From: a virus
Direction: 5' to 3' (one strand)
IMG/VR virus record: IMGVR_UViG_3300013138_000045
Location: 1-23,848 of that record
Length of the DNA stretch: 23,848 bases
The notes beneath the pieces were generated by a model. The model was not told where the DNA came from and made no database searches. It saw nothing but the letters and a program-made list of their open reading frames with translations. Position numbers and translations under genes: made by a program. Each line of letters begins with the position of its first letter. Positions within the stretch are counted from its first letter, which is position 1. Positions 1-23,848 of the stretch are shown here, piece by piece.

Positions 1-284
1 GCCTCCTGCTCTGCCTGCTGTCGAGCCAATTCAGCAGCCGCGAGAGCAGCGATAGTCGCCTGCGTTTTTTGGGCGAGTCCAGATAGATCGGGTTCCGGAA
101 ACACCCAGGCGGGCAGGTCTCCCCCTCTGTTATCTTGTCCTTGAGCGTCGGTTTCATTAGCATTTATGAGTGTGATAGCCACGAAAAAAGTCACCAGAGC
201 GGCGGCCAGAATGGCTAACTGATATTTTCTGTTTCCATTTCGGATGATTCCTTCCCGGCTTGCTGGGCCTAGAGTAGCTTGCAT
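1..284 (-). CDS. Membrane-anchored protein, C terminus cut by window edge
   Basis: An open frame runs from an ATG at 284 to the left edge without a stop (94 codons seen). The product starts MQATLGPASREGIIRNGNRK, followed by a hydrophobic stretch at about residues 21-41 (QLAILAAALVTFFVAITLI) that reads as a signal anchor or signal peptide. A polar Pro/Gly-containing linker follows, then an Ala/Gln/Glu-rich helix near the edge (AALAAAELARQQAEQE) likely to be a coiled coil. The frame is closed just upstream by a TGA, so this ATG is the first possible start; only a weak GGGAAG precedes it. It is the last gene seen after the tail fibre. A spanin-like or virion membrane-interaction role is possible from position and topology, but no family is recognised. 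Confidence 0.5.
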   Translation of the reverse strand, partial: MQATLGPASREGIIRNGNRKYQLAILAAALVTFFVAITLINANETDAQGQDNRGGDLPAWVFPEPDLSGLAQKTQATIAALAAAELARQQAEQE

Positions 285-361
285 GGCTTCCCACGGGACG
301 AACTGATATCACCGTGGGTCGGTCTTGCTGCGCTACGGGTTCAGCATTCGCATCACTCCTT

Positions 362-2038
362 TTAGTAGGGTTGACCCTCGATGTAAGCCCACGGGGCTTT
401 CGTCCCGGAGGCTGTGGCGTCTGTCACGTTCGTTACCTCGGCGGCACTATCGTAGAGCGGTGAACCATGATGATGGCGCTTGAGACCGAGTTGGACTTTG
501 CCGTTGGCCGTGGCCCCGGACTTGTCCTTGTTAAGCGCGACGAAAGCGATATCCATTCCACCTGCCGAGGTCGATGCCTGTGTCCATGCGGTGATTTTCT
601 TGAAATAGCTCGCGGTCGTGTAGTTGATATCAATATAACCCGAACCATCCAGTGTCGAGCTGGTCACATTGAGAAACTGTTTGGTCAGGAAGCGGGTCTT
701 GGTTGCCGTGAAGCCCGTCTGGCTCTCCTGCGTCCCGATAACGTACTTGCCCAGCTTCGGCGTGAAGCCGCCGGTGACTCCCGGCAGGGCCGTGAAGTAC
801 ATATACCAGACGCCGTTGTGGTAGAGCGGTGTTGGCGTGTCTATCTGGTCTTCACCTGAGCCGCGCACCAGCAGCCGCGAGGTCTGCGTCAGCATGACCT
901 CATCGCGCTCGAAGTCCAGCCAGCCGGAGTTGAAATAGTGCATCAGGTCGGGCGTGTTCGTCACCTGCACCATCCACCAGCGGCCCGGCTTGCCGGAGGG
1001 ATAGTAGGCTATGGCGAGGTCGCCGTAAGTAGTTGATGCACCGTACTCGAACTGCGCCGGGTGGGATGTCCAGAAAGAGGCCGTCGCTGAGAACACCGGC
1101 GAGTAGTAGTAGCGCGGGTTGCTCATCGTCGTGTTGTCGTCCTCATAACCACGGCAGAGCAGATGGAACTTGCCGTCGTGGTGGTTGAGCGATGGGCTGA
1201 ACAGGTTGTAAGGCGATGCCCCGATGTTGAGCCTGCCCAACTTCGTGACCGCCGAACCGTCTGACTCCGTGCCGGTCAGGGTGAAGTTCGCCAGACCGAT
1301 GCCCAGCGGCCCGTTGGTATCTCCCTGTCCATGATAGGCAATATGCAGGACGTTGCCGACGACGCATCCATGGGGATGGTAGACGCCTACATCGTCCCAG
1401 TCTCCGCCTGTTCCCTTGCCAATGAACGGTGTCGCACCGGTAAGCCTTGTCACTTGATCCTGATGGCCCCACGGGGCCGAGGCCAGATAGCAGGAGCGAA
1501 CCGGGACCGCCTCGCAGGTGCGCGTATGGCCCATAATGAGGATGCGGTCTCTGTCCGGGTCTTCCACGGCGCACGAGATATTGATTCTGTCCTCAAGGTA
1601 CTCGGTGGCGGTGTAGGTTCCCTCGGCGGCGGCGGTAAGATTCACTAGCGCCCCGCCGGGTGTCAGCGACAGGCCGATGCTGTTAGCATCTTGCACCTGC
1701 ACGAAGTAAATAACTCCTTCAGTGAGGCCGGTAATGCCTGCCTCGTGAATCATCAGCCCGGTGTCTCCGGCAAGTCCATGCAGCGGCAGCGCGATTACAT
1801 CGGTGCCCGTGTCTACAGCAGCCTGCGTGAAGCTGAAAGAACCCGTCCCCGTCCTGAGCGCGGGCATCGTCGCCGTCTGGCGCACGAAAGAGCCGTTGTC
1901 GGAGGCAGGGTCAGGGAATGATGGCGGCGTTTTGACCATGGCCGCCATATCATTAGGAGCCAAACGTATCTTGAGTCGCCCGTTGGCATCTACATTGAGA
2001 TTGCCTTCACTACCATTGGGATTTAAAATCTCAGTCAT
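362..2038 (-). CDS. Tail fibre/spike with beta-propeller-like (glycoside-hydrolase-like) body
   Basis: A 558-aa protein, probably receptor-binding or a glycan-degrading tail spike. The N terminus (residues 1-26, with NPNGSEGNLNVDANGRLKI) is a short motif shared with the 34-aa ORF directly upstream and could be the virion-attachment tag. Residues of about 150-430 contain repeated blade-like strands with aromatic and His residues (CVVGNVLHIAYHG, DGKFHLLCRGY, YHNGVWYMYFTAL), typical of five-bladed GH43/GH32-like propellers. The last ~120 residues (from about SSTLDGSGYIDINY) look like a beta-sandwich. Its ATG overlaps the stop of the upstream mini-ORF (ATGA), so the two are translationally coupled. 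Catalytic acids cannot be assigned without a structure. Recognition is by pattern, not by a named family. Confidence 0.6.
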   Translation of the reverse strand: MTEILNPNGSEGNLNVDANGRLKIRLAPNDMAAMVKTPPSFPDPASDNGSFVRQTATMPALRTGTGSFSFTQAAVDTGTDVIALPLHGLAGDTGLMIHEAGITGLTEGVIYFVQVQDANSIGLSLTPGGALVNLTAAAEGTYTATEYLEDRINISCAVEDPDRDRILIMGHTRTCEAVPVRSCYLASAPWGHQDQVTRLTGATPFIGKGTGGDWDDVGVYHPHGCVVGNVLHIAYHGQGDTNGPLGIGLANFTLTGTESDGSAVTKLGRLNIGASPYNLFSPSLNHHDGKFHLLCRGYEDDNTTMSNPRYYYSPVFSATASFWTSHPAQFEYGASTTYGDLAIAYYPSGKPGRWWMVQVTNTPDLMHYFNSGWLDFERDEVMLTQTSRLLVRGSGEDQIDTPTPLYHNGVWYMYFTALPGVTGGFTPKLGKYVIGTQESQTGFTATKTRFLTKQFLNVTSSTLDGSGYIDINYTTASYFKKITAWTQASTSAGGMDIAFVALNKDKSGATANGKVQLGLKRHHHGSPLYDSAAEVTNVTDATASGTKAPWAYIEGQPY

Positions 2039-2139
2039 GTAGTCACCTCATCCAAGGCCACAACAAGAAGGTAGCCGTCTGCATCTACATTTAGATCGCC
2101 ATCCCCGGAACCATCGGGATTCTGTATTTCAATATCCAT
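2035..2139 (-). CDS. 34-aa mini-paralogue of tail-fibre N terminus
   Basis: A very small gene: ATG at 2139 preceded by GAAAGGATAACAAA (good Shine-Dalgarno), stop TGA at 2035-2037 overlapping the fibre ATG in an ATGA junction. The product includes IQNPDGSGDGDLNVDADGYL. Its core NPDGS(..)GDLNVDADGYL aligns with NPNGS.EGNLNVDANGRLKI at the start of the downstream fibre, and the similarity is also visible in the DNA (AATCCC.ATGGT and AATGTAGATGC shared). This suggests duplication of the N-terminal segment. It may compete with or accompany the fibre in virion attachment, or act as a coupled leader peptide. Function is inferred only from similarity and position. Confidence 0.6.
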   Translation of the reverse strand: MDIEIQNPDGSGDGDLNVDADGYLLVVALDEVTT

Positions 2140-2221
2140 TTTGTTATCCTTTCAATGTTTTCGCCCCGCCCCCCGGTGACGAATCCGAGGCCCGGTGGTC
2201 TACATCATTGACGACGGGGCG

Positions 2222-2566
2222 CTACAGTTCCCAACTAATGACCACGTGGCCATTGCCGGGTTCTAATTGATTCTCGATTACTTCTGTGGGAGTACATTGC
2301 CAGCAATCATCTTTATAGAGCAGCCCCGTTAGACAATCCTTGAGGACTTTCAAAAAATTATCTGTGTCGCGGCGTCGGTTATCCGGCCAATAAAAACAGT
2401 AGTGGATAAGGGACAAGGCATCGTGCGGATTTCTGACTCCCTGCGCCTGAATCATTAACTGTGCATCAGCCTTATACTTCTTGCCCTCAGCGGTCATATA
2501 TCGCCTGCTGAATTTACTCGTGCGATAGACGTGATTCTGAGACGGCGGCAACGGTAGTTCGATCAC
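2222..2566 (-). CDS. rusA: RusA-like Holliday junction resolvase
   Basis: A 114-aa protein of the RusA endonuclease family, which cuts four-way DNA junctions made during recombination and replication and can trim branched DNA before packaging. The N terminus (LPLPPSQNHVYRT) is the family signature, and the acidic/basic active site is visible as D67-x-D69-N70, nearby lysines in FLKVLKD, and the D86-D87 pair (YKDDC). Length is normal for the family (about 115-130 aa). The start is GTG at 2566, overlapping the previous stop as GTGA, with AGGAGA upstream. Its place among lysis and fibre genes rather than replication genes is slightly unusual. Confidence 0.88.
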   Translation of the reverse strand: MIELPLPPSQNHVYRTSKFSRRYMTAEGKKYKADAQLMIQAQGVRNPHDALSLIHYCFYWPDNRRRDTDNFLKVLKDCLTGLLYKDDCWQCTPTEVIENQLEPGNGHVVISWEL

Positions 2567-2958
2567 GAAGTTCTCCTCAAAAATTCTTCTGGCGTCATAT
2601 CGCCCGATTCGATCTCACGAAACATCCAGATTACTTCCTCAGCCGTGATCGGGTCATTCGGATCGAAGCTGGCAGCATGTTCATCGGTCGCCCGAGTCAG
2701 CCAATCCGGGCGGTCATCTTCCGGCTCCGCGAATGTTGTCTTGTCGCTCATGGTTTTTCCTTCCGCTACGTTCACGGTGACAGCGAAAGTCTCTGTCCGG
2801 GAGAGTTCGCCCAGCAGATAATGAAACTTGTTGGCCAGGGTCATCTTGGCTTTTATCGCTGGGAGCGAATGAGGTACGCCGTAGAGTTCGCGCCCGATCA
2901 GATCCCCCAGATAGGCCAGTTCGTGTCCGGTCAGGGATATGATGATGTTCGGAGTCAT
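2563..2958 (-). CDS. Hypothetical protein, 131 aa
   Basis: The preferred start is the ATG at 2958, which overlaps the endolysin stop in an ATGA junction; a longer frame from 2970 is open but not needed. Residues 1-60 (MTPNIIISLTGHELAYLGDL...) form a compact helical part, followed by an acidic C-terminal half ending MTPEEFLRRTS. No family is recognised. The gene sits between endolysin and RusA, with 4-base overlaps on both sides, so it is co-translated with them. It could be a small accessory or regulatory protein; no membrane segment is visible. Confidence 0.6.
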   Translation of the reverse strand: MTPNIIISLTGHELAYLGDLIGRELYGVPHSLPAIKAKMTLANKFHYLLGELSRTETFAVTVNVAEGKTMSDKTTFAEPEDDRPDWLTRATDEHAASFDPNDPITAEEVIWMFREIESGDMTPEEFLRRTS

Positions 2959-3857
2959 ACGATGTAGCACACGACGGCATTGGACTGATTGACCTCGACT
3001 GCGACTTTGCCATAATAACCCGCTGGGTCAGGAAGCTCCATTTCCCATATCTCACCGTGCTTAAAGCCGAACTCACCGCCCGCCGGAACGCCCTGCTTAT
3101 CGGTTCCCGGCCCGAGGATGACCCTGATATAGGCATCCTTGTCACGGGGTTCTTCCAGTTTTTCATCCGCGTAATGAGACAGGATTCTCAGCTTCCGTCC
3201 CGGCTTGTCCGCATATCCCGTCCACCATCTGCCTTTGTCCGTGGCTGATTCCATGCGCATATCGTCATCCTCCTCAGTTTCAATTTTCTGTGTCTGAAAC
3301 GGCCATTGGCCGAAGTCGTCCCGTTTGGCCTCGTTGAAATCTACGGTGTCATTCCACTCGCCGTTGGAATACTGATAGAGGCAGGCGTTGTCAGACACCC
3401 TACCGCCGCTCCAGGCGTAGGTTTGCCAGCCGTAGGCGATGAGTCCGCACTCGTAAAGGTGGTCGATGATGTCGGCCTCACCGTAAGCGCCCGTGCGGGT
3501 GAAACCGAGCAAGTCCCTGACACCCCGGAAATAATCCTCAATGAGCGGCCAGTCACGCTCAGAGGTGTCGAAATCGACAGCGAAATAGATAGGTCTGTTG
3601 ATCGGTTGCCCTACGCCCTGCGCCTGCGCATAGGCCGCCTGCGCGTCTGCCTGCCCGCCAGAGTATCCGGACATGACCCGATTGGCGTATGTCTCCCAGA
3701 CCAGCACGATGGAAAGTCCGGCGGCAAGGGCCGCGTCAGCCTCAGCCCGATTGATATTCTTGCCGGGCGAGTAGGATAGGTAACGGCAGATGAAGTCGAA
3801 GCCCTGCGATTTTACATAGGCTTCATTTTGGCGTGTGGAATAATCAAGTCCCTGCAT
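2955..3857 (-). CDS. Endolysin, DUF1906 glycoside-hydrolase-like domain plus C-terminal domain
   Basis: A 300-aa peptidoglycan-degrading enzyme candidate. Residues 1-190 match the DUF1906 (Rv2525c-like, GH25-type TIM barrel) pattern: MQGLDYSTRQ at the N terminus, FDFICRYLSYSPGK, LSIVLVWE, PIYFAVDFD with acidic active-site candidates, TGAYGEADI, and a final WQTYAWSGG / LYQYSNG / VDFNEAK. A Glu/Asp linker (KIETEEDDD, about residues 193-200) leads to a ~100-aa C-terminal domain (ATDKGRWWTGYADKPGRKLRIL...), probably cell-wall binding. Start ATG has GGGGAGGGAAA upstream. It follows a membrane-protein gene that may be the holin. No signal peptide is seen, so release probably depends on a holin. Confidence 0.8.
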   Translation of the reverse strand: MQGLDYSTRQNEAYVKSQGFDFICRYLSYSPGKNINRAEADAALAAGLSIVLVWETYANRVMSGYSGGQADAQAAYAQAQGVGQPINRPIYFAVDFDTSERDWPLIEDYFRGVRDLLGFTRTGAYGEADIIDHLYECGLIAYGWQTYAWSGGRVSDNACLYQYSNGEWNDTVDFNEAKRDDFGQWPFQTQKIETEEDDDMRMESATDKGRWWTGYADKPGRKLRILSHYADEKLEEPRDKDAYIRVILGPGTDKQGVPAGGEFGFKHGEIWEMELPDPAGYYGKVAVEVNQSNAVVCYIV

Positions 3858-3871
3858 TTTCCCTCCCCATT

Positions 3872-3894
3872 AAAAAACCGCCTCTCAAGGCGGT
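3872..3894 (-). terminator. Intrinsic terminator between holin-like gene and endolysin
   Basis: On the minus strand ACCGCC-TTGAGA-GGCGGT is followed by a run of T (complement of A at 3872-3877). A second 6-bp hairpin (GCCCTC/GAGGGC, 3902-3919) lies just upstream. The terminator ends about 15 bases before the endolysin start, so it would reduce endolysin transcription from upstream unless read through. Confidence 0.75.
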
Positions 3895-3936
3895 CCCTAA
3901 CGCCCTCCGAGCAGAGGGCCGGTATGATTAGACCTG

Positions 3937-4197
3937 CTAAAACGACTGCAAATATCCTTGGCAGATGCCAGCGCCGATATTGGCGATGTTTTTCAAATTC
4001 TGGATATCGGATAGCTGGAGGATGTCACGGGCCACGAGTGTGATCACGAGCGCCGTTACTCCGGCGGTCAGGATAGTCAGTCGCTTCTGAATCTTGTCGA
4101 GCGCCTCGTCATTTTTCCGCGACGCCTCGGTCTGCTGCAAAAAGAATTGTTCCTGAAATGTGGCGTTGCAGAAAAGGCAGTCATTTTCCGGGGTCAT
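3937..4197 (-). CDS. Holin-like small membrane protein
   Basis: An 86-aa protein with an N-terminal CLFC motif, a charged helical stretch (QQTEASRKNDEALDKIQKRL, coiled-coil-like) and one clear membrane segment at about residues 41-61 (TILTAGVTALVITLVARDIL). This resembles XhlA-type holin-associated proteins: helix first, membrane anchor second. It has a strong ribosome-binding site (GGAGAACCA before ATG) and lies directly before the endolysin, the usual place of a holin. The paired Cys near the N terminus is unusual. It could also be a lysis regulator rather than a pore former. Confidence 0.5.
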   Translation of the reverse strand: MTPENDCLFCNATFQEQFFLQQTEASRKNDEALDKIQKRLTILTAGVTALVITLVARDILQLSDIQNLKNIANIGAGICQGYLQSF

Positions 4198-4205
4198 TGG
4201 TTCTC

Positions 4206-5318
4206 CTATCTGGTCGCGCCGACAAACCTGGCCAATAGCACTGCCGGGTCATATCCTCTGTTTAGCGATACGGTCACTTTCCCCACTTGTTCATATTTGA
4301 CAGCTTTTATGTGGAAGAAGCATTGGCTGTTCACTGCATCGAGCGTTCGGGCGATATCGGTCAGGCCGGTAACAAGGATATTCTGTCCCGGCTGGATAGC
4401 AAAAATATCCCGCTGCGCTGCGGTGATCGCCTGCAGTCTTGTGCCATGATCGAGGACAAGCTCAGTGGTGATTCCCGGAGTCTCGATTCCGTCCACTTTG
4501 AGAGCGTTAAAACAGATTGCCGCAACCTGGTCAGCGTCGGTTGAGGTAGTGGCCGCGCCGGAGATATCGAGGCTTTTCCAGAATGTCCCGTACCTTGCCA
4601 CTGAGTCAGGCGTACCGGCGATATCCTTGCTGGCCGATCCCGTCCCGTAATAAACCCTGACATTGTTGGCGAAGTTCGCCATGTCCGGCTGCAGTTTGGG
4701 CCGCTCGGCCAGACGGGTAGCATCGAGTTGATAATGCTGCGTCGTTAAATCCGCGGCCTTGAAATACATGGTGGTCAGATCATCGAGCGAATTACCCGGA
4801 GCCGGATAGAAGCCGCCCCATTCCGCGCCCTCGTATTTATTGAAGTCCTCGACCACGTTGACGTAATTGGACTTGGAAAACGCGGTTGGTGTCGCCAGGG
4901 TGTAACCCGATAGCGCGTCAACGTATGCCGTGCTCGTCGAAATGAACGGGGAAGCGACAGCCGATGCCCCGAGAAGCGCCTTGATTTCGTTTTGGGCGGT
5001 GATCGCTCCCGGCGTGCCGTCCATCGGGGTAGTCCCCCATACCTGCCGGATAGCGCCAAGAAGAGTTAAAAGGTAACTGTCACCCTGATCGTCACGGCCA
5101 ATCACCATGCCGGAATAAATCGGCCTGCCGTTTACCCACCATTCAAGAAGCGTTCCCATCTTGACGGTGCATGATTTGGGTACTGTTACTTCGCCGCCGG
5201 CAAATCCACCGGAGGTATCAGATTGCGCCGCCATCCCCCTGAATCCAGCGGCCCCGCCTCTAAATTCAGAAATCTTTTGAACAAAGGCTCCCGAGACACC
5301 TTTATTTACGAGCGCCAT
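4206..5318 (-). CDS. Tail hub/baseplate-like protein (putative)
   Basis: A 370-aa protein encoded directly after the distal-tail-like gene, with a TAATG stop/start junction. In siphophages this place is held by the tail-tip hub (Tal). Residues 40-100 (GEVTVPKSCTVKMGTLLEWW, NGRPIYSGMVIGR) have the beta-rich character of hub proteins (GTLLEWWVNG...YSGMV), and the C-terminal part (LDHGTRLQAITAAQRDIFAI) also fits a beta-barrel. No lytic domain is fused, unlike many Tal proteins. Assignment rests on position and fold-like pattern. Confidence 0.45.
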   Translation of the reverse strand: MALVNKGVSGAFVQKISEFRGGAAGFRGMAAQSDTSGGFAGGEVTVPKSCTVKMGTLLEWWVNGRPIYSGMVIGRDDQGDSYLLTLLGAIRQVWGTTPMDGTPGAITAQNEIKALLGASAVASPFISTSTAYVDALSGYTLATPTAFSKSNYVNVVEDFNKYEGAEWGGFYPAPGNSLDDLTTMYFKAADLTTQHYQLDATRLAERPKLQPDMANFANNVRVYYGTGSASKDIAGTPDSVARYGTFWKSLDISGAATTSTDADQVAAICFNALKVDGIETPGITTELVLDHGTRLQAITAAQRDIFAIQPGQNILVTGLTDIARTLDAVNSQCFFHIKAVKYEQVGKVTVSLNRGYDPAVLLARFVGATR

Positions 5319-7714
5319 TATTCTAAAAATAGCGGCGTGTAGCGTATCGCCATTATCGCGTTAGCAATACTTTGCACTTGGTCAGCATCAGCCGCAGCCG
5401 CCGTCCGTATGATGTTAGGAATGAGTTTATTGACCACGCCGGGGGCCAGGGACATACCCGTATCGTCATGTTTCTGAGATAGGGGGACGCAGTTATTTGA
5501 TGATGTTTCCCCGGCCACGAACGGGAACACCGGGCCAGAGGTCTCATTGACCGCGTAGAGGCTCGGATTATCTATATCAATCGTATCGCTGACAATGGTA
5601 TGGGCCACGATCTCAGTAGGGTTGGCCCGCAAATAATTCTCTACCGGGAGCAGGTGGATGTAATCGATGTAATGATTCGTTCCCGCCGAGCCGGTGGAGC
5701 TTAAAACAAGGGAACTCTTAAAGTCCTTCCAAGTGGTTGAAGGATTGGAGGGAATCTCTAGCATACCGAAGAATATCACCGTCCACTTGTCCTTTACCGT
5801 GAACGGCATGATGGTCGGTGTCTTGACGTAACTACTAACGCCGATCTGGTTATACTGGAATTGCTTGATGTAAAAAGTGTCGGTAGCCGCCGTGGTAGAA
5901 CTCGTTTTCATCCGGCCCATTATCATGTACTTGCCCGCGCCGGCCACCCCCGGCGCTATCTCATGCTCTACCGCTTTGGGAAACGCCGCCGAGCAGACCC
6001 CGCCGAGACATTTAGCGTCGCTGGCCCCGGAGAATTTATAGAGAAGCGAACCCTTAACGTCGTCTATCTTGGGGTCGTTGCCCAGAAGGAAATAACTGTT
6101 AGAACCGGAGACAACTTCCATCGAGTTGGTATGAGTCGGTGGCGTGGAGTCGTCATCGTTAAAGCCGTCGCAGATGCCGTCAGAATTAGAGTCAGACTGC
6201 ATCTGATTGTTCAAGAGATAATAGTTAGGCCAGCCGGTAGCATAGGTGTAGATACTGGCCTCTTTTACGTAGAGCGTCCCGGCCTGATTGCCGCCCGTTC
6301 CCACGATTCTTGCTTTGAGCCTGACCGTGCTACTTCCGTAATGGGCCAGAGCAAAAGTCCAGTTGAGCGTCAATGTGGTTTCTGCGGTGGCTACAGTGGC
6401 ATCATCCTTGAGGTAATGCTCGGTATTCCAGGTATCTGATTCCTCGACGAATATCTGAATCTTACAGTTGGTGAGCGTCGCCGAGGTCTTGTATTTGATT
6501 ACCGCCCGGTAAGCATAGATGCCGTCGCACCACTGCGGGACGACATCGGATTTAAGCCCCGCATAATTACCAGCCGTAGTACCGCCCGTGGTTGCGTCTA
6601 TCTTCTGCCAGCCGGGGATGCCGGGGGTAGTCGTGCCTATTTGGATAAGCGCGTTTGCTTCCACGTCGCCGGGGACGTTCTCAACGGTCAAGGTGGCGGG
6701 GGACTCGGCAACCTCGCTGCCGTAATAAAGCGTGCCGCCGTCCTTGCCCACGGGTAAAGCCGCCGCCTGAACCAGCATCGCCTTACGGACTGCTAACCAA
6801 ACAGTAGCGGCTATAGAATCATCTGGCAGTACAATACGGACGCGCAGTTCTATCGCCGTAGTCCCCGCAGGGATGGTGTAATTCTCAAACTTGACTTCGG
6901 TGAAAGATGCCTGCACCGCAGAGTGATTTTGCAGCAGATACTTCTCGGGAGTCCCAGCCCCGGTACAATAAAGATAAATATCGTAGTACGCCGGAGTACT
7001 AGCCGAACAACTATACTCGATACGCCCTGACAGTTTCGTTGAACCGGCAGTGAAGTTGCCCACCATGAGTGATGCTTGTTTGAGGCCGCAATACACAATA
7101 CTACCGACACCCGAGCCATCGGCGTTCATGGAAATGACCTGCGCCCCGTTTACAGCGTCGATGTAATTGGAGTGAGTCGGAGCCCCACCGGAGTCGTCGT
7201 TCACAAAGGAATTAGCAATGCCGTCAGCGTTGAAATCTTCGGAGAGCAGAGGGTCAACTATCCAGTTGCGGGGAAGGTCTATAGCAGCACCACGGGCGAA
7301 GGGGCGGGCCTCGAAGCGAACGTCATATTTGTGGAAATAGGACCGCACCATCCGAGTCGTGAACTTCGGCACTGAGGTGACGGCGTAGCAGTAATAATAT
7401 TTGTTAGGCTCAGTCGCCCCGCCAGCGTTAAGGACTAGCACCCATACCGGCTGACAGATGACATCTTTCAAATCAGAGTAAGCACCGTTCAAATCGTCAA
7501 GGCTGTCCTCGTCTATCTGCTGAGTCCAACCCATAGACCTCGGCTGCCTGTCGTATTCCGTAGTGCGTTCATGATTGCGATCCTTGACCTTGCCAGAATC
7601 GGTAAAAGCGGCCTCTCCTTTGTCGATTCCTTCCCAGGTAATAGAGTACGGAGCCGCGAGCAGAGAGACGGATTTAGCAGCATCTAATGTTTGGCAAGTG
7701 ATAGTCTGAGTCAT
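5318..7714 (-). CDS. Distal-tail-like protein with carbohydrate-binding-like modules and Ca-loop motifs
   Basis: A 798-aa protein whose start overlaps the tape-measure stop (ATGA), the usual place of Dit. Residues 1-150 look like a Dit/tail-tip N-terminal domain (RSMGWTQQIDEDSLDDLNG, RSYFHKYDVRFEARPFARG). Two calcium-loop-like motifs follow, DFNADGIANSF at about 160-170 and DSNSDGICDGFNDDDS at about 508-523. Each is followed by a Gly/Thr-rich beta-sandwich of the kind seen in carbohydrate-binding modules, suggesting an internal duplication. A final ~100 residues (VENYLRANPTEIVAHTIVSD...) complete it. It is far longer than minimal Dit proteins (~250 aa), so it probably also binds cell-surface glycans. 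Confidence 0.55.
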   Translation of the reverse strand: MTQTITCQTLDAAKSVSLLAAPYSITWEGIDKGEAAFTDSGKVKDRNHERTTEYDRQPRSMGWTQQIDEDSLDDLNGAYSDLKDVICQPVWVLVLNAGGATEPNKYYYCYAVTSVPKFTTRMVRSYFHKYDVRFEARPFARGAAIDLPRNWIVDPLLSEDFNADGIANSFVNDDSGGAPTHSNYIDAVNGAQVISMNADGSGVGSIVYCGLKQASLMVGNFTAGSTKLSGRIEYSCSASTPAYYDIYLYCTGAGTPEKYLLQNHSAVQASFTEVKFENYTIPAGTTAIELRVRIVLPDDSIAATVWLAVRKAMLVQAAALPVGKDGGTLYYGSEVAESPATLTVENVPGDVEANALIQIGTTTPGIPGWQKIDATTGGTTAGNYAGLKSDVVPQWCDGIYAYRAVIKYKTSATLTNCKIQIFVEESDTWNTEHYLKDDATVATAETTLTLNWTFALAHYGSSTVRLKARIVGTGGNQAGTLYVKEASIYTYATGWPNYYLLNNQMQSDSNSDGICDGFNDDDSTPPTHTNSMEVVSGSNSYFLLGNDPKIDDVKGSLLYKFSGASDAKCLGGVCSAAFPKAVEHEIAPGVAGAGKYMIMGRMKTSSTTAATDTFYIKQFQYNQIGVSSYVKTPTIMPFTVKDKWTVIFFGMLEIPSNPSTTWKDFKSSLVLSSTGSAGTNHYIDYIHLLPVENYLRANPTEIVAHTIVSDTIDIDNPSLYAVNETSGPVFPFVAGETSSNNCVPLSQKHDDTGMSLAPGVVNKLIPNIIRTAAAADADQVQSIANAIMAIRYTPLFLE

Positions 7715-9525
7715 CCCTGTAACCTTACTTCTCGTTCAAGTTCACGCTTCATCTCACGGTAGAACTGAGCGGGATTGTTGGCGACGACGGTCATGCCAGA
7801 GATGCTGTAACTGGTGCTGACCGACTGCGCCATACTTGCGGCAGCGGGAGCGACAGCACCAGAAGCGCCCACCATCATGCCGCTAGCAAGCTGTTTGGCT
7901 ATAGAGAGGCCGGAATAGAAAGGATTGCCTTGACCTGAAAGCGGACCTTTTTTGGCGGGGGAGAAAGGCAGATGATCACGGACCTCGCTTACCACTGAGC
8001 CGATTGCGTCTGTGACCGCGCTGATCTTGGAGGTGATGCCATCTACAAGCCCCTGGACTACACGGGCGCCGGCGTCATAGAGCCATGTGCCCGCATCAGC
8101 GAAATATCCCGTGATGTCCCCGACAAGACCAGAGACAGCACCGATGATACCGCCGACCGCGTCAGAGACAGCCCCAACCATTGCGCTAAAAGCTCCTGCG
8201 AGTGCGTTGTAAGCCCCTGAAGCAGTGCTTGAAATGAATCCAACGACTGCGGAAAAAGCAGAGCTGACAGCGCCCCAGATAGAGCCAACGGCGCCGATAA
8301 CAGTCCCGGCCGCACTCATAAACATCTGCGACATGAAGCCGAGATATGCCGCTACGATATTGATGACCGGGACAACGATATTGTTAATAATGCCGGCCAC
8401 TACCATTAGAGCAGTGCTGAAAAGCCAGACTCCGGCAACGATAACGCCGCCGAGGATAGTCGCCATCAATTGCAGGTAGGGTTTGATACTCTCGAAAGCT
8501 GGGGCCAATCCAGAAAGAGCTTGCTTGAATTGCTCGAAGGCTGATTTTAGATTATCCCAGACAGAACCAAAGACGGCCTGAACGGCGGGATTATTGATGA
8601 ACGCCGAGACCTTATCACCGATTGTTCCAAAGGCATCACCAACACTTGAGATCGCGCCGGCCACTCCCTCCCCGAAGGTGTCCTTGATGGTTGCCATCGC
8701 CCCTTGCGATTGCCAGGAGCGGATGAAGTCACCTACCGCCTGAGAGCTTTCGGAGAGGACGGGGAGCAGGTAACCAGCAATTCCTTCGGCAGCGTCGTCA
8801 ATATTATCTTTAAGCAGTTCCCACGGTTTAGAATTCTGTGCCGCCTGCGCTGCGCCACCGAACTCAGATGTCAATTCGCCAAGGATAATCTTTTGGGCTG
8901 ATGCAACGTCACCAACAGCCATAAAATCTTTTATCTGCTGTTGCTGTTGATCTGAGAGCTGGACACCGACGCGCCTGAGGGCTTTGACGCCACCTACAGG
9001 ATCATTAAGCGCTTTGCCGACCTGGAGGGCGGTAGTAGAAACATCTTGCCCCATAACTTGCGACATATCGAGCATGACCTTTGTGGTCTGGTCGAAGATG
9101 TCATTATTATCGCCAGACTGATTCTGGATATTTTTGAAGGTAAGAAGTATATTCTCACCTTTTTGAATGGCCTTATCATCGGCCAACGACATCTTCTCAA
9201 GTGAATCTGCCATATCGGCGATGTGGCTACTTGTTACATTTGCCACGCCACCAGTCGATTCGATGATGGCATTTGTTTCAGCCAGCAGCGTCGCTTTTTC
9301 CTGCACTGAATTGAAGGCATCGCCGAGTTCGTATATCCCGGCTGCGAGAATGGCCACGCCAGCGATCTTACCAAGCCCCGCAAGCACTGAGCCAATGCCT
9401 CTCAGGGACCGGGAAACCTTGCCTTCGGTTTCCTCGCCCTCAGTTCGGACCTTCTGCATCTGCTGCTGATAGTCGCCGATCTTCGCGCCGACATTCACAA
9501 ACAGTTTTCCGACTTCATCTGCCAC
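7711..9525 (-). CDS. Tail tape measure protein
   Basis: A 604-aa tape measure protein, which sets tail length and is ejected with DNA. It begins MADEVGKLFVNVGAKIGDYQ, a classic N terminus, followed by coiled coil, hydrophobic Ala/Gly/Val-rich helical repeats (about residues 285-480, several potential membrane segments such as ILGGVIVAGVWLFSTALMVV) and HLPFSPAKKGPLSG near the C terminus, also typical. The GTG start at 9525 overlaps the end of the chaperone frame by 11 bases. At about 1.5 angstrom per residue the length predicts a short tail of roughly 90 nm. Confidence 0.9.
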   Translation of the reverse strand: MADEVGKLFVNVGAKIGDYQQQMQKVRTEGEETEGKVSRSLRGIGSVLAGLGKIAGVAILAAGIYELGDAFNSVQEKATLLAETNAIIESTGGVANVTSSHIADMADSLEKMSLADDKAIQKGENILLTFKNIQNQSGDNNDIFDQTTKVMLDMSQVMGQDVSTTALQVGKALNDPVGGVKALRRVGVQLSDQQQQQIKDFMAVGDVASAQKIILGELTSEFGGAAQAAQNSKPWELLKDNIDDAAEGIAGYLLPVLSESSQAVGDFIRSWQSQGAMATIKDTFGEGVAGAISSVGDAFGTIGDKVSAFINNPAVQAVFGSVWDNLKSAFEQFKQALSGLAPAFESIKPYLQLMATILGGVIVAGVWLFSTALMVVAGIINNIVVPVINIVAAYLGFMSQMFMSAAGTVIGAVGSIWGAVSSAFSAVVGFISSTASGAYNALAGAFSAMVGAVSDAVGGIIGAVSGLVGDITGYFADAGTWLYDAGARVVQGLVDGITSKISAVTDAIGSVVSEVRDHLPFSPAKKGPLSGQGNPFYSGLSIAKQLASGMMVGASGAVAPAAASMAQSVSTSYSISGMTVVANNPAQFYREMKRELEREVRLQG

Positions 9526-10107
9526 GTTTAAGCTCCGTGTATTGTTCGATAGGGATACGGATGTGGGTTTTGCCTGACTCTTTGAGCGCTTCTATTTCAG
9601 GATCGTTGGCCTCGGGATGAACCTTCTGAAATATCTCCGACGGGCTCACATTCTGTTTTGCCGCCTTGCCGGCCATATTGATTACAGTGGAGATGAGGAC
9701 CGCCCAGCGGTTGTTTTCTCCCTCCATCCTTACCTCATGACGTTTCATCAGCGCCGCGAATTGCTCCGGGGTGAGCGCCCAGAAATCCGATTCAGAGAGC
9801 CTTAGATCGTACCTTCCGATTGACCAGGCTTCGAGCCAGTCGCCGCCAAAGGGTCGGCGCTCACCAGTTGCGAGAGATTTGTGAGTGCCGATATATCGAG
9901 TTTGCCAGCATCATCTTCCGTAGCCTCGGGCCAGTCGCGCAAGAGCGCCGCATGAAGCACCGTGCGGATTTCCTTCATGGAGAGGTCGGCCCATACTTTC
10001 TGATCGGTGAGTCGCTTACCAATAGATACTTCAATGTTAGCAAGCGCGTTAAAATCGAGGACAAGTGTTCTTTCAGTTCCGTCTACATCCACCCTGACTT
10101 TGCTCAT
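9515..10107 (-). CDS. Tail assembly chaperone G-T fusion made by -1 frameshift
   Basis: The second chaperone product, expected when ribosomes slip -1 at CCCTTTG (9853-9847). The first 87 codons are shared with G, then translation continues in the -1 frame to the TGA at 9515, giving about 197 aa. The -1 frame is open through the slip site and immediately encodes a recognisable T-domain stretch (GRYDLRLSESDFWALTPEQF then AALMKRHE), like GTA/Phage_TAC extensions. The only ATG in this frame (9748) has no ribosome-binding site, which supports frameshift rather than a separate gene. Such fusions recruit tail-tube subunits to the tape measure during assembly. Confidence 0.75.
9802..10107 (-). CDS. 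Tail assembly chaperone G
   Basis: A 101-aa product in the zero frame (MSKVRVDVDGTERTLVLDFN...), similar in character to tail assembly chaperones that precede tape measure genes (short beta N terminus, LDFNALANIE, then helices with KEIRTVLHAALLRD). Good ribosome-binding site (GGGAGGATGTAA before ATG). It lies between the tail tube genes and tape measure, exactly where lambda gpG-type chaperones lie. It ends 45 bases beyond the slip site. G is expected to be made in large excess over the G-T fusion. Confidence 0.75.
   Translation of the reverse strand: MSKVRVDVDGTERTLVLDFNALANIEVSIGKRLTDQKVWADLSMKEIRTVLHAALLRDWPEATEDDAGKLDISALTNLSQLVSADPLAATGSKPGQSEGTI
9847..9853 (-). promoter_or_regulatory. 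Programmed -1 ribosomal frameshift site CCCTTTG
   Basis: On the minus strand the heptamer reads C CCT TTG in the G frame (X XXY YYZ), so tRNAs can re-pair on CCC TTT after a -1 slip. This is the canonical type used in lambda-like tail chaperones (lambda uses GGGAAAG). A minor GGCT-CGA-AGCC stem begins about 9 bases downstream and may help pausing. Confidence 0.8.
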
Positions 10108-10135
10108 TTACATCCTCCCTGCTTGGTTTGATATT

Positions 10136-10765
10136 TTACGAATCGTTGGCGCGGGGGTACCAGTCGCCATCGCCCTCGAAAGAATGACTGTCCTTCACAA
10201 CTTCATCAGCGGCACAGTCAACATCGAGATCAAGGATGGCGTAGCCCTCATAGTGGTAACTGGCGTTGGTATAGAGTTTCACGGGAAGCGAGATGCCGGA
10301 AAGGGCGCCAACATCGGATACGCCCAGGCGATAGGCGTCATCATCCAGCCAATAGCCCTCGAAGGAACCGCTGATATCCGGGACAGTTGCTACCCGGTGT
10401 ACTCCCGTAGTCGTACCAAACGGGGTACACTCTGCCTTGCCCATCTTGCCTGAGAACTTCCAGTTGTAAATCTGCGCTACCAATGCCATTGCCCACCATT
10501 TGCCGGTAACAGTGACGGTCTTGCCTGTCTGCGAGGAATCAAAAGCGATGAAACCGCCGGCGTACTCGATTATGTAGCCGGTAGTTTGCACGACTGTATC
10601 CACCTTGACGGTCACTGCTGTGGCAGGGTCGATATAGCGATGCGTTGCATTCGTGATCTGGAAGCGGGTCGTGGTGACTTCTGTAGTCGCCTCATCAGTC
10701 ATAACCGTGGCCGCAGCTGCTGTTTTCGCGTAGACGCTACCGAGCTTTCCTGCGTTGGTCGCCAT
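10136..10765 (-). CDS. Tail tube protein 2 (major tail protein paralogue with extra N-terminal domain)
   Basis: A 209-aa protein. Its last ~110 residues resemble the upstream tail tube protein in order and motif: NWKFSGKMGKAECTPFG against GKWKLSYKMGKEEYVPFG, RVATVPDISGSFEG against RIATILDVSGSFEG, then LPVKLYTNASYHYEGYAILD against VTLKLYVNGTNYYTGTALLD. The first ~95 residues form an additional beta-rich domain (DPATAVTVKVDTVVQTTGYI, GKTVTVTGKWW) not present in the paralogue. ATG has a strong GGGAGGTGACAG upstream. It probably forms or decorates the tail tube. Which copy is the main tube subunit cannot be told from sequence. Confidence 0.7.
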   Translation of the reverse strand: MATNAGKLGSVYAKTAAAATVMTDEATTEVTTTRFQITNATHRYIDPATAVTVKVDTVVQTTGYIIEYAGGFIAFDSSQTGKTVTVTGKWWAMALVAQIYNWKFSGKMGKAECTPFGTTTGVHRVATVPDISGSFEGYWLDDDAYRLGVSDVGALSGISLPVKLYTNASYHYEGYAILDLDVDCAADEVVKDSHSFEGDGDWYPRANDS

Positions 10766-10901
10766 CTGTCACCTCCCATATCTGAGGCGCGGCATCGGCG
10801 ATCTCGGAACTCAAATAGACCACTTCACCTTTCTTCACGGTAATGGTCGAATTGCCCGGTCCTGCGAGTGTCGTGCTGCGCTTTGCGGTGTAGGTGTTCA
10901 C
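10737..10901 (-). CDS. Small 54-aa protein between the two tail tube genes
   Basis: A GTG start at 10901 lies one base after the stop of tail tube protein 1. The frame (MNTYTAKRSTTLAG..., TVKKGEVVYLSSEIADAAPQ) ends at 10737 and overlaps the start of tail tube protein 2 by 29 bases. The sequence has balanced composition and beta-strand periodicity like other small phage virion or capsid-decoration proteins. There is little ribosome-binding sequence, so expression would rely on coupling. No family is recognised. Confidence 0.5.
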   Translation of the reverse strand: MNTYTAKRSTTLAGPGNSTITVKKGEVVYLSSEIADAAPQIWEVTDGDQRRKAR

Positions 10902-10902
10902 C

Positions 10903-11301
10903 TTAGGCCGCCTGCGTCCAGGCAGTGCCGCCATCCTGCTCGAAGCTGAAAGACACCTGGGGGATGCCGTCAGAAGAATTCTCAACATCCATATCAAGGA
11001 GAGCTGTTCCGGTGTAGTAGTTCGTACCGTTCACATAGAGCTTCAAGGTGACCGCAGTACCGGCAAGAGCCGCATTCTGCAAGGCTAACTGCCCATTCGT
11101 GTCGCTCATATCCCATGGACCCTCGAAAGAGCCTGAGACATCAAGGATGGTGGCGATGCGCTTCTTGGCGACATTGACTGCCGCGCCGAAAGGTACATAT
11201 TCTTCTTTGCCCATTTTATAACTCAGCTTCCACTTGCCGATTAAGGCAACGGTGTTGGCGTCTTTTGTTACCTTTCCTGTAAGTCCAGCTGCTGCTGACA
11301 T
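10903..11301 (-). CDS. Tail tube protein 1 (major tail protein)
   Basis: A 132-aa protein starting at ATG 11301, chosen because AAAGGAGTGAAAGAA is correctly spaced before it; an in-frame GTG three codons upstream overlaps that site. It has the compact beta-rich form of siphophage tail tube subunits (TGKVTKDANTVALIGKWKLS, ATILDVSGSFEGPW, VTLKLYVNGTNYYTGTALLD). It follows a terminator and is the first gene of the tail module. A second, longer relative lies downstream, so these may form a mixed tube or have distinct roles. Confidence 0.7.
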   Translation of the reverse strand: MSAAAGLTGKVTKDANTVALIGKWKLSYKMGKEEYVPFGAAVNVAKKRIATILDVSGSFEGPWDMSDTNGQLALQNAALAGTAVTLKLYVNGTNYYTGTALLDMDVENSSDGIPQVSFSFEQDGGTAWTQAA

Positions 11302-11332
11302 TTCTTTCACTCCTTTATTTAGTCATTGCAAT

Positions 11333-11358
11333 AAAAAAACCGCCTCGTTGGGCGGTTT
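11333..11358 (-). terminator. Intrinsic terminator between neck and tail genes
   Basis: Minus strand reads AAACCGCC-CAACGA-GGCGGTTT followed by further T (complement of A at 11333-11339): an 8-bp stem with a U-tract. It separates the DUF3168-like neck gene from tail tube protein 1. No clear promoter is seen downstream of it. Confidence 0.8.
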
Positions 11359-11395
11359 GAAAAAAGGTTGTTATGTTTTGGTTACTTCATAGGCG

Positions 11396-11785
11396 TCACT
11401 TCTGAGTCATTACTCTGAATTCGCACATTATCCGGGATACATCTGAGTCTGGGTCACTCATCTTTTGTAGATTTTGTAAGAGACACATGACCGAAGAGTA
11501 ACCTGTTATCGTAAGCGTGGCCCCGTCAAGAGCGGTCAAGAGCAGATCGAGAATTACACCGGCGGCGGTGTTGCTTGCCGCCCAGATATCAACCTGATAT
11601 AGGCCATCATCAAGAGCGGTCGGTCCGAACGTCCTGCCCCTGGTGGTGATGACATCAAAGAAGGTTATATAGGGAAGGGATGTGCCCTCGGGCGCCTTGA
11701 CGTTGTAGATGCCGCCGGTTGTGGCGTTCAGAAGCGACGAATTGCCGTGCATGGCAGTATAGACACCCGTATCTATGGCGTTCAA
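11396..11785 (-). CDS. Tail terminator/completion protein (DUF3168-like)
   Basis: A 129-aa protein that begins with TTG at 11785 in a TTGA overlap with the previous stop. The pattern MNAIDTGVYTAMHGNSSL... PYITFFDVITTRGRTFG... YQVDIWAASNTAAG... MCEFRVMTQK matches DUF3168-type tail completion proteins: N-terminal helix, beta strand with PYITF, then QVDIW followed by a helix. These proteins cap the tail tube and join it to the neck. Gene order (gp10-like before it, tail tube after it) supports the call. Confidence 0.75.
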   Translation of the reverse strand: MNAIDTGVYTAMHGNSSLLNATTGGIYNVKAPEGTSLPYITFFDVITTRGRTFGPTALDDGLYQVDIWAASNTAAGVILDLLLTALDGATLTITGYSSVMCLLQNLQKMSDPDSDVSRIMCEFRVMTQK

Positions 11786-12162
11786 ATCCTAATCTCCCCA
11801 AGTATCGCTACAAGTTCGGGCCTGAACCTCTCAAGCCCCGGCCTCATGAAAGGACGAGCCGCCATCTTCTGCGTGCCGTATTCGAGAAAAGGTCCATATT
11901 CTGTGTTAGTGCCAACCCTCGTAAAGACTGTGCCGGCAAATCTCATCGGCCTGGTGGAATCAATCGAGCGCCTAAGCGTACCCGTTTCCACGTTTGGAGG
12001 GCTACCGGGAGCCGACACTGCATGACCACTTCTCGGTCCTCCCGCGCTCTTACCCATGCTGCGCTTGATATTGGCAGCAAGTTTCATCCCAGCCCGGTTC
12101 ACGCCTTTTTCAATAGCGTCAAGAAGTTCTTTTTCGCGCTCAGGACCGAACCATTCCATCAT
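11782..12162 (-). CDS. HK97 gp10-like neck/minor tail protein
   Basis: A 126-aa protein of the HK97-gp10_like family. Diagnostic features are an N-terminal amphipathic helix (EKGVNRAGMKLAANIKRSMG), the loop with PRSGHAVSAPGSPPNVETG (residues about 43-61), LRRSI, VGTNTEYGPFLEYGT and the final RPFMRPGLERFRPEL. It links portal/connector and tail in HK97-like phages. The ATG overlaps the previous stop as ATGA. Confidence 0.85.
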   Translation of the reverse strand: MMEWFGPEREKELLDAIEKGVNRAGMKLAANIKRSMGKSAGGPRSGHAVSAPGSPPNVETGTLRRSIDSTRPMRFAGTVFTRVGTNTEYGPFLEYGTQKMAARPFMRPGLERFRPELVAILGEIRI

Positions 12163-12518
12163 TTCCTCACAAGGGCTGTAATTTGGCGCATATTATGATA
12201 ATGGTCAACCGGTGGAATGTCGATATCCTGCGTGAAGTCAACACGATATTCTGTCAGGCGGTCAAGCAGGTTGCTCATCGCCCCATAATCCTCTTCCCAC
12301 TTACGCGCCATTTCGATGATGATGGCCTCGGGCTTATATCCTGCCAGCCTCACCAGCGAATCGCCGGCCGTGTGACTCTCCGAACCGTGCCCGGTATACT
12401 CGCCACCTCCATAACAAGTGCCGGCCGATACCCACCAGGTCGCGCCAAGTTTGGCGATCTTCTGACAGCCTTCCTCAAAAATAGCACCATAAAGGCCGAT
12501 TGTGTCCTGGTCAATCAT
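12159..12518 (-). CDS. Hypothetical neck-region protein, 119 aa
   Basis: Starts at 12518 with an ATGA overlap to the head-tail adaptor gene and ends with a 4-base overlap to the gp10-like gene. The N-terminal half is Gly/Cys/Trp-rich (KLGATWWVSAGTCYGGGEYT), and the C-terminal half is helical (AIIIEMARKWEEDYGAMSNL). No family is recognised. Its fixed position between adaptor and gp10-like genes suggests a neck or packaging accessory role. Confidence 0.6.
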   Translation of the reverse strand: MIDQDTIGLYGAIFEEGCQKIAKLGATWWVSAGTCYGGGEYTGHGSESHTAGDSLVRLAGYKPEAIIIEMARKWEEDYGAMSNLLDRLTEYRVDFTQDIDIPPVDHYHNMRQITALVRK

Positions 12519-12835
12519 AGGATCTCGTAGGCATCAATCTCAAAGTGGTGCGCCATCTCATCGATGTTTCGCACAAGCAGCACTTCAAGGGTGCGGCCAC
12601 CCCAGCTAAAACGATTCCGGGCCGTGACCGCAGTAGTAGTGCGACAGAATATCTTGTGCGTCGCCCTGACCATTTTGCGTCCTACGGTGAACTCTTCGCC
12701 GCCTGATACCGGCTGCACCCTAGCCTTGATAGTCGTGGTTCCTGACCAGCTATCAATAGGCTCACCCTGGGAATTGGCCGATGACGCATTAACCTTGAGC
12801 GTAAGCGTCGCATTTAAGAGGCTATCAAACGACAT
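12515..12835 (-). CDS. Head-tail adaptor / head closure protein
   Basis: A 106-aa protein similar in form to SPP1 gp16/HK97-type head-tail joining proteins: LLNATLTLKVNASSANSQGE with a strand-turn beginning, GTTTIKARVQPVSGGEEFTV, then MVRATHKIFCRTTTAV and NRFSWGGRTLEVLLVRNIDE. This is the small beta-barrel typical of head closure proteins that plug the connector after DNA packaging. It overlaps the preceding connector gene by 11 bases. Confidence 0.75.
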   Translation of the reverse strand: MSFDSLLNATLTLKVNASSANSQGEPIDSWSGTTTIKARVQPVSGGEEFTVGRKMVRATHKIFCRTTTAVTARNRFSWGGRTLEVLLVRNIDEMAHHFEIDAYEIL

Positions 12836-13421
12836 GATTACGTTTGTAGAGATCGAGGATGACTTTTACCTCTGCCGGAATGCTCGATTCAGAGCCATCC
12901 CAGGTGACGGAATAATCGCCGATCTTCTCACTCTTCACTCCGGGGGAGCTGGCGGTAAGAAAAGCAACTACAAGCCGCGTGGCCGCTTCTACAATGTCCG
13001 GCGGCAGGTTGGCTATCGCTGCGCCTTGGCCGGCCACGTAAGTGATGGCGATGTTCTGCTCGTCGTCGTTAAAGGCAGTTTCACTCGTGGCTATGCTTTT
13101 GAGTTTGACGATGCCCTCGGCGCCGTATATTAGAATCTCCGTTGATGCACTGATAGTGACTGCGGTTCCACCTGTCGGCGTATCCGTTAGCGCCGAAACG
13201 CTCACAATCGGCGAGTGGTCGAGCATGATTTCCCGTGTGCCATCGCCGTCATATTTTTCTGTGTAGGTCGTATTCACAAAGTTGCAGCCGCAATAGCTCT
13301 CGATGAAGCTGGAAACGCGGTCAATGGCGTTCTCAAGCTGCGTGGTTGACCAGCTCGAATTATAGCCCGGAGCGTTCTGGATATTGGTTGTGGTTGTGAT
13401 CGCGTTTGCCGCTGTACCCAT
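12825..13421 (-). CDS. Head-tail connector, gp6-like
   Basis: A 198-aa helical connector candidate. QLENAIDRVSSFIESYCGCN is the conserved first helix (sites of about residues 28-47), followed by a beta insertion (YTEKYDGDGTREIMLDHSPI) and C-terminal helices (PPDIVEAATRLVVAFLTASS ... SIPAEVKVILDLYKRNHVV). This pattern is characteristic of HK97 gp6/SPP1 gp15-like adaptors that form a ring under the portal. The ATG shares its A with the stop of the glycosyltransferase gene (TGATG). Confidence 0.85.
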   Translation of the reverse strand: MGTAANAITTTTNIQNAPGYNSSWSTTQLENAIDRVSSFIESYCGCNFVNTTYTEKYDGDGTREIMLDHSPIVSVSALTDTPTGGTAVTISASTEILIYGAEGIVKLKSIATSETAFNDDEQNIAITYVAGQGAAIANLPPDIVEAATRLVVAFLTASSPGVKSEKIGDYSVTWDGSESSIPAEVKVILDLYKRNHVV

Positions 13422-14491
13422 CAGGCCGCTACCTTTCTTGCTCGCTCAATCTCCTGCTCATAGACACGCGCCCACTTACCATAGCAAGTGAAGATGTTTC
13501 GCTTGGTGGTGACGAACCTCTGCGCCTCGCGGATTATCTTTTCCCGGCGGGAATCGTCTTTTAGATATTGAACCGCCTCGTACCATTCTTCGGGGTCATC
13601 GCCGACCAGGAGACCGTTAGCGCGATTGGTTATCGTGGTTCGGTATTGGCCGACCTTGGACGCGATAGTGGCGGCACCGGCCATTGAGTATTCGAGGAAC
13701 TTAAGATCACTCTTGCCGATATCGTTGAATGGTTCATTCACCAGCGGAACGAGCCCGATATCAAAGACACTCATGCGAAATGGATACTTTTCGTGATCGA
13801 CATAGCCTTGCGATATCACACGCTTGGCCACGCCGCCATCGGGATTTTCAAAGAGGTCCGCCGGAACGTAGCCCTGCAATTCAACCTCAAACACCTGCTC
13901 ATCTGAGAGCCGTTCGATGAGTGGTTTCACTATTCGCAAATCTTCCTTGTGGGTATGACATCCCATCCAGCCCACACAGGCATAACGCATCTCGGGGCGG
14001 CTGAACTGCCAACGAGTATTACCCACGTCGATCATGTTCGGCAATACGTAATAAGGTTTATCGAACATCTCACCGAAGTGATGCCCCAGTGATTCACAGG
14101 TTGCGGTGATCGCCGAGATATATGGCCAGACCTTTTTTTGACGCTCCCAGTTATCCCGGTTACGCTCCGGCCAGAGTTGTCCCGCTTTATCTGCGGCCAT
14201 ATCAAGCGTATCGTCAACGTCCATGATAACCGGCTTACCCATATCGCGGGCAAGTTTGAACAATTCGACGTTGGCCGGGTTGTCGCTCATCTGAGCGATG
14301 ACGGCATCACACCAGGATAGGGCGCCGAGGATGTTCTTGGCAGCTACCTTCTTATCGCCATCGGCCCTCTTTAAGAATTCATCACCGTGAGCCACTTTGG
14401 CGATACCTTTATCTTCAAGCACCCAGGCAGGATATTTGAGCCGGTAGATGCCCGAAGTGTTCTCGCGGGGGTCGAAAAGATATAGCTTCAT
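13421..14491 (-). CDS. GT4-like glycosyltransferase (GT-B fold)
   Basis: A 356-aa protein from ATG 14491 (an upstream in-frame TTG at 14497 is less likely). The first half carries MKLYLFDPRENTSGIYRL..., AVIAQMSDNPANVELFKLAR and KPVIMDVDDTLD; the second half has the GT4 nucleotide-sugar domain: YACVGWMGCHTHKEDL, FDIGLVPLVNEPFNDIGKSD, LKFLEYSMAGAATIASKVGQ, NGLLVGDDPEEWYEAVQYL. These enzymes move a sugar from a nucleotide donor to an acceptor. The gene lies inside the head module between capsid and connector, which suggests that a virion protein may be the acceptor. Acceptor and sugar are unknown. The C-terminal E-rich helix is normal. Confidence 0.85.
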   Translation of the reverse strand: MKLYLFDPRENTSGIYRLKYPAWVLEDKGIAKVAHGDEFLKRADGDKKVAAKNILGALSWCDAVIAQMSDNPANVELFKLARDMGKPVIMDVDDTLDMAADKAGQLWPERNRDNWERQKKVWPYISAITATCESLGHHFGEMFDKPYYVLPNMIDVGNTRWQFSRPEMRYACVGWMGCHTHKEDLRIVKPLIERLSDEQVFEVELQGYVPADLFENPDGGVAKRVISQGYVDHEKYPFRMSVFDIGLVPLVNEPFNDIGKSDLKFLEYSMAGAATIASKVGQYRTTITNRANGLLVGDDPEEWYEAVQYLKDDSRREKIIREAQRFVTTKRNIFTCYGKWARVYEQEIERARKVAA

Positions 14492-14504
14492 CGCCAAAAA
14501 TACT

Positions 14505-14708
14505 TCATTTATTGCCCGGCCTGCCTGCCATCTTGTTTGCCGGTCTCGGTGCTGCTTTTACCTGCGGGGCCGAGAAAAGGGAACCATACTTGGCGATCAG
14601 TGCTTCACCCTGCGCTTGTGTTACCTCAAAGGGCACACCAGCCTCAACGCCATCAATGGCCTCGTTGCCCGCGATATAGTTCCCGCTTTTTGAAGATACG
14701 AGCTTCAT
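14505..14708 (-). CDS. Small hypothetical head-module protein, 67 aa
   Basis: ATG at 14708 with AAAGGAAAAATA upstream. Sequence MKLVSSKSGNYIAGNEAIDG... PFEVTQAQGEALIAKYGSLF resembles small phage proteins with a short beta N terminus and a helix, followed by a basic Pro/Ala-rich tail (KAAPRPANKMAGRPGNK). It lies after the capsid gene and hairpin region. It could be a capsid decoration or connector accessory peptide; no family is recognised with confidence. Confidence 0.6.
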   Translation of the reverse strand: MKLVSSKSGNYIAGNEAIDGVEAGVPFEVTQAQGEALIAKYGSLFSAPQVKAAPRPANKMAGRPGNK

Positions 14709-14740
14709 TATTTTTCCTTTCGGTTAGCCCTTTACTGCCA

Positions 14741-14800
14741 CGTGGCTGTGAATATGCCTCTCGTTATCCGCGGAGTCAGGAGACCATCTTCACAGCCACG
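14741..14800. repeat. 12-bp inverted repeat downstream of capsid gene
   Basis: CGTGGCTGTGAA (14741-14752) pairs perfectly with TTCACAGCCACG (14789-14800) around a 36-base loop. It lies in the 181-base non-coding stretch between the capsid gene and the 67-aa gene and may act in RNA processing or pausing. Confidence 0.7.
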
Positions 14801-14815
14801 AAGCTGTAAAGGGGC

Positions 14816-14852
14816 GGGAAGCCCGTGGCGGTGTGAGAACCACGGGCTTCCC
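14816..14852 (-). terminator. Strong 13-bp hairpin after major capsid gene
   Basis: GGGAAGCCCGTGG (14816-14828) and CCACGGGCTTCCC (14840-14852) form a perfect 13-bp stem with an 11-base loop, 37 bases after the capsid stop. No U-tract follows on the minus strand, so it may stabilise capsid mRNA or be a processing or weak termination signal rather than a standard terminator. Confidence 0.5.
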
Positions 14853-14889
14853 TACTGGAATCAAATCCAGCTTTATAGATCAGGTGTTA

Positions 14890-16233
14890 CTAGGTGATCA
14901 CCACGTCATAACCGACGGCGGTGTGCGTCGCGCTTGCGGCTGTACCGAAGGACGAGAGCGCCATGCGGGTCGAGATGACAACCTGCATCTGCTGTTTCTG
15001 GATGTCCTTGTCAGTCTCAACCATGACCTGCCGCTTGGAGCCTACGATCCAGCTCGGGGTATGGACGCGCAGGAGCGTGCCAAGCGTGTTGTCGGCTGCG
15101 GTCTGGTTGACCGTGCCGGTGGAAGCGGCCTTGGCCAGTTCCTCACTGAGCAGATAAGGCGAGCCGTAGACCTTACCCAACTCACCAGTCAGCAACGTGG
15201 CAGCCTGACCGTACTTGTCGATGGTGATGAAGTCTGAAAGCTGCACAGCCTTTATCCAGGTCCAGACATCGGAGATCCATACGTTGTCGCTCGGACGGGT
15301 CGCGTACTTGCCCTGCTTGCTCATGAGCGTACCGAAGTCGGCGATGGCAAGCCCAGAGAGATCAGCTTTGCAGGCGGTGTTCGCGATAAGCCCCTGGTAG
15401 CGCAGGCCGTTGGAATGCAGGAACCGTGAAGCTGTGCCGATGGAGGCCGACACTGAGCCAGTACCGAAGTAGTTGATGTTCGCCGATCCAGTGGTGGTGT
15501 CGCCATTGGCGATGACTGAATCCATGGCGGCGCTCATCGCCATATTCAGGCGGCTCTGCACCAGTGGTGCAACGGCGATGATGGCGTCCTCATCGACCTC
15601 ATAGCTGTAGTCAGTCTCAGCCATGAGCTTACCGCCCGTCAGCGTGATCTTGGAGCTGGTCGGGCTGGACTCAGACGTAGCGGTGGACTCAGTGGAGCCC
15701 AGATATACGGTCGGGTCAGCGGTGACGATGGGCAGATCAAACGGATTGGTTGGCATATCCACTCGCGGGAAGAGCGAATAGATAACGCTCTGCTTCTCCC
15801 ACTCGGAGTACAGCTCGCTTGCCATGCCGGTCGGCACCCACTCGTCACCGGAAGAGCCGGTGGTCGAGGTGAGCGCCTTCACCAGATCGTCAGAGGCTAT
15901 CCGATCAAAGGCGATGCCCTTGCTTGTTGCGAGCCCCTTGAGCATATAACCAGCCATGACTACATCACTGGTTTTCATGCCGTCGTACCTGGTGCCGCAT
16001 TCGATGTGCGCTTTGTAGCCGGTCGTGCGCTCGGCCTCGGCAGCGGCCTTCTCTGCAGCGCTCTCGGCGTTCAACTGACGCAGTTCGGCCATTTCATCGG
16101 TCAGATCCGCAGCCATCTTTTCGAGCTTCTCGATCTGCTCACCGGTCTCAAGTCCTTTTTCCTTGACCTCGGCGGCTACCTCATGAACTAGTTCGAGGAT
16201 TTCCTCAGTCTGTGTTTTTCCTTCGTCTGACAT
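14890..16233 (-). CDS. Major capsid protein, HK97 fold
   Basis: A 447-aa capsid protein with a predicted N-terminal scaffolding (delta) domain: residues 1-75 are a long charged coiled coil (EEILELVHEVAAEVKEKGLE ... AESAAEKAAAEAERT). The body starts around residue 105 and contains HK97-type elements (SSGDEWVPTGMASELYSEWE, MPTNPFDLPIVTADPTVYLG, TDYSYEVDEDAIIAVAPLVQ, MDSVIANGD). The start has AGGAGAAAAGAAA upstream. The preceding gene is its maturation protease, expected to remove the N-terminal domain. The end (ASATHTAVGYDVVIT) is the usual C-terminal strand. Confidence 0.92.
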   Translation of the reverse strand: MSDEGKTQTEEILELVHEVAAEVKEKGLETGEQIEKLEKMAADLTDEMAELRQLNAESAAEKAAAEAERTTGYKAHIECGTRYDGMKTSDVVMAGYMLKGLATSKGIAFDRIASDDLVKALTSTTGSSGDEWVPTGMASELYSEWEKQSVIYSLFPRVDMPTNPFDLPIVTADPTVYLGSTESTATSESSPTSSKITLTGGKLMAETDYSYEVDEDAIIAVAPLVQSRLNMAMSAAMDSVIANGDTTTGSANINYFGTGSVSASIGTASRFLHSNGLRYQGLIANTACKADLSGLAIADFGTLMSKQGKYATRPSDNVWISDVWTWIKAVQLSDFITIDKYGQAATLLTGELGKVYGSPYLLSEELAKAASTGTVNQTAADNTLGTLLRVHTPSWIVGSKRQVMVETDKDIQKQQMQVVISTRMALSSFGTAASATHTAVGYDVVIT

Positions 16234-16244
16234 TTTCTTTTCTC

Positions 16245-16967
16245 CTAGATTGCTGCCCTGAGTTCTCTCAGAGCGTCGATTACGTTGCTTCGATCCTCCT
16301 GCTTCTCTTCCGGGGTGTTGGTGTCGATTAACGCATCGAGCATATCCCTGGCCTCAATTACCTTCTCCCGGTCCTCGCCGCTTAGAGCAGCGGCCTTGAC
16401 CATCGCGGGGGTGAGGTTTTTAAGGCGCGAAAGAGTGCGGGAAAACTTTTCCTCGTTGGTGAGTTCGGGTTCAGATTTGACACCCATCAGCACCGTTGCG
16501 GGATTGGCACCGCGAACGACCGGGGACCATTCAACGATGTCCACGGCATTAAGAAAATTGGTCTGCGATTCCTTATCCCATGTCTCATTGAGGGTATAGT
16601 AGCCGAAGGAAAACTCATCAATCACGCCTTCCTTCATGAGTAGATAAGCCTCTTCGGCAGCCTGTACACCCTTAACGATCTGACCTTTGATGTAGAGTCC
16701 GCCGTAATCCTTGATGGCATCAGGGAGCAAGGGATCGCCGGGAAGCAACTCACGCGCTTCCAGGGTCTTGGCAATCGGCTGCATCCAGTCGTGCATGAAC
16801 ACACCAATTGGCATTTTCTTGGCAAGCGAACCTGAGAATGCTCCAGGCAGGACGATATCGCCGTAGGAGTCCTTAACACCGAATACCGAGACAATGGCTT
16901 CGATCACGCCCTCATCGCCTGTGGCTTTGAACATGGCCGGGATGTTGTGCTTAAAAAGTTTTTCCAT
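16245..16967 (-). CDS. Prohead maturation protease (HK97/U35 family)
   Basis: A 240-aa serine protease that cleaves the scaffold part of capsid subunits and then itself. Family features are VFGVKDSYGDIVLPGAF (residues 28-44), the catalytic His59 in VFMHDW, Ser120 in DEFSFGYY, and E146 in VEWSPVVRGANPAT. The C-terminal ~80 residues are charged helices typical of the delivery/scaffold part. AGGAG lies 7 bases before the ATG, and the gene begins 10 bases after the portal gene. Confidence 0.92.
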   Translation of the reverse strand: MEKLFKHNIPAMFKATGDEGVIEAIVSVFGVKDSYGDIVLPGAFSGSLAKKMPIGVFMHDWMQPIAKTLEARELLPGDPLLPDAIKDYGGLYIKGQIVKGVQAAEEAYLLMKEGVIDEFSFGYYTLNETWDKESQTNFLNAVDIVEWSPVVRGANPATVLMGVKSEPELTNEEKFSRTLSRLKNLTPAMVKAAALSGEDREKVIEARDMLDALIDTNTPEEKQEDRSNVIDALRELRAAI

Positions 16968-16977
16968 CGTTAGACTC

Positions 16978-19755
16978 CTAGTCGATTACTGGTAAAACAG
17001 TGCAGGTGCAGTTGTGTGTTATAATGTTATCTGCCATATACCAATTCAATTTAGTGGAAAGGTTATAGACGTGGCCGCAAAAATCGACCTGCCTAACTTT
17101 GACGATCTTGTCAGCCGTTACCAGTCCGGGGAAAGCCCGCGACAGCTTGCCGAAGAATGGGGCGTCAGTCGCCCTACTATCATTCGCAAACTCTTTGCTG
17201 CCGGCGTCCAGATCAGAGGCCCGGAGGAAGCCAGCGGGGTATTCCTTGCCAGCACTACCGCTGAGTTTCGCAAGGCTCGCGTTGCCGCTGCTCATGAGGC
17301 GCGGCGAGGCGCTCGTGATAGCGTTACCGCCAAACGAAGGCGTGCCGCCACTCGCGAGGCTCGTTGCCTGCATACCAGTCCCGCTGAGAACAAGCTCACC
17401 GCCATGCTGAGACGACGGGGTCTCAGCATCACGCAACAGAAGGCTATTGATATTTACAATGTCGATATTGCCATACATGAACCTTCCATCGCCGTGGAAA
17501 TCTTCGGCGGAGGGTGGCATGGATACGGAAAACACTCCCAACGCCACGGCAGCAGACTCAAACACATTCTCGATAGCGGTTACAGTGTGGTCGAGATATG
17601 GGTCGATGGTCGCCGCTACCCGCTCGGGGTCGGAGCAGTTAATCAGATAGTCGCCCTTGCCGAGATGCTGCGCGGCGACGAATCCCTTATCAGTCAGTAT
17701 CGGATGATTCGGGGTGACGGTAGTTCTCACACCGGAAGAAGTCCTAATCTCTATGACCGGTCCTGAATAAGAGGTACGCTGCGCCTCAAGTAGACCGGGA
17801 GCAATTACCTGCGCCCCTGGGATGTAGCAATTCGGATGCGCTGGCTCAGATGACACGTCAACGCCGGGAAAGTCGTCACCGATATTCACGGTCTGCCCGT
17901 CAGCTTCTTCACATATGCCGGAAGAGCAGGGGCCGGAACCGAATATCCATTCAACCTGAGTCACATCGTTCGAGCGGTAACTCTCAAGTTGCCCATTGCC
18001 CCAGGCATTAGCCGACTCGGTGCGGGCTATCATCTCTGCCCGGTAACTTGATGCATCGGTAAAGACGCCTTGGACGCGTTTTTTCATTTCCTGATAACCT
18101 TCGCCTCCGGAGATGCCGGCGGTTATCTGGTCCTGTAACTTGGTGAGCGTGGTTGATGTAACCTGCTCGGCGAGTTTCTGACCGATCTTCCCTGCGGCTT
18201 CGATAACATAGGTATTCTCGATATCCCAGGCGATTGTGCCACCGACGAGTTGTTCCCCATTCATGGCGCCGGCTACGATGGCCGCTTTAAGCTGATCGTA
18301 AATGGCGGTATGAGTCAGCCCTTGTTCATCCATCTCGTTGAGCAGTTCGGACGCCGTGAGCTTATTCTGAAGGCTCTTGCCTACCAGTTCTGCCAGCCGC
18401 TTGAGAGCCCGCTTCATCTGATCGTCGAACAGTCCCTTCATCGCTGCTGTCATCTCATCGGCTATGGGAGTCAGCAGCCGGTCACGTGCCGCAAACGACT
18501 TCTTGACCCGTATCTTCGCCAGGGTGTCACGCTTGGCTTCCTTGCCGTGCGAGCCGCCACAGCCGCATGACTTCTCAGACTTCGCCGGCGGTACATCGAT
18601 AAAAGCATTGTTATTTCTAACTGGCGGCTCATCACCCCATGCCACTGGCTCCTGACCACGTGACTCACGCACTTCATTAATGGTGGCCAGTCCTACCTCG
18701 ATCTCTTTGACCTCACGCTCGGAGCGTTTATTTTTATCCTCAGCCAGCGCCTCTACTTGAGAGAAGTCGAACTGACAGGTAACGCCGGCGACAGTGCGCG
18801 GCAACACTTCACGGTTCAGGATCGCCGCGAGCTTGTTGCAATCGCTCTTAATGATGCCACCGTAAAACATCTTCAACTGCGCTTCGGAATTGGCATAGTT
18901 GGCATATTCGAACAGACCAACCATCGCCGGGTAACATTCCATCCCTGCAATGATCTCTTCACGTGACAGTTTAGCCTGTGCCAGAAACTCCGCGTCCTTA
19001 GGCGATAGTGCCACCGGATTTAACTTGAGCCCGCCGGTGAGGATCATCGGATTATGGGCGTTCTGATAACCGCCATGCTTCTTTCTAAGCGCCGCTTTCA
19101 ATCGTTTAATGACATCCTTGTTAGGACTGCCATCAGACTCAAGGACATAATCAGGACGGGCAGAGTTTAAAAAGAAGTTCTTGCCGTACTTGCGGATATA
19201 TTCGCCGGTGTCTATCGCCAGAGCCATCGACTCAATAGGGCTCATCCCGTACCAGTCGTTATAGGGATGCTCATACTTGGAATGAACGACCTGTTCACGG
19301 GGGAAGTCTTGTGCCTTGCCATTGACCGTATGAGTGTAGCCGATAGGCACCCTTAGCCCGGGTTTCACTGTCATGCGGTCTGTCCTCATTGGATAGATGC
19401 GACCGATGCGACTGCCGACCAGGGCAAGTTCCCAGTAAGCGTTCCCGGTAAGCGCCATGAACAGTTCCCATGACTCGATGAGATCCGTGAGGCTCATCTC
19501 TTCGTTTGGGTTTTTTAAGATCGGCGGCGTGTCAATCGGCTTACCGTTGCGGGAGAAGAGTAGCGGCACGCTTGACACTGCCTTAGCACGGGCTGAGGCA
19601 CAACGGTAGACCCACACTTCCGAGCCGTAAGTCTGCTCGAAAGCAAGATAATCCTTCGGCCTTTCGGCCCCATAGCCGCCATAACCCATAATGACATCAG
19701 GGCTGGCTTTCATGTCACCAACGGCCAGATATTTGAGGTTCTGCCAGAGGTTCAA
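16978..19755 (-). CDS. Portal-MuF fusion protein containing an intein
   Basis: A 925-aa precursor. Residues 1-390 are an HK97-type portal (KDYLAFEQTYGSEVWVYRCA, LTGNAYWELALVG, EYIRKYGKNFFLNSARPDYV, EFLAQAKLSREEIIAGMECY), through which DNA is packaged. After a SCGCGG linker, residues about 415-642 plus 916-925 are a MuF minor-head domain (SYRAEMIARTESANAWGNGQ, CSSGICEEADGQTV, final HPN|CTCTVLPVID). Residues 643-915 are an intein (see separate entry); splicing would give a 652-aa portal-MuF. The ATG overlaps the terminase stop as ATGA. Portal and MuF are more often separate genes. Because both essential head functions sit in one chain, they depend on splicing if the intein must be removed. Confidence 0.92.
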   Translation of the reverse strand: MNLWQNLKYLAVGDMKASPDVIMGYGGYGAERPKDYLAFEQTYGSEVWVYRCASARAKAVSSVPLLFSRNGKPIDTPPILKNPNEEMSLTDLIESWELFMALTGNAYWELALVGSRIGRIYPMRTDRMTVKPGLRVPIGYTHTVNGKAQDFPREQVVHSKYEHPYNDWYGMSPIESMALAIDTGEYIRKYGKNFFLNSARPDYVLESDGSPNKDVIKRLKAALRKKHGGYQNAHNPMILTGGLKLNPVALSPKDAEFLAQAKLSREEIIAGMECYPAMVGLFEYANYANSEAQLKMFYGGIIKSDCNKLAAILNREVLPRTVAGVTCQFDFSQVEALAEDKNKRSEREVKEIEVGLATINEVRESRGQEPVAWGDEPPVRNNNAFIDVPPAKSEKSCGCGGSHGKEAKRDTLAKIRVKKSFAARDRLLTPIADEMTAAMKGLFDDQMKRALKRLAELVGKSLQNKLTASELLNEMDEQGLTHTAIYDQLKAAIVAGAMNGEQLVGGTIAWDIENTYVIEAAGKIGQKLAEQVTSTTLTKLQDQITAGISGGEGYQEMKKRVQGVFTDASSYRAEMIARTESANAWGNGQLESYRSNDVTQVEWIFGSGPCSSGICEEADGQTVNIGDDFPGVDVSSEPAHPNCYIPGAQVIAPGLLEAQRTSYSGPVIEIRTSSGVRTTVTPNHPILTDKGFVAAQHLGKGDYLINCSDPERVAATIDPYLDHTVTAIENVFESAAVALGVFSVSMPPSAEDFHGDGRFMYGNIDIVNINSLLLRDAETPSSQHGGELVLSGTGMQATSLASGGTPSFGGNAITSASPRLMSSGNASLAKLSGSAGKEYPAGFLRASDLDAGSKEFANDSRATDAPFFGKLSRAFPGLVTADKIVKVRQVDFCGHVYNLSTKLNWYMADNIITHNCTCTVLPVID
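17017..17025 (+). promoter_or_regulatory. Extended -10 promoter for antisense endonuclease, inside intein block G
   Basis: The plus strand reads TGTTATAAT, a perfect TGnTATAAT extended -10. No good -35 exists at 16-18 bases upstream, as is typical for extended -10 promoters. Transcription would begin near 17032, 39 bases before the GTG at 17071. The same bases, read on the other strand, encode the end of the intein (I-I-T-H region). Confidence 0.65.
17056..17062 (+). promoter_or_regulatory. Ribosome-binding site deciding GTG 17071
   Basis: GGAAAGG lies 8 bases before the GTG at 17071, ideal spacing. It is the reverse complement of intein block F codons (around Asn898-Ser900 of the precursor). 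It favours 17071 over the upstream in-frame GTG at 17014, which lies before the proposed promoter. Confidence 0.65.
17071..17766 (+). CDS. Antisense homing endonuclease: HTH plus Vsr/DUF559-like (EDxHD) PD-(D/E)XK nuclease nested in the intein
   Basis: A 231-aa protein encoded entirely inside the intein on the opposite strand. Residues 8-48 are a helix-turn-helix (DDLVSRYQSGESPRQLAEEW, GVSRPTIIRKLFAAGV). Residues 60-102 are a basic Ala/Arg linker. Residues 103-180 are a Vsr-like PD-(D/E)XK nuclease: E106 in SPAENKL, QQKAI, D132 in YNVDIAI, E143 in VEIFGGGWH with W149-H150, then LDSGYSVVEIWV. This is the EDxHD-type arrangement seen in phage homing endonucleases. Start GTG 17071 is chosen by GGAAAGG at 17056-17062 and the extended -10 promoter. 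Its codons are in exact register with the intein's (residue r pairs with precursor residue 896-r). It is the only credible plus-strand gene here. Expected role: cutting intein-free portal-MuF alleles to drive homing. Confidence 0.9.
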   Translation: MAAKIDLPNFDDLVSRYQSGESPRQLAEEWGVSRPTIIRKLFAAGVQIRGPEEASGVFLASTTAEFRKARVAAAHEARRGARDSVTAKRRRAATREARCLHTSPAENKLTAMLRRRGLSITQQKAIDIYNVDIAIHEPSIAVEIFGGGWHGYGKHSQRHGSRLKHILDSGYSVVEIWVDGRRYPLGVGAVNQIVALAEMLRGDESLISQYRMIRGDGSSHTGRSPNLYDRS

Positions 19756-21059
19756 AGTAGGATAATCTCCGGTTCGGTCAGTTCTTCAAGGAATAATTCA
19801 GTGAGCGCCCAGACTAGGGCATCCATACGGTCCGGGCTCTTCTGTCCCGGCGTCCAAGTCGTCATCTGATCCTCAAGTTCAGGGAAGTTGCCGACATGAT
19901 GGATGCGACCCTTTTCGTAAAGGCTTGAGATCGGCTCGGCCCTGGTATGCTTTCCACGTGATGCCCTGACCGCTTTGTAGTTTGCGCTCTCGTCAACGGT
20001 CTCGATGGTATAACCGACCATCTCACCGCCGTTATTGACTTCACCGACGATGCAATCTGCCCGGTGGCGTTCGTATGCGGCTACAGCTTGGCCGGCCCAT
20101 TCTCTTGGCGTGCCTCTCAGCGTCACATCTTCAAGGACGTAGCCGCCACCCTTGCGATCTTTGCCGGCCACGATGATGCCAGTCTCATCGGATTCATCAT
20201 TCGATGTGGCCGCTGGATCAACAGCAACAACGACTCGGGCCAGATCTGGATGGTTCTTGAGGCGACTACTATCGATCTGGGTAAGCGTCCAAAGAGCGCC
20301 TGGAGTATCGGAAAGGATCTCAGCCAGGAGTTCCTGACGGCCTAACCTTGTGCCCTCATACTTGGTGATAATGCGCTCATAAAAGTCGGGAGGCAGGTTG
20401 GCCCGATTGTCGTAGGTTGTGCCTGTCGTCAAGTGACAGCCGGAGTCTTTTTGCAACTCGCGGATAAGCTTCGTGGGCCTTGGCGTCGTGGTGATTACGG
20501 CCTGTGGATTGTCTCCGAGCCTAAGACCGAACTGCGCCATGTCCCACGTGGCTTGTTCGTGTTTCCAAGCGCACAATTCGTCTGCCCAGAGCTTGCCGCA
20601 CTGTGGTCCGCGCAACTGATCCGGGTCCTCAGCCGAAAAGGTAGTGGCGATGACACCGTTGGGCCAAGTGAGCCTGCGTTTAGAAGGTTCATAAAGGGGC
20701 TTAAACCATGGCGGCGATACTGCCAAGATGCCTGACTCGCCCTCGATCATTGTGTCACGTGCATCAGCCGCTGTCTCTGCGATCAGATGGATGCGATTGG
20801 TTGCCGCGCTCTCAGCCCAGAACCTGACTGCCTCAGCCCCAAGCCTCGTCTTGCCAAATCCGCGACCTGCCCTGATCAGCCAGTAGACCCAGTTGCCGAG
20901 TGGCAGTAGTTGTCCATCCCTTGCCCAGAAACTCCAATCGTATTCGAGGGCCAGCGCTTCTTCGTTAGTCAGCGTCCCCAGTATCGCTTTGAGTTCGTTC
21001 TCGCTTAAGTCTCCCAGCGAGTCGCTGCTGAATCTTTCTTTTTGCGTCGGCAGCGTCAA
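19752..21059 (-). CDS. terL: Terminase large subunit
   Basis: The DNA-packaging motor ATPase/nuclease (Terminase_6-like). From TTG 21059 (435 aa) the Walker A is RAGRGFGKT (about 63-71), Walker B LWADEL (about 157-162), motif III ITTTPRPT. The nuclease begins VVVAVDPAATS (D281), with GEVNNGGEM and SPDRMDALVWAL (D410, D413) completing the metal-binding acids. TTG 21059 is chosen for AGAGGA five bases upstream. An ATG at 21149 would add 30 Pro/Ala-rich residues and overlap the small subunit by 185 bases; no other start lies before the conserved LEYDWSFWARDGQ. The end overlaps the portal start by 4 bases. Confidence 0.92.
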   Translation of the reverse strand: MTLPTQKERFSSDSLGDLSENELKAILGTLTNEEALALEYDWSFWARDGQLLPLGNWVYWLIRAGRGFGKTRLGAEAVRFWAESAATNRIHLIAETAADARDTMIEGESGILAVSPPWFKPLYEPSKRRLTWPNGVIATTFSAEDPDQLRGPQCGKLWADELCAWKHEQATWDMAQFGLRLGDNPQAVITTTPRPTKLIRELQKDSGCHLTTGTTYDNRANLPPDFYERIITKYEGTRLGRQELLAEILSDTPGALWTLTQIDSSRLKNHPDLARVVVAVDPAATSNDESDETGIIVAGKDRKGGGYVLEDVTLRGTPREWAGQAVAAYERHRADCIVGEVNNGGEMVGYTIETVDESANYKAVRASRGKHTRAEPISSLYEKGRIHHVGNFPELEDQMTTWTPGQKSPDRMDALVWALTELFLEELTEPEIILL

Positions 21060-21453
21060 TGTGTTCCTCTCGGCTGGTCGATTCGCCGGACTCCAGGCGG
21101 AATTTATCGAGGGTGGTCCCGGCGGCAATGGCAAGGTTGCGGCGTTCATTCGCGTCAGTTTGCCCTTCCATCAACCTGAGGGAATGCTGGGTTTCTTCAA
21201 GAAACATCTCGCGGACAATCTCACGCTTGGCTGCCAGCTGGGCAAGTCTAACCGAGGTTGCCTTCTTGGTCTGCTCGTTGCCCTTGCTGGTCTTACCGTA
21301 ATCTCGGAGCCAATGGCTGAGGGTTCCTTTCGGGATACCCGTCTTTCTTGAAGCCGCAGAGGGACCCAGTTGCGCCGTTATCTCAGCCGCTTCTTCCTTT
21401 TCGGCTTCCGTGTATTTGGGGGGTCTACCCGCGGATTTTTGGGGTCTGCTCAT
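20965..21453 (-). CDS. terS: Terminase small subunit
   Basis: A 162-aa protein with an N-terminal DNA-binding HTH (residues 14-55: YTEAEKEEAAEITAQLGPSA, ASRKTGIPKGTLSHWL), followed by a helical oligomerisation part (LAAKREIVREMFLEETQHSL ...) and a charged C terminus (RLAGRLKRERTQSDTGDAD). It recognises the packaging site on phage DNA and regulates the large subunit encoded downstream. The ATG at 21453 follows the U-tract of a terminator and has no clear ribosome-binding site, so initiation may be tied to leader structure. Confidence 0.8.
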   Translation of the reverse strand: MSRPQKSAGRPPKYTEAEKEEAAEITAQLGPSAASRKTGIPKGTLSHWLRDYGKTSKGNEQTKKATSVRLAQLAAKREIVREMFLEETQHSLRLMEGQTDANERRNLAIAAGTTLDKFRLESGESTSREEHIDAADAKRKIQQRLAGRLKRERTQSDTGDAD

Positions 21454-21458
21454 GGCAT

Positions 21459-21481
21459 AAAAAAACCGCCAAGGATGGCGG
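21459..21481 (-). terminator. Intrinsic terminator directly before terminase small subunit
   Basis: Minus strand CCGCC-ATCCTT-GGCGG followed by seven T (complement of A at 21459-21465). It lies about 35-40 bases downstream of the expected start of the promoter at 21523-21552 and 6 bases before the terS ATG, so it can act as a leader attenuator as well as ending the upstream operon. Confidence 0.8.
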
Positions 21482-21522
21482 CGGAATTGGCTCTGGGCGC
21501 GGCGTGCCCACAGAATGATTGC

Positions 21523-21552
21523 ATTTTAGTTGAGTTGGATGTGCTTTGTCAA
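21523..21552 (-). promoter_or_regulatory. Sigma70-type promoter for packaging/late genes
   Basis: Minus strand has TTGACA (21552-21547) and TAAAAT (21528-21523) with an 18-base spacer, a near-consensus pair. The -35 overlaps the stop codon of the upstream gene. Transcription would start near 21516 and meet the terminator at 21481-21459 before terS, a layout like lambda pR'-tR'. Confidence 0.7.
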
Positions 21553-21938
21553 GCAATTTTTATTCCGTGGATCTGCTGCTCCTGGCGCTGGTCGAGCCAA
21601 GCGTCCGTTCCCGTGTTCAGCGACCGCACGGTATTCTCGATGTGGATGAGCCGAGCCACCGCCATCTTGTCGCCACGTGAGCCACTGCTATGGCCTGATG
21701 ATCTACCCTCGTCCATCTTGGGCCAGCCATCAACTCCCACCGCCTCCAGTGCATCCATGTTCGCTTCAAGGTCTCGGAGTAACGGCCGGTTGCGATGTTG
21801 CTCAAATTGTTTTAGCCGTATTTCCAGTCGATCAATGTGTTCGTTGCTTTCTTTGAGTTCACGCCGCAGGCGTGCCACAATCACTTCCTGTGAGGTTCCT
21901 TGGTAGGACTCACCTTTGCGCGTCTTGATTGAAGTCAC
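21549..21938 (-). CDS. Hypothetical coiled-coil protein, 129 aa
   Basis: Start GTG 21938 overlaps the previous stop (GTGA) and has AGGAGG eight bases upstream; longer upstream frames would overlap the HTH gene. Residues about 18-50 form a strong heptad coiled coil (IVARLRRELKESNEHIDRLE, IRLKQFEQH), followed by a Gly/Ser-rich segment and an acidic helix (KMAVARLIHIENTVRSLN). No family is recognised. It is the last gene before the late promoter, a place where late regulators or antiterminators are sometimes encoded, but nothing in the sequence proves that. Confidence 0.65.
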   Translation of the reverse strand: MTSIKTRKGESYQGTSQEVIVARLRRELKESNEHIDRLEIRLKQFEQHRNRPLLRDLEANMDALEAVGVDGWPKMDEGRSSGHSSGSRGDKMAVARLIHIENTVRSLNTGTDAWLDQRQEQQIHGIKIA

Positions 21939-22141
21939 GCTTTCGCCTCCTGGTGAAATCTGGACGCTACCCTTGGTAAAAGCTCGCAAGAACCATCCAC
22001 CATCCGGGCGCCTCCGTAATGGCAGAGCAACATGATCCAGCGACGAGCATCCTGCTTGGTGATCGTGAGTTCAGATGCCAAAACTGCTGCGTTCATCGGT
22101 ACCTCTGAAAGCTTTGTGCAAACCTCTTTAACCGTTGCCAT
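21935..22141 (-). CDS. Small winged-helix/HTH-like protein, 68 aa
   Basis: The ATG at 22141 (MATVKEVCTKLSEVPM...) is chosen because AAGGAGGGAAAAT precedes it; the longer frame from GTG 22168 starts within untranslated sequence. NAAVLASELTITKQDARRWI is an HTH-like helix-turn-helix, and the rest (MLLCHYGGARMVDGSCELL) fits a small wing. It probably binds DNA, perhaps as a regulator. The stop overlaps the next gene's GTG. Confidence 0.65.
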   Translation of the reverse strand: MATVKEVCTKLSEVPMNAAVLASELTITKQDARRWIMLLCHYGGARMVDGSCELLPRVASRFHQEAKA

Positions 22142-22183
22142 ATTTTCCCTCCTTTTTAAATTTTCCACGTTTTTAGATGGTTT

Positions 22184-22951
22184 TCAAAACGGAATATCAT
22201 CCGCCGGCCCGGCTCCGACTGCGGCTTCTTCCTGCCTCCAGCCGGCTTTCTTCTTCGCTTCCTCGATCACAGCCTTTCTCTCTTCCGGGGTCATGGCGGC
22301 GTTTTTGGTCCTCTCGGCTTCCAGGGCTCTCAGTTCGGCCTCTGTTTCCTCGCGGCGATCATCTTCGGCCTGCTTCTGCTTTTCGAATTTCTCTCTGCTG
22401 GCTATCTGTCGTGGTGCTTCACCTTTAGCCCGAAGGTTCGTTCCTGCCGCTCTTGAGTTTTTGGGTATGGGTTTTTCGTCCTCACTTTCCGGTTCCCCCA
22501 CTCGTGGGGGTAAGGGGGAATGTTTAGAAACTGAAACTGAAGATGAAGACCCCCGTTTTGCTTGGGAATTTGCTTCGTCTTTGCTTGGCTTTTGCTTGGC
22601 TTTACCTCCCTTTCTACCGGCCTCGCGTCGTGATTGCCTGATTGCTTCTTCCCTGCACATGCGGCGATTATAGATAATGCCATCCTCGCTGATATTTGCT
22701 ACCCTTTTGCTCAATAATTGCTTGGCGTTTGCTTGCCATTTTGCTTCCGAGATTCCGAGCATTTGCGCGATTTCCGCATCTTTCATGGGAGTCCCGTCGG
22801 AGAAAACGAGACGCCCGCGTTGCTCAGATTCGTGCATAAAACAGAGCAACTCGTGCCAGATTCCGCGGGCCTCATAATCGAGAGATTGCACGCCGGGATC
22901 CTTGCGCCAGTCGCCAGGGTAGAATTGAAAAGCCGGGAGTTTCTCAGACAC
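22184..22951 (-). CDS. DUF1376-like phage replication protein with SSB-like C-terminal tip
   Basis: The GTG at 22951 is chosen for GGAGG six bases upstream; an ATG at 22975 overlaps that site. Residues 1-110 are the DUF1376/replisome-organiser-type winged-helix domain (KLPAFQFYPGDWRKDPGVQS, DYEARGIWHELLCFMHES, IAQMLGISEAKWQANAKQLL). A basic linker (REAGRKGGKAKQKPSKDEAN) and a long acidic/basic coiled coil (residues about 185-240) follow, and the last residues are GPADDIPF, like the C-terminal tip of single-stranded-DNA-binding proteins. Probably an origin-binding replication initiator. The gene itself contains repeat clusters that look like the origin. It overlaps the upstream Cys-rich ORF by 8 bases. 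Confidence 0.75.
   Translation of the reverse strand: MSEKLPAFQFYPGDWRKDPGVQSLDYEARGIWHELLCFMHESEQRGRLVFSDGTPMKDAEIAQMLGISEAKWQANAKQLLSKRVANISEDGIIYNRRMCREEAIRQSRREAGRKGGKAKQKPSKDEANSQAKRGSSSSVSVSKHSPLPPRVGEPESEDEKPIPKNSRAAGTNLRAKGEAPRQIASREKFEKQKQAEDDRREETEAELRALEAERTKNAAMTPEERKAVIEEAKKKAGWRQEEAAVGAGPADDIPF
22495..22768. other. Candidate replication origin inside the replication gene (iterons, A/G-rich stretch, palindrome)
   Basis: TTTGCTT (minus AAGCAAA) occurs at 22557, 22569, 22580, 22591 and, with small changes, at 22695, 22706, 22717, 22728 and 22739: steps of 12, 11, 11 and then exactly 11, 11, 11, 11. A degenerate copy is at 22762. The copies are read in different codon frames (AKQ, PSK, EAN, QAK), so the period is not due to a protein repeat. 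Beside them lie an A/G-rich 40-base stretch (22511-22550, about 62% A+T) and a 16-base palindrome (CCCCCAC-TC-GTGGGGG, 22495-22510). The order iterons, AT-rich part, palindrome matches lambda-type origins in gene O. Confidence 0.55.
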
Positions 22952-23126
22952 CTTCCACCTCCAAAAATTCATCACATTCGCGCCATTTCCGAATCTCGGT
23001 GGTCAAGTCCCATCGTCTGCACACTCGACTGGTCAGACGGCAGAAATGTACCATGCCCCCGCCTCCACAGTCACAAGGCCGGTGGTATAAATGTTGGCAA
23101 GGGTGATGTAATACGACTTGACACAT
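22944..23126 (-). CDS. Cys-rich 60-aa protein, possible zinc binding
   Basis: ATG at 23126 overlaps the upstream stop (TGATG) and the stop overlaps the replication-gene start by 8 bases, a pattern supporting a real gene. Seven Cys are present, including PCQHLYHRPCDCGGGG and FCRLTSRVCRRW, giving two possible zinc-binding pairs. No family is recognised. It could be a small DNA- or protein-binding factor. An alternative is that it is a shadow of a frameshifted methyltransferase, but the overlapping junctions argue against that. Confidence 0.45.
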   Translation of the reverse strand: MCQVVLHHPCQHLYHRPCDCGGGGMVHFCRLTSRVCRRWDLTTEIRKWRECDEFLEVEGV

Positions 23127-23440
23127 CACACTTTTAACATCTTTATCCCGTACAGCAGAGTCTTGGTTCTCATTTTGGCATCGGCGGCATCGGCGGCATA
23201 GGCGGCACGGGTGGCATCGATCTCGCGGCCATAAGGTGGGTTCATAAAAACGGTGTGGCCACCCCACGAGCGGGAAAGTCCGTCAAGTTCCTTATCGAAG
23301 AAAGTGCAGCATTTGGCGTTCTCAATGGAGGCGCAAGGGTCGAGATCGAATGTGAACTCATTATCAAGTTCATTGAATAACTCCCACGGCGTTTCCCATT
23401 CGTCAGTTTTGCTTGTTGTCAGACCGGAATTAAAGCTCAC
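23126..23440 (-). CDS. Truncated phage DNA N6-adenine methyltransferase
   Basis: A 104-aa protein matching the first half of phage Dam-like enzymes: DEWETPWELFNELDNEFTFD, LDPCASIENAKCCTFF, DGLSRSWGG and the catalytic motif NPPYGREI at about residues 68-75. These enzymes methylate adenine in DNA, often for protection from restriction. The family is usually about 150-180 aa; here the part after NPPYGREI is replaced by an Ala/Asp-rich stretch (AAYAADAADAK) from a 9-base tandem repeat and a short tail. The other frames do not continue the domain. Start GTG has AGGTG upstream. Probably inactive or reduced. Confidence 0.7.
   Translation of the reverse strand: MSFNSGLTTSKTDEWETPWELFNELDNEFTFDLDPCASIENAKCCTFFDKELDGLSRSWGGHTVFMNPPYGREIDATRAAYAADAADAKMRTKTLLYGIKMLKV
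23177..23219. repeat. 9-bp tandem repeat (GGCATCGGC), about 4.7 copies
   Basis: Units GGCATCGGC, GGCATCGGC, GGCATAGGC, GGCACGGGT and a partial GGCATCG follow one another. They lie exactly where the methyltransferase loses similarity to its family, suggesting replication slippage or a joining scar. Confidence 0.8.
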
Positions 23441-23463
23441 TTATCCACACCTTTTTCCACATG

Positions 23464-23487
23464 AAAAAAGCCGGTGCGCCGACCGGC
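23464..23487 (-). terminator. Intrinsic terminator before methyltransferase gene
   Basis: Minus strand GCCGGT-CGGCGC-ACCGGC followed by six T (complement of A at 23464-23469). It lies after the 59-aa gene and 24 bases before the methyltransferase start, in the 98-base spacer. Confidence 0.75.
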
Positions 23488-23538
23488 CTGTCATTTGAGG
23501 TTCCCAGCCTCGATAGATTGTCGCCCCGGTTTGTGTGG

Positions 23539-23718
23539 TCACTTTTTACACCCAAGATCTTCTTTAATTGCCATCCATAGATCACGAATTATCCGAGCGT
23601 TAAAACTCGCCGGTTCAGAATCACGCGACAACATTTCATCAAGGTGTTTGTATCGCCGATAGATATCCGCTATTGCACTACCCTCATCGTCTGGATGAAT
23701 GATAAATGGATGGGTCAC
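23539..23718 (-). CDS. Hypothetical 59-aa protein
   Basis: GTG at 23718 overlaps the previous stop (GTGA) and has GGAGGGAAT upstream. The product starts MTHPFIIHPDDEGSAIADIY and continues with helical, charged sequence (RRYKHLDEMLSRDSEPASFN, ARIIRDLWMAIKEDLGCKK). Composition is normal and no family is recognised. It is followed by a terminator. Confidence 0.6.
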   Translation of the reverse strand: MTHPFIIHPDDEGSAIADIYRRYKHLDEMLSRDSEPASFNARIIRDLWMAIKEDLGCKK

Positions 23719-23848
23719 TTCATTCCCTCCAATATTGCTATTGCCTCATCAAGTAGTTTGGCCCGCTGGTCACAGTTATTATTCATCGTCTCCAAAAGAA
23801 TATTTGTATTGCCAGGGGGATCGTCAGGGACAACCCATTTGCAGTTAC
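23715..23848 (-). CDS. C-terminal part of a gene entering from the right edge
   Basis: An open frame enters at the edge and ends at TGA 23715-23717, giving 43 residues (NCKWVVPDDPPGNTNILLET then MNNNCDQRAKLLDEAIAILE). It overlaps the next start as GTGA. An internal ATG at 23786 preceded by GGAGACG could start a separate 23-aa peptide. No family is recognisable from this fragment. Confidence 0.45.
   Translation of the reverse strand, partial: NCKWVVPDDPPGNTNILLETMNNNCDQRAKLLDEAIAILEGMK

Follow-up and report, generated by a model that had tools for sequence, protein, structure and literature searches.

We conclude, with a probability of roughly 0.88, that a phage portal-MuF gene carries an intein whose DNA also encodes a homing endonuclease, on its other strand and in codon register with the sense frame. 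The gene lies in the window that we analyzed, 23,848 nucleotides of virus DNA (IMG/VR record IMGVR_UViG_3300013138_000045, positions 1 to 23,848). The computational support comes from both reading frames, selection on them, the two folds, start signals, empty sites, and inteins common to unrelated exteins. As we picture it, a Hint domain, in two halves around a largely unstructured linker, would splice itself from the capsid protein, which would make the insertion harmless. A 231-aa protein, made from its own start signals inside splicing blocks F and G, would bind DNA with a helix-turn-helix (HTH) and cut it with a Vsr-like (EDxHD) core. Its targets would be intein-free MuF genes, cut close to the insertion site, and their repair would then copy the entire two-strand unit into the recipient. 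The sense linker would be largely a reverse-complement shadow of the nuclease gene.

A sequence-only reading of this DNA had proposed an intein with its homing endonuclease encoded antisense, and knew of no other such case in inteins. Both frames held up, and none of the refuting outcomes that it named appeared: relatives keep the antisense frame open, that frame is under purifying selection, and the predicted structure is a Vsr-type PD-(D/E)XK fold. The arrangement is no isolated oddity; it is normal in its family. We lean toward the view that this is a widespread, undescribed class of two-strand inteins in which the splicing element and the homing endonuclease share DNA codon-in-register on opposite strands, with a promoter element, a ribosome-binding site and a start codon for the endonuclease in the splicing blocks, so that the conserved linker motif EDFHGDG..IDIV is largely a shadow of the nuclease active site.

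The intein and its host gene

The host gene is a portal-MuF fusion ORF of 925 aa on the minus strand (16978..19755), interrupted by the intein and recognized by profile search (Phage_portal E 5e-60, Phage_Mu_F E 1e-10, Intein_splicing E 1.6e-8); the Intein_splicing Pfam score of the host protein is 35.0 bits against a cut-off of 35.8. The complete class 1 intein that had been proposed for this gene was found, with exact coordinates 17829-17011 on the minus strand. It runs for 273 aa from Cys1 (17827-17829) to Asn273 (17011-17013), followed by the +1 Cys (17008-17010), and its junctions read HPN|CYIPG...NIITHN|CTC. Block B is TVTPNHPIL (17695..17721, minus strand), whose complement encodes nuclease residues QYRMIRGDG, block F is FCGHVYNLST (17053..17082, minus strand), opposite which lie the ribosome-binding site and start codon of the nuclease, and block G, assigned from sequence, is NIITHN (17011..17028, minus strand), whose complement contains TGTTATAAT.

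In the AF2 model of the intein, the Hint halves (aa 1-65 and 237-273) have a pLDDT of about 90 or more, and a Foldseek search with this model gave inteins as the best matches, with the Mtu RecA mini-intein (2imz) at the top. The window intein is thus predicted to have a Hint fold, and it would probably splice autocatalytically, judging from conserved residues and selection. Linker residues 129-220 (17170..17445, minus strand), opposite nuclease aa 34-125, are predicted to be disordered, with an AF2 pLDDT of about 35. We rejected the sense linker as a true in-frame endonuclease, as the host protein has no nuclease family match and the linker is largely predicted disordered. A split intein or fractured gene was also rejected, because the sense ORF is single and continuous in the window and likewise in 180 loci, with one locus (L124) the exception.

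The antisense nuclease gene

The antisense gene (17071..17766, plus strand; GTG start, stop at 17764-17766) lies wholly inside the intein, codon-in-register with the sense frame. Its frame is open from 16996 to 17763, and a start at the upstream GTG (17014) would lengthen the protein to 250 aa. As the sequence-only reading had it, the 231-aa product combines an HTH with a Vsr-like nuclease. The HTH (aa 10-43; 17098..17199, plus strand) was seen by profile, AF2, and structure search (Hin/Mos1-type HTH), and the nuclease core (aa 104-214; 17380..17712, plus strand) by conservation in 24 and 54 homologs and by fold search. The catalytic residues named earlier are all present, with codons at 17386-17388 (E106), 17464-17466 (D132), 17497-17499 (E143), and 17515-17520 (W149-H150). 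Among 54 nuclease homologs, E106, D132, and H150 are invariant and E143 is conserved in at least 90%; conservation of H150 is lower in a wider homolog set.

The antisense protein is modeled by AF2 at a pLDDT of 90.6, and a VIA structure search with this model gave Z scores of 11.7 for Vsr (1cw0), 11.5 for NGO0050, and 10.3 for I-Bth0305I (3r3p), over 96-112 residues. Profile searches with the nuclease reached PDB entries that the structure search also found, and matched MTES_1575 (E 9e-6) and HTH_7 (E 4e-5). On its own, the window protein missed the Pfam gathering scores for MTES_1575 (26.0 vs 38.2 bits) and DUF559 (19.2 vs 20.6 bits), and 52 of the 54 nuclease homologs matched MTES_1575 at E 0.01 or better. 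The predicted structure is a Vsr-like PD-(D/E)XK fold, and we infer that the protein cuts DNA and does so with specificity.

Recurrence among relatives

The nested two-strand arrangement, with a continuous sense ORF, was found in 180/189 fetched loci from diverse phages, a set fetched with antisense queries and so biased in its counts; of the other nine, most sit at contig edges or have broken frames, and one is a free-standing nuclease. In 78 new loci fetched with the nuclease core minus the part opposite block B, the arrangement was present in 76, the other two being contig edges. When inteins were fetched by sense N-terminal sequence alone, the antisense nuclease frame was open in 64/66, so relatives do keep it open; such sense-fetched sets counter the antisense-query bias but rest on one sense query only. 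In the diverse relatives checked, the in-register antisense frame is open over 720-969 nt, while the other two antisense frames contain 3-37 stops. A single nonsense codon interrupts the antisense frame of a few copies (L189 and five others). The N and C parts of the L124 intein fall in separate frames, with a break in the nuclease too, probably through one frameshift. A natural control is L251, an intein in another gene, which has no antisense nuclease and 9 register stops. Family members include Gordonia and Mycobacterium phages, and a plasmid search gave only two matches, one of them in a phage minor head gene. By these sequences, which put the two-strand design in hundreds of diverse phages, an antisense nuclease is the rule across a large family of MuF inteins and is not peculiar to the window phage.

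Selection on both strands

In 136 unique inteins, the codons whose complements are stops are nearly missing from the overlap, where TTA/CTA make up 2/2901 Leu codons and TCA 2/3352 codons, against 798/4434 (18% of Leu) and 456/3007 (15% of Ser) in the exteins of the same genes. The sense-fetched set gives 1/1209 and 5/1136 in the overlap, with 284/1750 and 175/1190 in the exteins. Substitutions per codon at sense positions 1/2/3 are.252/.176/.492 in exteins and.306/.085/.186 in the linker, and among independent pairs sense position 1, which is the nuclease wobble position, exceeded position 3 in 15/15 linkers and 0/15 exteins. Amino acid identity in the overlap is 79% for the antisense frame vs 70% for the sense frame. 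This reversed pattern by codon position supports purifying selection on the antisense frame, in line with the sequence-only reading. The intein ends beyond the nuclease gene have an ordinary sense pattern (.105/.068/.414 and.023/.020/.217), and by this measure they appear to be under strong sense-type selection.

Start signals in the splicing blocks

Opposite block F, a Shine-Dalgarno-like GGAAAGG (17056..17062, plus strand) is found in the sequence 8 nt before the GTG at 17071; the family consensus is TGGAGGTTATAAACATG. In 104/136 inteins, the distance between the nuclease start codon and the intein end is exactly 60 nt. Measured against synonymous-codon nulls, Shine-Dalgarno 5-mers are present in 59% of the family vs 12%, and a perfect TATAAT is present in the block G region in 46% vs 6%. 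The block F Leu codon is CTC in 77/99 (22% background) and the block F His codon is CAT in 93/110 (44% background). The window copy itself has a GTG start and a Shine-Dalgarno sequence weaker than the family consensus. Opposite its block G, TGTTATAAT (17017..17025, plus strand) resembles an extended -10 element by consensus match only. A sigma-70 two-hexamer scan of the window gave no promoter site at TGTTATAAT or elsewhere; the family-wide enrichment of the -10 element alone is the better promoter test.

Signs of mobility

The MuF gene of phage St161 is uninterrupted and 94% identical, and a comparison of vB_STM-ZS with St161 gives an empty site with the junction HPN|CRS; the comparison covers a relative, vB_STM-ZS, in place of the window phage. 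Two inteins (L034 and L045) are 61% identical in unrelated exteins. In Acinetobacter phage IME285, a free-standing nuclease homolog lies next to a MuF gene that has no intein. The clean empty sites, and the inteins common to unrelated exteins, agree with homing; homing and the timing of expression are what we infer.

Alternative explanations

As a rule, an antisense ORF stays open most easily when it is in register with the sense frame, and the window has further antisense ORFs of 189-213 aa, so length alone is unexceptional. On one reading, the antisense ORF is a side effect of how the sense strand is coded and of codon bias, and avoidance of TTA, CTA, and TCA by the phage keeps it open. Unless the selection signal were an artefact of alignment or sampling, we find this hardly credible, as these codons are common in the exteins and almost absent from the overlap, substitutions gather at nuclease wobble positions, the predicted protein is a confident model with a Vsr match, and a free-standing homolog exists; a chance ORF is ruled out by the tests of codon usage, codon position, fold, and free-standing homologs. 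It is also quite improbable that the nuclease is real and selected while the sense side no longer splices, so that the capsid works with the insertion or after terminal cleavage only. The penultimate His is replaced by Ser/Lys/Arg in 80/136 inteins and about 5/136 lack a Cys at the first position as detected, which could point that way, although splicing is still possible in known inteins without the penultimate His. Against it, the +1 Cys is present in 136/136 and Cys1 in 131/136, the intein ends show their strong sense-type pattern, the Hint halves are predicted at high confidence, and the window copy retains Cys1, TPNH, HN, and the +1 Cys.

An antisense protein that is made and selected mainly for another role, such as control of the late operon or exclusion of rival phages through cuts in their MuF genes, seems to us unlikely. 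Phage homing endonucleases are known to act against competitor genomes, an HTH plus a nuclease could do so in trans, and among Guernseyvirinae some have the antisense-nuclease intein and many do not. However, the conserved site inside an intein, the clean empty sites, and the inteins common to unrelated exteins fit homing, and exclusion would be an added effect that offers no alternative origin.

If the reading of a two-strand intein with a homing endonuclease is right, the element is a fully overlapping selfish one, in which a single stretch of DNA encodes on one strand the protein that conceals the insertion and on its opposite strand the enzyme for spreading it. The family also offers many natural examples of two unrelated folds that overlap antisense and in register, a question debated until now mainly on the evidence of ancient synthetases. 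An endonuclease may lie hidden on the opposite strand of inteins that are annotated as lacking one, in which case surveys of intein mobility undercount. Guernseyviruses offer direct testing, as intein-plus and intein-minus relatives exist.

Comparison with known systems

The literature that we searched contained no mention of an intein with an antisense endonuclease; a preprint on actinobacteriophage inteins of 'non-canonical architecture' (Gosselin, Arsenault and Gogarten 2025, bioRxiv 10.1101/2025.01.02.630785, cited in PMC11855218) may describe something similar. Canonical bifunctional inteins (VMA inteins, PI-PfuI) are alike in their class 1 Hint domain, conserved host-gene site, and endonuclease-coding DNA that lies between block B and block F. 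They carry the endonuclease, usually of the LAGLIDADG or HNH type, as an in-frame part of one polypeptide, whereas the window intein has a separate Vsr-like protein encoded antisense and a sense linker much of which is predicted disordered.

With Vsr-like EDxHD homing endonucleases such as I-Bth0305I (3r3p), and with their DNA repair relative Vsr (1cw0), the window nuclease has in common the predicted catalytic fold and the E, D, E, and H residues. Work by Dassa in 2009 and Taylor in 2011 is said to place the EDxHD homing members free-standing, in group I introns, or between split-intein halves, while the window nuclease is nested antisense to a contiguous intein. The fractured phage genes of Dassa et al. 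2009, reportedly split inteins with a Vsr-like endonuclease gene between the halves, are alike in joining an intein and a Vsr-like endonuclease in phage genes. In the window, by contrast, the sense ORF is unbroken, and the nuclease gene shares its DNA on the other strand. Some group I introns also have an endonuclease gene that runs antisense to the spliced element. What is spliced there is RNA, with no need for the sense strand to be translated, whereas in the window intein both strands must be read as protein.

The ShiLan insertion has a hidden HNH endonuclease in the third frame relative to its host gene (PMC11855218), and it too is mobile and read through in frame in a phage gene, with its endonuclease in another frame. 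That insertion is without splicing domains, and no Shine-Dalgarno sequence was detected in it, whereas the window has what appears to be a true intein, with an opposite-strand, in-register gene and Shine-Dalgarno signals of its own.

A nuclease gene nested antisense to an intein

The portal-MuF fusion gene (16978-19755, minus strand, 925 aa) hosts a 273-aa intein at 17829-17011 on the same strand (HPN|CYIPG ... TVTPNHP ... GHVYNL ... NIITHN|CTC). The sequence-only reading had placed a 231-aa nuclease ORF wholly within this intein on the opposite strand, and this is borne out: the plus strand has an in-register frame without stops between 16996 and 17763, and the gene runs from a GTG at 17071, a start position conserved in the MuF intein family, to a stop codon at 17764-17766, and every nuclease and intein residue named in that reading was found in the window sequence at the position given. 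The length of the antisense ORF by itself is unremarkable in the window, and therefore the case depends on comparison with relatives.

Portal and MuF form a single ORF in this phage (16978-19755, minus strand) and are separate genes in the annotated relatives examined. A glycosyltransferase-like gene (13421-14497, minus strand; phrog_7162, E 9e-29) lies between the major capsid and head-tail adaptor genes.

Distribution among relatives

With the antisense protein as the tblastn query, 132 phage records were matched, including phages of Salmonella, Pseudomonas, Gordonia, Klebsiella, Vibrio, Acinetobacter, Haemophilus/Aggregatibacter, Edwardsiella and Rhodococcus, and nearly all of the matches listed lay under either a MuF (head-morphogenesis) gene or one with no name. 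The intein sequence as query gave 129 records from largely overlapping organisms. Relatives do keep the antisense frame open: in diverse intein loci inspected individually, the in-register frame is open over 720-969 nt, whereas 3-37 stops interrupt the other two antisense frames. Of 189 loci from viral and genome collections, 180 have a single sense ORF that holds both intein parts, N and C, in full, and the antisense gene is nested in it. Since these 189 loci were collected using antisense queries, we repeated the search with only the N-terminal 63 aa of the intein as query, and the antisense nuclease was seen in 64/66 of the loci fetched, all but L251 and L254. A nuclease-core query, which leaves out the part opposite block B, fetched 78 new loci, of which 76 were nested and two were cut by contig ends.

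The L251 intein (3007-3843), in an apparent terminase gene, has the flank SDAFRYLG, a block B resembling that of the MuF intein family and an unrelated linker, and it has no antisense nuclease. In locus L124 (576-2193) the intein N and C parts do not share a frame, and the antisense nuclease is broken as well, by either a single indel breaking both genes or a sequencing error. Five family members (L019, L082, L087, L104, L162) lack a Cys where the intein was detected to begin; class 2/3 chemistry or decay may explain this. In Salmonella phage PK2 (L006, 1501-2310) the antisense ORF is annotated as a hypothetical protein, which is rare among public records.

Selection on both strands

The sense codons TTA, CTA and TCA each read as a stop on the opposite strand. 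In 136 unique inteins, TTA/CTA make up 2/2901 Leu codons in the overlap versus 18% in the exteins of the same genes, and TCA 2/3352 Ser codons versus 15%; the sense-fetched set gives 1/1209 versus 284/1750 for Leu and 5/1136 versus 175/1190 for Ser. We compared related genes in 15 independent pairs. For codon positions 1/2/3 the differences per codon come to.252/.176/.492 for exteins and.306/.085/.186 for the intein linker, with position 1 exceeding position 3 in 15/15 linkers and 0/15 exteins. Because sense position 1 is the antisense wobble position, selection in the linker acts mainly on the nuclease product, so the antisense frame is indeed under purifying selection. At the intein ends, beyond the nuclease gene, the usual sense pattern holds, with values of.105/.068/.414 and.023/.020/.217; close to block B, positions 1 and 3 differ about equally. 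Given the nuclease pattern in the linker and the sense pattern at the ends, both strands are read and maintained.

Predicted folds

The AlphaFold2 model of the antisense protein (mean pLDDT 90.6) has a helix-turn-helix, then helices, then the Vsr-like core that had been anticipated. VIA-align matched it to the Vsr-DNA complex 1cw0 (Z 11.7, rmsd 2.2 over 112), NGO0050 3hrl (Z 11.5, 1.8 over 90) and homing endonuclease I-Bth0305I 3r3p (Z 10.3, 2.8 over 96); Foldseek ranked these structures at the top too, but with E 0.002-0.03. Profile search agrees. Of 54 nuclease homologs, 52 match MTES_1575 and 28 match a PHROG with the name homing endonuclease. E106, D132, H150 and R162 are invariant in the 54 homologs and E143 is kept in at least 90%. 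A wider set of 24 members shows no variation at D132, E143 or R162 and almost none at E106.

The intein model, with inteins as its top structural matches, has two confident Hint halves, residues 85-128 with pLDDT near 80, and a linker (129-220) at about 35. Intein length classes of about 270 and about 320 aa track one versus two HTH-like nuclease segments, and thus the antisense gene shapes the sense linker.

Expression signals inside splicing blocks

The nuclease start codon is the complement of the block F (GHVYNL) His codon. Its distance to the intein 3' end is exactly 60 nt in 104/136 inteins and 63-69 nt in most others; where the His is shifted by one or three residues (L014, L016), the start codon shifts along. 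The Shine-Dalgarno is the complement of VYNL (family consensus TGGAGGTTATAAACATG). Block F Leu is CTC in 77/99 (P about 4e-32 against a background of 22%), and the His codon is CAT in 93/110 (P about 4e-18 against 44%); these P values assume independence of 112-117 dereplicated sequences that are not fully independent. Shine-Dalgarno 5-mers occur in 59% versus 12% with synonymous shuffling, and perfect TATAAT, mostly 32 or 51 nt upstream of the start, in 46% versus 6%. The window has a TATAAT-type element, TGTTATAAT, at 17017-17025 and a Shine-Dalgarno-like GGAAAGG at 17056-17062 ahead of GTG 17071, both on the plus strand.

Probable mobility and insertion sites

In Salmonella phage St161 the MuF gene is uninterrupted, and its protein is 94% identical to the joined exteins of vB_STM-ZS; the exact HPN|CRS junction of the latter is an empty site there. 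The inteins of loci L034 and L045 are 61% identical, and their exteins have no significant similarity. Most inteins use the commonest insertion site, MuF HPN|CRC; from our reading of the flanks, those of KMB36 and Sejanus appear to occupy other MuF positions. Locus L189 has a stop within an otherwise good nuclease and an intact intein, which is what a homing endonuclease in decay should look like. Acinetobacter phage IME285 (L010, 455-1348) has a free-standing nuclease homolog convergent with an uninterrupted, intein-less MuF gene, and since its upstream sequence is still similar to the block F complement, this homolog may descend from an intein.

By computation, then, two genes share one stretch of DNA and both are under selection; their folds and signals, and the pattern of presence and absence, are those of a mobile intein. 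The sense product would splice, the antisense product would cut close to the junction of an empty MuF gene, and repair would then copy the whole unit into the cut gene.

Comparison with known systems

The components, inteins and Vsr-like homing endonucleases, are already known. Searches of a collection of open-access papers that takes in part of the journals and no bioRxiv preprints turned up no description of an intein with an antisense endonuclease. In a sentence on overlapping frames, PMC11855218 cites a 2025 preprint on the non-canonical architecture of actinobacteriophage inteins. The ShiLan insertion has a hidden HNH encoded on the same strand (PMC11855218), whereas the nuclease of the MuF inteins is encoded on the opposite strand.

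Follow-up and report, generated by a model that had tools for sequence, protein, structure and literature searches.

The gene at positions 22184 to 22975 on the reverse strand of the window (23,848 bases, from a virus record) encodes a predicted winged-helix phage replication initiator and probably holds the phage's origin of replication within its own sequence. We assign a probability of about 0.8 to this mechanism as a whole. The 263-residue product comprises a DUF1376-like N-terminal domain that is modeled as a winged helix, a linker, and a predicted helical C-terminal part. The gene contains a real iteron array that is maintained at the DNA level, and this phage group very probably uses it to start replication.

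In the proposed mechanism, copies of the initiator would bind iterons with an AGCAAA core that, in steps of 11 to 12 bp, share the same face of the helix. Binding would occur mostly at the array encoding the flexible linker (array 2), and the array within the domain (array 1) would form a second cluster. The resulting nucleoprotein complex might then strain or open an adjacent tract of 6-bp repeats (GTTTCA/TCTTCA), and the C-terminal part would recruit a helicase or its loader, leading to origin firing. No replicative helicase was recognized among the 12 ORFs scanned in the window. In the related locus L488, the gene next to the initiator resembles a primase-helicase by eye.

Phased repeats and the neighboring tract

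Array 1 (22695 to 22746, reverse strand) consists of five units with an AGCAA(A/T) core, whose 5' ends at 22746, 22734, 22723, 22712 and 22701 are separated by steps of 12, 11, 11 and 11 bases. Array 2 (22557 to 22597, reverse strand) consists of four exact AAGCAAA units with 5' ends at 22597, 22586, 22575 and 22563 (steps of 11, 11 and 12), and an isolated AAGCAAT unit lies on the same strand at 22641 to 22647 (5' end 22647). The exact AAGCAAA sequence is found in six units, and the remaining units differ by one base, outside GCAA. In the whole 23.8-kb window, exact AAGCAAA occurs only eight times (shuffle mean 3.03), and six of these occurrences are within the initiator gene. A search of both strands of the whole window revealed no further chains of three or more units.

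The initial annotation had reported at least nine TTTGCTT-type repeats, the reverse complement of these AGCAAA-core units, which are carried by the complement of the printed strand. It placed them in two clusters with steps of 11 to 12 bases, and this arrangement is borne out by two null models that preserve the protein, each with 20,000 shuffles. In one, codons were drawn according to the codon usage of the window; in the other, synonymous codons were permuted within the gene. The longest chain (five units) or the number of phased steps (seven) was reached in 0 of 20,000 shuffles under either null, and so in 0 of 40,000 in all. The unit count by itself is less unusual, in that 34 of 20,000 within-gene permutations give six exact units; the exceptional signal is therefore the phasing.

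Array 1 occupies the codons of residues 77 to 94, which correspond to a predicted helix at the recognition-helix position (77 to 89) and the following turn, and array 2 occupies the linker codons of residues 127 to 140. By a stricter count of exact AAGCAA units in steps of 10 to 12, the units fall in frames 0, 1 and 2 in the numbers 2, 4 and 1. The idea that the repeats are read in different frames and kept at the DNA level is upheld both by this use of all three frames and by L488, in which the same repeat encodes other residues.

The L488 protein is 61% identical to the window protein over query residues 12 to 118, and its gene has a GC content of 0.63. Both arrays are retained, with array 1 at the same position in the domain. 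The array 1 peptide is EAKWQANAKQLLSK in the window and EAEWKQTRSKLEAY in L488, with AAGCAAA units in one-turn steps that are read in other frames. Array 2 has three units in L488 and ends in a 12-bp step, as in the window, and TTCAGTTTCAGTTTC follows array 2 in both genes. A search for the same repeat in relatives with diverged protein, which had been proposed as a check, is thus positive. The companion refuting condition, related phages that keep the protein and lose the repeats, has a mixed outcome. Locus L369 is 55% identical over the domain and has a different repeat around TTAACCAAAAT; its gene lacks an AAGCAAA-type array despite the retained domain, and the type with 10- to 11-bp spacing is found in 4 of 42 DUF1376 genes.

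Next to the arrays is a 6-bp-periodic tract, TCTTCATCTTCAGTTTCAGTTTCT (22526 to 22549, reverse strand), with GTTTCA/TCTTCA units, which we propose as a candidate unwinding element. Its complement is the A/G-rich stretch that was recognized initially, and the origin-like order proposed at the same time, in which iterons are followed by a low-complexity tract, is present. The tract is 56% AT compared with 47% for the gene, and it is kept in L488. In the 54 bases after 23 of 24 arrays (one was too short), identity is 0.661 at lag 6 and 0.621 at lag 12, as opposed to 0.245 and 0.298 in controls from the same genes. Moreover, 20 serine runs in DUF1376 genes alternate TCA and TCT codons, with 97 identities at a lag of two codons (57.1 expected) and 29 between adjacent codons (66.3 expected), and none of 5000 shuffles was as extreme. 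The periodicity and the codon alternation indicate that this tract is also kept at the DNA level.

The third element of the initial annotation, the 16-bp palindrome CCCCCACTCGTGGGGG (22495 to 22510, no strand assigned), is present in the window, and a role as a conserved part of the origin is not supported. By eye, it is missing from the printed gene of L488, and the stretch folds as RNA no better than shuffled sequences (z -0.42). The palindrome was therefore set aside and is probably outside the system.

Occurrence in other phage genes

A scan of IMG/VR for three exact AAGCAAA sequences in 11-bp steps gave at least 120 stretches, and among the 120 matches listed, 107 lie within a same-strand ORF of at least 80 amino acids and 13 do not. 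These 107 proteins together with the window protein (n = 108) include 72 with DUF6291, 11 with DUF1376, and smaller numbers with DnaB_2, Lin1244_N and other domains. PHROG names assigned to subsets of the 108 include primosomal protein, replication initiation protein and DnaD-like helicase loader. With 10-bp spacing, the complete count was 114 stretches; such ORFs contain 98 of these, and most of them look like initiators by eye. The permuted motif AACAAGA yielded 17 stretches in all, with five in ORFs of at least 80 amino acids. A related core, AACCAAA, occurs in 11-bp steps in at least 120 stretches, and 78 of the 120 listed are in such ORFs, again mostly initiator-looking by eye. At 12-bp spacing there are at least 120 stretches, in which initiators are mixed with ordinary protein repeats of the AKPK type; because many matches are of this latter kind, in-frame 12-bp spacing is weak evidence by itself. 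Raw counts do not serve to compare spacings, as the 11- and 12-bp AAGCAAA scans both gave at least 120 and complete counts are those for the 10-bp spacing and the permuted motif.

A second set of loci was fetched by the N-terminal domain alone, taking the best 80 of 439 for DUF1376 and the best 80 of 411 for DUF6291, and thinned below 70% identity to 64 genes (42 DUF1376, 22 DUF6291). The commonest phased 6-mer makes at least two steps of 10 to 11 bp in 21 of the 64 genes (null 2.2) and at least three in 17 (null 0.35). The domain queries were alignments derived partly from array-bearing genes, which may inflate this prevalence, though the patterns used for retrieval do not overlap the arrays. 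Control spacings reach two steps in 0 of 64 genes at 9 bp, one at 13 to 14 bp and one at 7 to 8 bp, and the 12-bp spacing does so in 15 (null 4.4), partly because of the hexamer tract. The 10- to 11-bp signal is present in 17 of the 22 non-redundant DUF6291 genes and in 4 of the 42 DUF1376 genes; most members of the latter family carry repeats of other kinds. The winning 6-mers are AAGCAA in 12 genes, AACCAA in four and AACCCC in two. Frames 0, 1 and 2 are used about evenly, with 29, 23 and 23 units for AAGCAA and 12, 8 and 12 for AACCAA.

Among 2519 ORFs in the fetched loci that were not recognized as initiators, 107 reach at least three steps; this number was not used as a rate because the set is contaminated, with 74 of the 107 having AGCAA- or ACCAA-type kmers and several others lying antisense to arrays. 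In bacterial genomes, 53 of 116 matches with 11-bp spacing are without an ORF and are mostly perfect tandems, and under stricter ORF rules 52 of 117 strand-hits are in ORFs of at least 80 amino acids. PF07120 had no match in any of 12 bacterial genomes or in the control genomes, so this search is uninformative, and RepA_N, used as a positive control, was found in 2 of 61 genomes, too few for this purpose.

The scans also turned up further arrangements. An initiator-looking group that includes L652, L709 and L718 (N-terminus MAQRRMFSKEI...) has 11-bp AACCAAA arrays reading NQMATKWQPNG or NQMTTKPQPND, and the phasing may thus extend to further families. The loci L653, L654, L661, L678 and others carry 11-bp AACCAAA arrays without a same-strand ORF, near-identical in many viral contigs (TTTGCTAAAAAACCAAACC...); these are possibly intergenic origins or other tandem repeats. 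L366, a match to the permuted motif that by eye encodes a DnaD-like protein, has its own 11-bp repeat, and further iteron cores probably exist.

In DUF6291 genes, the iteron type is associated with a peptide that directly follows the domain. The fetched loci contain 117 distinct DUF6291 genes, of which 107 were typed and 10 dropped; this set includes loci fetched by motif, so its proportions are not prevalences. With a loose pattern, a GG-type segment follows the domain in 24 of 24 AACCAA genes, 5 of 5 AACCCC genes and 6 of 78 AAGCAA genes; with the strict pattern GG[RKA][PKR], the numbers are 24 of 24 for AACCAA and 1 of 78 for AAGCAA (AACCCC genes were left out). Both patterns were written after the sequences had been inspected, and the R-P following the GG segment can belong to the first iteron itself. 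The glycine codons vary synonymously, which points to a segment kept at the peptide level. L578 and L570 share 92% identity across 60 domain residues and have homologous DNA (82.5% over 727 bases), yet differ in both the peptide and the iteron. Among DUF1376 genes, at least two A[AC]CCCC units are present in 8 of 8 members of the KGGRP class; the GGNP class has them in 5 of 26 genes, and the remaining genes in 0 of 8. For 102 DUF6291 genes, the best tree shows 12 switches of iteron type, only three of them forced by well-supported branches. Peptide and iteron agree in all three independent DUF6291 pairs, which are too few to reach significance. The window gene is of AAGCAA type and yet encodes KGGKAK, so the rule does not cross families simply.

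It is possible, if on balance doubtful, that many phage initiators from several unrelated families share one kind of embedded origin. This would consist of iterons phased at 10 to 12 bp with few cores (AAGCAA, AACCAA or AACCCC), an adjacent unwinding tract of 6-bp repeats, and a short basic peptide immediately after the DNA-binding domain that helps to read the core: KGG[RKA] with AACCAA, KGA..G.KGGRP with AACCCC, and no such peptide in most AAGCAA genes. The peptide and the iteron type would then switch together as an exchangeable specificity cassette that gives rise to private origins. If true, this co-switching would permit direct tests of how the DNA specificity of initiators evolves and of how co-infecting replicons are kept separate.

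Proposed origin function and alternative readings

GC skew gives modest support for an origin and is confounded by transcription. In the circular phage NrS-3, the minimum of the detrended skew is at 18994, where an AACCAA array (approximately 18896 to 18986) meets AATGTA repeats; in NrS-2 it is at 18970, and because this phage is nearly identical to NrS-3, the two are not independent. The minimum lies approximately 370 bp from the phage's own repeats in GRNRAP2 and approximately 2 kb from the gene in Pam1, whose gene is without such an array. Of 42 loci, 39 have 4 kb of sequence on each side of the array, and the other three were too short to be used. An increase in skew from one side of the array to the other is seen in 32 of the 39, and a local minimum is found within 500 bp in 11, with 4.9 expected. 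Compared with positions chosen at random from the same sequences, these 39 loci show no significant effect (median rank 0.33, KS p 0.08), and GC skew was rejected as proof of an origin because it is too weak. Cumulative GC skew had been suggested initially as a check on the full genome; on the window, it is featureless to the window end.

Several alternatives to an origin were considered. The repeats might be a regulatory or packaging site, such as an operator, or a pac site close to the gene for the small terminase (about 21.2 kb). Initiator autoregulation is common, and a terS-like ORF (HTH_Tnp_1, below the cut-off) and terL are situated 0.7 to 3.2 kb downstream of the window initiator. However, the arrays of other phages, as far as they were read by eye, are in initiators and not in terminase genes, and the neighboring hexamer tract and the skew minima better suit an origin, so this alternative appears unlikely. 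It is highly improbable that the repeats are a by-product of a low-complexity linker peptide rich in Lys, Gln, Ser and Ala. The linker is indeed rich in K, Q, S, A and N, and some protein repeats, those of the AKPK type, do contain 12-bp arrays read in frame, but the phasing is lost in synonymous shuffles that keep the peptide, AAGCAA units in the domain-first set are spread about evenly over the three frames, and in L488 the repeat is retained as DNA although it encodes other residues. A neutral 11-bp minisatellite generated by slippage is the least credible reading: intergenic perfect tandems exist, and 35 of the 53 ORF-less arrays in bacterial genomes have identical spacers, but spacers differ in 87 of the 107 in-ORF viral arrays among the matches listed, the same motifs recur in unrelated initiators, and the permuted motif is rare (17 stretches). 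The shuffles, the use of frames and the differing spacers led us to set aside both the linker-peptide and the minisatellite explanations, and an origin embedded in the initiator gene is the reading that we prefer.

Other features of the window were also identified. A perfect DnaA box, TTATCCACA, is located at 23441 and is followed by TTTTCCACA at 23453 (together 23441 to 23461); the two are 12 bp apart and approximately 470 bp upstream of the initiator gene. An ORF at 23126 to 23440 (reverse strand) encodes a Dam-type methylase that covers only positions 3 to 79 of a 169-position profile; because its end enters a GCC-rich repeat, this ORF may have been shortened by truncation or by a frameshift. 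In a single ORF of 925 amino acids (16978 to 19755, reverse strand), a portal domain (PF04860, 5e-60) is joined to a Mu-F-like head domain (PF04233) and to a segment with a match to Intein_splicing (PF14890, 1.6e-8, slightly below the cut-off); the product thus appears to be a portal-MuF fusion with an intein-like insert. A group-1 glycosyltransferase gene (PF13692, 1.7e-8) is found among the head genes at 13421 to 14497 (reverse strand).

The predicted initiator and known systems

The window protein matches the PHROG families "replisome organizer" (6.5e-12) and "primosomal protein" (1.7e-6). Its score against Pfam PF07120 (DUF1376; E 0.001, 19.8 bits) is below the gathering cut-off of 30.1 bits, and we label it DUF1376-like because it is also approximately 50 to 61% identical to several loci found with an alignment of the DUF1376-like N-terminal domain. 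With these matches and a modeled winged helix, the earlier assignment of a DUF1376-like product is supported. A structure model built with 44 aligned sequences has a block-mean pLDDT of 94 to 98 over approximately residues 31 to 110, and the order of predicted elements (helices at 34 to 49, 66 to 73 and 77 to 89, short strands, and a helix at 104 to 121) is that of a winged helix. The nearest solved folds to the modeled domain are 4pql (Z 8.1, rmsd 2.6, 82 residues), the "Rep-DNA complex" 5kbj (Z 7.8, rmsd 9.3) and the "initiator" 4pt7 (Z 7.7, rmsd 3.0), with 82 to 83 residues aligned for 4pql and 4pt7; both 5kbj and 4pt7 are initiators of plasmids. Many other winged helices score Z of about 7, and the Foldseek E-values are weak (best 1.4e-3). 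Winged helices are common, and a Z near 8 may reflect a shared arrangement alone. A sequence search of solved structures gave no match for the window protein, a profile search gave weak helix-turn-helix matches (best E 0.01), and the DUF6291 model had no solved structural match (all E 2.9 or worse).

In-gene origins are already known from lambda O and the RepA_N plasmids. What is new here is a short core, phased at one turn and with few variants, that recurs across families of "unknown function"; the placement of an array in the codons of a DNA-binding helix, as judged from the model; and the coupling to a peptide. DUF1376 and DUF6291, both of "unknown function" in Pfam, thereby gain a concrete and testable role as origin-binding initiators. 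Out-of-frame phasing provides a way to detect in-gene origins without experiments, and the origin becomes findable from sequence alone in very many uncultured phages. In the literature searched, with subscription journals mostly outside it, there is no report of iterons in DUF1376 or DUF6291 genes, and "AAGCAAA" and "iteron" do not appear together.

The initial annotation described the system as Lambda-O-like. This is apt for the way of working and, as far as the fold comparison goes, not for ancestry: among solved structures, RepA_N plasmid initiators come closest to the modeled domain. In lambda, the iterons number 4 to 6 and are longer than 7-bp cores; the window, in contrast, has 7-bp AAGCAAA cores in steps of 11 to 12 bp, and its neighboring tract is a 6-bp repeat that is only 56% AT. 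The window protein does not match the lambda O family in Pfam or PHROGs at 1e-3, and the PHROG name "replication initiation O-like" applies to 5 of the 108 proteins comprising the scan matches listed and the window. The lambda origin lies in the middle of the O gene and comprises iterons bound by the O product, followed by an AT-rich unwinding tract (PMC7466680). The likeness is in the repeats, which are kept at the DNA level within the initiator gene in the window as well.

The N-terminal domain of DnaD is a winged-helix relative that appears in the Foldseek list for the window domain (2vn2). The DnaD domain is reported as not binding DNA (PMC7145576), whereas DNA binding is proposed for the window domain. 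The same source describes RepA_N iterons as semi-palindromic, with inverted sub-repeats (PMC7145576), and the window repeats differ in being short direct repeats. The window protein has no Pfam match to RepA_N (PF06970) at 1e-3.

The RepA_N initiators, exemplified by pSK41 and pTZ2162 RepA, nevertheless resemble the window system in having a winged-helix N-terminal domain, predicted by the model in the window, and an origin central in the gene, proposed as such in the window. One source places the pSK41 origin centrally in rep, where the N-terminal domain binds four boxes, states that the part of the protein encoded by the origin is a dispensable linker, and presents pPR9 as a natural chimera in which the N-terminal domain and the origin have been swapped (PMC5703833). 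Membership of the lambda O or the RepA_N family is not claimed; by analogy, the window system would work like lambda O and pSK41 rep.
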